IMG/VR virus record: IMGVR_UViG_3300012000_000039
Location: 1-44,066 of that record
Length of the DNA: 44,066 nt
DNA from: a virus
Direction: 5' to 3' (one strand)
The translations under genes and the position numbers were made by a program. Numbering within the stretch: the first letter of the stretch is position 1; every line of letters begins with the position of its first letter. A model generated the notes under the pieces. The model was given only the letters and a program-made list of their open reading frames with translations. It made no database searches and was not told the origin of the DNA. This document shows positions 1 through 44,066 of this stretch, piece by piece.

Positions 1-129
1 GCCAACGCCGCGCTGATCGTCGTTGACAAGTCGCAGGGCGTGAGCCTGCTGGAGAACGAGTCGATCTACGTCACGGCCGGGACGGCGTCGAAGCTCAAAG
101 TCAACGCCTCGTGGAAGGAGCTTTCGTAA
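1..129 (+). CDS. C-terminal end of a phage structural-type protein (5' partial)
   Basis: The frame is open from base 1 and stops with TAA at 127-129, giving the last 42 residues of a protein whose start lies upstream. The sequence alternates hydrophobic and small polar residues (ALIVVD, ESIYVTAG, KLKVNASW), as in a beta-rich virion or tail protein. No family can be named from so little. The TAATG junction shares one base with the next gene, so the two are probably co-translated parts of the tail module. Confidence 0.6.
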   Translation, partial: ANAALIVVDKSQGVSLLENESIYVTAGTASKLKVNASWKELS

Positions 130-926
130 TGCGGCCACGCGGCGGGATCATCGGGGCGACAGTGCAGCCGGCGGCGACGGCGATCAACTCTGCGGCGAGC
201 GGCGTGTGGACGCTGCGCGAGGCGGAGGCCATGCGGCGGGCGGGGACGTGGCCGAGAATGCCAGCGTCCGCACTGCTTGCGGTGACGTTTGACAACAGTT
301 TCGACGATCAGGCGCAGAACATTGCTGCAACGCAAACAAGCTCAGGTGTGTCTCGCTCCACGGCGCAGGTAAAAGGCGGCAGTAACTCATTGTTCGTGAA
401 TGGCGCGTCATCTGACAACTTCTCGACGACCGCACGTTTGCTGTACGGCTCCGGCAGCCAGTGGGACATCGCAGGCAGTGATTTCACAATCGAATGCTGG
501 TTTTACTGCCTGTCATCTGGCCTGATCGCGCAGGGGCTGATAACCAGAGACGCACAACCCTCGTCGCGGCATTTTCAGCTAGTCCTGTCAGCCACAAACA
601 ACCTCAGATTCAGGGTTTTCAACACTTCCGCGACAGGCTGGATCGACATCACAGACCCGAGCGCCGCCTCGCTCAACTCATGGATTCATGTCGCGGCCGT
701 GCGTGACGGCAGTGTTTTTCGTCTGTACCGGGACGGCGTGCAAGTCGGTTCGCAAGACGTTTCGACGGCGTCAGGCACCCGAGCTACGGCAAGCGGCTCG
801 CTGTGTGTCGGCTCCGTATTTGATAACGGCAATTTTTCATTGAGCGGATATATCGACGAAGTGCTTGTTTCAAGTGCGTGCCTGTATCGAAACGGCACCA
901 CATTTACCCCACGCACCCAACTGTAG
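129..926 (+). CDS. LamG-like (concanavalin-type jellyroll) tail adhesin
   Basis: This 265-residue protein starts at the ATG inside TAATG, with GGAG eight bases upstream; a start at 111 lacks that ribosome site. Residues about 40-60 hold a GVWTLREAEAMRRAGTWP segment, and a related GVWGLQEAN segment opens the 10597 gene. From about residue 80 the pattern is that of a laminin-G-like domain: FTIECWFY, then WIHVAAVRDGSVFRLYRDGVQVG, then GYIDEVLVS near the C-terminus. LamG domains usually bind carbohydrate or surface polymers, so a receptor-binding role at the tail tip is inferred. The domain call is firm; the binding partner is unknown. Confidence 0.75.
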   Translation: MRPRGGIIGATVQPAATAINSAASGVWTLREAEAMRRAGTWPRMPASALLAVTFDNSFDDQAQNIAATQTSSGVSRSTAQVKGGSNSLFVNGASSDNFSTTARLLYGSGSQWDIAGSDFTIECWFYCLSSGLIAQGLITRDAQPSSRHFQLVLSATNNLRFRVFNTSATGWIDITDPSAASLNSWIHVAAVRDGSVFRLYRDGVQVGSQDVSTASGTRATASGSLCVGSVFDNGNFSLSGYIDEVLVSSACLYRNGTTFTPRTQL

Positions 927-936
927 TCTGGCCGAC

Positions 937-1191
937 ATGAAATCGTTACTCATTGACCTCATCGTCACATCCGGCGTGACCGCGTTCCTCCTCTGGCACT
1001 GGTCCGCGATGCTGCCCCGCGTGTTCGCAGCCGTGCAGCCGGTGGCCGCTGCTGTGTGGCAGCGGCGGCGTGAGATCGAGGAGTTGCAGGAGACGTTATC
1101 ACGTTCTCCACAAACGTGTACACCACCAATGACAGTTCTTGGCCTGCGGGGGGCTCGGATACTTACAACTCCGACATTCGCGTGTGAATAG
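937..1191 (+). CDS. Small single-pass membrane protein, paralogue of the 1291 gene
   Basis: The predicted protein has 84 residues from the ATG at 937. A hydrophobic segment (about residues 5-25) is followed by LPRVFAAVQPVAAAVW and a charged tail RRREIEEL. The protein at 1291 has the same layout (MK-LI start, PRV-A motif, charged EE tail), so the two look like tandem duplicates. The last 30 residues are atypical (SRSPQTCTPP). Another frame here reads like the end of a beta-rich structural protein, so the native C-terminus may have been lost by a frameshift or recombination. Function is unknown; a membrane accessory role near the tail genes is a guess. Confidence 0.5.
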   Translation: MKSLLIDLIVTSGVTAFLLWHWSAMLPRVFAAVQPVAAAVWQRRREIEELQETLSRSPQTCTPPMTVLGLRGARILTTPTFACE

Positions 1192-1192
1192 C

Positions 1193-1294
1193 ATGACCCT
1201 CTACTACGCCCTGCAAGACGAAGAGACGATCTACCTCATCTGCGAGATCATGCAGACGCTGTGCCTGTGTTACCTCGTGTGGCGCCACCCATGA
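1193..1294 (+). CDS. 33-residue membrane peptide
   Basis: A short reading frame starts one base after the previous stop and ends in ATGA, overlapping the next start by four bases. That is the coupling seen throughout this genome. The peptide begins MTLYYALQDEETIYLICEIM and ends in a cysteine- and leucine-rich hydrophobic run, so it could be a small membrane protein. No ribosome site is obvious apart from the preceding stop region. It is supported mainly by its position and overlap. Function unknown. Confidence 0.4.
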   Translation: MTLYYALQDEETIYLICEIMQTLCLCYLVWRHP

Positions 1295-1455
1295 AACACC
1301 TCATCGAGTTCGCCCTGTGCGGTGCCATTGGCACCTACTGCGTCATGCGGTGCGCGGCGCTCATGCCTCGCGTCATCGCCGAGGCGCACGCGGTCGTTGC
1401 GGCGTATTTGGAGCGCGCTAAACAGTTGGAAGAAATAACAGAGCCGGTAGAATAA
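1291..1455 (+). CDS. 54-residue membrane protein, paralogue of the 937 gene
   Basis: The start at 1291 is chosen because it forms the ATGA overlap with the upstream frame. A start at 1261 would extend through that peptide. The protein has one hydrophobic segment (about residues 4-22), then ALMPRVIAEAHAVVAAYLER and an acidic KQLEEITEPVE tail. This repeats the plan of the 937 product and suggests local duplication. No enzyme motif is present. It may sit in the host membrane during infection, but nothing in the sequence fixes its job. Confidence 0.55.
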   Translation: MKHLIEFALCGAIGTYCVMRCAALMPRVIAEAHAVVAAYLERAKQLEEITEPVE

Positions 1456-1490
1456 AGCTCGCAGTTAGTTCAAATTAGTAGCGCGACGAA

Positions 1491-3473
<1,983 letters not shown>

Positions 3474-3474
3474 C

Positions 3475-3729
3475 ATGACTACTATTGCACGCACTGTCGA
3501 TTCTATTACCGTATCCGAACTCGGCATTTTGTCTGTGCGCACTGCCACGGCTGTTCTTGAAAACGACGTTGTTATTGCGACGGCATATCATCGCAATACG
3601 TTAGCGCCCGGAAGCGATTTAACCGGACAAGATGATAAAGTTGTTGCCGTAGCAGATGCGGTTTGGACGCCGGCAGTAGTTGCGGCTTATCAGGCCAAAC
3701 TAGCAGAAACAATGCAGCAATATGAGTAA
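3475..3729 (+). CDS. Small tail-fibre accessory protein
   Basis: An 84-residue protein begins one base after the stop of the upstream fibre gene and overlaps the next fibre gene by eight bases. The N-terminal half is beta-like ([31 protein letters not shown]). The C-terminal half reads [28 protein letters not shown] and ends in a short helix. Small proteins of this type often lie between phage fibre genes, so a structural or assembly role is inferred from position. No catalytic motif is visible. Confidence 0.65.
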
Positions 3730-5698
3730 AAAAATAATTACTGCCAGCGTAGACTCGGCCGCGATTACAACAGATAAAATCGCAGATGGCGCTGTTACGC
3801 TTAATAAACTCGCGGCAAATCTTGGCGCTACTGGCCCGCGCGGTGTAACAGGCCCCACTGGCCCGCAGGGCACAACGGGCGCAACAGGGCCGATAGGAGC
3901 TACTGGCCCGCAGGGCACGACCGGCCCGACAGGGTTGCAGGGCACAACTGGGCCTACTGGCGTAACAGGCCCGGTTGGCGCAACTGGCGCGACTGGTCCT
4001 GTAGGCGCAACGGGCGCTATTGGCGCAACAGGGCTGCAAGGCGTTACAGGCCCAAGAGGCGCCACTGGAGTAACAGGTTCTACCGGTGTTTCTGGTTTAG
4101 CTGGTCCAACTGGCGCAACGGGACCACAAGGCGCGACTGGCGTGGCTGGGTTAGCTGGGGCAACAGGCCCTACAGGCGTTTCTGGGCCAAGCGGCGCATC
4201 TGGCCCGACCGGACCTGTTGGCGCAACAGGTGCCGCAGGGCCAATTGCCGGAACGAACAAACAATTAATTTACAACAATAACAACGCTCCAGCTGGTTCC
4301 GCCAACGCATTTTATGATAGCTATCTGTACGCGCGCGAAAATTTGTACATCCAAAGCGCAACGCAAACACATAGTTATCGGTTTAATGTCGCTGCGCCGT
4401 CGTTTTCTAGTTCATTTGTTCCGGGTACTTTTTCGCTAGTTGATACCAATACAAACACAACTCCGCTATACATTTTAGGCGACCGTATTGGTATTAACAC
4501 AAACTCTATTGCTACCGGCACACTGACATTAAAAAAACATTCGTTTGTTGGCCCTATCGGCGGTGTTACAGATACACAAACAATAATTACGCGTGTTCAA
4601 ACTGGTAACGTTGTGCTTGATACAGGCATGTACGGCACAAACGATTCATATCTGCAAACACGAAACACGTCACTCGCAAATACGTATTATCCGCTTCGTT
4701 TGAATCCGGCAGGCGGCAATGTTTATGTGGGCCCCGCGAGCACGACTCTGTACACATTTAACGTAGGCGGTACGGGCAGCTTCGACGCCGATTTGCGTGC
4801 AACATTGTTTCGAGCGTCGGCGCCGGGTTTAGCGTACGCCCCAACTTTTTGTTTCGACACAGATTTAGATACTGGCGTCTGGCGTCCCGGTGAAAATCAA
4901 ATTGGCTTTTCAACAGGCGGCGTGAGTCGGCTTACAATAAACGCTGCCGGCGATACAACAATAAATAACAACCTGTATGTGTCGGGCGGATTTGCGCAGA
5001 TTAAAACGCCGACAACAACCGGGCAAAACACTGCAAGTCTCGTCGTCACAACAGAAAACGACTATCAGTGGGGGTCGGCAATACGGGGGCGACATTTGCG
5101 CTCCAACAATGGGCCCACTTTACTGTATGACGCGCTTTTAAGCGTGGTCGCCGACGGGCGCGACGCTGGCGGTGTTTTGCGCGGCACCTCTGCGCTGCAT
5201 TTTATTTGCGCAGGCGACGCAGTTGAGAATGGTATTCCAAGCAGTGTTTGGATCGCGCTATCCGACGCGGCAGGTGATCATTTATCGTTTTTTCACATCA
5301 ATCACTCGGCACAACGGTGGTCACAACTAGAGTCGTTTACCGGCGTTGGGGGCCTATTCGACTCAAACCTGAACCGCGATAGCGGCCTGCGCCCCGAATT
5401 TCCATGTCGTGCGTGGGCGCACATAAGCGGTGTCAGTCAGCCGGCTATTACACGCGCCGCGGGCAACGTATCGTCTATTACAGATCTGGGTGTCGGCAAA
5501 TACCGGATCAATTTTACGTATCCGTTTCCTGACGCTAATTATTCTGTCGTTTGCAGCGGAACAGCCAACGCCGCCGCCAGCGAAGAATGGGTCGCGTCAC
5601 CAAGTCATTTTACAACAACGTCGTGTCAAATAAATTTTGGCGACAACAATAACGACAACGATTTTGACGGCCTCGTTTGCGTCGCAATATTTCGTTAA
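3722..5698 (+). CDS. Collagen-like tail fibre protein
   Basis: The predicted product has 658 residues. The N-terminus carries [17 protein letters not shown], a segment typical of phage fibre attachment regions. Residues about 34-178 are uninterrupted Gly-X-Y repeats (GATGPRG, GPTGVTG). The remaining 480 residues are beta-rich, with [22 protein letters not shown] and a tip-like C-terminal domain ending GLVCVAIFR. The start overlaps the previous gene by eight bases. The likely design is attachment region, collagen shaft and large receptor-binding head. The receptor is unknown. Confidence 0.85.
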
Positions 5699-5707
5699 GG
5701 AGTTGTC

Positions 5708-6004
5708 ATGTCTTTGCAATGTATTGCTTATCCAACAGCAGACGGCGTGGCGATTATTTATCCCGCTGATCCAAACTTTACGGCAGAGCAAATAGCTAAA
5801 AAAGATGTACCAGAAGGTGTTCCGTATGTGCTATTAAACGCAGCGGATGTGCCGACTGACCGCACCTTTCGCGATGCGTGGTCTGTCGATTTCAGTTCTC
5901 CATCTGGTTTTGGCATATCTGACGCAGAGTGGCAGCAGCTGTACGCGCCGCAAATTAGCGCTCCGCAACCCCCAACAACTTCTGGTGAATTGGAGCCATC
6001 GTGA
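5708..6004 (+). CDS. Small protein downstream of fibre gene, possible fibre assembly factor
   Basis: This 98-residue protein has AAGGAG seven bases before its ATG. The middle reads DVPTDRTFRDAWSVDFSSPSG, a pattern seen from memory in small proteins that follow tail-fibre genes in many phages. Its last four bases (GTGA) overlap the start of the next gene, which favours coupled translation. A role in fibre folding or attachment fits the position; no biochemical function is shown by the sequence. Confidence 0.7.
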   Translation: MSLQCIAYPTADGVAIIYPADPNFTAEQIAKKDVPEGVPYVLLNAADVPTDRTFRDAWSVDFSSPSGFGISDAEWQQLYAPQISAPQPPTTSGELEPS

Positions 6005-6606
6005 TTTCAATCGATTTAAACAAGGCAAAAGAGATCTGGCGTGATCGGTTACGCAATCATCGTCAGCCTTTTTTTGCGCAATTAGACGTAGATTATTTGC
6101 GCGCTCTTGAGGCGCAAAACAACGTTATTAAACAAGACATCGAAACGCGCAAACAGAAACTACGAGACGCGCCCGCCGACCCCCGCATCGAAGCCGCAAC
6201 AACGCCAGACGTGTTGCGGCAAATTAATCCGGTTGCAGAAGCAATGGAAATTTCAGAACTCGAAAAAGCAAAACTACAAAAGCTACAAGAGATTGATAAC
6301 GAGTGGCGGCAGATTATCAAAACCGGTTGGCAAACACCGGCGGGCTGGCATCTTGGTTTAGATATCGCGGACGTGACGCTACTGAGCGGCGCCTTTATGT
6401 TAGCCAAAGAAGCCGCGGCGCTCGGCAGCGCAGCCACGACGCCGATTATTGATACGGCTGGTGTTATTCATCAACTCACGCTTGAAGAAATGACGACGCT
6501 GATGTTGCAGTACGGACAGGTACGGGCTACCTTAAGCGCGGCCGACGCCACAAAACGCGCAACCGTTTTGAATGCAACAGATATTCAAACAATTTCTGCC
6601 GTTTAA
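6001..6606 (+). CDS. Helical tail-module protein (tail-fibre-assembly-like)
   Basis: A 201-residue protein starts at GTG within the GTGA overlap with the previous gene. The N-terminus ISIDLNKAKEIWRDRLRNHR and the following LDVDYLRALEAQ resemble phage proteins that follow fibre genes. The middle is a long charged helix (about residues 50-100, ELEKAKLQKLQEIDNEWRQI). The C-terminus holds LTLEEMTTLMLQYGQ. It is probably elongated and helical. A chaperone or assembly role is inferred; an exact family cannot be confirmed here. Confidence 0.65.
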   Translation: MISIDLNKAKEIWRDRLRNHRQPFFAQLDVDYLRALEAQNNVIKQDIETRKQKLRDAPADPRIEAATTPDVLRQINPVAEAMEISELEKAKLQKLQEIDNEWRQIIKTGWQTPAGWHLGLDIADVTLLSGAFMLAKEAAALGSAATTPIIDTAGVIHQLTLEEMTTLMLQYGQVRATLSAADATKRATVLNATDIQTISAV

Positions 6607-6633
6607 TGCGCGGCTACTCGAAGATTGTGTAAC

Positions 6634-6777
6634 ATGAATCATTGGTTAACTCTTGGTATTGCTGTGATTTATTTATACGTTGCCGCCGAACATCTGTGGC
6701 GCGGCAACTACGGCATGGCAATTACGTTTACTGGCTTTGCTATTGGAAATATCGGGATGGCATATGTTTCACGATGA
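6634..6777 (+). CDS. 47-residue membrane protein
   Basis: A short frame from ATG 6634 to TGA 6775-6777 encodes MNHWLTLGIAVIYLYVAAEH followed by LWRGNYGMAITFTGFAIGNI. Two hydrophobic stretches are separated by a polar turn with HLWRGNYG, as in small phage proteins with two membrane segments. It overlaps the next gene by 14 bases. No clear Shine-Dalgarno sequence is seen. A holin-like or membrane accessory role is possible but unproven. Confidence 0.55.
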   Translation: MNHWLTLGIAVIYLYVAAEHLWRGNYGMAITFTGFAIGNIGMAYVSR

Positions 6778-7144
6778 CACGCCGTCGTCAAATACGCCGG
6801 AAGAAGATCTCGCCAATAACCGCAACAACCTCGAATACGACATTCTGACCACAGACTGGTTGTGCGATAAAGTAACCAAGTCCGAAGATTACGCCATTCG
6901 GTTGTACGGCACTCTTTGCAACAACGGCTTTCAGCACAAAGACGCCATGCCCGACGAATACTGGACGTGCTCGTGGCGCTATGCCGGCGGAATCGTTGCG
7001 AGCGTTACGGGCCGCGGCGATTATTTGACCTATTACTGCAGCGGCAACGAGGGTATCATTGACCCCGAAGTACGCGAAGATTTGTTAAAGCTCAACTGGT
7101 GCGTTGTCGACGGCTTTTACGCAAATCGTAAACAGCGAGGATAA
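6764..7144 (+). CDS. Conserved-looking phage protein of unknown function
   Basis: The start at 6764 (MFHDDTPSSN) is preferred over 6680 because the longer form runs through the upstream membrane gene out of frame, and GGGATGG lies just before 6764. The 126-residue product contains WLCDKVTKSEDYAIRLYGTL, then EYWTCSWRYAGGIVA and YLTYYCSGNEG, with several conserved-looking aromatic and cysteine residues. From memory this pattern recurs in uncharacterised proteins of large phages and some bacteria. No active site can be assigned. Confidence 0.7.
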   Translation: MFHDDTPSSNTPEEDLANNRNNLEYDILTTDWLCDKVTKSEDYAIRLYGTLCNNGFQHKDAMPDEYWTCSWRYAGGIVASVTGRGDYLTYYCSGNEGIIDPEVREDLLKLNWCVVDGFYANRKQRG

Positions 7145-7145
7145 A

Positions 7146-7394
7146 ATGGCGGCGTTTGTAGCTGGGTTATTTTTTGGGGCTGTATTTGGCGCCATACTGT
7201 GCGCTTTAGTTCGCCGGCATTACTGGTTGCGCGCTGGGAAACGATGGCCAATGCGCGTTCGATATCGCCGCTACCACGCGTCAAAACGTGGTCGGGTGTT
7301 GAGTTTTAGTCGACGCTATTATCCAAGCCCGTATCGTATGTCGCGGCTTTTGAACCGGTTAGCGGACTTTGACGACAGCGATCTTCAGCGCTGA
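7146..7394 (+). CDS. Membrane-anchored basic protein
   Basis: The product has 82 residues from the ATG at 7146, just after the previous stop; the 7104 start would overlap the upstream gene needlessly. An N-terminal hydrophobic segment (AAFVAGLFFGAVFGAILCAL) is followed by a strongly basic region with many Arg, Tyr and His residues (WPMRVRYRRYHASKRGR). It likely sits in the inner membrane with a cationic cytoplasmic tail that could bind nucleic acid or lipid head groups. Function unknown. Confidence 0.6.
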   Translation: MAAFVAGLFFGAVFGAILCALVRRHYWLRAGKRWPMRVRYRRYHASKRGRVLSFSRRYYPSPYRMSRLLNRLADFDDSDLQR

Positions 7395-7440
7395 ATATGC
7401 TATTTTATAGGGCAGGAACTACGCCCGCAGGGATAGCACG

Positions 7441-9591
7441 ATGGCTAAAAAGCGCATATCTGATCTGCCCAGTAAGCCAATACCGGGCGCCGACGATTTA
7501 ATCGCAATCGTCGATCAGCAGTCAGAACTTCCGACGACAAAAAAGACGACCGTCGGCAACCTGCTGGCCGCTTTAAATATCTTTTCTCAGGGCGCGACTG
7601 GCCCTCGCGGCGCTACGGGCGTAGCTGGTGCCACTGGCGCGACTGGCCCGCAGGGTACGCCGGGTCTCGTCGGCGCGATGGGGCCGACAGGTGCTCGCGG
7701 AGCTACCGGTGTCGCTGGCCCGGCGGGCTCTACGGGCGCGACAGGTATTCCCGGCACGGCCGGGGCGGCCGGCGCCACCGGTGCGACAGGTGTTGCAGGT
7801 ACAGCGGGCGCGACAGGCGTTGACGGACCTACCGGCGCTACAGGTGTACGCGGACCTACGGGCGTAACAGGCCCTGCCGGCGCTACCGGTGCGTCTGGGT
7901 TACAAGGCGCCACAGGCGCTGCTGGCGGGACAGGGCCGCAAGGCGAAAGCGGCCCGCGTGGCTTTGCTGGCGCGACAGGTTTACAAGGACCAACTGGCGT
8001 TATTGGTGCAACTGGTGTGACGGGCGCGCTCGGCGCTACCGGCGCAACGGGCACAACCGGTGAACCCGGCCCGACCGGTTCGCAAGGCGCTACGGGCGTG
8101 CAGGGTGTCAGCGGCGCCACAGGCGTTCAAGGGCCGACTGGGCCGCAGGGACTACAGGGCTTAACCGGCCCGCAAGGTCCGCAAGGTATACAGGGGCTTT
8201 CTGGGCCGCAGGGTATACAAGGCCCCGCTGGCGCGACCGGCGTCGCCGGACCGACGGGTGCGACCGGCATTGCTGGCGCAACGGGCCCGCAGGGGAGTGT
8301 AGGCGCCACAGGCGTAAACGGACCAACAGGCGCGACCGGCATTCAAGGTCCGACTGGCCCGCAGGGTGACACCGGTGCAACTGGCGCGGCTGGCCTCAAC
8401 GGCGCGACTGGTGCGTCCGGCGTACAGGGGGCTACAGGTGTTGCGGGCATAAACGGCATTAACGGCGCAACAGGTCCGCAAGGCGCTACAGGACCGCAAG
8501 GTATTCAAGGCGTACAGGGTGATCAGGGTATTCAAGGCGAAATCGGCGCAACGGGCGCCACGGGCGCTGTTGGTCCGCAGGGACCCACCGGCGTCGGTAT
8601 TCGTCTTTACGGAACGATTCAAAGCTGGCCGCCAGCCGGCACGCCAACAATTGGCGACACATGGATCATCGGCGCAGGGGCGCTGACAGACGAAGATTTG
8701 CCGATCAACGCGACAGAGGGTGTTGCATATACGTGGAACGGCACAAACTGGCAGAACATTGGGCGCGTTCTTGGCCCGCAAGGCGCAACAGGCGCAACCG
8801 GCGTCGCCGGAGAACTCGGCGCGACCGGAGTTACCGGGCCTACAGGCGCTGCCGGGCCTACAGGCCCGACGGGAGCTGACGGAACAACTGGCCCTACTGG
8901 TTTGCGCGGTATTACTGGCGCAAGCGGTCCGCAAGGCGCAACAGGCCCAACAGGTCCGCAAGGCGTTATCGGTATTCAGGGCCCGATCGGCGCAACTGGT
9001 TTGAGCGGACCAATCGGGCCGCAGGGCATACAAGGTCCTGCGGGCCCAACAGGTCCAATTGGCGCTACTGGTCCTATCGGCGCGACCGGTATTTCTGGTG
9101 TGCGTGGTTCCACTGGCGCGACAGGTTTAACAGGTTTCACTGGCCCCGTCGGCGCTACTGGCGTGCGCGGACCAACAGGCGCTACGGGCCCGGCAGGCGC
9201 TACCGGCGCCGGCGTAACAGGTGCAACAGGCATTGACGGCTCGACTGGTGCAACAGGCGCAACAGGACCCGGTTTAACGGTGACAGCGGGTTCGTCGCCG
9301 GACAGTATTTACGTCAACGACATACTTGTTTACGCTGCACAGGGCGCCACTGGTCCGCAAGGCACCACGGGACCGACCGGACCACAAGGTCCGCCGCCAA
9401 CAGTCGAAGGAACAAACGACCCGTCGATTATTGTCATCGGCGGCGTACCTGTTTACGCAGCTCGCGGGTTACAAGGTGTTACCGGTCCAAGCGGCCCATC
9501 AGGCCCGATGGGGCCAACAGGGCCGGGCGGCGGACCAACGGGCCCGCCGGGTCCACCGTCATTGTGGGCGGCATTAATTCTCGGAGGATAA
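7441..9591 (+). CDS. Long collagen-like tail fibre protein
   Basis: The 716-residue product opens with [21 protein letters not shown], an attachment-type N-domain of phage fibres. Gly-X-Y repeats then run from about residue 50 to 385. A non-collagen island follows (about 385-440, [17 protein letters not shown] to [11 protein letters not shown]), then collagen repeats to about 610. Two short interruptions of the type [17 protein letters not shown] break the last repeats. The tail end is GPPGPPSLW. Upstream lie an A/T-rich stretch (GAATATGCTATTTTATAG) and a GGGC-GCCC hairpin near 7413-7430, which may mark a transcription start. The product is probably a long trimeric fibre with a hinge. Confidence 0.85.
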
Positions 9592-9592
9592 C

Positions 9593-10597
9593 GTGACAGC
9601 TAACATCGTCGCTACGACAAGTATCTACGGCAAAACGCAGGCGGGAAGAATTCCGGCCGACGGCGTTGACGTGCTTATTAATCCGGTCGGTAGCGCCAAA
9701 GTGCTCCGTGTAAGCACGTTGCTTGTGAGCAACACCACAGGTACGACAAACGCAGACATCATAGCGGTCGTGCGTCGCGGCGGCATCACGGGCGCCTCGT
9801 CCATCTACTTTGACGGCTACAGCGGCTACCTGACCATGAATAGCGCCAGCGGACTGACGTTTGCCGGCGACTTTACGATCGAGGCGTGGGTCTACATCGA
9901 CTCATTGCCGAATAACTTCGGCATACTTGAAACGCGCTCGGGCGCGAATCAAACGAGTTACATGTTTTACATCACAAATAACGGGTTTTATCGTCTGGCG
10001 TGGATCGATTCGAGCGCGACACAATACTCGACCATTCCGATATTTTTACAGCGGTGGACGCACGTCGCCATTTGCCGTTCGTCTAACGTCCTCAGCTTTT
10101 ATGTCGACGGCGTACGAGATAACGGGCTGTCGTTTGTAAACACGGGCACCTTTACGCCAAGCAATGCAAATCCGCGTATTGGTCGTTTGATGGACGGACA
10201 CTACGCGAATGGTTACATGGAGGAGCTGCGCGTAAGTACCACCGCGCGCTACTCTGGTGACTTTACACCGCCGACAACGCCATTTCCCGACAACGAAGCT
10301 AACACAACGCTTCTGCTGCACGGCGACGGCGCCAACGGTTCGACAACGTTTACCGACAGTGTCATAGCGCCGCATTCGTTTGCGCCTTCGGGCGGTATTG
10401 TTGTAAAGACGTCTCAAAGTGCATTTACTGGTAATGAGACGCGAATCGCCCATCGAATCACAGTACCGGCCGGCGGAACATTGGCCGTGTTGTCAAAAGA
10501 AAATCCTCTGTACTTGGAGTCAGGCGACCGGATCACGTGTTTTGCCAGCGCCGACAATCGACTGGATTATGTCTGCTCGTATGAGGAGATTTCCTGA
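9593..10597 (+). CDS. LamG domain inserted in a small beta-domain tail protein
   Basis: A GTG start at 9593 lies one base after the upstream stop. Residues about 30-62 (KVLRVSTLLVSNTTGT to ADIIAVVRRGG) and the last 50 residues (RIAHRITVPAGGTLAVLS to SGDRITCFASADNRLDYVCSYEE) look like two halves of one small beta domain found in phage tails. Between them sits a LamG-like jellyroll: SSIYFDGYSGYLTMN, FTIEAWVYIDS, RWTHVAICRSSNVLSFYVDG, YMEELRVSTTARY. The stop overlaps the next start (TGATG). The architecture suggests a surface-binding domain added into a structural scaffold. Confidence 0.8.
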   Translation: MTANIVATTSIYGKTQAGRIPADGVDVLINPVGSAKVLRVSTLLVSNTTGTTNADIIAVVRRGGITGASSIYFDGYSGYLTMNSASGLTFAGDFTIEAWVYIDSLPNNFGILETRSGANQTSYMFYITNNGFYRLAWIDSSATQYSTIPIFLQRWTHVAICRSSNVLSFYVDGVRDNGLSFVNTGTFTPSNANPRIGRLMDGHYANGYMEELRVSTTARYSGDFTPPTTPFPDNEANTTLLLHGDGANGSTTFTDSVIAPHSFAPSGGIVVKTSQSAFTGNETRIAHRITVPAGGTLAVLSKENPLYLESGDRITCFASADNRLDYVCSYEEIS

Positions 10598-13500
10598 TGC
10601 CTCGCGGTCGTGTTGGAGGACGGACAGGATACCGCGATACCGGACAGCCCAGCCGTAACGGGGCTAACGGTGTGTGGGGCCTGCAAGAAGCAAACGACGC
10701 CCTGTGGCGGTCGAGCTGGCCCACGGTCTTGGCGCCTAACGCCCAAGGCTTTGGTATTGGTGCGAACCCTTCTGATATCAATGCTTCGTGTACGTTCACG
10801 GCGACGTTTACAGCCAACGCGTACCGCACCGGGCGCTGGGAAGATCCAATTACGGTTGCGTGGCAAAAAGCAGATAAAAATGCGGATACGCCGCTAACTG
10901 GAAATCCGTGGGTCGGCGACGATCCGCAAACATGGTGGAACGACCTGCCGTACGCCAACGCGCCAGCGCCTGTGCCGTATCCGCGCGTCATCAATACGCC
11001 TGTACCTATAAATCCGGCGGGTGATCCTTATTTCAAAAACGTCGCCCTGCTAATGTCGATGGATAGCGGTTTTACAGACGCATCTATCAACAATCGAACG
11101 TTTAGCGTCGTCTCGGGCGCGGCTATTCAAACCGCCGTAAAAAAGAACGGCACAGGCAGCGCCGAGTTCAACGGCACGTCCGGCTTTGCGGTGACGAACA
11201 ACACGACCAACATGTCGTTTGGCACAAGCGACTTCACGATCGAGTCGTGGGTTTATTTGCGCAGCGATTCACGCAGCGGCTGCATTATCGCCGAACAACA
11301 CGTCGGCAATCCGATTAGTATTGCTTTTGGCTTTCACGGACCAAGCGGCTTTGAAGATACAGGCCGGAGATTGTTTTTTGGTAGCTGGAACGGCTGGTGG
11401 CAAATTCACATTACGGCGGACACCGATATTCCGTTAAACCAGTGGGTGCATGTAGCCGTCACGCGCTCTAGTAATTACATCTACCTATTTTACAACGGAT
11501 CTATTGTCGGTTTCACAACTACCGGTTTTACAATAGCAAACCCGACGATGGGCTACAACATCGGCAAGCGTTGGGATAACACAGCGTCTAGCCCGTACCT
11601 ACTCGATGGCTATATCGACGACTTACGCGTAACAATTGGCGTTGCACGTTACACGGCAAACTTTGTACCGCCCGTCGCACCATTTCCGACTACCGTTGGC
11701 GCAGATCCCGCGTTTAGTCAGGTAACCATGCTGTTGCCCATGACGGGCGCAAACAACTCCATAACGTTTACTGATGTTGCTACAACACCAAATATTTTTA
11801 CGCGCAACGGCAATACAAAGATTAGCACGGTTGTCACGCCAGAAAATGTTTCGGGGTCTGCCGGATTGTTTGACGGCAACGGCGATTATTTAACTACGTC
11901 GGGCGGCTCGCAGTTCACTTTTAATGGTGATTTTACGATCGAGGGCTGGTTTCGTTTTGCAAACAATACGAAAGGGTATCAGCCGTTAATCACTACGCAT
12001 TCCAACGCGGATGCTACCGGTTGGACATTAATTCTTGAAAGCAACAACCGTTTGTATTTTTACGCCGCGCAACAAGCTTGGTGGGGAAACTACTGGGGCA
12101 TCGGCGCCGACACGGGTATTACACCGCCGATCAATAAGTGGGTGCACATCGCTGTTACACGCCGTAACGGATATTTGCAGATATTCTTCGGCGGGCGGGC
12201 CGTGTATGGCACGACCTATACGGCTCAGATCTATTCGGGTAACACGCTTGAAGTCGGCGAATACGCCGGCGTGTGGGGCAATGGAACCGGCCGCGGTTTT
12301 GACGGCTACATGTCTCAATTACGGATCACCAACGGTACGGCGCGCTACACGGCCGACTTTACGTCACCTGCGCTGGCCTTTCCGACGTCGTGGTCAGACC
12401 CAGATCCGTACGCGGCTGACGTCGTTGTGTTGGCGAATTTTGAAACAGGCCCGCGCGACAGCAGTAGCAATAATTTTCCGAGCGTAATGAGCAGCAGCGG
12501 CGCCATCACGCCAAATAACAAAAAGTTTGGTAGCTACAGCTTGTCAAACGGCTCTGTCGGTTTTGTTGGCGACACCACGCTGCCAGCCAGTTTTACGATT
12601 GAAGGCTGGTACTATTTCAACACCATAACGACAAAACGCTACTTGTTTTCGACCGGCACGCTCGGCGTGAATCTCACAGACTTGTACATGGAAACAGGCA
12701 AGCTGTATTTACAAATTAATGGCGGGTCGCCGCAGACGCTGCCCGGCACGCAGCATGTACAATCGGGCAGCTGGACGCACATCGCGCTTGTGCGAAATGT
12801 CGCCGCCGCGACGGCAGTCATTCGATGCTACGTCGACGGCGTGTATCTAGGCGATTTTAATTCCAGCGATCCGGTCGGTGACACGACGGTTGCGCGCAGT
12901 TTGTATGTATTCGCCGCGCAGAATGATTACACAGATGAATTTCGTGTGACACGCGCGGCGCGATACACCGCCGCCTTTATTCCGCCCACAGAACCATTTA
13001 ACAACGGCAACACAGTCACGTCGCTTGTCGTTAATAACGCGGGAAAACGAGCGGTCAACGGAACGTATTATCCGGCCGTAGCAAGCAACAATTCGTACAA
13101 CTTGAAGCAGTTTTACCGCAAGTCGGACAATCTTTACTGCCTGTTTTGGTACAACGGCTACTGGCTTATTCACGAAGCTGACAGCAACGGAAATCCTTCT
13201 GGTACGTGGCAGTACTACAGCGACGGCTACAACTGGAAAACAATTCAAACATATCCGTTGCAGTATTCGCAGCCGCTCAACGCTTCGTTAACGCTGAACA
13301 ACCTGACATTTGCGGATAACGCCACGTACTACCGGATCGCGGCGCGCAGCGGGTTTCAAGAAGCCGTCAGTTCCGCGGCGCTACTCACGGTCGAGCCGCT
13401 GAGTATTCAATTTACGGTAGAGCCGCAGGACACCACGATTAACTCTAGCGTCACTGGCTCTGTGACATTCACAGCGTCTGCGCTTGGTATTGGGCGTACC

Positions 13501-13710
13501 ACGGGGCAGACGTATTCGTCGTTTACCTATCAGTGGCAAAAGAAGGGCCTCGACGGCGGCTGGCAAGATATCCCGTTCGCTACCGGCACGTCAGTGACCG
13601 ATACGGCGCTTACGCCCGGTACAGACAACGGCAATCAGTACAGAGTTCGCGCTGGCTGCGGTTCGACAAATATCGGTTTTAGCCGCGCGGCACTGCTTAC
13701 GGTGATCTGA
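10597..13710 (+). CDS. Giant adhesin with three LamG domains and an Ig-like C-terminus
   Basis: This 1037-residue protein starts inside TGATG. The N-terminus has the GVWGLQEANDALWRSSWP segment also seen in the 129 gene. Three LamG-type units follow at about 143-365, 369-600 and 607-800. Each has a strand like FTIE-W-Y, a WVHVAVTR/WTHIALVR strand and a DGYIDDLRV-type strand. Residues about 815-920 form an aromatic domain (CLFWYNGYWLIHEA), and the last 120 residues look Ig-like (VEPQDTTINSSVTGSVTFTA then YQWQKKG). It is probably a virion-surface adhesin for polysaccharide or cell-wall glycoprotein. The stop overlaps the next ATG. Confidence 0.8.
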   Translation: MPRGRVGGRTGYRDTGQPSRNGANGVWGLQEANDALWRSSWPTVLAPNAQGFGIGANPSDINASCTFTATFTANAYRTGRWEDPITVAWQKADKNADTPLTGNPWVGDDPQTWWNDLPYANAPAPVPYPRVINTPVPINPAGDPYFKNVALLMSMDSGFTDASINNRTFSVVSGAAIQTAVKKNGTGSAEFNGTSGFAVTNNTTNMSFGTSDFTIESWVYLRSDSRSGCIIAEQHVGNPISIAFGFHGPSGFEDTGRRLFFGSWNGWWQIHITADTDIPLNQWVHVAVTRSSNYIYLFYNGSIVGFTTTGFTIANPTMGYNIGKRWDNTASSPYLLDGYIDDLRVTIGVARYTANFVPPVAPFPTTVGADPAFSQVTMLLPMTGANNSITFTDVATTPNIFTRNGNTKISTVVTPENVSGSAGLFDGNGDYLTTSGGSQFTFNGDFTIEGWFRFANNTKGYQPLITTHSNADATGWTLILESNNRLYFYAAQQAWWGNYWGIGADTGITPPINKWVHIAVTRRNGYLQIFFGGRAVYGTTYTAQIYSGNTLEVGEYAGVWGNGTGRGFDGYMSQLRITNGTARYTADFTSPALAFPTSWSDPDPYAADVVVLANFETGPRDSSSNNFPSVMSSSGAITPNNKKFGSYSLSNGSVGFVGDTTLPASFTIEGWYYFNTITTKRYLFSTGTLGVNLTDLYMETGKLYLQINGGSPQTLPGTQHVQSGSWTHIALVRNVAAATAVIRCYVDGVYLGDFNSSDPVGDTTVARSLYVFAAQNDYTDEFRVTRAARYTAAFIPPTEPFNNGNTVTSLVVNNAGKRAVNGTYYPAVASNNSYNLKQFYRKSDNLYCLFWYNGYWLIHEADSNGNPSGTWQYYSDGYNWKTIQTYPLQYSQPLNASLTLNNLTFADNATYYRIAARSGFQEAVSSAALLTVEPLSIQFTVEPQDTTINSSVTGSVTFTASALGIGRTTGQTYSSFTYQWQKKGLDGGWQDIPFATGTSVTDTALTPGTDNGNQYRVRAGCGSTNIGFSRAALLTVI

Positions 13711-14210
13711 TGGTCGCAAAGCTGATTACGATCGGTGGGCGGCTGCGGGTGCCGGATTGCAGCAGCCCGACGCTCATTATGGGCGAAACAAAAAACAAAG
13801 ACTGTTGCTGCGGCTGCGGAATCGAGGGCGTGCAGCTGGAGTATAAAGCCGGCGGTAACGACGGGCATCAATGCGATCGCGCGAGCTTTACGCTGTATAT
13901 TTACGCCGAAGGGCAGGAAGCCAACCGCGTCGAAATCGGCAACGTCAATCTCAACAACGGTTCCGACGGCCGCGAGGTTACGGTCACAAAGACAATCAGC
14001 AAAAAGCAGGCCGAGGATATCACCAAAGACGCCGAAGATTGCTGCATTCTCTACGCCCAACTGGAGTGCGACTACTCCGACTGCCACCGCGGTATTGCGC
14101 GTCTTAAGGTTACGCGCTCCAATAACGGCGAAGTGCTGTTCAACGGAACAGCGGGCGAGTCGCCGGTTCGAATCAACGTTTGCCCAGACGATACAACGAC
14201 AGAACTTTAA
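13710..14210 (+). CDS. Cysteine-rich protein at the end of the fibre operon
   Basis: The 166-residue product begins in the TGATG overlap. It has a CCCGCG cluster near residue 32 and later CDRASFTLYIYAEGQ, EDCCILYAQLECDYSDCHRG and NVCPDD, about 13 cysteines in all. The beta-strand pattern suggests a small disulphide- or metal-stabilised jellyroll. It ends two bases before the thymidine kinase start, so it closes the fibre gene run. A structural role is inferred from context; no known family is recognised. Confidence 0.65.
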   Translation: MVAKLITIGGRLRVPDCSSPTLIMGETKNKDCCCGCGIEGVQLEYKAGGNDGHQCDRASFTLYIYAEGQEANRVEIGNVNLNNGSDGREVTVTKTISKKQAEDITKDAEDCCILYAQLECDYSDCHRGIARLKVTRSNNGEVLFNGTAGESPVRINVCPDDTTTEL

Positions 14211-14212
14211 AC

Positions 14213-14803
14213 GTGGCAAAGCTTTATTTTCGGTATGGAACGGTCGGCAGCGCGAAGACCATGAATCTGCTGGCTGTGGCGCACAACTACCGGCAGCAGG
14301 GCAAGAAGGTGCTGCTGCTGAAACCCGAAATCGATACGCGGTTCGGCAAAGATATCATTAAAACGCGGGCAGGCTTAGAGGCTCACGCCGATTGCCTTGC
14401 GCCCGCCGCCGGACCGTTAGTACTCCCGGACCTTACTGACGTCGTGTGCGTGCTTGTCGACGAGGCGCAGTTTTTAACCGCCGACGGCATCGATAGCCTG
14501 CACCGCGTTGTGCACTTATCGCCCAAAATCCCGGTCATTTGCTACGGGTTACGCACTGACTTTCGTCGGCAACTCTTCCCAGCTTCACAGCGGCTACTGG
14601 AGCTGGCTGATACGCTCGAAGAAATTAAAACGATATGCACGTATTGCTTGCACAAAGCTGTGTTCAATCTTAAATTGTGCGACGGCAGCCCCACCCTTGA
14701 CGGGCCCGCTGTAGAACTCGGTTGCGAAGAAAAGTATCTTCCGGTCTGTGCCTCGTGCTATGCAGTCAAACACGGAATCGCTGCGGATCGAAGTACCGGC
14801 TGA
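14213..14803 (+). CDS. tdk: Thymidine kinase
   Basis: This enzyme phosphorylates thymidine to dTMP with ATP, feeding the phage DNA precursor pool. The GTG start at 14213 places the P-loop (YGTVGSAKT, residues 8-16) near the N-terminus, as usual in the family; the 14180 start would overlap the upstream gene. Other signatures are DEAQFL (83-88, catalytic Glu84), a lasso-type segment with CYGLRTDFRRQLF (110-122), and two Cys pairs (142/145 and 179/182) that bind structural zinc. At 196 residues it matches type II thymidine kinases. The P-loop has Ala where Gly or Ser is common. Confidence 0.92.
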   Translation: MAKLYFRYGTVGSAKTMNLLAVAHNYRQQGKKVLLLKPEIDTRFGKDIIKTRAGLEAHADCLAPAAGPLVLPDLTDVVCVLVDEAQFLTADGIDSLHRVVHLSPKIPVICYGLRTDFRRQLFPASQRLLELADTLEEIKTICTYCLHKAVFNLKLCDGSPTLDGPAVELGCEEKYLPVCASCYAVKHGIAADRSTG

Positions 14804-15113
14804 GCTGCCCGCGCATAAACAGCCGCGCATGTCTGACGCAACCGCGTTGCTGGTCATTGGCGCCCCAATTCTTATTATGGGGCTTATTTTTGGCAGCGCG
14901 CTGTGGGTGAAGTACGTCGATGACCGCCGGCTCGCGCAACGGCGACAGGCGCGGCTACGAGAAATCCACGAACACAACGAGCGGATGTACGCGCTCGTCA
15001 TGAGTGAACAGGCGCAAGCTTCTGCGCAACGCCGCGCCGCACCAGCGCCCGCTACACGCACACCACTGACGCACAACGAAAACAATCGCCGCCGTATCTT
15101 CAGACTTTATTGA
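14760..15113 (+). CDS. Small membrane protein with basic cytoplasmic tail
   Basis: The 117-residue product overlaps the end of the thymidine kinase gene by 44 bases. ATG 14829 is an alternative start that removes the overlap, and neither has a clear ribosome site. One transmembrane segment is obvious (LLVIGAPILIMGLIFGSALW). It is followed by a charged helix (RRLAQRRQARLREIHEHNER) and an Ala/Pro-rich stretch. No enzyme motif is present. It may be a phage membrane effector; function unknown. Confidence 0.55.
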   Translation: MQSNTESLRIEVPAELPAHKQPRMSDATALLVIGAPILIMGLIFGSALWVKYVDDRRLAQRRQARLREIHEHNERMYALVMSEQAQASAQRRAAPAPATRTPLTHNENNRRRIFRLY

Positions 15114-15121
15114 GGTAACTT

Positions 15122-15331
15122 ATGGCTGCTCGCGTCCTGCCCCCGACACCTGCAGAAATAGCATTGCGCGCCAAAGAAATTCGATTACAGTGGTCGGATA
15201 GGGAAAAAGAAAAGCGGCGCGCTTACAAAACAAAAGTAGTTTACGTACCGGTGCCGGATTCTTGTTTCCACGATAGCACGCCCCACCACGCTACGGCAAA
15301 ACTGACGCGGCGCTTAATTCCACTCGATTGA
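15122..15331 (+). CDS. Small charged phage protein
   Basis: The 69-residue product has a GAGGT ribosome site just upstream of ATG 15122. The segment LRAKEIRLQWSDREKEKRRA resembles the RAxxIRxxWS pattern found in many small phage proteins of unknown role. A second half reads VVYVPVPDS. It sits between two membrane-protein genes in one transcript. No function can be assigned. Confidence 0.6.
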   Translation: MAARVLPPTPAEIALRAKEIRLQWSDREKEKRRAYKTKVVYVPVPDSCFHDSTPHHATAKLTRRLIPLD

Positions 15332-15332
15332 C

Positions 15333-15638
15333 ATGTTTTTAAAGTGGGCTACGTTTGTAACGTTCGTGGTGGCGTGGGCGTGGTTTATTCTTCGCGTAGC
15401 GTATATCGATCATCAACTTGAAAGGGAACGACGTGGGCTGCTGCCAAAACAAAAAGTGCGACCGACCGAAGGAAGAAATGCTCGATACGCCGACGTTGCT
15501 TGCGCTACTGGAAGACGGTACGGCAGTAGCTGCAAAGCTCCTCGACATCGCAAAGGGCGGCATTCGCTTTGTCGGTTTCAAAAACGCGCAAGTCAGCGAG
15601 CTAGCTGCGACGATATCGAGCATTGTGGCGGAGAATAA
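15333..15638 (+). CDS. Doubtful small membrane protein overlapping the 15433 gene
   Basis: An ATG follows the previous stop by one base. The first 35 residues look real: MFLKWATFVTFVVAWAWFIL is a good membrane segment followed by a charged region DHQLERERRG. The remaining 65 residues lie out of frame over the 15433 gene and look like noise (RHRKGRHSLCRF). The gene may be genuine with a poorly constrained tail, or it may have lost its stop. The call rests on the N-terminus and position only. Confidence 0.35.
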   Translation: MFLKWATFVTFVVAWAWFILRVAYIDHQLERERRGLLPKQKVRPTEGRNARYADVACATGRRYGSSCKAPRHRKGRHSLCRFQKRASQRASCDDIEHCGGE

Positions 15639-15870
15639 TTATCTCAAGCGTCTGCTCGGTATTTTCCGCCCGGCTGAAATTACTGCAGACGAGCACGGCG
15701 CAAAAATATCGTTTGGCCCGAGGAATGAATACACGTTGTTTATTCCAGCTGTGACGCAATCAGCGCGCACCAAAGTCGCCAATAGCCTGAAAGCCGCTGC
15801 CGAAGATCTGCAAAAAGCTTCGCCGGCCGTACCAGAACAAAAGTGGTTGCCGTTTGTAGACTGCGCTTAA
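15433..15870 (+). CDS. Small phage protein of unknown function
   Basis: A GTG start at 15433 is preceded by AAGGG at good spacing; an upstream TTG at 15418 is less likely. The 145-residue product opens MGCCQNKKC, a possible metal-binding cysteine cluster. It continues with DTPTLLALLEDGTAVAAKLLDIA and SELAATISSIVAENNYLKRLLGIF, two amphipathic helices, and a beta-like half (KISFGPRNEYTLFIPA). The shape suggests a helical oligomer-forming protein. No family is recognised. Confidence 0.6.
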   Translation: MGCCQNKKCDRPKEEMLDTPTLLALLEDGTAVAAKLLDIAKGGIRFVGFKNAQVSELAATISSIVAENNYLKRLLGIFRPAEITADEHGAKISFGPRNEYTLFIPAVTQSARTKVANSLKAAAEDLQKASPAVPEQKWLPFVDCA

Positions 15871-15885
15871 TCAATGGAGTGATAT

Positions 15886-17025
15886 ATGGCTGATAAGCCG
15901 ACGCTGCATCTTGTTGGAATTTTTCACACGCAGCACACCGCGGCGTATTCGCATTGCGCGTTTACAGGCAAAGCGCTGCGCTTCTCCAAGATGCTGCGCA
16001 TGTACGGCTACCGCGTCGTCGAATACGCCAATGCCGGCAGCGAGAGTCTTGCCGACGAGCACGTGCCCATGCTCACGCTGTCCGAGTTTGATGAGATGTT
16101 GGGCAGGCGTGACAAGACAGCGTTTCACGGCAACGACGCGACGGTGGGCGCGCCGCACCACACATTGTTTGAGCAGCGGCTTGTACCGGCGATGCAGCAA
16201 CGTGTTAAGCCAAAAGACATTATCTGCCACCCGTTCGGTCACGCGCATTCTCGGCTGCTGCAAGACTTCCCAAACAACGTGCACGTCGAAACAGGCATCG
16301 GCTATCCGACGCTGGTAGACGGTACGATCCGTATTTTTGAAAGTTACGCGTGGCGACACTATCACGCAGGTAAAGACGGTCGGCAGGGCGCGCACTACGA
16401 ATACGTCATTCCGAACTATTTTGATATCAATGACTGGCAGCCCAAGTTCTCGCCGGGCTCGTACTATGCGTTTCTGGGGCGCATCGACGCCTGCAAAGGT
16501 CTCGATACGCTTCAAGAGATCGCCAAGCATTTGCCGGCAGACGGTCCAAAGATCGTGCTGTGCGGTCAAGGCGATCATTCACGCTGGGCGCACCCCAATA
16601 TCGTCTACAAGGGGCCGCTCAAGGGCACAGAGCGCAGCGAGTTCATGCGCAACGCTATTTGCTCGCTCATGCCCACAAACTTCATCGAGCCGTTTGGCGG
16701 TTCGGGCGTGGAGGGGCTGCTGTGCGGCACGCCGCTCATCGCCACAGACTATGGCGCGTTCACGGAGACCGTGCAGCCCGGTTTCAACGGCTTTCGCTGC
16801 AAGACGCTGCTGGACTGGCTTACAGCCCTGCAGAAAGTGACAGCGCTAGACAGGGCCGCCATTGCCAGTGCGGCCAGAGCGACCTACAGCCTCGAAGCAT
16901 GTGGCGCCCGGTATGACGAGGCTTTCCAGCAAATCTACCAGCTGTACGACAAAGGCTGGTACACTCTGCCGCCCGACTGGGGTCAAAAACAGCGCTGTCT
17001 GAGCCCTGTTTGCGCCTCGGTTTAA
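15886..17025 (+). CDS. Glycosyltransferase, GT-B fold (family 4-like)
   Basis: The 379-residue protein has GGAG upstream of ATG 15886. The N-terminal half begins HLVGIFHTQHTAAYSHCAFTGK, including the sugar-acceptor side pattern of GT-B enzymes. The C-terminal half has YYAFLGRIDACKGLDTL, KIVLCGQG and the E-x7-E element in FIEPFGGSGVEGLLCGTPLI (about 265-284), which binds the nucleotide sugar. Such phage enzymes glycosylate virion proteins, DNA or host surface polymers; which one cannot be told here. The gene ends just before a promoter element at 17030. Confidence 0.85.
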   Translation: MADKPTLHLVGIFHTQHTAAYSHCAFTGKALRFSKMLRMYGYRVVEYANAGSESLADEHVPMLTLSEFDEMLGRRDKTAFHGNDATVGAPHHTLFEQRLVPAMQQRVKPKDIICHPFGHAHSRLLQDFPNNVHVETGIGYPTLVDGTIRIFESYAWRHYHAGKDGRQGAHYEYVIPNYFDINDWQPKFSPGSYYAFLGRIDACKGLDTLQEIAKHLPADGPKIVLCGQGDHSRWAHPNIVYKGPLKGTERSEFMRNAICSLMPTNFIEPFGGSGVEGLLCGTPLIATDYGAFTETVQPGFNGFRCKTLLDWLTALQKVTALDRAAIASAARATYSLEACGARYDEAFQQIYQLYDKGWYTLPPDWGQKQRCLSPVCASV

Positions 17026-17029
17026 ATAC

Positions 17030-17058
17030 CTAAATTTCGGGCATTATCCGGGCATATT
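17030..17058 (+). promoter_or_regulatory. Phage promoter element, copy 1 (CTAAAT-N17-CATATT)
   Basis: CTAAAT (17030-17035) and CATATT (17053-17058) are separated by exactly 17 bases, and CCGGG lies just before CATATT. The same arrangement occurs at 25163, 26396, 28312 and 29808. A nested hairpin (GTGCCC to GGGCAC enclosing CCGCAGA to TCTGCGG, about 17063-17098) begins near the expected +1. The transcript would express the 17125 and 17303 genes and could run on to the tRNA genes and the 19151 terminator. Confidence 0.7.
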
Positions 17059-17124
17059 TCGTGTGCCCCGCAGATATGTGTCTGCGGACCCGGGCACAAT
17101 ATCGGGATAAGCAAGGAGGATACC

Positions 17125-17319
17125 GTGCGTCACCCGATTTTGCGTGAGATCCTGATCGTCGTGTGCACTCTTGGTGGTACCGCTCTTGGGCTTGCAGCGG
17201 GCCATTCTCTCCAACTTGGAGACGGAGTCGCAGTGACGAGCGCGTTTGTCGGCTGGGGCCTTCTCGGAGGCTTTGCCGACTTCTGTTTAAGGAGTCAGCG
17301 AGATGATGACGATGAATAA
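17125..17319 (+). CDS. Small two-pass membrane protein
   Basis: A GTG start is preceded by a strong AAGGAGG. The 64-residue product has two hydrophobic segments, ILIVVCTLGGTALGLAAGH and TSAFVGWGLLGGFADF, separated by a short loop, and an acidic DDDDE tail. It is first in the transcript from the 17030 promoter and overlaps the next gene by 17 bases. It could be a holin-like or anchoring protein; the sequence does not decide. Confidence 0.65.
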   Translation: MRHPILREILIVVCTLGGTALGLAAGHSLQLGDGVAVTSAFVGWGLLGGFADFCLRSQRDDDDE

Positions 17320-17890
17320 GTTCATGACCCCCGTGGTTTTGGCGTTGGTGGTGTGTCTGGCCGGTGTCGCTTCTGCTGCCGAAAAGCTCAATGCGCGGGG
17401 CAAGAAAGAGCTGCAGGCAATCGAGGCAGTAATTCAGCAAAACTTCGCCGCGAGTAATGCTGAGGACGTGGAAAGCGTGATGGACACCATGACGCCGTAC
17501 ACGCCCGACAAAGAGCGGTTCGTCAACGAGCTGAAACAGTTCTTTGACGAGGTCGACTGTTACACGCGCTTGATCTCGGTCGAGTTCGTGTCGGCTGAGA
17601 TGACGGCGGAGTACGGGCCGGTTGTCACCGTCAAAGTCGTGCAAGAAACGCTTGCCGGCAAAGACGGAGAAGATCTGCCATACTCTGAGTTCCGCTCGCG
17701 GTCGGCCATGCTGCCGCCGTGGGAACTGTGCGAGTTCGAACTTGTCATGCACAAAGTGCGCGGCAAGTGGAAAGCGCATCTTATGGGCGGTAACGTTCGT
17801 GAGGTGACGCGCGAGGAGTTGCAGGAGCGCGCAAGCGCCCCCGCCTGTAAAGACGGCTCGTGCCGCCTTACAAACGTTAGCGCACGTTAA
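17303..17890 (+). CDS. Secreted NTF2/SnoaL-like protein
   Basis: This 195-residue protein has AAGGAG before the ATG and a clear signal peptide (KFMTPVVLALVVCLAGVASAAEK, cleavage near ASA-AEK). The mature part begins with ELQAIEAVIQQNFAASNAED and continues with a cone-shaped-fold pattern (RLISVEFVSAEMTAEYGPVV, then CEFELVMHKVRGKWKAHLMGG). A short C-terminal segment contains two Cys (CKDGSC) that could form a disulphide. It is exported to the host envelope. A role in envelope modification or superinfection exclusion is speculation. tRNA-Lys starts eight bases downstream. Confidence 0.7.
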   Translation: MMTMNKFMTPVVLALVVCLAGVASAAEKLNARGKKELQAIEAVIQQNFAASNAEDVESVMDTMTPYTPDKERFVNELKQFFDEVDCYTRLISVEFVSAEMTAEYGPVVTVKVVQETLAGKDGEDLPYSEFRSRSAMLPPWELCEFELVMHKVRGKWKAHLMGGNVREVTREELQERASAPACKDGSCRLTNVSAR

Positions 17891-17898
17891 AAACGCGT

Positions 17899-17971
17899 GG
17901 GCCTTTAGCTCAGTTGGTAGAGCAAGGGACTTTTAATCCTTTGGTCGTGGGTTCGAGTCCCACAGGGCCCA
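17899..17971 (+). tRNA. tRNA-Lys (anticodon UUU)
   Basis: The acceptor stem GGGCCTT pairs with AGGGCCC, with discriminator A at 17971. The anticodon stem AGGGA/TCCTT encloses loop CTTTTAA with TTT at positions 34-36. The T arm is GTGGG TTCGAGT CCCAC. CCA is not encoded. It decodes AAA/AAG. Confidence 0.95.
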
Positions 17972-18015
17972 TTGGGGGATTTTTGAGTTTCATTTCCAAA
18001 CAAGGAGGTTTTGAA

Positions 18016-18246
18016 ATGAAGGGGATCGAGATTAAGGGTAACGTTCTTGGTTTTATCACGGCGCTTTTGATGATCGCTGGCATTGCTTGGGAGAGCTATG
18101 TCGACTATCAAAAAGCGCATCCGCAACCGACAACGTTGCAACCGCCGTCACCGACTGTTACACCCATCTACTGGAACGACGGGCAGCGGTGGTGGTGCCA
18201 GATTGGCGACAAGAGGTACGTCTGGAATGGATCACAACAGCGATGA
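18016..18246 (+). CDS. Small membrane-anchored protein with aromatic C-terminus
   Basis: The ATG at 18016 has AAGGAGG eight bases upstream and gives a 76-residue product. A longer form starting at 17914 would run through tRNA-Lys and is rejected. One hydrophobic segment (LGFITALLMIAGIAWESYV) is followed by a Pro/Thr linker (QPTTLQPPSPTVTP) and an aromatic patch (YWNDGQRWWCQIGDKRYVW). It could be an envelope protein with an exposed aromatic binding domain. Function unknown. Confidence 0.65.
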   Translation: MKGIEIKGNVLGFITALLMIAGIAWESYVDYQKAHPQPTTLQPPSPTVTPIYWNDGQRWWCQIGDKRYVWNGSQQR

Positions 18247-18520
18247 GATGGGTCGGCTTGCAGGCTACTACAACAAGCGGATCGACGAGTTGCTTGACTC
18301 GTTGCGCCGCACATTGGACGCGCCTCGCGAGTTAACTCAGGGGTTGACCTATCGTGAATTTCTCGACATCCAGCGGCTCTGTGAGAACCTGCGGGAGTCG
18401 GTGACTATTCGCGATACCATGGGGACGCACAGCAACACCGATCGTGACCTGTATCGGTGGATTGCGCATCCCAACAAGTATCCTGCGCCCGCCGCGCAGG
18501 AGGACCCGGTCACGGTCTAA
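18227..18520 (+). CDS. Small helical protein of unknown function
   Basis: The start at 18227 (MDHNSDEMGRL) has AAGAGG upstream; earlier in-frame starts run through the previous gene. The 97-residue product is mostly helical and charged (YYNKRIDELLDSLRRTL, REFLDIQRLCENLRESVTI). It overlaps the previous gene by 20 bases and ends ten bases before tRNA-Leu. It may be a small DNA- or protein-binding factor. No motif identifies it. Confidence 0.6.
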   Translation: MDHNSDEMGRLAGYYNKRIDELLDSLRRTLDAPRELTQGLTYREFLDIQRLCENLRESVTIRDTMGTHSNTDRDLYRWIAHPNKYPAPAAQEDPVTV

Positions 18521-18529
18521 CAGGCGGCT

Positions 18530-18615
18530 GGCCGAGTGGCGAAACTGGCAGACGCACGGGACTTAAAATCCCGTGGAGAGCGATCTCCGTGCGGGTTCGA
18601 TCCCCGCCTTGGCCA
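18530..18615 (+). tRNA. tRNA-Leu (anticodon UAA)
   Basis: The acceptor stem is GGCCGAG/CTTGGCC with discriminator A at 18615. The D arm is typical of Leu (GCGAAACTGGCAGACGC). The anticodon stem is CGGGA/TCCCG with loop CTTAAAA, so 34-36 is TAA. A long variable arm (TGGAGAGCGATCTCCGT) gives the class II form normal for Leu. No CCA is encoded. It decodes UUA/UUG. Confidence 0.95.
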
Positions 18616-18638
18616 TTGGAGGGCATCTGGAGAAAAAG

Positions 18639-18980
18639 ATGAGCGAAGAAAAAGACACGGCGATTTACAAGCCCGATCGGTGTTACCGTTGCGGCGGTCA
18701 GATGGGTTTGTTCTCGCTTAAGGACACATGGAAGATGCGCGTCGGCGGCGACCTACACGAAGTCCCGGTATTTGCGATTCCATGCCTGAAATGTCTGGAG
18801 TGCGGCAACACAGTGTTAAACGGCTGGTCTGACGAGCCAGTGATGTGGTGCCTGAACAGGTATTTGGATCGACAAGGTCTGAATACGTGGCAGCATAAAG
18901 CATGGCGGTGGGTTCGTCGCCGCATCGAAAGTTGTATTGATCGATACAACTACTGGGTCTACAAGACTTTCTGCAGGTAA
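18639..18980 (+). CDS. Zinc-finger-type small protein
   Basis: The ATG at 18639 follows GGAG; the 18573 form would start inside tRNA-Leu. The 113-residue product has CYRCGG near the N-terminus and CLKCLECGN about 40 residues later, the pair spacing of YgiT-type or rubredoxin-like zinc knuckles. A Trp/Arg-rich C-terminus follows (WQHKAWRWVRRRIE). Zinc binding is a reasonable inference. Such domains often act in transcription or toxin-antitoxin regulation, but no partner is visible. Confidence 0.6.
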   Translation: MSEEKDTAIYKPDRCYRCGGQMGLFSLKDTWKMRVGGDLHEVPVFAIPCLKCLECGNTVLNGWSDEPVMWCLNRYLDRQGLNTWQHKAWRWVRRRIESCIDRYNYWVYKTFCR

Positions 18981-19053
18981 ATGTGTGGTGCCAACGCATT
19001 CGCTAGGTGTTGGGCTTGGATAAATGGTTGCCTTATCAACCAGCCACACGCAT

Positions 19054-19127
19054 AGGCGCATAGCTCAATTGGTCAGAGCACCTGCTTTACACGCAGGGGG
19101 TTAGGGGTTCGAGTCCCTTTGCGCCTA
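19054..19127 (+). tRNA. tRNA-Val (anticodon UAC)
   Basis: The acceptor stem AGGCGCA/TGCGCCT carries discriminator A. The anticodon stem CCTGC/GCAGG encloses TTTACAC, giving TAC at 34-36. The T arm is AGGGG TTCGAGT CCCTT. No CCA is encoded. It decodes GUA (and possibly GUG). Confidence 0.94.
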
Positions 19128-19128
19128 C

Positions 19129-19172
19129 TGTAGTCATCGTGACTACAACTGCCGGCGTGGGCCGGCTTTTTT
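19129..19172 (+). terminator. Hairpin plus intrinsic terminator after tRNA-Val
   Basis: A perfect 8-bp hairpin (TGTAGTCA TCG TGACTACA, 19129-19147) is followed by GCCGGC GTGG GCCGGC and six T (19151-19172). The second element is a standard Rho-independent terminator. The first may protect or guide tRNA 3' processing. The sequence continues GTTAGCTAT, the tail shared by the other terminators here. Confidence 0.8.
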
Positions 19173-19197
19173 GTTAGCTATGAAGGGAGTCAGTGCG

Positions 19198-19572
19198 ATG
19201 AAGGTCAAGTTTGTTGTGCCGCGTGGTTGCTCGTGCCGTTCGTTCATGCGGGAAATCTTCCCGCAGGTCAACGCGTACCGAAAGACCCTCGGCAAGCGCC
19301 CGATGTGCATGAACTCGTTTTATCGCTTGCGCCGCGTGGCTGCGGAGCGGTGGTTGAGCGAGCGCATCGAGCGTTTCCCCAAGAACCCGGCTAAGTGGCA
19401 GGGTAACCCGTTTCTCGCGAGCAACCATAACGGTGGTTATGTGTTCTCCGAGAAGCACGCCAACGCCATTCTAGCGATGGCTGTTAACTGCAAGCTGGCG
19501 GCACCGCGCGGGATTGCGGTGGCTCGGCAGCGCCGTGTCGCAGCCAAGCGGCGCAAGCAGCTTGCCGCCTGA
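19198..19572 (+). CDS. Small basic protein, possible nucleic-acid binder
   Basis: The start at 19198 has AAGGGAG upstream; the 19171 start lies in the terminator. The 124-residue product is Arg/Lys-rich throughout (FYRLRRVAAERWLSERIERF near the middle, VARQRRVAAKRRKQLAA at the end). A pattern like MNSFYRLRRVAAERWLS may form a helix-turn-helix, but this is weak. It is the first gene after the 19151 terminator, and no promoter of the CTAAAT type is seen there. Function unknown. Confidence 0.6.
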   Translation: MKVKFVVPRGCSCRSFMREIFPQVNAYRKTLGKRPMCMNSFYRLRRVAAERWLSERIERFPKNPAKWQGNPFLASNHNGGYVFSEKHANAILAMAVNCKLAAPRGIAVARQRRVAAKRRKQLAA

Positions 19573-19650
19573 ACGCGGCTAAACCATGCCCGGTGCGGGG
19601 CTCCACGTTTCTCGGCTACGCGCACCCGTAGCTTCTCACGGAGGGTTTTT

Positions 19651-20001
19651 ATGTTTCGTCTTGTTCTTGTGGTACTGGCACTGACGATGATGGCCGGCAA
19701 TGCGCAAGCCGGCCCATTTCGGCGACGTGTGACGCACAGTTACACGCCGTCGGCCACGTACCAGCCTAGCGCGTACTCCCACGACACGAGCACTGCTCAG
19801 GGCGTGGCAGAACGACAGGCCCAGAATTGCGTCATGGGGCACCATGGCGGCAATTCTGGCTACGAGGGCGTGGGCATGGGTTCCACGCCTGACGAAGCGC
19901 TCGGCAGGTGCTGCTACAGCCGTAGCGGCATGACTGTTGTCGACCAAGGGGTCGCGCAAGGCAGGGATGGCCGCTGGTACGCTTGCAAGAGATACCGGTA
20001 A
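19651..20001 (+). CDS. Small secreted protein, planctomycete-like family
   Basis: This 116-residue protein has GGAGG before its ATG and a signal peptide (MFRLVLVVLALTMMAGNAQA). The mature region contains TAQGVAERQAQ, GHHGGNSGYEGVGMGSTPDEA, a CCYSRSG pair of cysteines and GRDGRWYACKRYR. From memory, small secreted proteins with the order QGVAE, GYEGVG, NCCYWG and GWYA occur in planctomycetes. If so, this is a gene captured from the host. The export signal is firm; the family match cannot be verified here. Confidence 0.65.
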   Translation: MFRLVLVVLALTMMAGNAQAGPFRRRVTHSYTPSATYQPSAYSHDTSTAQGVAERQAQNCVMGHHGGNSGYEGVGMGSTPDEALGRCCYSRSGMTVVDQGVAQGRDGRWYACKRYR

Positions 20002-20010
20002 GCGTAGACT

Positions 20011-20060
20011 CGCTGACGGCGGGGTGCTGGCAGTAGCCCAAGCTGCTGGCACCCCGCCCA
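20011..20060 (+). other. Strong hairpin between secreted-protein gene and tRNA
   Basis: GCGGGGTGC (from about 20019) pairs with GCACCCCGC, and an inner GGCAG/CTGC arm gives a long imperfect stem. There is no T-run, so it is more likely an RNA-processing or stability element than a terminator. It lies 11 bases before the Ile-like tRNA, where 5' processing would occur. Confidence 0.5.
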
Positions 20061-20070
20061 CGCGAGACAT

Positions 20071-20171
20071 GCGCCCGTGGTGTAACGGTTAGCACACGAG
20101 ACTTATATTCTCGGTCCGAAAGGATACAGGCTGATTACCTGTAAGTCGGGGTTCGATTCCCTGCGGGCGTA
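20071..20171 (+). tRNA. Unusual 101-nt tRNA, Ile-like (first anticodon arm UAU)
   Basis: The acceptor stem GCGCCCG pairs with CGGGCGT (G1-U72 wobble), discriminator A. The D arm is GTGT/GCAC and the T arm CGGGG TTCGATT CCCTG. The first anticodon-type arm is CGAGA CTTATAT TCTCG, with TAT at 34-36, which reads AUA (Ile). The region that should be a 4-5 nt variable loop has about 33 bases and holds two more hairpins: TCC GAAA GGA and ACAGG CTGATTA CCTGT. The latter also looks like an anticodon arm, with GAT (Ile) in its loop, and is followed by a normal-length AAGT. Which arm is used is unclear. Confidence 0.7.
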
Positions 20172-20197
20172 TGGTTTTGTTATCAAAGGAACGCAAA

Positions 20198-20353
20198 ATG
20201 ACGCTAGAAAAAGCATCGGAGTTGGTGGCTAAGCTGCGCCCGCACGTTGACGCGTACCAGCTGTTTGCGCATTTCGTCGGGTTTTTCAAACTCAATGGCC
20301 CGCAACAGCTGCTGTTTGCGAAAGTGTGTGGGATTGTTAGAACACTGGAATAG
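20198..20353 (+). CDS. 51-residue protein of unknown function
   Basis: ATG 20198 has AAAGGAA upstream; the 20171 start begins at the tRNA discriminator base. The product is mostly helical (LEKASELVAKLRPHVDAYQL, then PQQLLFAKVCGIVRTLE). It is wedged between two tRNA genes. No motif is recognised. Confidence 0.5.
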   Translation: MTLEKASELVAKLRPHVDAYQLFAHFVGFFKLNGPQQLLFAKVCGIVRTLE

Positions 20354-20361
20354 TTAGTGAC

Positions 20362-20434
20362 GGCCCCATCGTCTAGCGGCCTAGGACAACGGATTTTCGT
20401 TCCGTTTACCGGGGTTCGAATCCCCGTGGGGTCA
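20362..20434 (+). tRNA. tRNA-Glu (anticodon UUC)
   Basis: The acceptor stem GGCCCCA/TGGGGTC includes a G2-U71 wobble, discriminator A. The anticodon stem ACGGA/TCCGT holds loop TTTTCGT with TTC at 34-36. The T arm is CGGGG TTCGAAT CCCCG. No CCA is encoded. It decodes GAA/GAG. Confidence 0.94.
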
Positions 20435-20441
20435 ATGACAT

Positions 20442-20515
20442 AACTCGGTAGCCCAACTGGCAGAGGCGGTAGACTTAGGATCTACTTGTTGTGGGTTCGA
20501 CTCCCACCCGGGTTA
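20442..20515 (+). tRNA. tRNA with anticodon UAG (Leu CUA) but short variable loop
   Basis: The acceptor stem AACTCGG/CCGGGTT ends with discriminator A. The anticodon stem GTAGA/TCTAC holds CTTAGGA with TAG at 34-36 and G37. The variable loop is only TTGTT (class I), whereas bacterial Leu tRNAs normally have a long class II arm. The T arm is GTGGG TTCGACT CCCAC. The codon read is CUA; it is not an amber suppressor, which would need CUA as anticodon. The charging amino acid is inferred from the anticodon alone. Confidence 0.85.
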
Positions 20516-20516
20516 T

Positions 20517-20631
20517 TGTCTCGGCAGCGTGTGTACAGCGCTGCGAAATGCAGGGGAAAGTAGTCCACCTTAAATTGTGGGAGAGTGATAGATAAGTCAA
20601 GCTCGTTAGGACCACAGCCCTGCGCGAGACA
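20517..20631 (+). ncRNA. Candidate structured RNA, three-way junction
   Basis: TGTCTCG (20517-20523) pairs with CGAGACA (20625-20631) to close a 115-nt element. Inside are a 6-bp hairpin GCAGCG/CGCTGC (about 20524-20544) and a long arm closed by GCAGGG (20550-20555) with CCCTGC (20618-20623). The arm carries an inner CCAC/GTGG loop. No coding frame fits. It is exactly between tRNA-Leu(UAG) and the tmRNA, so it may be processed together with them. No known RNA family is recognised. Confidence 0.5.
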
Positions 20632-20635
20632 TTTC

Positions 20636-20990
20636 GGGGGCGTACTGGTATCGACTGGATGACGGAGGTTCAAGATTGCGTGTCGTGGTTGATCGGGTGG
20701 CCACGTAAAAACTCGATCGATGTTAGTCGGCAACACTCTTGCCATCGCTGCCTGAGTAAAATCAGCAGCCCGCGAACCAGCCCCAGTCGGAAGGGTTGTC
20801 TAGCGGTCGCCAAATCCGACTCGCCTAGCTCACTGCTCTGTCCTGCTAGGTTAAATTCGTTCAGAGCTGGCCTGTCCTGTTACCGCGCTGGTAGGGTGAC
20901 ACTCAGGTGAGACTAAATTCACCAGAAACACACGTGTAGAAGTCTGAACTGAAACATCTCAGGACGCGGGTTCGATTCCCGCCGCCTCCA
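20636..20990 (+). ncRNA. ssrA: tmRNA (transfer-messenger RNA)
   Basis: This one-piece tmRNA of 355 nt rescues stalled ribosomes. The 5' end GGGGGCG pairs with the 3' CGCCTCC, discriminator A at 20990. The third pair is G3-U70, the identity element for alanyl-tRNA synthetase. The T arm GCGGG TTCGATT CCCGC sits in the typical GGACGCGGGTTCGATTCCCGC context. The tag frame runs 20729-20755: GGC AAC ACT CTT GCC ATC GCT GCC TGA, encoding GNTLAIAA, so the added tag would be Ala plus GNTLAIAA. Pseudoknot stems such as AGTCGG/CCGACT and the GGTGA/TCACC hairpin follow the tag. No CCA is encoded. Confidence 0.93.
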
Positions 20991-21308
20991 TGAGGGCGCG
21001 ACTAGCGACGGCTAGAGATGCCCTCTTATACAACGGGGATTAAGGGGCAGCTTCCTGCTGCAGGTAACAGCATGGGGCCCCGGGAAACTAGGGTAGATTG
21101 GTATGCCCGAACCCAAAGACCGATATCCAGCGCCAGCTAGCATACCTGAGCGCACCGTTGTAAACCGGGTACTCCTTACCTTTGGCTATCGTTGCGGGAA
21201 ATCTCGCGGCGTGCTGCCGACGTGGGGGAGTTCCAAGAAGAGCTGCAGCTAGTCTTGGGTTATAGGGCCGGAACGTAAAGGGCCCGCCCGGTTTTTCTTT
21301 TTTTCTTT
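20991..21308 (+). ncRNA. Candidate large structured RNA with pseudoknot
   Basis: About 320 bases after the tmRNA have no gene but hold nested and crossing complementarities. A 5' hairpin GAGGGC/GCCCTC encloses CTAGC/GCTAG (20992-21025). TACAACGG (21029-21036) pairs with CCGTTGTA (21155-21162), GGTATGC (21100-21106) with GCATACC (21140-21146), and GCAGC/GCTGC forms a hairpin near 21047-21061. AACCCAAAGAC (21110-21120) matches GTCTTGGGTT (21252-21261) with one bulge and would cross the second and third helices as a pseudoknot. The element ends in a T-rich run (21292-21308), possibly a terminator. It contains the motif TAGGGTAGAT shared with the RNA at 24699. Confidence 0.5.
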
Positions 21309-21321
21309 GAAAGGAGTAGTT

Positions 21322-21552
21322 ATGGCTGATCCCGTGATTGATAGCGTGCGCATTGCCTCGGTTGGACCCGAGTTCATGTGTCACCACGAAGTGATCGTGA
21401 CGTTTGCCGGCAGCGAAGAGGAAAAGATGATCATCCGCTACTACCCTGATGAGATCTCGTTCCGCGAGGCTGAGCTGCTGGGTCTGACGGAGAAGCAGGC
21501 ATCTGACCTGTGGTTCCAAAAGGACAAGGCGTACCTGTTAAATGGCACCTAG
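21322..21552 (+). CDS. Small acidic protein of unknown function
   Basis: ATG 21322 has AAAGGAG nine bases upstream; the 21307 start lies on the ribosome site. The 76-residue product alternates beta strands (DSVRIASVGPE, HHEVIVTFAG, KMIIRYYPDEISF) with a C-terminal helix (REAELLGLTEKQASDLW). It is the first gene after the structured RNA region and runs into the 21563 gene. No function is apparent. Confidence 0.6.
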   Translation: MADPVIDSVRIASVGPEFMCHHEVIVTFAGSEEEKMIIRYYPDEISFREAELLGLTEKQASDLWFQKDKAYLLNGT

Positions 21553-21562
21553 GAGCAAACCC

Positions 21563-21811
21563 ATGAAAGTTGGAGATCGGATACAGTTGCTGGCGCCCAT
21601 GAAAAACCCGGATTCTGCGCGCATCCCGGTTGAAGAGGGCATGTCCGCAGGGCTTGAAGGCACGATCGTATATCTTTCGCTGGATGGTCCGGCGGACTGG
21701 CACCAGATCGGCGTCAGGTGGGACAACGGCCGGACGTTAAACATCCTGCCCAAGACGGATCGGTTTCGTGTTATTCCCGTAGAGGAGCAAAAGCATGCCG
21801 ACGCTGTTTAA
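21563..21811 (+). CDS. DUF4314-like small protein
   Basis: The start at 21563 has AGGAG at good spacing; the 21542 start overlaps the upstream stop. The 82-residue product reads MKVGDRIQLLAPM, then EGTIVYLSLDGPADWHQIGV, WDNGRTLNILP and DRFRVI. This order is the DUF4314 pattern, an SH3-like small barrel found in phages and bacteria. Its molecular role is not known. It overlaps the next gene by 17 bases. Confidence 0.75.
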   Translation: MKVGDRIQLLAPMKNPDSARIPVEEGMSAGLEGTIVYLSLDGPADWHQIGVRWDNGRTLNILPKTDRFRVIPVEEQKHADAV

Positions 21812-22091
21812 CAAAGAGACGGCCAAGCTTGATCACTTTGGTCACTGCCCTGAGTGCAATGCCGATTGGTGTGCTGGAGATATCTTTACGGTCTTGCGCG
21901 GACAGAACTGGTGCAAGGATAAGAGCGACGAAGAGCTGCGCAAGTACATCGAGCAGTGTTATTCGCCGCCCTATAAGTTCAGTCGGCTAATCGGCGTCCA
22001 GCTGCCGTACAGCCATCCCAAGCATTACGACGGCGTGTCGTATTGGGAGTGCCCGGAGTGCCAGCATCAGTGGCAGCGGTTCAACGATTAG
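21795..22091 (+). CDS. Zinc-ribbon-type small protein
   Basis: The 98-residue product has GAGG before the ATG. It carries CPECNADWC near residue 18 and CPECQHQW near the C-terminus. These Cys pairs, about 70 residues apart, probably form one zinc ribbon. The middle reads SPPYKFSRLIGVQLPYSHP. It may bind nucleic acid or a protein partner. The family is not recognised. Confidence 0.6.
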   Translation: MPTLFNKETAKLDHFGHCPECNADWCAGDIFTVLRGQNWCKDKSDEELRKYIEQCYSPPYKFSRLIGVQLPYSHPKHYDGVSYWECPECQHQWQRFND

Positions 22092-22101
22092 AAAGGATGC
22101 T

Positions 22102-22716
22102 ATGAAAGTTTATATCGGCAAGTCGCCTAAATGGTGGGGTCCGTATCAGATTGCCGACCTGCTTCAGTGGGTTGGCGTTTCTGAAGACCGCTGCCAGAAG
22201 ATCGGTGAGCGGCTGAACAAGACGTGGTTTGGTCCGTTCTGTGAGTGGTTCCACGGCCGGTTCCGCAAGCAGAAGGTTGTCGTCAAGGTGCACTATTACG
22301 ACACGTGGAGCGTTGATAGCACCTTGGCGCCGATCATCTTGCCCTTGCTCAAGCAGCTGAAGGCGACCCAGCACGGCCACCCCTTCACGGACGACGAGGA
22401 TGTCCCGGAAGAGCTTCGGTCGAGCGCTGCGCCGGCGTTAACAGAAGAAGAAAAGAACTGCGGCGTTCCTGACCAGCTCCATGAAAAGCGCTGGGAGTGG
22501 ATCATGAACGAAATGATCTGGGCGTTCGAGCAATTGAACGACCCTGATCACGACAATAAGTTCTGGCAGGGTCGAGATGATCTGGCCGATATTGATAACA
22601 TCACCGAGCACATCAAGCGGGTGAAGTGTGATTTCGAAGGATTGAAAGCACACGAGGAGCGTATCCGCCGTGGAACGACTCTGTTCGGCAAGTACTATCA
22701 AGCCCTGTGGGATTAA
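22102..22716 (+). CDS. Conserved phage protein of unknown function
   Basis: The 204-residue product opens VYIGKSPKWWGPYQIADLL and continues with WFGPFCEWFHG, then VVVKVHYYDTWSVDSTLAPIIL, DEDVPEELRS, RWEWIMNEMIWAFEQLN and a C-terminal GTTLFGKYYQALWD. From memory, this order of segments is widespread in large phages infecting marine and freshwater bacteria. It is probably a cytoplasmic protein. No catalytic residues stand out and the function is unknown. AAAGGA precedes the start. Confidence 0.8.
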   Translation: MKVYIGKSPKWWGPYQIADLLQWVGVSEDRCQKIGERLNKTWFGPFCEWFHGRFRKQKVVVKVHYYDTWSVDSTLAPIILPLLKQLKATQHGHPFTDDEDVPEELRSSAAPALTEEEKNCGVPDQLHEKRWEWIMNEMIWAFEQLNDPDHDNKFWQGRDDLADIDNITEHIKRVKCDFEGLKAHEERIRRGTTLFGKYYQALWD

Positions 22717-22718
22717 TC

Positions 22719-22916
22719 ATGGCTACGATGTCGCTGGTTGATGTGTTGTCACAGTGCGCCAACATCGACACGTCCGTGGCCCGGCGCGTGATCGTTGAGG
22801 GTCGCGTAAAAGTCGACGATCGTGTCGTTGATGACCCGGCGGCTCGGCTGCCAAACGAACACGGGTTGCCGTCGTTCGTGAAGTTCGATGAAAAGCTTTA
22901 CCCCATTTACCCCTGA
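22719..22916 (+). CDS. S4-like RNA-binding domain protein
   Basis: ATG 22719 follows the previous stop by two bases. The 65-residue product contains SVARRVIVEGRVKVDDRVVDDPAARL, which fits the core of an S4 domain (helix, R-x-I-x-x-G-x-V-x-V-[DN]-x-x-x-V), a fold that binds structured RNA in ribosomal proteins and RNA-modifying enzymes. Its small size suggests a stand-alone RNA-binding module. The nearby structured RNAs are possible partners, but this is inference. Confidence 0.6.
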   Translation: MATMSLVDVLSQCANIDTSVARRVIVEGRVKVDDRVVDDPAARLPNEHGLPSFVKFDEKLYPIYP

Positions 22917-22927
22917 AGGAGCATTCT

Positions 22928-23581
22928 GTGAACGCGCTTGAAGAACACGCACTGAAACTGCAGAAGTTTGATCCGCTGCACGAAGCAGAGAAAGAAGTCG
23001 GCCCCGGCAAAGAGGCCAGCGCGCTGGGTTTCGTCCTGCTGCAACACCTGTCAGCGCAAAAGGAAGACGTATTCAGCGTGCTTGGTGATACGCACTTCCG
23101 CATGCCGTACGCCGAGTACGTGCGGGTGGTAGAGCGACACGGGTTCGAGAAGGTGTACCACGAAACCCACGGCGACCGAAACGATGTTTACGAGATCTGG
23201 TGGCATCCTGACGGGCTGTTGCTCACGACGGAATCCTACGACCGGAAAAGCGTGAACACGGCGAAGGTGTACTACAACTGGGTGCCTGCGAGCACTGAAG
23301 TGGCGTGGCGTGTCAGGTCTTCGGGCGACTATGGCCACGAACCCGAAAACAATCACGTTTGGGCCGGGGATTTTGACGGCCGCGAGGGCGTGTTTACACA
23401 CCTGAAGCAATTGCGCGAGAACGGTCGGCTGTTGGCGCAGTGGACAGTGCAACCGTTCCTGTGGTTTCTGAACTACTCCGACACCAAGGACAAGAACTAC
23501 GACTACAAGGCAATTAACCGCCTGAAGTTTTGTGTCCTGCCGGAGCATGTTCAAAAGGCGATTGGTGGTCTCAAGGATTAA
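22928..23581 (+). CDS. Conserved phage protein of unknown function
   Basis: The GTG start has AAGGAG seven bases upstream. The 217-residue product carries LSVLGDTH-like and MPYAEYVRVVERHGFEKVY segments. The middle reads EIWWHPDGLLLTTESY and VNTAKVYYNWVP, then a C-terminal LAQWTVQPFLWFLNYSDTK. Two aromatic-rich beta regions suggest a compact globular protein. Similar proteins occur, from memory, in large phages next to the 22102-type gene. No enzyme motif is seen. Confidence 0.7.
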   Translation: MNALEEHALKLQKFDPLHEAEKEVGPGKEASALGFVLLQHLSAQKEDVFSVLGDTHFRMPYAEYVRVVERHGFEKVYHETHGDRNDVYEIWWHPDGLLLTTESYDRKSVNTAKVYYNWVPASTEVAWRVRSSGDYGHEPENNHVWAGDFDGREGVFTHLKQLRENGRLLAQWTVQPFLWFLNYSDTKDKNYDYKAINRLKFCVLPEHVQKAIGGLKD

Positions 23582-23605
23582 CTTTCACCCTCAAAGGAGC
23601 GTTTC

Positions 23606-23896
23606 ATGTACGAGGCCGTTCTGAAGCCGATCAACAGCCAGCCCGGTCCGCATCATCTCCGCGGCTGGCTGCACTGCCCGAAGCGGAACTCGGACGTGTT
23701 GGAGATCAACAACACGGCCAGCGTGGACGGGAAGATCTTGGCGTTCGCGGCGCTGATGCCGGAGATCGAGGAGTTCCTGATTCGGCTCAGCCCCGACTCG
23801 CCGCTCGCGCTCATGCTGCTGGAGAAGTGGCGAGACGTGCGGTACGAGTTGGAGGAGAGCGCGAATCCCCGCGTGTCGGCGAAGGAGGCTGGCTGA
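23606..23896 (+). CDS. Small protein of unknown function
   Basis: AAAGGAG precedes ATG 23606. The 96-residue product reads YEAVLKPINSQPGPHHLRGW then NNTASVDGKILAFAALMPEIEEF, LMLLEKWRDVRYELEES. It is helical with an acidic C-terminal half. It lies in a co-directional run with one-base spacing to the next gene. Nothing identifies its role. Confidence 0.6.
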   Translation: MYEAVLKPINSQPGPHHLRGWLHCPKRNSDVLEINNTASVDGKILAFAALMPEIEEFLIRLSPDSPLALMLLEKWRDVRYELEESANPRVSAKEAG

Positions 23897-23897
23897 T

Positions 23898-24197
23898 ATG
23901 GACAGCAATCTTCGCTGGTTCGTGCATGCGTTGCGAGACGCCTGCGATTACGCTTTGTCTGACGGCATGATCGGCAATCAGATGGGTCACATCGAGTCGA
24001 TTGAGGTGACCGAATGCGATATTGATGCGGAGCATGCGCCGATCATGCTGAAAGTCACGTGCTTTGGTGCATACTCGCCGACGGAGGCCCGGCGAGTACA
24101 CGAAAACCAAAGCATTGTCGAAGTCATGGATCGTGTGGCGCGCTATCTAGGCGATCGCGCCATTGGCCTGAAAGATTCGTTCGATGACCTGCGGTAA
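23898..24197 (+). CDS. Small protein of unknown function
   Basis: The 99-residue product starts one base after the previous stop. It has a helical N-terminus (LRWFVHALRDACDYALSDG), a beta strand region (IESIEVTECDID, PIMLKVTCFGAYS) and a C-terminal helix (SIVEVMDRVARYLGD). The mixed alpha-beta order could be a ferredoxin-like fold. No family is recognised. Confidence 0.6.
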   Translation: MDSNLRWFVHALRDACDYALSDGMIGNQMGHIESIEVTECDIDAEHAPIMLKVTCFGAYSPTEARRVHENQSIVEVMDRVARYLGDRAIGLKDSFDDLR

Positions 24198-24207
24198 AGG
24201 AGAACCC

Positions 24208-24501
24208 GTGGATAACTTGTCGATAGCGATGGCGCAAGGACTGCTCAAACTCGCCGAAACGCTGGTGAAAACCAGAGACGAGCTGCGCGAAACGATTGAC
24301 AAGCTGGAGTATCAGCGTAAAGTCGTAGACACGTGCGCAAACACCCTGATTGACACCCTCAAGGACGCGTTGTTAATCGCGTATCAGAATGCCGGCGAGC
24401 AAGACAGCAGTGAAGTGGAACAACCAATGGTGGGACGAAGTGGTACACAAGAAGGAGGCGCTGGAACCGATGGTGACGACGAGCGCAGGGACGCGGTATA
24501 A
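24208..24501 (+). CDS. Coiled-coil small protein
   Basis: A GTG start at 24208 follows AAAGGAGAACCC; the ATG-initiated form at 24184 overlaps the previous gene. The first 65 residues form a helical heptad-like region (LKLAETLVKTRDELRETIDK, LEYQRKVVDTCANTLIDTLKDALL). The last 30 residues are low-complexity and overlap the next gene, so they may be dispensable. It probably dimerises. Function unknown. Confidence 0.55.
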   Translation: MDNLSIAMAQGLLKLAETLVKTRDELRETIDKLEYQRKVVDTCANTLIDTLKDALLIAYQNAGEQDSSEVEQPMVGRSGTQEGGAGTDGDDERRDAV

Positions 24502-24673
24502 GACAGACGCCGAGGTTGAGTTAAAACAGCTTCGGCGCGCACTGTTAAATATTCGCAGGTCGATGGGCAACCTTGTTCAAGAAATGGACAAGCGCTGCCC
24601 GGGCAGTGAAGCCGAGGATATCGTCACGCGGTATGTGTGCTCTACGCAGCACTATATCGACACGTTGACGTAG
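24389..24673 (+). CDS. Small helical protein of unknown function
   Basis: The frame is open from ATG 24389; a GTG at 24410 (KWNNQWWDEVVH) is a possible alternative, and neither has a clear ribosome site. The product has about 94 residues, with a basic helix (VELKQLRRALLNIRRSMGNL) and a C-terminal CSTQHYIDTLT. It overlaps the previous gene by about 110 bases. Its stop lies between the -35 (24665-24670) and -10 (24687-24692) of a promoter for a structured RNA. Function unknown. Confidence 0.5.
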   Translation: MPASKTAVKWNNQWWDEVVHKKEALEPMVTTSAGTRYKTDAEVELKQLRRALLNIRRSMGNLVQEMDKRCPGSEAEDIVTRYVCSTQHYIDTLT

Positions 24674-24692
24674 CGCATTCGGGTGTTACAAT
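24665..24692 (+). promoter_or_regulatory. Sigma70-like promoter for the 24699 RNA
   Basis: TTGACG (24665-24670) and TACAAT (24687-24692) are spaced by 16 bases, close to the bacterial sigma70 consensus (TTGACA, TATAAT). A start seven bases downstream falls at about 24699, immediately before the first strand of the closing helix of the RNA. Confidence 0.75.
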
Positions 24693-24698
24693 ACCCGC

Positions 24699-25146
24699 GT
24701 TGGCACAAGAAACGCTCGTGAGAAGCATGTGTATGAACCTATCTCTAGGTGCATGCAGAGGGCTGAAACAACGAGCAGCTTTCGTGAAATGTTTTGCAGG
24801 AACCGTTAGGGTAGATGGCGGAATAGCGGGCAGCCCCGCCCGGGCCTCGTGGCTATTCCAAGTGACTCCACTCGACTACACTACATTATGGCTAGGGGAG
24901 CGGGTGGTGCAGGTGAAAGACCTGCCGGGCTAGTTTTAAATAACAAAGACGCGCGTCCGTACAACGTGCATCTGTCCGTGACCTAACAAACGGCTGCAGG
25001 GCGTAGGTGGGTAGTGATACCTGTCCTCACGAGCGTTTCTTGTGCTAACGAATCTTTTGGCGGCCGATTGGTCGCTTCGGCACGAGCGCGGATCTCGTTA
25101 ACTCCGTAAAGCCGGCAGGGATGCGCTTCCTTGCCGGCTTTTTTTA
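24699..25146 (+). ncRNA. Independently transcribed large structured RNA
   Basis: About 345 bases are enclosed by a perfect 20-bp helix: GCACAAGAAACGCTCGTGAG (24703-24722) pairs with its exact complement at 25026-25045. Inside, GGAATAGC (24820-24827) pairs with GCTATTCC (24852-24859), and GCAGGT/ACCTGC (24909-24925) forms a hairpin with loop GAAAG. No coding frame of note lies in the region. A sigma70-like promoter starts it and an 11-bp stem terminator ends it at 25145. It shares TAGGGTAGAT (24807-24816) with the RNA at 20991. Size and position beside tRNAs recall GOLLD/ROOL-type phage RNAs, but no match can be tested here. Confidence 0.75.
25111..25145 (+). terminator. Intrinsic terminator of the 24699 RNA
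   Basis: An 11-bp stem GCCGGCAGGGA/TCCTTGCCGGC (one G-U pair) with loop TGCGCT is followed by seven T (25139-25145). The next bases are AGCTAT, the shared terminator tail. Confidence 0.9.
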
Positions 25147-25162
25147 GCTATCCGCGCCATAG

Positions 25163-25191
25163 CTAAATATCTGCCAAAAACACGGCATATC
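25163..25191 (+). promoter_or_regulatory. Phage promoter element, copy 2 (CTAAAT-N17-CATATC)
   Basis: CTAAAT (25163-25168) and CATATC (25186-25191) are 17 bases apart, with CACGG before the second box. It drives a long structured leader and the 25377 gene, and could also produce the 25640 RNA, since no other promoter is seen between them. Confidence 0.65.
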
Positions 25192-25194
25192 TAT

Positions 25195-25376
25195 TGAGGA
25201 CCTATAGCTCTTGCCGCGGCAGTGCCTATTGCACTGGCCTTACGCATGAAGTTATAGCACCCCTCGCCGTACCCCCTGCCCGGTGATAGGTGGGGCCGTC
25301 TAATGGCGAGAGACCATTAGCGTTGTGCCGCCACGAGACGGCGGTTGTTTTATTTCTCTTCAAGGAGGACGAGATA
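25195..25376 (+). promoter_or_regulatory. Long structured mRNA leader
   Basis: About 180 bases precede the 25377 start. They hold AGTGC/GCACT near 25210, CCCC/GGGG around 25268-25290, CTAATGG/CCATTAG (about 25301-25321) and GCCGCC/GGCGGT followed by GTTTTATTT (about 25328-25355). The last could be an attenuator. No known riboswitch class is recognised, so this is a candidate regulatory leader only. Confidence 0.45.
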
Positions 25377-25601
25377 ATGGCTCAGCTTCGCAACAACCCG
25401 GCAGTGAAGGTCAATGTGGACGACTACCGTGACATGATGCTTGTGCTCGTGATCACGCCAGCTGATGTCGATATTGAACACTGCCTGCACTGCGGCCTTG
25501 AACTGGGCGTCTGCGAGTGCATCCCGGCAGAAGCGGCGATCCTGAACGACGACTTCGATAGCTATACGGTTATCGACGCCGAGTTCGAGAAGGTCGCCTA
25601 G
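25377..25601 (+). CDS. Small acidic protein with cysteine knuckle
   Basis: AAGGAGG lies upstream of ATG 25377. The 74-residue product has CLHCGLELGVCEC (residues about 42-54), four closely spaced cysteines able to bind zinc. The C-terminus is acidic (LNDDFDSYTVIDAEFEK). It is the only gene between promoter copy 2 and a large structured RNA. A regulatory or RNA-binding role is possible but not shown. Confidence 0.65.
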   Translation: MAQLRNNPAVKVNVDDYRDMMLVLVITPADVDIEHCLHCGLELGVCECIPAEAAILNDDFDSYTVIDAEFEKVA

Positions 25602-25610
25602 CGCGATTCA

Positions 25611-25641
25611 CCGCTGGCCGAGTGTGACGGCCAGCGGCGGT
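25611..25641 (+). other. Nine-base-pair hairpin after the 25377 gene
   Basis: CCGCTGGCC and GGCCAGCGG form a perfect 9-bp stem with loop GAGTGTGAC. No T-run follows, so it is more likely a processing or mRNA 3'-protection hairpin that separates the coding part from the structured RNA than a terminator. Confidence 0.6.
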
Positions 25642-26118
25642 TGATGGTTGGTCATAACGCTGTGGGAACCTGCCACGTTAATAAGTAGGGTGCCGATGAA
25701 ACTTCGGCCTGCTGTGGACGCCCGGTGTACTGCACAACACCACACGGAGGCGCCACGGCAGTAACACTCCGTAATAGTGTGTGCTGCGACCATGGCAACG
25801 TGGTCTGGGAACGCGCCTCTCATTGCGCGCGAATTCTCTGCCGTCGGTGTGCTGCTTTAGAGCGCCGACGCATTGGCTCTCCTGAAACGTCTTTATCGTC
25901 AGGAGCGCTACGTGGATAGTGTGTGTTACAGGTTGCCGTAAGCCGTTCCCAAGGAACGCTGCAGCCCGAGGACGCACCACAAAGCCCCTACGTGTCTAAT
26001 CCGCACACGGGGCTCGGACTGCCAAGTCCGCCACATCGGAGGCGTACGGCTGCAGGGTTGCTCCTGCAGTGCAGACGCCGCGGTCGGTCTTTCGGGACCA
26101 GCCGTGCAGGATTTTTTT
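25642..26118 (+). ncRNA. Candidate large structured RNA with switch-like terminator
   Basis: About 480 bases have no supported gene but contain many perfect hairpins: GCCGA/TCGGC (25692-25708), ACCA/TGGT near 25789, CGTCGG/CCGACG (about 25843-25870), CTCCTGA/TCAGGAG (25879-25905), GTTCC/GGAAC (25944-25956), AGCCCC-CGTGT/ACACG-GGGCT (about 25983-26014) and CGGACT/AGTCCG near 26015-26030. At the 3' end CTGCAGG/CCTGCAG (26050-26069) competes with TCCTGCA/TGCAGGA (26062-26111), which runs straight into seven T. Hairpin density far exceeds that of nearby coding DNA. It is probably expressed from promoter copy 2. No family is recognised. Confidence 0.6.
26062..26118 (+). terminator. Terminator with a competing upstream hairpin
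   Basis: TCCTGCA (26062-26068) pairs with TGCAGGA (26105-26111) just before T7 (26112-26118). The first strand can instead pair with CTGCAGG (26050-26056), so the two folds exclude each other. The tail continues AGCTAT as at the other terminators. Confidence 0.6.
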
Positions 26119-26219
26119 AGCTATTTGACGTAAGTAGCTGTCGCGCAAGCACTTAAGACAAGCAACTAATTCCTGTTTGCCGTAAGTCTTTGCGCATCAA
26201 TATGTTACGTCAAATAGCT
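26119..26219. repeat. 15-bp perfect inverted repeat flanking 71 bp
   Basis: AGCTATTTGACGTAA (26119-26133) and its exact reverse complement (26205-26219) flank 71 bases. The inner part can form GCAA/TTGC and AAGAC/GTCTT pairs. A further hairpin GTAAGA TTG TCTTAC follows at 26220-26234. It may be an operator, an RNA element or a remnant of a small mobile unit. No gene lies inside. Confidence 0.65.
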
Positions 26220-26254
26220 GTAAGATTGTCTTACGCGTATTTCTTACAGAATGG

Positions 26255-26278
26255 GTTTTGTTAACAAAACGGTACAAT
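26255..26278 (+). promoter_or_regulatory. Palindromic operator overlapping a probable promoter
   Basis: GTTTTGTTAACAAAAC (26255-26270) is a perfect 16-bp palindrome, followed two bases later by TACAAT (26273-26278), a good -10 hexamer. The -35 is poor, as in an activator- or repressor-controlled promoter. A transcript would start near 26285 with a GGGG CTTAAACA CCCC hairpin and encode the 26315 peptide. Confidence 0.55.
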
Positions 26279-26314
26279 GGCGGGGCTTAAACACCCCTTC
26301 TTGGAGACCCAGCC

Positions 26315-26395
26315 ATGGCCGCGCCTTTCACCATCTGGACCGAGTACGACGAAGACGACGCCGAGATGGGCATGGATATCATTATCTGGGACTAG
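26315..26395 (+). CDS. 26-residue acidic peptide
   Basis: A short frame (ATG 26315, TAG 26393-26395) has GGAG about eight bases upstream. The peptide contains TIWTEYDEDDAEMGMD and ends in IIIWD. It has eight acidic residues against no Lys or Arg. Such acidic peptides can mimic nucleic acid or inhibit a host factor. It has its own palindromic control region and a hairpin leader, which supports it being a real gene. The stop directly abuts promoter copy 3. Confidence 0.5.
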   Translation: MAAPFTIWTEYDEDDAEMGMDIIIWD

Positions 26396-26424
26396 CTAAA
26401 TTCGGCCCTGTTTCCGGTCATATT
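26396..26424 (+). promoter_or_regulatory. Phage promoter element, copy 3 (CTAAAT-N17-CATATT)
   Basis: CTAAAT (26396-26401) and CATATT (26419-26424) are 17 bases apart, with CCGGT before the second box and TAGTGACG after it. The leader can fold as GACGGA/TCCGTC around GGCGTA/TACGCC starting at the expected +1. It drives the 26495 gene, ending at the 26726 terminator. Confidence 0.75.
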
Positions 26425-26494
26425 TAGTGACGGATAGGCGTAAGCCAAAAATTACTACGCCAGTGCTCCGTCCGCTTTATAGAAAGGAAATAAT

Positions 26495-26719
26495 ATGGCC
26501 ACGGCTCTTGCGCTGTTTGGTGGCTTGGCGTTTCTGGGTTGGGCGTCGGACAAGTGCCGACCGCCCGAAGGCTGGGAGGAGTTCACGGCGCGCTGGCAAC
26601 AGCCCGTGACGCCGACCCAGCTGCAGGTCTTGAAGCCTGCCCCGGAGCCCAAGCCCCGGATCATCAACCCGTTGGAACAGACTTACGACGCCGAGTGGAC
26701 AACCCTCTCGGCCCCGTAA
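26495..26719 (+). CDS. Small membrane-anchored protein
   Basis: AAAGGA precedes ATG 26495. The 74-residue product has an N-terminal hydrophobic segment (TALALFGGLAFLGWAS) and a proline-rich tail (LQVLKPAPEPKPRIINPLEQ). It forms a single-gene transcript from promoter copy 3 to the terminator at 26726. It may be an envelope-located effector. Function unknown. Confidence 0.65.
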   Translation: MATALALFGGLAFLGWASDKCRPPEGWEEFTARWQQPVTPTQLQVLKPAPEPKPRIINPLEQTYDAEWTTLSAP

Positions 26720-26725
26720 GCGGAG

Positions 26726-26768
26726 GCGCACGCAGGTATCGCACCCTGACCCTGCGTGCGCTTTTTTT
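26726..26768 (+). terminator. Intrinsic terminator after the 26495 gene
   Basis: An 11-bp perfect stem GCGCACGCAGG/CCTGCGTGCGC is followed by seven T and the AGCTATCAGCGC tail. It lies between convergent genes; the reverse gene ends only eight bases on. Confidence 0.9.
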
Positions 26769-26773
26769 AGCTA

Positions 26774-27103
26774 TCAGCGCTTATTCTTCTCAACCCAGCG
26801 CTTCAACTGGCGGTAGCCCTTGTAGCCAACCTGCCGATCCAGCTCTTCCCCGGCGTCGTTTAGATAAATAAACGTCGGTAAGCTCTTCACGCCGTACTCT
26901 TTCACCAACTCTTTCGAAACATCCGTATCAATAACTTCCACCGCCCACGTATCTACTTCGTCGGCGTTCTCCAGCATGTCTTTTTTGGCTAATTGGCAGT
27001 ATTTACACCAGTCCGCCGAGAACATTAACACACTCTCAGCCGCAGCCTTCCCCAGACTCAATACGCACACCAGCCACACCAGTAAAATTATCACGAACCG
27101 CAT
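26774..27103 (-). CDS. Secreted thioredoxin-like protein
   Basis: This is the only minus-strand gene. The 109-residue product has a signal peptide (FVIILLVWLVCVLSLGKAAAE) and a thioredoxin fold with the active site WCKYC in SADWCKYCQLAKK, a cis-proline segment KSLPTFIYLND and a C-terminal helix. It should act as a thiol-disulphide oxidoreductase in the periplasm or envelope. AAGGAGG lies six bases before the start, and TGGTATAGT (27171-27179 reversed) is a good extended -10. Opposite strand and own promoter suggest independent timing. Confidence 0.88.
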   Translation of the reverse strand: MRFVIILLVWLVCVLSLGKAAAESVLMFSADWCKYCQLAKKDMLENADEVDTWAVEVIDTDVSKELVKEYGVKSLPTFIYLNDAGEELDRQVGYKGYRQLKRWVEKNKR

Positions 27104-27170
27104 GGCGCCCTCCTTGTCGCCCCCAAAGACGACAGATGTAGTGGGTCAAAACACCTTCTCACTATACCAG

Positions 27171-27179
27171 ACACCCGAT
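27171..27179 (-). promoter_or_regulatory. Extended -10 promoter for the thioredoxin gene
   Basis: On the minus strand TGGTATAGT matches an extended -10 (TGn-TATAAT) about 68 bases before the start codon. No good -35 is present, as is usual for extended -10 promoters. Confidence 0.5.
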
Positions 27180-27266
27180 GCGCCCTTTTCTTCTCACGCC
27201 CCTTGTGGCAAAATAGGCGTATTCAGCTTGGGAACAGCCGCGGCGCCATCCACACGAGCTACGCCA

Positions 27267-28319
27267 ATGCCCTTTCGCTCAGAAAAACAGCGTCGGTTTC
27301 TCTGGGCTGCGCATCCAGACATCGCGAAACGCTGGGCACACGAGTATCCAACCAAAAAGAAGCTCCCCATGTACGTATCCGACAAAGACAAGTCTGAAAG
27401 TAAAGAAACAACTGATAAACAATCCGCCGCAAGCTCTTTGGCGCTAAGTATTTACGACAAAATCTGTAAAAAAGCGGGTGTTACAGAGGTCAGAATCACC
27501 CAGCCCCATAGCGACAAGCCTACAGAAGCGGGCGAAAATCCTCCGCAGGTCGTCAAAACAGAGGGCAAAAGCTGCGGGCACGAAAATAAGTCAAATATGC
27601 AGGGAAATGGCATAAATAGCATCATGGCGAAACTTTCCGCTGTTTTGTCGCAGCCCATCATGCAGGCTTTAGAGAACGAAAGGGCCGAAATGGAGGCCCG
27701 CGAAGCCGCCATGGTCCCTGCCAACGCCGGAATTAAACGATACGCCATGCCCGCGATGGGTACGCCACTCCCCATGGGCATGCAGCCACAAGCTCCCCAA
27801 GCGCCTGCTCAGCCCGCGCAAGCCACACAGCCGGCGAACATGGGCACACCCGGCGCCTCTGGCCAGTTACCGCCTGTCGGTGGTGGTAGTTCTCCCAACG
27901 CCAATCCGATTAACTCCTTCGGCGCGATCTCCTCGTCGGGGGATATCAATGGCAATGCGTCGTTCGGCACAGCGAAGGGCATGGGCGGCGAAAAACTGGC
28001 TGGCACACCTGCGTGGCAACGGGCTGCGGGCAAGAATGAAGAAGGCGGGCTCAATGCCAAGGGCCGCGCCAGCTACAACAAAGCGACGGGTGGAAATCTC
28101 AAAGCCCCGGTGACCGAGAGTAATCCCAAGGGCGACCGGGCCAAGCGTCAGAACTCGTTTTGCTCCCGGATGTGTGGCATGAAGAAGCACGAGACTGGCG
28201 CAAAGACCAAGAAAGACCCGGACTCGCGCATTAACAAGTCCCTGCGCAAATGGAACTGCAAGTGCTCCAGTGCGTACGAGTTTGGCGTGAAGTTAGCCCA
28301 CGCGCTGATATCTAAATAA
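27267..28319 (+). CDS. Phage protein with DUF6321-like C-terminal domain
   Basis: The frame is open from 26976, but its first part lies opposite the thioredoxin gene. The likely start is ATG 27267 (PFRSEKQRRFLWAAHPDIAKRW, a segment common in phage proteins). A Pro/Ala/Gln-rich linker spans about residues 155-200. The C-terminal 115 residues read TPAWQRAAGKNEEGGLNAKG, NLKAPVTES, NSFCSRMCGMKK and DPDSRINKSLRKWNC, which is the DUF6321 order. The protein ends with AYEFGVKLAHALISK, a motif also found in nearby genes. It is probably a virion or morphogenesis protein; the residues CSRMCGMKK could bind metal. The stop overlaps promoter copy 4. Confidence 0.75.
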   Translation: MPFRSEKQRRFLWAAHPDIAKRWAHEYPTKKKLPMYVSDKDKSESKETTDKQSAASSLALSIYDKICKKAGVTEVRITQPHSDKPTEAGENPPQVVKTEGKSCGHENKSNMQGNGINSIMAKLSAVLSQPIMQALENERAEMEAREAAMVPANAGIKRYAMPAMGTPLPMGMQPQAPQAPAQPAQATQPANMGTPGASGQLPPVGGGSSPNANPINSFGAISSSGDINGNASFGTAKGMGGEKLAGTPAWQRAAGKNEEGGLNAKGRASYNKATGGNLKAPVTESNPKGDRAKRQNSFCSRMCGMKKHETGAKTKKDPDSRINKSLRKWNCKCSSAYEFGVKLAHALISK

Positions 28320-28340
28320 AAGCCCAATTCCGGTCATATT
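28312..28340 (+). promoter_or_regulatory. Phage promoter element, copy 4 (CTAAAT-N17-CATATT)
   Basis: CTAAAT (28312-28317) and CATATT (28335-28340) are 17 bases apart, with CCGGT before and CAGTGACG after the second box. GCCCA/TGGGC forms a hairpin near +1, and AGCCCAAT inside the spacer is complementary to ATTGGGCT in the leader. A GCTGCGCTTTAGCAGC hairpin follows. It drives the 28411 and 28683 genes. Confidence 0.75.
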
Positions 28341-28410
28341 CAGTGACGCCCAGTAGTGTATTGGGCTGATCTGTGTCCTGCTGCGCTTTAGCAGCCAAGG
28401 AGAATGACCG

Positions 28411-28686
28411 ATGAGTCAGATGTTTGAGACGGACATCAACAAGTGGCTTCCCGACGATGTTTCGGTGCCGGCGGAAGACAGCAACAAAGAGCTGGGGCGC
28501 GTGGTCGGCTTCTTGGCCGTCTCGCTGCACAAAGTCCTTGAGCGGGTCGAACGGGCTGAAAAGACGATCGCGCAGCTGGAAGATCTCGTCGCCCAGTGCT
28601 GCGATAAGCTCAACATCCCGGTGCCGTTTCCGGGCCAAGACGACGACTTTGGCTTGGCGCCGAAACCGAAAGGGAGCCAGTCATGA
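28411..28686 (+). CDS. Small coiled-coil protein
   Basis: AAGGAG lies nine bases before ATG 28411. The 91-residue product has a helical centre with heptad character (LGRVVGFLAVSLHKVLERVE and RAEKTIAQLEDLVAQCCDKL) and an acidic, Pro-rich tail. It overlaps the next gene by four bases (ATGA), so the two are coupled and may form a complex. It could be a chaperone or regulator of the amidase downstream. No family is recognised. Confidence 0.65.
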   Translation: MSQMFETDINKWLPDDVSVPAEDSNKELGRVVGFLAVSLHKVLERVERAEKTIAQLEDLVAQCCDKLNIPVPFPGQDDDFGLAPKPKGSQS

Positions 28687-29804
28687 AGCTCTTCACTGGC
28701 AAAGTCCACGACATCGATCTGGACGAGCCTGCCGATGAGCGCTGGACTGAGTTTGCTATTCAAAATGGCGACGCAATCCAGTCAATCCTTGGCGATGTGG
28801 AAACCCATATCGACGAGGAAGTCTTGCCACACTTGTCTGACACTGTGCGCAGCGTCATCAAGTCTTTGGCAAGCGGCAGTGGGTATATCGGGCGCTGGCT
28901 CTTGGAACAGACCGGCCTCGAATACCCGCAGGAACTCCGCTGCATTGCCCGGCATGCGGAAATTCCTGTCGGCAAACTCCTGCTGGGGAACTTAATTTAC
29001 GACTTTACGTCTCTCTCGGAGATGTACGGTTGTGGGTGCAGTTCCGCCAGCTTCGATGTGAATTCCAGTCCTGTGATCGTGCGTAACATGGACTGGGTCA
29101 CGCCGCCCTCCACCGGGAAACACACGAAGCTGATTCGCTTCCATCGCGGCCGCAAAAGCTACACATCTGTGGGCGTTGCGGGCATGGTGGGCGTGGTATC
29201 AGCCATGTGTGACAAGTGGGCGCTGGTCGTGAATCAAGCTCCCATCGTGAAGTCCTGCGTTGACGAGGACGAAAGCGATGAGAGCTGGTGGGGCATGTTA
29301 ACTTCGGTTGTTAAAACCGTGGCATCGGTTCCGCAGTTTCTGTATGCGTGGCCTGCGTTACAGCGGGTGCGAGCAGTCTGCGACAAGATGCCAAGCTACG
29401 AGAAGCTGGTCTTTCACTTGCGAACCCAACAAACCATGGTGCCGTTCTTTGCCCATGTCGTTGGTACGCAAAGTAAAGACCACGCGGTCGTCAGTCATAC
29501 CGGCGAACATACCTACATCCGCACAAGGAAACACGGCCTTGTGCAAACCAATCATTACGTTCAGGGCGAGCTGAAAAAGCACAACCCCAAGAACGGCAAA
29601 GATTGGATGTGGGATACGTACAGCCGCTATGACGATCTCACGCGGGCTCGCAAGGAAGCGATGCCAGCACCCGAGTTAGTACAGGCGAATCCGCAGGCAG
29701 CCCTCGCGCTGCTCAAGGATGTCACCAGCGTGGATACCATGCAGCAAATGCTGTTATGGCCCGCGCAGGAAAAGCTGGTCCTGAAAACCCGGTCTCTTGG
29801 CTGA
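28683..29804 (+). CDS. Acid-ceramidase/NAAA-like Ntn amidase
   Basis: The 373-residue protein shows the signature of N-terminal-nucleophile amidases of the acid ceramidase and N-acylethanolamine amidase group. YGCGCSSASF (115-124) gives the nucleophile Cys, probably Cys119. VIVRNMDW (131-138) supplies Arg134 and Asp137, with the three-residue spacing of the known enzymes. ALVVNQAP (180-187) matches the region before the oxyanion site, and TNHY (289-292) supplies the conserved Asn290. Such enzymes cleave linear amide bonds in N-acyl lipids and are activated by self-cleavage before the Cys. No signal peptide is seen. The substrate could be a lipid, an N-acyl signal or an antibiotic. Confidence 0.8.
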   Translation: MKLFTGKVHDIDLDEPADERWTEFAIQNGDAIQSILGDVETHIDEEVLPHLSDTVRSVIKSLASGSGYIGRWLLEQTGLEYPQELRCIARHAEIPVGKLLLGNLIYDFTSLSEMYGCGCSSASFDVNSSPVIVRNMDWVTPPSTGKHTKLIRFHRGRKSYTSVGVAGMVGVVSAMCDKWALVVNQAPIVKSCVDEDESDESWWGMLTSVVKTVASVPQFLYAWPALQRVRAVCDKMPSYEKLVFHLRTQQTMVPFFAHVVGTQSKDHAVVSHTGEHTYIRTRKHGLVQTNHYVQGELKKHNPKNGKDWMWDTYSRYDDLTRARKEAMPAPELVQANPQAALALLKDVTSVDTMQQMLLWPAQEKLVLKTRSLG

Positions 29805-29807
29805 TAT

Positions 29808-29836
29808 CTAAATAAAAGCCAAAAGCCGGGTATATC
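29808..29836 (+). promoter_or_regulatory. Phage promoter element, copy 5 (CTAAAT-N17-TATATC)
   Basis: CTAAAT (29808-29813) and TATATC (29831-29836) are 17 bases apart, with CCGGG before the second box and TAATGACG after it. GACGCCAAT/ATTGGCGTC, a 9-bp hairpin, starts at the expected +1. It drives the 29922 gene up to the 30576 terminator. Confidence 0.75.
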
Positions 29837-29921
29837 TAATGACGCCAATGTGTTATTGGCGTCCTCGGACGAGGTTACCCGAGCTTCTGTGTAACTGGTC
29901 TATGTTTTAGGAGAACATCAG

Positions 29922-30542
29922 ATGATTCTGCGTAAAGTCGGTGGCAAGCGTCAGGCGATCCATGGCGGCATCAAGGCGAAGAGCAAGAAGGGCAAGGTCA
30001 ATCGCGCCAAGCCCGCTCCCGAGCCCGCCGCTGAGTACGGCCCGGTGACGGCGCTGGCCCTCGGCGCTGGACAGGCACTCGACGCCCTGCTCGATGGCCT
30101 CGTATACGCCGCCACGGCGGTGTACGAGTTCATGGGCAAAGTGTTCCACTCGATCTATGAGTGGTGCGCGAGCGTGCTGAGCTGGATCAGCGACCAGATC
30201 AAGGTCGCCACCGGCAAGGCGCGCGAGGCGTTCGCGTACGTCAAGAACGTGGTGTCCTCCCAGAACATCGACTGGGTGGCCGCGCACACGTTCGCGATCA
30301 AGGCGCTCTGCGCTGCTGCCGCCATCGGCGTCGGCATCACAGGCGGCATCTTGGTCGGCGGCACCGTGGGCGGCGTCGCCCTCGCGGCCGGCGCCTCGAT
30401 CGAGGTCGGCAAGATGGTCGCCATCATGTCGAGCGCCATCACCGGCGGCGTGCTGGCTGAGGCGTGCTACACGTTCCTCAAGGCCGGCGTGAACGCCGAG
30501 CAGATCGCCGTTGCGCGTCAGCAGGCCCTTGCCGCGGCCTAA
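29922..30542 (+). CDS. Multi-pass membrane protein with basic N-terminus
   Basis: AGGAG lies about nine bases before ATG 29922. The 206-residue product starts with a strongly basic segment (GGKRQAIHGGIKAKSKKGKV). Amphipathic helices follow (YAATAVYEFMGKVFHSIYEW, VLSWISDQIKVATG), then two hydrophobic segments (FAIKALCAAAAIGVGITGGI and the glycine-rich GGTVGGVALAAGASIEV). The reading frame uses G/C-ending codons more than its neighbours. A single-gene transcript from promoter copy 5 suggests high expression. A pore-forming, holin-like or membrane-remodelling role is possible; none is proven. Confidence 0.65.
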   Translation: MILRKVGGKRQAIHGGIKAKSKKGKVNRAKPAPEPAAEYGPVTALALGAGQALDALLDGLVYAATAVYEFMGKVFHSIYEWCASVLSWISDQIKVATGKAREAFAYVKNVVSSQNIDWVAAHTFAIKALCAAAAIGVGITGGILVGGTVGGVALAAGASIEVGKMVAIMSSAITGGVLAEACYTFLKAGVNAEQIAVARQQALAAA

Positions 30543-30575
30543 TGTTAATTAAACCGTCCTCCTCGGAACGGTTTG

Positions 30576-30612
30576 AGGCGCCCCTGACTCGTTGTCTTGG
30601 GCGCCTTTTTTT
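30576..30612 (+). terminator. Intrinsic terminator after the 29922 gene
   Basis: AGGCGCCC (30576-30583) and GGGCGCCT (30599-30606) form an 8-bp stem ending in seven T, followed by AGCTATCAGCGC. A weaker hairpin AAACCG/CGGTTT lies just upstream (about 30551-30574). Confidence 0.88.
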
Positions 30613-30686
30613 AGCTATCAGCGCTTTTGTAATAGAATAAGTCCCAGTAGAATTGTGCTATTGCTATCAAAATCGCCGGCCGCGCT

Positions 30687-32672
30687 ATGCCCCCAGCTGA
30701 CCAGAATAACGCTCCGTTCGATTACCGGCCTGTGGGAGCCGCGGCTGCCGCTGGTTTGCCAACCGCCAGTTTGCTGGAATACTTGCTTTACGAGTATCCG
30801 CAGTACAAGAAGATCCTCGAATCGGCCGAAGACGCCACGCTCCCCAATGGCAATGTTGACCTGCGCAAGGTCATGGAAAAGATCCAGCCGGGGGACTTCG
30901 GCCTGTCTGGCTTACAGGGTGGCGGCGATACGTTTACTGATATTCTGGTGCGGGGCTCGCATACAGCCTCTGGCGGTCCCGGCGCGCACGGCCAAGTTGC
31001 CGGGCCCTATGTGCGTCCACATTGGAAGCTCACGAACACCCCGGAAGGCGAGCTAGGTCCGGCGCTCTCGTTCTTAATGAACGACCGTGGAGAATTATAT
31101 TCACCCGAGATGGCCAGCAATCCCAAGGCGTGGCGCAAGCGCGTGGCGGGCGATGCGAAGGACATGACGGGCACGCAGCGCTATGGGAATTACAAAGAAT
31201 ATTTACGCTCTCGCACCAAGCAACTGGCAGAACTGAAAGCCAGAGAGCGTGCATGGAGCACCTACGACGACGCTGTACGCAAAGGCGTTAATGCCCCCCA
31301 ACCACAAGTCCCGCGGCCTGATGCCAACGCAATTCAGAAGCTTCAGCAGGCAAAAACCACGTCGGTGTCGCGCCTGAAAAGCCTGCTGGGAGACATCGCC
31401 GAGAACTCCGGGAACACGCAGACTGGTGAGCTATATCGCCGCGGACAGAAAGTTCATGAGCGCTGGCGGCCCACGAGCGAGACCGGGTTCTTTGGCGGCC
31501 CACGCACAGACGCCAAGAACTTCGAGCGCCAATTAGAGTACATCACGGGCAAGGCTGACCGGCAGGAAGCGCTGGCCAAACGCTTCGATGAGCTGGCCGC
31601 CAAGAACCCCAAGCTCAAGCAAATCGCTGCTGACCTGCGCATGACCGATGGCGAGCGTTGGGATCGCTTGGCCAAGAACTTAGAAGCTCGTGGACTCAAG
31701 ACACCAGCGCAGAAGCAGACGGTCGAATCCCTGATCGAAGCCGCTGGTGGTAATCCCAACGCCCTGCTCAAATCCAAGTTATTTAAACCGAAGCAGTTTG
31801 AGACCGTGGTGCCGAGTTTATTACACGGCGGCATGAGCGCGACGAACGCGGGCCAGACGCCGGTGGATTACATTTTTTCCAACGCCCCAGAGGCAGCAAA
31901 AGATGTCGCGGACGGTTGGTGGCGGCGCGGCTGGCCGGGCTTGCGGGTGCGCATGCGCAACTGGCTTGACAACTATAAATACAACACATCGCCAGAAGGG
32001 CTGACGAAAGAAATTCAAGAAGCGCTTGATCGGCGCCCGCAAGAGTTGGTCCCGCACTGGGGTGACACGGTGTACAAACACACGGTCACAGAGGGTTCGA
32101 GCCAGAATCCGCGCGGGTATTATCGTGACCCCAAAACAACGCCGGTCGGCCAGAAACCCACGCTTTGGATGCGGGCCAAAGAAACGTTTGGGGAAAAAGA
32201 ATTCTTAGAGCAAGCCAAGCGGATGGGCGTGGATCCGTATGACGCCGCCGGAGCCGGTAATACTGCCGTAAGCGAAGTACTGGGCCTCAACCGCTTTCGC
32301 CGTTTGTTTGGCGGTGACTGTCGGGGAGGCCATTGCGGCGCGGGTCCAGCCCGCATGTTTGGAAACTTGTTCAAAGGTCGTTTCTCCGGCGCACCATCGA
32401 CGTATCTGCCGAATCGCGTGGCGCTGAGCGATGTGTTTGAGCCTGTGTTAGTCACGCACAAAGCGCAGGCGTTACGCGATCTCACCAAAGGTTTTCGTGG
32501 GCGCGCAGCCGCGGGTCTAGGCGCCATGGGCCTCATGGGTGCCGCTGGTTACGGATTAACTGGTCTTGGTCAAGGACTGCTCCGCTCGCCCAAACTCCCG
32601 CCGCAACCCAAGCTGGATCCCCACATGTTTGCAAAATCAATGAAACTGCTGCAACCGCAACAGCGCATATAA
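30687..32672 (+). CDS. Virion-type protein with permuted papain-like hydrolase halves
   Basis: In this 661-residue protein an N-terminal part has IQPGDFGLSGL (66-76) and then VRGSHTASGGPGAHG (88-102), the GD-x-SH order that supplies His in permuted NlpC/papain-like hydrolases. Far downstream GDCRGGHCGAGPARMFG (about 543-559, likely nucleophile Cys550) and PSTYLPNRVALSDVFEPV resemble the Cys half of such enzymes. Between them lie about 450 residues of charged helical sequence. The C-terminus has a glycine-rich hydrophobic segment (AAGLGAMGLMGAAGYGLTGL). It could be a tail- or capsid-borne enzyme that cuts peptide or lipid bonds at entry. The fold assignment is inference. Confidence 0.6.
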   Translation: MPPADQNNAPFDYRPVGAAAAAGLPTASLLEYLLYEYPQYKKILESAEDATLPNGNVDLRKVMEKIQPGDFGLSGLQGGGDTFTDILVRGSHTASGGPGAHGQVAGPYVRPHWKLTNTPEGELGPALSFLMNDRGELYSPEMASNPKAWRKRVAGDAKDMTGTQRYGNYKEYLRSRTKQLAELKARERAWSTYDDAVRKGVNAPQPQVPRPDANAIQKLQQAKTTSVSRLKSLLGDIAENSGNTQTGELYRRGQKVHERWRPTSETGFFGGPRTDAKNFERQLEYITGKADRQEALAKRFDELAAKNPKLKQIAADLRMTDGERWDRLAKNLEARGLKTPAQKQTVESLIEAAGGNPNALLKSKLFKPKQFETVVPSLLHGGMSATNAGQTPVDYIFSNAPEAAKDVADGWWRRGWPGLRVRMRNWLDNYKYNTSPEGLTKEIQEALDRRPQELVPHWGDTVYKHTVTEGSSQNPRGYYRDPKTTPVGQKPTLWMRAKETFGEKEFLEQAKRMGVDPYDAAGAGNTAVSEVLGLNRFRRLFGGDCRGGHCGAGPARMFGNLFKGRFSGAPSTYLPNRVALSDVFEPVLVTHKAQALRDLTKGFRGRAAAGLGAMGLMGAAGYGLTGLGQGLLRSPKLPPQPKLDPHMFAKSMKLLQPQQRI

Positions 32673-32710
32673 ACTAATCAGTTTGCGCTAAAACAAGATT
32701 GGGGCGTGCC

Positions 32711-33577
32711 ATGAATGTGCAAGAATTTCTCGCCCGGCTACTTCGTTTTGTTATTATTTTTACCGTCGCGCGGCACGCTTGCGCCGGCACGATCGACCCC
32801 AACACCCCCGACGATAAATATGTCGAGTTTGGCCGACAGTTTGCCAACGTGGTGCGCATCCGAGCGAAAGCGCCGTGCGATAACCCCGAGTGCCCGCTGA
32901 AAGAGCACGACCAGTATGGCTCCGCGGTGATCATCAGGCCCAACTGGATTCTCACGGCCGGGCATGTGCTCAAGGGGACATCCGGGGCCACGATCCTGCG
33001 CGACGACAACACAGAGTATCCCCTGTCGCATGTCGTCGTGCACAAGGACTTTGAGGACGGCAAGTTTGGCATGCACGACGTAGCTGTGGGATATTCCAGC
33101 AAAGACTTCAAGGCGGAGTTTTATCCCGAGCTGTACAAACACGACGACGAGCTGGGAAAAGCGATTACGTTCGCCGGCTTTGGCTTTCCGGGCACGTTCT
33201 CCACGGGTTTTGATATCAAGCGCGGCGATCACAAACGACGCGCCGGGCACAATAAAATAGACGCCATGACGCACACGGTGTTAATTTGCACGCCGTCGAC
33301 AGGGTCCGCGCGCTTTCCTTTGGAATTCATGATCACGCCGGGTGATTCGGGCGGCGGCATGTTCATTGGTAACAAATTAGCGGGAATTAATTCGTTCCTC
33401 ATGGCCGCCGACAAGAAACCGGACGGCACGTATGGCGACGAGAGCGCGTTTACCCGTGTGAGTTTGTACAAGGATTGGGTAGAATCGCAGATCAAGCAGT
33501 ACGAGCTAGCGCTTGCCGCGCAGGCTACCACGGGTCCAGAGCCGGCGACCCATTTAGATATAAATGAGTCAAAATAG
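32711..33577 (+). CDS. Secreted trypsin-like serine protease
   Basis: ATG 32711 is chosen because a signal peptide follows (LLRFVIIFTVARHACAG). The 288-residue product has the complete catalytic triad of S1-family proteases: His in WILTAGHVL (about residue 85), Asp in MHDVAVGYS (about 121) and Ser in TPGDSGGGMF (about 213). Its start segment KYVEFGRQFANVVRI precedes the first barrel. It should act outside the cytoplasm, perhaps on host envelope proteins or in virion maturation. Trypsin-like proteases are uncommon in phages. It lies just before a gene with a helicase domain. Confidence 0.88.
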   Translation: MNVQEFLARLLRFVIIFTVARHACAGTIDPNTPDDKYVEFGRQFANVVRIRAKAPCDNPECPLKEHDQYGSAVIIRPNWILTAGHVLKGTSGATILRDDNTEYPLSHVVVHKDFEDGKFGMHDVAVGYSSKDFKAEFYPELYKHDDELGKAITFAGFGFPGTFSTGFDIKRGDHKRRAGHNKIDAMTHTVLICTPSTGSARFPLEFMITPGDSGGGMFIGNKLAGINSFLMAADKKPDGTYGDESAFTRVSLYKDWVESQIKQYELALAAQATTGPEPATHLDINESK

Positions 33578-33589
33578 GTCACGCGGTTT

Positions 33590-36154
33590 ATGAACAGCAT
33601 TCTCGACGACGACCCGCCGCCCGGCCATATTCTTGTGAGCGGGCACAGCGGCGCCGGTAAATCTACGCTGGCCAAAGCACTCGCTGAAAAGCTGCAGCGC
33701 CCAGTAGCGCAGGTGGATCATCAGCCGGCGTTCACAGCGTTTCTTGCAAATAATGACAAAGATAATCATCTTCCGCTCGGCTCGCCCAAGCACGACGAGT
33801 TTCGCCAGCTGATGCGGGATACGGCGCTCAAGACGCTGGAAGAAACGAAGGCGCCGGCCGTTATTGAAGGCACGCAGCTCGCATATCTGCCGCCAGAGCT
33901 GCTTCAAAAATTTACTCGCATTCACGTTAATCCCTCGATGCGGCAGGCATATCAGCAGCGGCTGGAACGGCAGCGACGCCGGTACGAGAAGAATCCCGAT
34001 AAGCAGTGGACGCCCGAGGTCGAGGAAGAAAAACGGCACATGACCACGCTCGTGCATAACTTCCACAAAGATACGCTGCGAAAGTACGGCAAACTGCCCG
34101 ACACGGTGAAATACAAACCCGGACAAGATATTGATAAGTTAATTCAGCGGCTGCGTCAAAAGAGTGCCGAACTGCTTCCCGATATTCAACTCCAAGAACA
34201 CCAGCAACGCATTGCCGACCGGATCTCGACGGAAGATCCCCGCCTGCTTGTGTATCACGGGCTGGGTTCTGGGAAATCTCTCTCGTCGCTGGCCGCCGCC
34301 GAAGCCGCCAAGGAACAAAACGGCGAAGACTACGGCGTGGTGGTTCCGGCCAGTCTCAGGGGCAACTTCGACAAAGAGATCAAGAAGTTTACGCGCAACT
34401 CGAACCCGGAGATCATGAGCTACACGGGGCTAGCGCTGGGCAAAAAGTTCCAGACGCCGCCTAAGACACTCATCATGGACGAGGCGCACAGGCTCCGCAA
34501 TCCGGGCAGCGCGAGTTCTGCCGGAGCTGCTGAAGCTGCTGCACAGGCCAAGCGCCTGCTGTTATTAACAGGCTCGCCGATCACGAACTCACCGACGGAC
34601 TTGGCGAACTTGTTATCAATGCTGCACAACAAGTCGATCACACCGGAAGAGTTCGAAAAACGCTACATCGACTATAAGACCGTGCGGCCGGGCTTACTGG
34701 GCTGGCTGCGTGGTGCGAAGCCGGGCGTCAAGCCAGTCGTCAAGAACGAGAAAGAACTGCGCAACTTGCTGCGCGGCAAAGTCGATTACCAGCCCAGCAA
34801 GACTCCTGACGGCGTGAACGTGAATGAAGAAGTCGTGCGCGTCCCGTTGAGCGCCGAGCAGCAGAAGATCCAAAAAGCTATTCGGACGAAGATTCCGCCG
34901 GGCTTTCTTTGGAAACTCGACCAAGAGTTTCCGCTGTCCAAGGACGAGCTGGCGAAGTTAAACAGTTTCTTAACTGGCCTGCGCCAAGTGAGTCTGTCCA
35001 CGCAGCCGTTCCGGGCCGACAAAGACCCGGCCAAGGCGTTTACCCAGAGCGCGAAGCTCCAGACAGCGTTTAAAAACCTCCAGCAGACACTCGCCGAAGA
35101 CAAGCGCAAGAAGGCCATCATTTACTCGAACTTCATTGACTCTGGTCTGGCGCCCTACGCAGCCGGCCTAGAGAAAGCCAAGATCCCGCATGCGTTTTTC
35201 CACGGCGGCGTCAGCCCAAAGGCGCGCCAAGCTGCCGTGGACGCATATAACCAAGGCAAGCTGCGGGCGCTCTTGATCGGCCCTGCTGGCGCCGAAGGCT
35301 TGTCGACCAAGGGCACGAGTCTGATCCAGCTCTTAGACCCGCACTGGCATGAGTCGCGCAGCCAGCAAGCCCGTGGCCGTGGTCTGCGCTTTGACTCGCA
35401 CGTCGGTCTCCCGGAAGAACTCAAGAACGTCAAAGTCCAAAGATATCTAAGTGCCAGCCAAGACCCGAGCTTCTTGGGCAAGCTCATGGGCTATCAGCGT
35501 GAGCGTACGGGCGACGAGGTACTGGAACATCTCACCGCGGATAAAGAACGCCTGAACGAGATCTTCCGGCAGATCCTCAAGGAAGAAGGCTCGCGCTACA
35601 AGGACGAGAAAGAACGCGAAAAGCTGAGCGCTGAGTTACCAGACTTCCAGCCAGACTATACGCCGGGCCAGTTACATGCGCTGGGCGTGTACAAATCACT
35701 GTACGAAAAAGAAGGCCCACGGCTTGCGAGTTTAGGAGAGTGGAAGCCCGAATGGGTGACCGAGCATGATCCGAAGGGCTGGCTGGAGTGGTACCAGAAC
35801 TATAATTCGGGCCGCAGGATCCCCGACGAAGACACGCGCCAAATTAAGCGCTGGGCGAGCTTCAAGGCGCGCCATGGCGGCCCGTTCAGCAAAGATCCCA
35901 CACCGAGACGTGGCTGGGCGCTGCGGCACTGGGCCATTGATCCCACGAAACTGGTCGCCCGGGAGCGCGCCGGAGAAGTAAAAACCATGCTCCAAGCCTA
36001 TCAGGAGCAGGAGTTACAAAAGTATCTCAAGCGTCGCCGCCGTGAATTAACAACCGACGAGCCAGTCCCGCTTTTAAAGCAAGCTCGCCGCCGGTTAAAA
36101 TATCCAAAACCCGTTGAGCCAGCGATCCACAGCATTCTCGACACGGACGAGTAA
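33590..36154 (+). CDS. Kinase-like P-loop + SNF2-type helicase + GRR-type C-terminal domain fusion
   Basis: The 854-residue protein has three parts. Residues 12-190 hold a P-loop (GHSGAGKST, 18-26) with a kinase-like layout and a C-terminal charged helix. Residues about 200-650 are a superfamily-2 helicase: HGLGSGKS (about 221), MDEAHRLRN (about 296), LLLTGSPITNSP, IIYSNFIDSG, PAGAEGLSTKG and QQARGRGLRFDSH. Residues about 725-795 contain DPKGWLEWYQNYNSGRR, then DEDTRQIKRWASFKARH and WALRHWAIDP. From memory this last pattern is common in giant-virus and eukaryotic proteins. DNA translocation or remodelling is likely; the kinase substrate is unknown. Confidence 0.8.
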   Translation: MNSILDDDPPPGHILVSGHSGAGKSTLAKALAEKLQRPVAQVDHQPAFTAFLANNDKDNHLPLGSPKHDEFRQLMRDTALKTLEETKAPAVIEGTQLAYLPPELLQKFTRIHVNPSMRQAYQQRLERQRRRYEKNPDKQWTPEVEEEKRHMTTLVHNFHKDTLRKYGKLPDTVKYKPGQDIDKLIQRLRQKSAELLPDIQLQEHQQRIADRISTEDPRLLVYHGLGSGKSLSSLAAAEAAKEQNGEDYGVVVPASLRGNFDKEIKKFTRNSNPEIMSYTGLALGKKFQTPPKTLIMDEAHRLRNPGSASSAGAAEAAAQAKRLLLLTGSPITNSPTDLANLLSMLHNKSITPEEFEKRYIDYKTVRPGLLGWLRGAKPGVKPVVKNEKELRNLLRGKVDYQPSKTPDGVNVNEEVVRVPLSAEQQKIQKAIRTKIPPGFLWKLDQEFPLSKDELAKLNSFLTGLRQVSLSTQPFRADKDPAKAFTQSAKLQTAFKNLQQTLAEDKRKKAIIYSNFIDSGLAPYAAGLEKAKIPHAFFHGGVSPKARQAAVDAYNQGKLRALLIGPAGAEGLSTKGTSLIQLLDPHWHESRSQQARGRGLRFDSHVGLPEELKNVKVQRYLSASQDPSFLGKLMGYQRERTGDEVLEHLTADKERLNEIFRQILKEEGSRYKDEKEREKLSAELPDFQPDYTPGQLHALGVYKSLYEKEGPRLASLGEWKPEWVTEHDPKGWLEWYQNYNSGRRIPDEDTRQIKRWASFKARHGGPFSKDPTPRRGWALRHWAIDPTKLVARERAGEVKTMLQAYQEQELQKYLKRRRRELTTDEPVPLLKQARRRLKYPKPVEPAIHSILDTDE

Positions 36155-36156
36155 TC

Positions 36157-37311
36157 ATGCCGCCGCTTCCCGTGAGCAAAACCGTCGAGATGATGCTGAC
36201 GCGGCGCAAGCTGTTTGAGAAGATCATGCAGCACGTCGCTTCCCGAAAGATTCAAAACCACGTACAAGCTACAGGTGACCGTATGGCCGCAACTCCGCAG
36301 CAGTTTGGAATGCAGATTGGAAAAACCATGGGCAAGCAGGCGTTTCTGGGCCCGGGCTTGCTGGGCGCTGGGATGGGTGCCATGACATCGCCCGAAGGCC
36401 ACCGCATGGAAGGTGCTGGCCGCGGGGCTGTGAAAGCCACGGGCACGACGTTGGGCGCGGCGGCTGGCATTCCGGCCGGCATTCTGGCAGCGCTCATGCT
36501 GATCAAGGGCAAAAAGACGCCGCGGATTCCGGGCGGCGTGGGGGCACGGGCGTGGGCGCGACGGGGCGCGAGAAATATGGCCAATATTTCCAGCGCGGTG
36601 GGTGTTGGTGCTCCTGCTGGTGCTGCTCTTGGCGGCGGCGCCGGGTACGCCGGCACAAGTGCTTTCTTGGGCAAGCCCTCGTGGGAGAAGAAAGAAGCCT
36701 CGATGCTGTCGGCCATCGGTGGCGGCTTGGGTGCGGGTGTCGGTGGTTTAGCGGGCCTGACCGGCGGCGGCATTCTGGGCGCGCTCACTGGCGGCGCGAT
36801 GGGCGGTGCGCATGGTGCTGGACTGGGTTTACTCGGCGGCGGCGCGCTGGGCCTCGGTGCCGGAGCGCATCTGGGTGGAAACATCGGCGCCAGCATCGGC
36901 AAGAAGAAGAAAGAAAAACCCGCCGAGAAAGACGAAAAGCCTGAAGCCGAAGAGAAAGACGACAAGGGCGACGAAGAAGTGAAAGAAAGTTCGTCTAAAA
37001 AATTAATTGACGCCGCGATGCAACTGTCGGATTCCGCGTTGAACAAATTAGTGCCGGCACGCGCCGGTACAGCATCCGGCGCGGCTTTGCGGGCAGCCCA
37101 TAACAGCGGGACGTTCCGGGCGCCAATCTATTTAAACGCTCCCGGCCACTCGTTGTTTGGCCATACGCCGGGCGACGCTGTCATGCCGGATTTTCGGCAG
37201 TATTTGCAGAATTTAATTCGCTCCAATATGAAACGCGCCCCGGCAGATGCGCTGGCAAAAAAACAGCCGGGCTCAGTATTGGCGCGGCAAGAAGCAAAAA
37301 ATTACTGGTAA
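36157..37311 (+). CDS. Glycine-rich membrane protein with YEFG-like motif, virion-type
   Basis: The ATG follows the previous stop by two bases. Residues 1-43 are a basic helix. TPQQFGMQIGKTMGK (about 46-60) resembles the YEFG-type motif of the 38518, 39232 and 39955 products. The middle holds long Gly/Ala-rich hydrophobic stretches (GLLGAGMGAMTS, GGLGAGVGGLAGLTGGGILG, GLGLLGGGALGLGAGAHLGG), then a charged EKDEKPEAEEKDDKGDEE linker and a C-terminal domain. It could be a virion protein that enters the host membrane. Function inferred from context. Confidence 0.65.
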   Translation: MPPLPVSKTVEMMLTRRKLFEKIMQHVASRKIQNHVQATGDRMAATPQQFGMQIGKTMGKQAFLGPGLLGAGMGAMTSPEGHRMEGAGRGAVKATGTTLGAAAGIPAGILAALMLIKGKKTPRIPGGVGARAWARRGARNMANISSAVGVGAPAGAALGGGAGYAGTSAFLGKPSWEKKEASMLSAIGGGLGAGVGGLAGLTGGGILGALTGGAMGGAHGAGLGLLGGGALGLGAGAHLGGNIGASIGKKKKEKPAEKDEKPEAEEKDDKGDEEVKESSSKKLIDAAMQLSDSALNKLVPARAGTASGAALRAAHNSGTFRAPIYLNAPGHSLFGHTPGDAVMPDFRQYLQNLIRSNMKRAPADALAKKQPGSVLARQEAKNYW

Positions 37312-37391
37312 TAAATCTCTGCAGGCAAACGTCGAGCCGCCATGTATAATCGCCCTGTTGTGGCAAGGATGCCCTTCAGGAGGCTCAGAGC

Positions 37392-37742
37392 ATGGCGGCT
37401 CGATTTCGTTATTACAATGCCCTCCTGCGGATGCTCAAAGCGGAGTGTCCCGCAGCTTTTCCCGTGAGTGTGCGCCGGGTAAAGCTCGCAAAGTTAGAGG
37501 GTCGCTGCTGGAAACAGGGCAAGAAGTTCCACATCCAGATCGACAAGAGTCTGGATGAATCGCGCTCCATGGATGTCTTGATTCATGAGTGGGCGCATGC
37601 GCGGGCGTGGAACCATCGGCTGGACGAAGCCAAGACCGACGAGGCGTTCAATAAGTTAGCCCATGACGCCGCGTGGGGTGTGGCCTATGCCGAGATTTAT
37701 TCGCACTACGAGAAACAGTTTACGCACACCGCAGTGATTTAA
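37392..37742 (+). CDS. SprT-like zinc metallopeptidase
   Basis: AGGAGG lies upstream of ATG 37392. The 116-residue product carries MDVLIHEWAHARAWNHRLDE, with HEWAH (65-69) as the HExxH zinc site. The N-terminal part (FPVSVRRVKLAKLEGRCWKQ, FHIQIDKSL) gives the beta layer before the helix, as in SprT-type minimal peptidases. A third ligand may be His91 or Glu101. It likely acts in the cytoplasm. A TATAAT at about 37350, 17 bases from a weak -35, may provide a promoter. Confidence 0.7.
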   Translation: MAARFRYYNALLRMLKAECPAAFPVSVRRVKLAKLEGRCWKQGKKFHIQIDKSLDESRSMDVLIHEWAHARAWNHRLDEAKTDEAFNKLAHDAAWGVAYAEIYSHYEKQFTHTAVI

Positions 37743-37753
37743 CGACGGGCGCT

Positions 37754-38011
37754 ATGCTTCACGACTTCAGCTGGACGACTGCGCTGATCATCTTCGTGAC
37801 GTACGTCGTGATCGATATTTTGTACGCGCTGTACGTCATCTGCGTCAGCAAGCGCCAAGCAGCCAAAGCGGCTATTGTCAGTTCTTTCTTGTATAGCTTG
37901 GGCGCGTACGGGGTGATTTCGTATTCTAAGAATCCGCTGTACGTCGTTCCCTTGGCGGTCGGCGCGTTTCTCGGAACGTACATCGTCGTGAAATACAACG
38001 CCCGTGACTAA
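37754..38011 (+). CDS. Three-pass small membrane protein
   Basis: The start at 37754 avoids the upstream gene. The 85-residue product has three hydrophobic segments: TALIIFVTYVVIDILYALYV, AIVSSFLYSLGAYGVISY and VVPLAVGAFLGTYIVV. Proteins with this plan are frequent in large phages and are often left without a function. It overlaps the next frame by eight bases. Confidence 0.65.
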   Translation: MLHDFSWTTALIIFVTYVVIDILYALYVICVSKRQAAKAAIVSSFLYSLGAYGVISYSKNPLYVVPLAVGAFLGTYIVVKYNARD

Positions 38012-38255
38012 GTATCAGCCCCTGTCCCGCGAGATGTTACTGGCGCAGCGCAAATGTTGTGGCAAGCGATGTCAAAACTGTCCGTATGATCCGCCGTACA
38101 CCAAAGGCAGCACACAGGTGAAACCATGCAGTTCCTCGTGTCGCTCTTCTTTAAATTCTGCGACACATGGCTGCCGATCTGGTTACGCCCGCGACATATC
38201 CTCGACCTCCGACAGCGGGCTGGCGCATGGAAACGCGTCCGGGCAGAACATTTAG
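38004..38255 (+). CDS. DUF5522-like cysteine-rich small protein
   Basis: A GTG start at 38004 gives a product whose first 40 residues match a DUF5522-type pattern: YQPLSREMLLAQRKCCGKRC followed by QNCPYDPPY. Four cysteines sit close together and may bind metal. Beyond about residue 42 the frame overlaps the HNH gene and reads like noise (SSSCRSSLNSATHG), so the native protein may be shorter than the frame. Similar domains occur as stand-alone proteins in bacteria. Its role is unknown. Confidence 0.6.
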   Translation: MTKYQPLSREMLLAQRKCCGKRCQNCPYDPPYTKGSTQVKPCSSSCRSSLNSATHGCRSGYARDISSTSDSGLAHGNASGQNI

Positions 38256-38500
38256 CGAAGCACCCGGCCTGCGAAGTCTGTGGCCGCACGACAAATTTAA
38301 CCGTGCACCACATTTTCCCGGTGAGCATTGCGCCTGAACTAGAATTAGTCGAAAATAACCTGATCACTTTGTGCGAAACGCCCTGCCACTTCATGTTTGG
38401 GCACTTTTTCAGCTATCATTGTTACAATAAAGACGTCCGGCAGATGGCCCGTAACTTTCGGGCGAAAATGTCCCGCCGAAAGTGCACCAAGTTTAGATAA
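38126..38500 (+). CDS. HNH endonuclease
   Basis: The 124-residue product has a CxxC knuckle (HPACEVCG, Cys49 and Cys52), the motif LTVHHIFPVS (His61, His62), then ELELVENNLITLCE (Asn78) and CHFMFGHF (His88). This is the ordered HNH fold that binds a metal and cuts DNA. Phages use such enzymes for DNA packaging, recombination or homing. No intron or target site is visible nearby, so mobility cannot be shown. The start overlaps the 38004 frame by about 130 bases. Confidence 0.88.
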   Translation: MQFLVSLFFKFCDTWLPIWLRPRHILDLRQRAGAWKRVRAEHLAKHPACEVCGRTTNLTVHHIFPVSIAPELELVENNLITLCETPCHFMFGHFFSYHCYNKDVRQMARNFRAKMSRRKCTKFR

Positions 38501-38517
38501 CAAAAGACGAGCGCCCC

Positions 38518-39216
38518 ATGCAGCCCTACGAATTTGGCTATCGCGTCGGCCATACGCTGGAAAAGCAGAGCGACGGCGGCAGCATGCTCGGCAACGTGGC
38601 GTTCGGCACCGGCGGCATGACGGGCCAGCTGGATCCGACACAGCGCGGACTCGTCCAAGACCTCGCGCTGTACTCGAACCCGTTTACGGGTGTGCCCACG
38701 GCGGTGAACGACGTGTCGCGGCACTTGTATAACGGCCGCTGGATGGACGCGGGCATGGCTGGCTTGTCTGGGGCGCTGAGCTTCCTGCCCGGCTTCGGCT
38801 TTGCAGCCCGGGGCGCCACCAAGGGCCTCGTCCAAGGCGGCAAAGCGCTCGCTCGCGCCGGCATGCCGCAGATCGGCAAAGCGGTGGCGACGAATGCCGC
38901 GCGTTTTGCTGACGACGGCGCCCGCATGATTCAAAACACGAACAAGACGATCAGCCGCGGCATTCAAAAGTATGCGCCCCTTGCGCAAAATCCCGGAAGC
39001 GCCGGCAAACTGTATAACGCGGCGATTAAGAATCCGATGCAGGCCGCGCAATTTGTACCGCTGGGCAGCGCGGTCGGCACGCTTGGCATGGCAATGGCCG
39101 GCGCGGGCTCAGCCGCCGGCGGAAACATGCCGCCGCAACAATATCAACAGCCGATGGGAGCCAATCCCGGTTCGTTCGGGGGTGGCGCCGCTCATCAGCC
39201 GCTGGCAGGTTTTTAA
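38518..39216 (+). CDS. YEFG-motif virion-type protein
   Basis: The 232-residue product starts QPYEFGYRVGHTLEKQSDGG, an N-terminal motif shared with the next two large genes. A glycine- and alanine-rich body follows (GMAGLSGALSFLPGFGFAAR, then VPLGSAVGTLGMAMAGAGSA). It has a Gln/Pro/Gly-rich C-terminus. It may be an internal or membrane-active virion component. No catalytic motif is seen. Confidence 0.65.
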   Translation: MQPYEFGYRVGHTLEKQSDGGSMLGNVAFGTGGMTGQLDPTQRGLVQDLALYSNPFTGVPTAVNDVSRHLYNGRWMDAGMAGLSGALSFLPGFGFAARGATKGLVQGGKALARAGMPQIGKAVATNAARFADDGARMIQNTNKTISRGIQKYAPLAQNPGSAGKLYNAAIKNPMQAAQFVPLGSAVGTLGMAMAGAGSAAGGNMPPQQYQQPMGANPGSFGGGAAHQPLAGF

Positions 39217-39231
39217 CTTAGGAGAGTTTAC

Positions 39232-39804
39232 ATGACGCCGTATGAGTTTGGTGCCCAGATCGGGCAGTTAGAAAAGACAGCGATTAACTGGGGCACGGTG
39301 GGTGCGCGCATGAGCGCTGCCGGCACTGCGGCGATGCGCGGCGCCAAGACGATCAACGAGGGCGCGCGACATGTGGTGCGTGGCTTTGGCAACGGCCTGC
39401 AGGGCGTGGGTCAGGTCACGGGCGGCGCTGCTGGGCTGGCTAAGGGGCTCGGCCGCGAGGCCATGAAGGGCGGCAAGAACCTGATCGACCACGGCGCGGC
39501 GAACACCGGCGCGTATGGCGACGTGATGTCGGCGCTGGGGTACGGCGGCCGACTGGCTGGTCGGACAGCACGCGGCGTCGGTCATGCCACGAACTTTGTA
39601 GGCAACGCAATGCAAACGGGCGGCCGCGGTCTCGCGCAGCTGGCTGATACCAGCTACGGCGTGCCGACACTGGCTGCCGCTGGCCTGCTTGGCGGTACCG
39701 CTGCTGTGGCCCCCAGACTGCCGATCCCCGGCGTGCGTCTGCGCTCGCCCATCGACGTGAACTTTAACTACAAGACGCAGCGACCCGTGGAGTTCGAGTG
39801 GTAA
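39232..39804 (+). CDS. YEFG-motif virion-type protein
   Basis: TTAGGAGAG precedes ATG 39232. The 190-residue product begins TPYEFGAQIGQLEKTAINWG and continues with Ala/Gly-rich segments (GAKTINEGARHVVRGFGNGL, GMGQ-type repeats) and a C-terminal YGVPTLAAAGLLGGTAAVAP hydrophobic stretch. It resembles the 38518 and 39955 products in size and composition. A virion or membrane role is inferred from these features and from the shared motif. The TAA overlaps the next start (TAATG). Confidence 0.65.
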   Translation: MTPYEFGAQIGQLEKTAINWGTVGARMSAAGTAAMRGAKTINEGARHVVRGFGNGLQGVGQVTGGAAGLAKGLGREAMKGGKNLIDHGAANTGAYGDVMSALGYGGRLAGRTARGVGHATNFVGNAMQTGGRGLAQLADTSYGVPTLAAAGLLGGTAAVAPRLPIPGVRLRSPIDVNFNYKTQRPVEFEW

Positions 39805-39968
39805 TGTGCCCGCAGTGCGAAAGCCCGGGCATCGAGATCCGCGGCAAGCTTGTGTGCCCGTTTTGCCGCATCATTCTGGAAACCTGCTGCGAAGGCGGCC
39901 GCTGCACCTACGCTGAACAACCCCCGACACAGATATCAAAACAGGACGACGCCCATGAACGCATATGA
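39804..39968 (+). CDS. Small zinc-ribbon phage protein
   Basis: A 54-residue frame starts in the TAATG overlap and ends at 39968, 14 bases into the next gene. It opens MCPQCESPGIEIRGKLVCPF, followed by CRIILETCCEGGRCTYAE. The pairs CPQC and CPFC, then CC and C, are the ordered cysteines of a zinc ribbon. From memory, similar small proteins are conserved in large phages. Possibly a transcription or DNA-binding accessory factor. The overlap supports real translation. Confidence 0.65.
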   Translation: MCPQCESPGIEIRGKLVCPFCRIILETCCEGGRCTYAEQPPTQISKQDDAHERI

Positions 39969-41514
39969 ATTTGGTTTACTGCTCGGGAACAACGAGAAGG
40001 CAGCCGCAGGTTGGGGCGCAGCTGCAAAGCGCATGGCCACCACCGCTGCTGACGAGATTGCAAACGCCGGCCGCAAGGCTGTGCAGCAGGGCACGGCGGC
40101 CACGCGCGGCTATGCGCGCCAGATGCGCCCGCAGGTGGTTGATCCGTTAACTATTCCGCTCAAGGATCGTTACAAAGCGGTCCCGCTGGCTGCGAAGCCC
40201 GCTGCTCCCAGCCGTCTGGACGCCGCTCGTCGTGGCATCGAGGGGCAGGCCAAGAGTCTGTATCACGGCACACCCGGTCGGTTAGCCGGCCAAGCTGTGG
40301 ACGCCGTCGGTTCACTCGGTCAGGGCACGATGAACACGATGCGCCGCGGTTTAAACAAAGCTGACGATCTGGTGCAGGGCGTGATGGGAAATGGCCCGCG
40401 CGCTGCTGGCCAACGCTTTGGTGACGCGACGGTCGGCCGCACACAGGCCATGGCCAAGCACATTCCTGAATATCTAGGCGGCGGCACGTCGGCGATGACC
40501 AATGCGCGCAATCCGCTGAATCTGGCCGTGGGTGCTGGTACGGGCGCCGCGGGTTTGCACTACGGCAGCCAGCTGCTCGGCGGCGGTGGCGGTGAGCCCA
40601 GCGAAGGGAACATCAACGCGCAGCAGATGAATACACAGCTGGCGCAAGGTCAGCACATGGAAGCCGCGCCCAATAACGGCGGCCTGATGGGTATGTGGAA
40701 CAGCCTGCCGATCGAGGCGCGCTACGCAATCGGCGCCGGTGTTCCGCTGGCCTTGGCCGGCGCGTTCATGGGCGGTCGCGGCAACGCGGGGTTGGGCGGC
40801 GCGATGGGCGCACTGGGCTTGGGCGCCGCTGGTTTGGGCGCCGCTGGTGCCGGCATGTTCGGCGACGGTCCGCGCCGCATGGTGGGGCAAGGCGCCAACG
40901 CGCTGTACGGCTTGGCCGGCGGTGGCGGCAACCCCATGGACCAGATTAATGCGCTGAGCAAGTTAAGTCCTGAGTTCGGCACCACGATGCTCATGGGCCG
41001 CGACCCCAACATGAACAGCGAGCAGGGTCGGCAGATGTACGACTTCCTGACGCACAATAGAAATATCATTGAACAGCTCATGCCGCAGCTGCAAAACGCC
41101 AGCGTGAACGGCGTGAAGCAGGGTTCGGCGCTGGCCTTTGGCGAGAAGATTGCGGGTCGGTGCTGGAAGGGCTATGAACCAGTCCCGGGCAAGAAGCCGT
41201 ACAGCAACGACTCGTGCCGCCCGGTGGGCAGCAAGAAGAAGAAAGAAAAGAAGGCTGTGTCCAGCGCTGCGCGCGGCAAGACCGAGATGAGCTGCACACC
41301 CAGCTCGCGCGGCATGAGCAAGCTCGTGGACGACAAGCAGCGTGAGACGACCAGCCCCACGCCGACGGACGCGACCAACAGCAAGCAGACCAGCGAAAAA
41401 GTATCTGCGTTTCCGTTTCAGAAGATGGATCTCGTACCTCCGAGGAGCGGCAAGACCAAGCCGCCGGTGAAGAAACCGGCTGCGAAACCTGCCGAAAAAT
41501 CGGAGGATAAATAA
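39955..41514 (+). CDS. YEFG-motif large virion-type protein with CWKGY tail motif
   Basis: The start at 39955 (NAYEFGLLLGNNEKAAAGW) is used; the 39850 form would lie over the zinc-ribbon gene. The 519-residue body is Ala/Gly-rich with repeated hydrophobic stretches (GVPLALAGAFMGGRGNAG, GALGLGAAGLGAAGAGMFG). Near residue 395, GSALAFGEKIAGRCWKGY is followed by EPVPGKKPYSNDSC, a Cys/Trp motif of a kind I recall from diverse virus proteins. The C-terminus is Lys/Pro-rich. It is probably a major minor-virion or membrane-active protein; function unknown. Confidence 0.65.
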   Translation: MNAYEFGLLLGNNEKAAAGWGAAAKRMATTAADEIANAGRKAVQQGTAATRGYARQMRPQVVDPLTIPLKDRYKAVPLAAKPAAPSRLDAARRGIEGQAKSLYHGTPGRLAGQAVDAVGSLGQGTMNTMRRGLNKADDLVQGVMGNGPRAAGQRFGDATVGRTQAMAKHIPEYLGGGTSAMTNARNPLNLAVGAGTGAAGLHYGSQLLGGGGGEPSEGNINAQQMNTQLAQGQHMEAAPNNGGLMGMWNSLPIEARYAIGAGVPLALAGAFMGGRGNAGLGGAMGALGLGAAGLGAAGAGMFGDGPRRMVGQGANALYGLAGGGGNPMDQINALSKLSPEFGTTMLMGRDPNMNSEQGRQMYDFLTHNRNIIEQLMPQLQNASVNGVKQGSALAFGEKIAGRCWKGYEPVPGKKPYSNDSCRPVGSKKKKEKKAVSSAARGKTEMSCTPSSRGMSKLVDDKQRETTSPTPTDATNSKQTSEKVSAFPFQKMDLVPPRSGKTKPPVKKPAAKPAEKSEDK

Positions 41515-41547
41515 CTTATTAACATTGCACCGTGAAAGCGAGTCTGT

Positions 41548-42255
41548 ATGGCTGCCAAACAAAGGAATGTGCGGAGAGCCGAAAAGAAGTCCAAGAAACG
41601 ACAGGAACAACAGGAAAAAGCCAAAGCGCCGCTGACACCATGCGAGATCGAATGGCGCACTGAAACACAACGTCGGGCATGGAAAGCCCTCTCTGACAAC
41701 GACATCACGTTCTTGCTCGGCTCTGCTGGCTCGGGCAAGACGTTTCTGGCCATGGCGTACGCGATCAACGAGATTCTGGCCAAGCGTGCCAGCCAGATCG
41801 TTTTGACACGCCCGATTGTCGATGCTGGTGAAAAGCTCGGCTATCTCCCGGGCTCGTTCGGCGAGAAGGTCAACCCGTACATGCAGCCGCTGTACGACAC
41901 CATGGACGTGCTCTTGGGCAAGTTCGGCCCCAAGCGCGAGTTCGTAAACAAAGCCGTGGTGCTGGCGCCCTTGTGTTATTTACGCGGCCGCACGTTCAAC
42001 GACTCGATCTGCGTGTTCGACGAGGCCCAGAACGCCACGTACACGCAGTTTAAGTTATTTTTATCGCGCTTCGGGCAGAACTCGAAGATCATCGTGACGG
42101 GCGATCCGCAGCAGACTGATTTACCGATCTCGCCACCGCCCATGAACGAAGTTGTTACGAAACTCAAGGGCGTGGCGGGCATTGACGTTGTGCAGTTTGC
42201 CCACAGTGACGTCGTGCGGCATCCACTCGTCGCAGCGATCTTAAAAAAGCTGTAA
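41548..42255 (+). CDS. phoH: PhoH-like ATPase
   Basis: The 235-residue product has a basic N-terminus and then a P-loop (FLLGSAGSGKTFLAMAYA, 55-72). It continues with QIVLTRPIVDAGEKLGYLPG, the conserved PhoH segment, a Walker B in CVFDEAQNATYTQ (about 154-166) and TGDPQQTDL (about 184-192). This is the short phage form of PhoH, a P-loop ATPase often linked to RNA handling and phosphate stress. A strong hairpin CTTTCAGGGG/CCCCTGAAAG (about 42280-42320) follows the gene. Confidence 0.92.
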   Translation: MAAKQRNVRRAEKKSKKRQEQQEKAKAPLTPCEIEWRTETQRRAWKALSDNDITFLLGSAGSGKTFLAMAYAINEILAKRASQIVLTRPIVDAGEKLGYLPGSFGEKVNPYMQPLYDTMDVLLGKFGPKREFVNKAVVLAPLCYLRGRTFNDSICVFDEAQNATYTQFKLFLSRFGQNSKIIVTGDPQQTDLPISPPPMNEVVTKLKGVAGIDVVQFAHSDVVRHPLVAAILKKL

Positions 42256-42278
42256 CTAATAGGCGCGGTTCTATTGCC

Positions 42279-42321
42279 TGCTTTCAGGGGGTGCATTACA
42301 CTGCGCCCACCCCTGAAAGGA
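42279..42321 (+). other. Ten-base-pair hairpin between phoH and the nuclease-like gene
   Basis: CTTTCAGGGG and CCCCTGAAAG pair over a loop of about 20 bases. No T-run follows on the + strand, so it may be a processing or leader hairpin of the 42327 mRNA; the ribosome site GAAAGGA overlaps its 3' arm, so folding could mask the start. Confidence 0.6.
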
Positions 42322-42326
42322 AGCAC

Positions 42327-42941
42327 ATGTCAGCAGTACGCTGCGACCGCCATGTTCTGGAAGTTCCTATCACCACGGGCCAATTAGAACGCGCACTGGC
42401 CCGGGAAGAAGACATGACGGCCCGCGTGATCGAGCGCTTCGGCCGCAACTACCTCAACGACTCGATCAAAGAAGGCCAAGGCGTCTTCACGGGTTTGCTG
42501 GGCGAGGAAGTTATTTACGACTTCTACGAGCAGCAGTGGGTCCGGTCCACGGGCGATGATATCTATAACTGGGATCTGCGAAATCAGATTCTGGGTCGCG
42601 TGGATGTGAAGACCAAGCTGCAGAACTACGACAAACCGCCCCGCTCGTTCTATAACTGCACGGTCTGCGACGCCAATATCCGCCAGCTGTGCGACTGGTA
42701 CTGCTTCGTGCGAATTCACAAGGACTGCGAGCGGGCGTGGATTCTGGGTTTTCTCCCCAAAGAGAAGTTTTTCAATGTGGCGACGTTTGCAGCCAAGGGC
42801 GAAGTGGATTCCAGCAGCTGGGATGACTGGACGTTCAAATGGAATTGCTGGAACGCGCCCATCTCGAAACTGCTGATCCCGCCCGACGACGTGGCGGGCT
42901 TTGCCAATCTCGTCCGCGGAGGCCAGTATGCGGATTCTTGA
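42327..42941 (+). CDS. PD-(D/E)XK nuclease-like phage protein
   Basis: The start at 42327 follows GAAAGGA; upstream ATG 42291 lies in the hairpin. The 204-residue product has GLLGEEVIYDFYEQ (57-70), NWDLRNQ (81-87) and ILGRVDVKTKLQ (88-99). Glu60 or Glu61, Asp93 and Lys95 in D-x-K arrangement fit a restriction-endonuclease-like core. SFYNCTVCDANIRQLCDWYC adds cysteines that may bind metal. It is conserved in style with uncharacterised phage proteins. DNA cleavage is inferred from the motif only. Confidence 0.65.
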   Translation: MSAVRCDRHVLEVPITTGQLERALAREEDMTARVIERFGRNYLNDSIKEGQGVFTGLLGEEVIYDFYEQQWVRSTGDDIYNWDLRNQILGRVDVKTKLQNYDKPPRSFYNCTVCDANIRQLCDWYCFVRIHKDCERAWILGFLPKEKFFNVATFAAKGEVDSSSWDDWTFKWNCWNAPISKLLIPPDDVAGFANLVRGGQYADS

Positions 42942-43455
42942 TGTCGGCTGCGGCCCCGGGATTTACGTCGATGCGCTGCGCAAGGCTGGCTTTACAGTCG
43001 ATGGCGTGGACCCCGATCCGCGCTGCCCATATGACAAGCTCAGCGTGTTCAATCCGCAGTTTGATATGTACCGCAACTACGACATGTGCCTGTGTCTGGA
43101 AGTCGCGGAGCATATCGCCCCCGAGTTGGCCGCGGCGTTTGTGCAGAAGTTAGTGCAGACAGCGCCGACCGTAATCTTCAGCGCGGCGCAACCCGGACAG
43201 GGCGGACACGGGCACATTAACTGTCAACCCAAAGAGTACTGGGCGGATTTATTTGCTCGACAGAACTACGTGCTGGACGACTACGCCACAACGCATCTAT
43301 GCAGCTTTATGCGCGCGGGCTACCATATGGGCTGGTTTGTAAATAACGTGCAGATCTTTCGGCAGTACGGCGCGGTCTGCTTCGACCAGATCATCAAAGA
43401 AGAAACACCGCAGGCCGAGCGGCTGGCGGCTTACCTGAAGGAGACGGGACTATGA
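42928..43455 (+). CDS. SAM-dependent methyltransferase-like protein
   Basis: GGAGG lies upstream of ATG 42928, which overlaps the previous gene by 14 bases. The 175-residue product opens with motif I, RILDVGCGPGIYVDALRKAG, and has FTVDGVDPDP as the acidic motif II that binds the ribose. CLCLEVAEHIAPEL follows as motif IV-like region. The lack of a target-recognition extension suggests a small-molecule or protein substrate. The ATGA overlap couples it to the next gene. Confidence 0.8.
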   Translation: MRILDVGCGPGIYVDALRKAGFTVDGVDPDPRCPYDKLSVFNPQFDMYRNYDMCLCLEVAEHIAPELAAAFVQKLVQTAPTVIFSAAQPGQGGHGHINCQPKEYWADLFARQNYVLDDYATTHLCSFMRAGYHMGWFVNNVQIFRQYGAVCFDQIIKEETPQAERLAAYLKETGL

Positions 43456-44000
43456 TGCCGGGCGATATTGGCGTGACCAACCAGAGCGGCGAGCCGGGGC
43501 CCGCGGGTGATCCGGGTATTTACACGCTGGCGCAGTTCGTCAGCCTGATCAACGACGACCTGCAGAACGAGTGGACGCACCTGCAGTTCTATCTCTACCA
43601 CGCCAGCGCCGTCACGGGCCTGCATGCGGAAGAGTACAAAGAGTTCTTAACCGATGCGGCCAAGGGCGAGCTGAATCACGTGCAGCAGTTCTTGGACTGC
43701 CTGTACGGGTTTGACTTCGTTCAGCCCTGCGCCGGCGGACATCCGTTCCAGACGTACACGCGCGTCGAAGATATCTTAATCGAGGCGCACACGCTGGAAC
43801 GCCAAGTCGTCGTGAACTACGCCAAGCGGCTCGAACAGCTGAAGAGCCTCGATGATAAAGTCGCGGCAGCATACCTTGAAGTGTTCTACGAGGATCAGCT
43901 GCAGGATAGCTTCGAGGACGCCCGGCATATCCAGCGCATTCTGGCTGACGTGGATCACCGACAGCTGCGCAAGCTGAACATGATGGATCCGAGGAAATAA
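43452..44000 (+). CDS. Ferritin-like four-helix protein
   Basis: The 182-residue product has four helices with a diiron-type set of residues: Glu40 in LQNEWTHLQFYLYHAS, Glu73 and His76 in GELNHVQQF, Glu116 in HTLERQVV and Asp156 with His159 in FEDARHIQRI. This order matches ferritin-like iron-binding proteins. A short glycine/proline-rich N-terminus precedes the bundle. It could store or oxidise iron, or act as a structural relative of DPS-like proteins. It overlaps the methyltransferase gene by four bases. Confidence 0.75.
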   Translation: MMPGDIGVTNQSGEPGPAGDPGIYTLAQFVSLINDDLQNEWTHLQFYLYHASAVTGLHAEEYKEFLTDAAKGELNHVQQFLDCLYGFDFVQPCAGGHPFQTYTRVEDILIEAHTLERQVVVNYAKRLEQLKSLDDKVAAAYLEVFYEDQLQDSFEDARHIQRILADVDHRQLRKLNMMDPRK

Positions 44001-44002
44001 AC

Positions 44003-44066
44003 ATGCGGGAAAGTTGCGGCATGGCGGCCGGTTTTGTGCTGCGAGCAGGTCACTCCCGCCTGTTCT
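44003..44066 (+). CDS. Start of a gene cut by the window end (3' partial)
   Basis: GAGGAAATAAAC precedes ATG 44003 and the frame stays open to the last base. The visible residues are MRESCGMAAGFVLRAGHSRL followed by F. Too little is present to name a family. It begins two bases after the ferritin-like gene stop, so it belongs to the same transcript. Confidence 0.5.
   Translation, partial: MRESCGMAAGFVLRAGHSRLF

Follow-up and report, generated by a model that had tools for sequence, protein, structure and literature searches.

The window, which is the whole 44,066-nucleotide stretch of DNA analyzed here, encodes on its plus strand an RNA unit of about 445 nt (24699-25141), whose body is closed by a 24-bp helix and which ends at an intrinsic terminator. 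Comparison of related sequences clearly points to a fold that has been preserved by evolution across eight phages, both in the interior closed by this helix (P1) and in the 3' module that follows. The RNA is probably functional, and we regard it as rather likely to be a phage-encoded, trans-acting, structural non-coding RNA, and the founding member of a new family. To our knowledge, few natural RNAs of such size and complexity are known. Among phage RNAs, GOLLD and ROOL have solved structures and an unknown function. A smaller new family, comprising eight full members plus one naturally occurring mini version, represents a clean experimental handle, in which the mini and full forms would show the ancestral core against the added domain. 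Curated RNA libraries, for their part, still miss large phage RNAs.

Structurally, the unit is organized as P1, an interior of about 300 nt, and a 3' module containing the hairpin P11, the pseudoknotted P12 and the terminator; all features described below lie on the plus strand. The 5' arm of P1 (24699-24722) is supported by inverted-repeat analysis and an eight-sequence alignment, and its pairing with the 3' arm (25026-25049) shows two-sided changes in 8 of the 24 pairs. Taken as 25 nt each (24698-24722 and 25026-25050), the arms are 96% complementary, and counted with one G-U the helix has 24 bp, 20 perfect plus 4. The 20-bp perfect closing helix reported in the initial annotation (24703-24722 with 25026-25045) is exact to the base, and exceeds every other perfect inverted repeat in the window whose arms lie up to 500 nt apart; the longest in 60 dinucleotide shuffles was 16. 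Folding of the window transcript lies 6.5 standard deviations below shuffles (z = -6.5), and this value, together with the compensatory changes given below, supports the proposal of a self-contained large structured RNA with inner hairpins. The unit is found in one copy per genome in whole-contig searches, and in the related contig G008 it is kept although both the upstream gene context and the promoter sequence differ. As had also been pointed out, tRNAs (17.9-20.5 kb) and a tmRNA (20636-20993) lie nearby, 3.7 kb upstream of the RNA in the window.

The window comes from IMG/VR, as a virus record of 44 kb. Related contigs of 30-205 kb were reached through its neighbour proteins, and BLAST and nhmmer located the RNA in them. 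Four separate conserved motifs, each scanned against IMG/VR, returned the same eight contigs every time, namely a near-identical copy of the window together with G001, G002, G003, G007, G008, G009 and G010. The latter are seven further distinct homologues, all IMG/VR contigs of one phage group, and the identity to the window RNA goes from 95.5% down to 83%. The carriers are uncultured phages of about 200 kb. No match was obtained in cultured phages and plasmids (blastn, word size 11, with two divergent members also tried), nor in bacterial and archaeal genomes to two exact conserved 20/21-mers. Pattern matches in L022, L024, L025, L038, L039 and L111-L114 were rejected as chance, being without the structure. 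Covariance models found no convincing paralogue of the 3' module or the interior elsewhere in the collected genomes, the weaker R1 matches in that search being terminator-like hairpins.

Covariation was counted on the eight-sequence alignment over 19 hand-drawn helices with 147 pairs. Over these pairs 99.1% of the cells are paired, compared with 37-42% in slid controls, and the covariation score is 0.247 (0.134 when shuffled, 0.035-0.071 when slid). Homologue collection with a covariation test, the check proposed in the initial annotation, gave two-sided changes at 29 of the 147 pairs in the eight sequences (slid controls 1-7, shuffled mean 14.6). A 20-bp helix devoid of compensatory changes had been named there as one refuting outcome, which did not occur. 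P1 alone has 8 two-sided pairs, followed by P9b (6), P3 (4), P6 (3) and P12 (3), and P2, P7, P9, P9a and the terminator contribute one each. For example, the P1 arm AAGAAACGCTCGTGAG becomes ATGGCATGCCTGTAAG in G001; this arm is altered in G001 and G007, and the opposite arm has co-varied. Many of the two-sided changes fall on the single G001/G007 branch (joined with full tree support), and all members belong to one phage clade, a shallow sample. Three standard pair types occur at P1 pair 12, P6 pair 124, P9b pairs 257 and 264, and P12 pair 398, and therefore more than one compensatory event took place. Unsupervised RNAalifold on four of the sequences gave the same main helices as those drawn by hand.

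The interior, as read from the alignment, opens with the P2/P2a hairpin (24725-24756; pairs 24725-24730/24751-24756 and 24737-24741/24746-24750), bearing the loop UCUC, and the P3 hairpin (24758-24783), in which 4 of 8 pairs show two-sided changes. P4 (24789-24799/24994-25004) and P5 (24805-24810/24982-24987) are nearly invariant, span 24789-25004, and are predicted to be the long-range helices holding the core. Then come the P6 hairpin (24820-24859; 24820-24827/24852-24859), with two-sided changes at 3 pairs, P7 (24868-24907; 24868-24874/24901-24907), with a conserved 26-nt internal stretch, the P8 hairpin (24909-24925), with the loop GAAAG, and P9/P9a/P9b (24926-24978), where P9b (24947-24956/24964-24973) has two-sided changes in 6 of 10 pairs. 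The P10 hairpin (25006-25025) carries an invariant GNRA loop, GUGA. Throughout the eight-sequence alignment, the loops are nearly invariant and the helices change fast, with 93 of the 125 unpaired interior columns being invariant. The P9b loop CCGUACA, containing a GUAC palindrome, is likewise invariant on a fast-evolving stem. Some of these loops suggest tertiary contacts. The L3 loop ACGAG can pair with CUCGU (24846-24850) in P6, a contact that is nearly invariant, and CCGU of L9b can pair with ACGG (24990-24993) beside P4. The L3-P6, L9b-J and pseudoknot contacts are put forward as proposals, because they are almost invariant and lie beyond the reach of covariation.

The 3' module begins with the P11 hairpin (25059-25076), as aligned, and continues with an H-type pseudoknot (25082-25107), in which P12 (25088-25092/25103-25107) presents a loop CUCGU (25094-25098) that can pair with ACGAG (25082-25086). 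The P12 stem is fast-evolving, with two-sided changes in 3 of 5 pairs, and its loop (CUCGUUAA) never changes. The compact pseudoknot, formed by L12 and the ACGAG just upstream, is formable in 9 of 9 sequences, and its stem is almost invariant. The intrinsic terminator (25108-25147), a 14-bp stem and a T run recognized by terminator scan and alignment, is present in all nine sequences (the eight full members and G011). The terminator of the initial annotation, given there an 11-bp stem, is confirmed, the stem having 14 pairs if G-U is counted. As a separate observation, TTTTTAGCTAT follows terminators five times in the window (5792, 25141, 26114, 26764 and 30608; 0.02 expected), and in relatives it belongs to a recurring intergenic module TTTTTAGCTATC...GCTAAATA...GGCATATC, which is perhaps a terminator with a phage promoter.

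A pattern search with the 3' module yielded one extra contig, G011 (157.5 kb; L040), which contains a natural mini form. Here P1 is a 16-bp hairpin with a short loop, followed by P11, the P12 pseudoknot and the terminator, without the interior of about 300 nt. The mini form sits at the orthologous place, between the same genes, and its 3' module is 88-91% identical to those of the full members. Because the distal P1 sequence of the mini form is unlike any of the others, it is not a full form collapsed in assembly. Searched with a covariance model covering part of the interior, G011 showed no copy elsewhere, nor did G004 and G005, and the RNA unit was not found in the latter two. In a tree of the helicase, the glycosyltransferase and one more protein, G011 is the sister lineage of the eight and G004 and G005 fall outside, an arrangement obtained from the three proteins together and not from the helicase by itself. 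The unit is hence built of modules: a small hairpin RNA carries a large apical domain, or has lost it. The simplest story would be a single gain of this domain on the branch leading to the eight; its loss in G011 would equally be one step, and the one mini form at hand is compatible with either direction.

The initial annotation saw no gene inside the unit, and the substitution patterns agree with it. Long frames are broken by indels across homologues, and a 33-codon interior ORF, open in 7 of 8, was rejected, as it has a frameshift in G008, no ATG in G009, and no codon-like pattern (36/32/38 changes at codon positions 1/2/3; 55 non-synonymous vs 18 synonymous). At the 5' end, a pattern match identifies a candidate sigma-70 promoter, TTGACG-N16-TACAAT (24665-24692). 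The annotated sequence is indeed present, and its match is not above chance; the match alone is no evidence, because a scan found 2 promoter-type sites in 6 kb against 3.2 expected. Of the 8 homologues, 7 retain the -10 box TANAAT with changed flanks, and the predicted +1 (about 24699) is the first base of P1. The -35 hexamer TTGAC(G/A) is kept in those same seven; it overlaps the final codons of the gene upstream (...DTLT*), and its conservation is confounded because the hexamer is the end of that gene. G008 differs, having TTGACC-N16-TAAACT. The window site is a plausible promoter of the RNA unit, with weaker backing than the initial annotation gave it. An inverted repeat around the -10 box, P0 (CGGGT/ACCCG, 24680-24697), is at most suggestive, with a single-sequence p of 0.015-0.4. 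Its arms vary among members (TGGAT/ATCCA, GGGA/TCCC, ACGG/CCGT), pairing is kept in most, and the repeat is missing in G011. Such a repeat with varying arms could mean a transcription start further upstream.

The initial annotation left two options, a new family or a distant member of GOLLD or ROOL, and advised a search with all Rfam models. The search was carried out by cmscan on the window and its relatives, at gathering and lax thresholds, and matched no family, giving chance hairpin matches only. The GOLLD model (RF02032) had no match at E<=10 in eight phage records, and none in cmscan. The ROOL model (RF03087) likewise had no match at E<=10 in the eight records; its control was also silent, so cmscan carries the ROOL test. 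The option of a distant member is unsupported by these empty direct searches, and that of a new family is supported because compensatory changes are present and no Rfam model matches. No published report of this RNA was found in the open-licence literature.

Among known large RNAs, GOLLD is, like the window RNA, phage-borne, large, structured and near tRNA genes, which here, with the tmRNA, are 3.7 kb off. Again like the window RNA, GOLLD combines a conserved 3' region with a remainder that is more dispensable (PMC12286853). The window RNA differs in having half the size of GOLLD, a single P1-closed body, and different helices. ROOL is also a large phage or prophage RNA near tRNAs, with kissing loops in its solved structure (PMC12286853), and the window RNA is shorter. 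Both GOLLD and ROOL are reported to be RNA-only cages of unknown function (PMC12286853). The RNAs raiA, HEARO, OLE and other large bacterial Rfam RNAs are similarly large and multi-branched, with conserved unpaired stretches; in contrast to them, the window RNA has no cmscan match and no HNH/IscB-like gene recognised beside it. By analogy, the RNA is best read as resembling in kind the ornate phage RNAs, being large, loop-rich, carried by phages and located near tRNA genes, and as a member of none of their families.

As a trans-acting RNA, the unit would be transcribed by the host RNA polymerase on its own, from a start just upstream of P1, and P1 with the 3' pseudoknot and terminator would protect and frame it. 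The interior would fold up compactly by way of L9b, the L3 loop and the GNRA loop L10, and would act as a scaffold during infection, either bound to a phage or host protein or alone. The GOLLD and ROOL cages are homo-oligomeric, a 14-mer and an 8-mer respectively, and the window RNA, if acting alone, could possibly form homo-oligomers in the same manner. A bolder extension, possible but on the unlikely side, is a new class of phage RNA machine, which would have grown when a tertiary-structured domain of about 300 nt entered the apical loop of a small hairpin/pseudoknot RNA linked to a terminator, and which would self-assemble (e.g., through the GUAC palindrome of P9b) or build an RNP in infection.

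Several rivals of the trans-acting structural RNA have to be weighed. Riboswitch-type leaders also present a closed body, then a terminator, then a gene, and the RNA would be a cis-acting leader (riboswitch-like or a protein-responsive attenuator) if its aptamer-like, P1-closed body sensed a signal and the terminator controlled read-through into p25377. This gene (25377-25601) encodes a 74-aa protein with four invariant Cys by sequence comparison; it is next downstream in homologous contigs, mostly at a distance of about 230 nt, and no copy was detected in G011, G004 or G005. We consider such a leader unlikely, since the near-perfect 24-bp P1 is too stable for a switching P1, no conserved strand competing with the terminator as an antiterminator was seen on inspection by eye, G001 and G008 have a wider gap before p25377, and G011, where the gene was not found, retains both the 3' module and the terminator. 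It is possible that p25377 is a partner of the RNA; their co-occurrence counts as a single event and a mere hint of partnership, because the eight form one clade. The structure model of the protein (pLDDT 45) is uninformative.

The 5' end bears on another rival, in which the RNA is a structured 3' UTR processed from the upstream operon and has no promoter of its own. Conservation of TANAAT in 7 of 8 despite changed flanks, and a predicted +1 exactly at the first base of P1, make this a decidedly unlikely origin. It would account for a -35 hexamer within the end of the upstream gene and a promoter match not above chance, and the repeat around the -10 with differing arms would be easier to explain if transcribed, yet this repeat signal is weak and missing in G011. 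The many invariant single-stranded stretches (93 of 125 columns) would suit a regulatory RNA of the antisense or sponge type, in which exposed loops pair with RNAs of the host or the phage, but they lie inside a large multi-branched architecture, and known base-pairing sRNAs are short and simply folded, so that this role is improbable. The presence or absence of the interior at one point of a conserved hairpin recalls a ribozyme or an intron-like mobile RNA element inserted in a hairpin RNA. That is most improbable: no Rfam ribozyme or intron model matches, and the interior occurs nowhere else in the collected genomes, nor in any other IMG/VR contig by four independent exact motifs.

The surroundings of the unit contain further structured elements. 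Directly after p25377, a second structured non-coding stretch (25602-26120, fold z -4.2) has a homologue only in G008 (about 89% identity) and no cultured-phage match. Its hairpins, compared with G008, show apparent compensatory changes, e.g., GACCAUGGCAACGUGGUC vs AGCUAUGGCAACGUAGCC, and the stretch may be another large RNA. The perfect inverted repeat ranking second in length in the window (15 bp, 26119-26133/26205-26219) is intergenic, in a stretch partly conserved in relatives (GACGTAA...TTACGTC). At the place of 25602-26120, a different structured block is found in L007 (6690-6890), L008 (6590-6900; z -5.0), G007 and G009. Rfam at gathering scores called no tRNA in the L007/L008 block, and the block in all four contigs has a tRNA-like T-arm, GGCUGGGUGCAAUUCCCAGC-GAGGU. 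In the tRNA region, the extent of the tmRNA gene is discordant between ARAGORN, giving a different (starred) tmRNA at 20899-21597, and Rfam, giving an ordinary one-piece tmRNA at 20636-20993. A 101-nt tRNA with a two-hairpin variable region (20071-20171; Rfam 53.9 bits) was missed by ARAGORN, and a similar 101-nt tRNA lies at 174-274 of L008.
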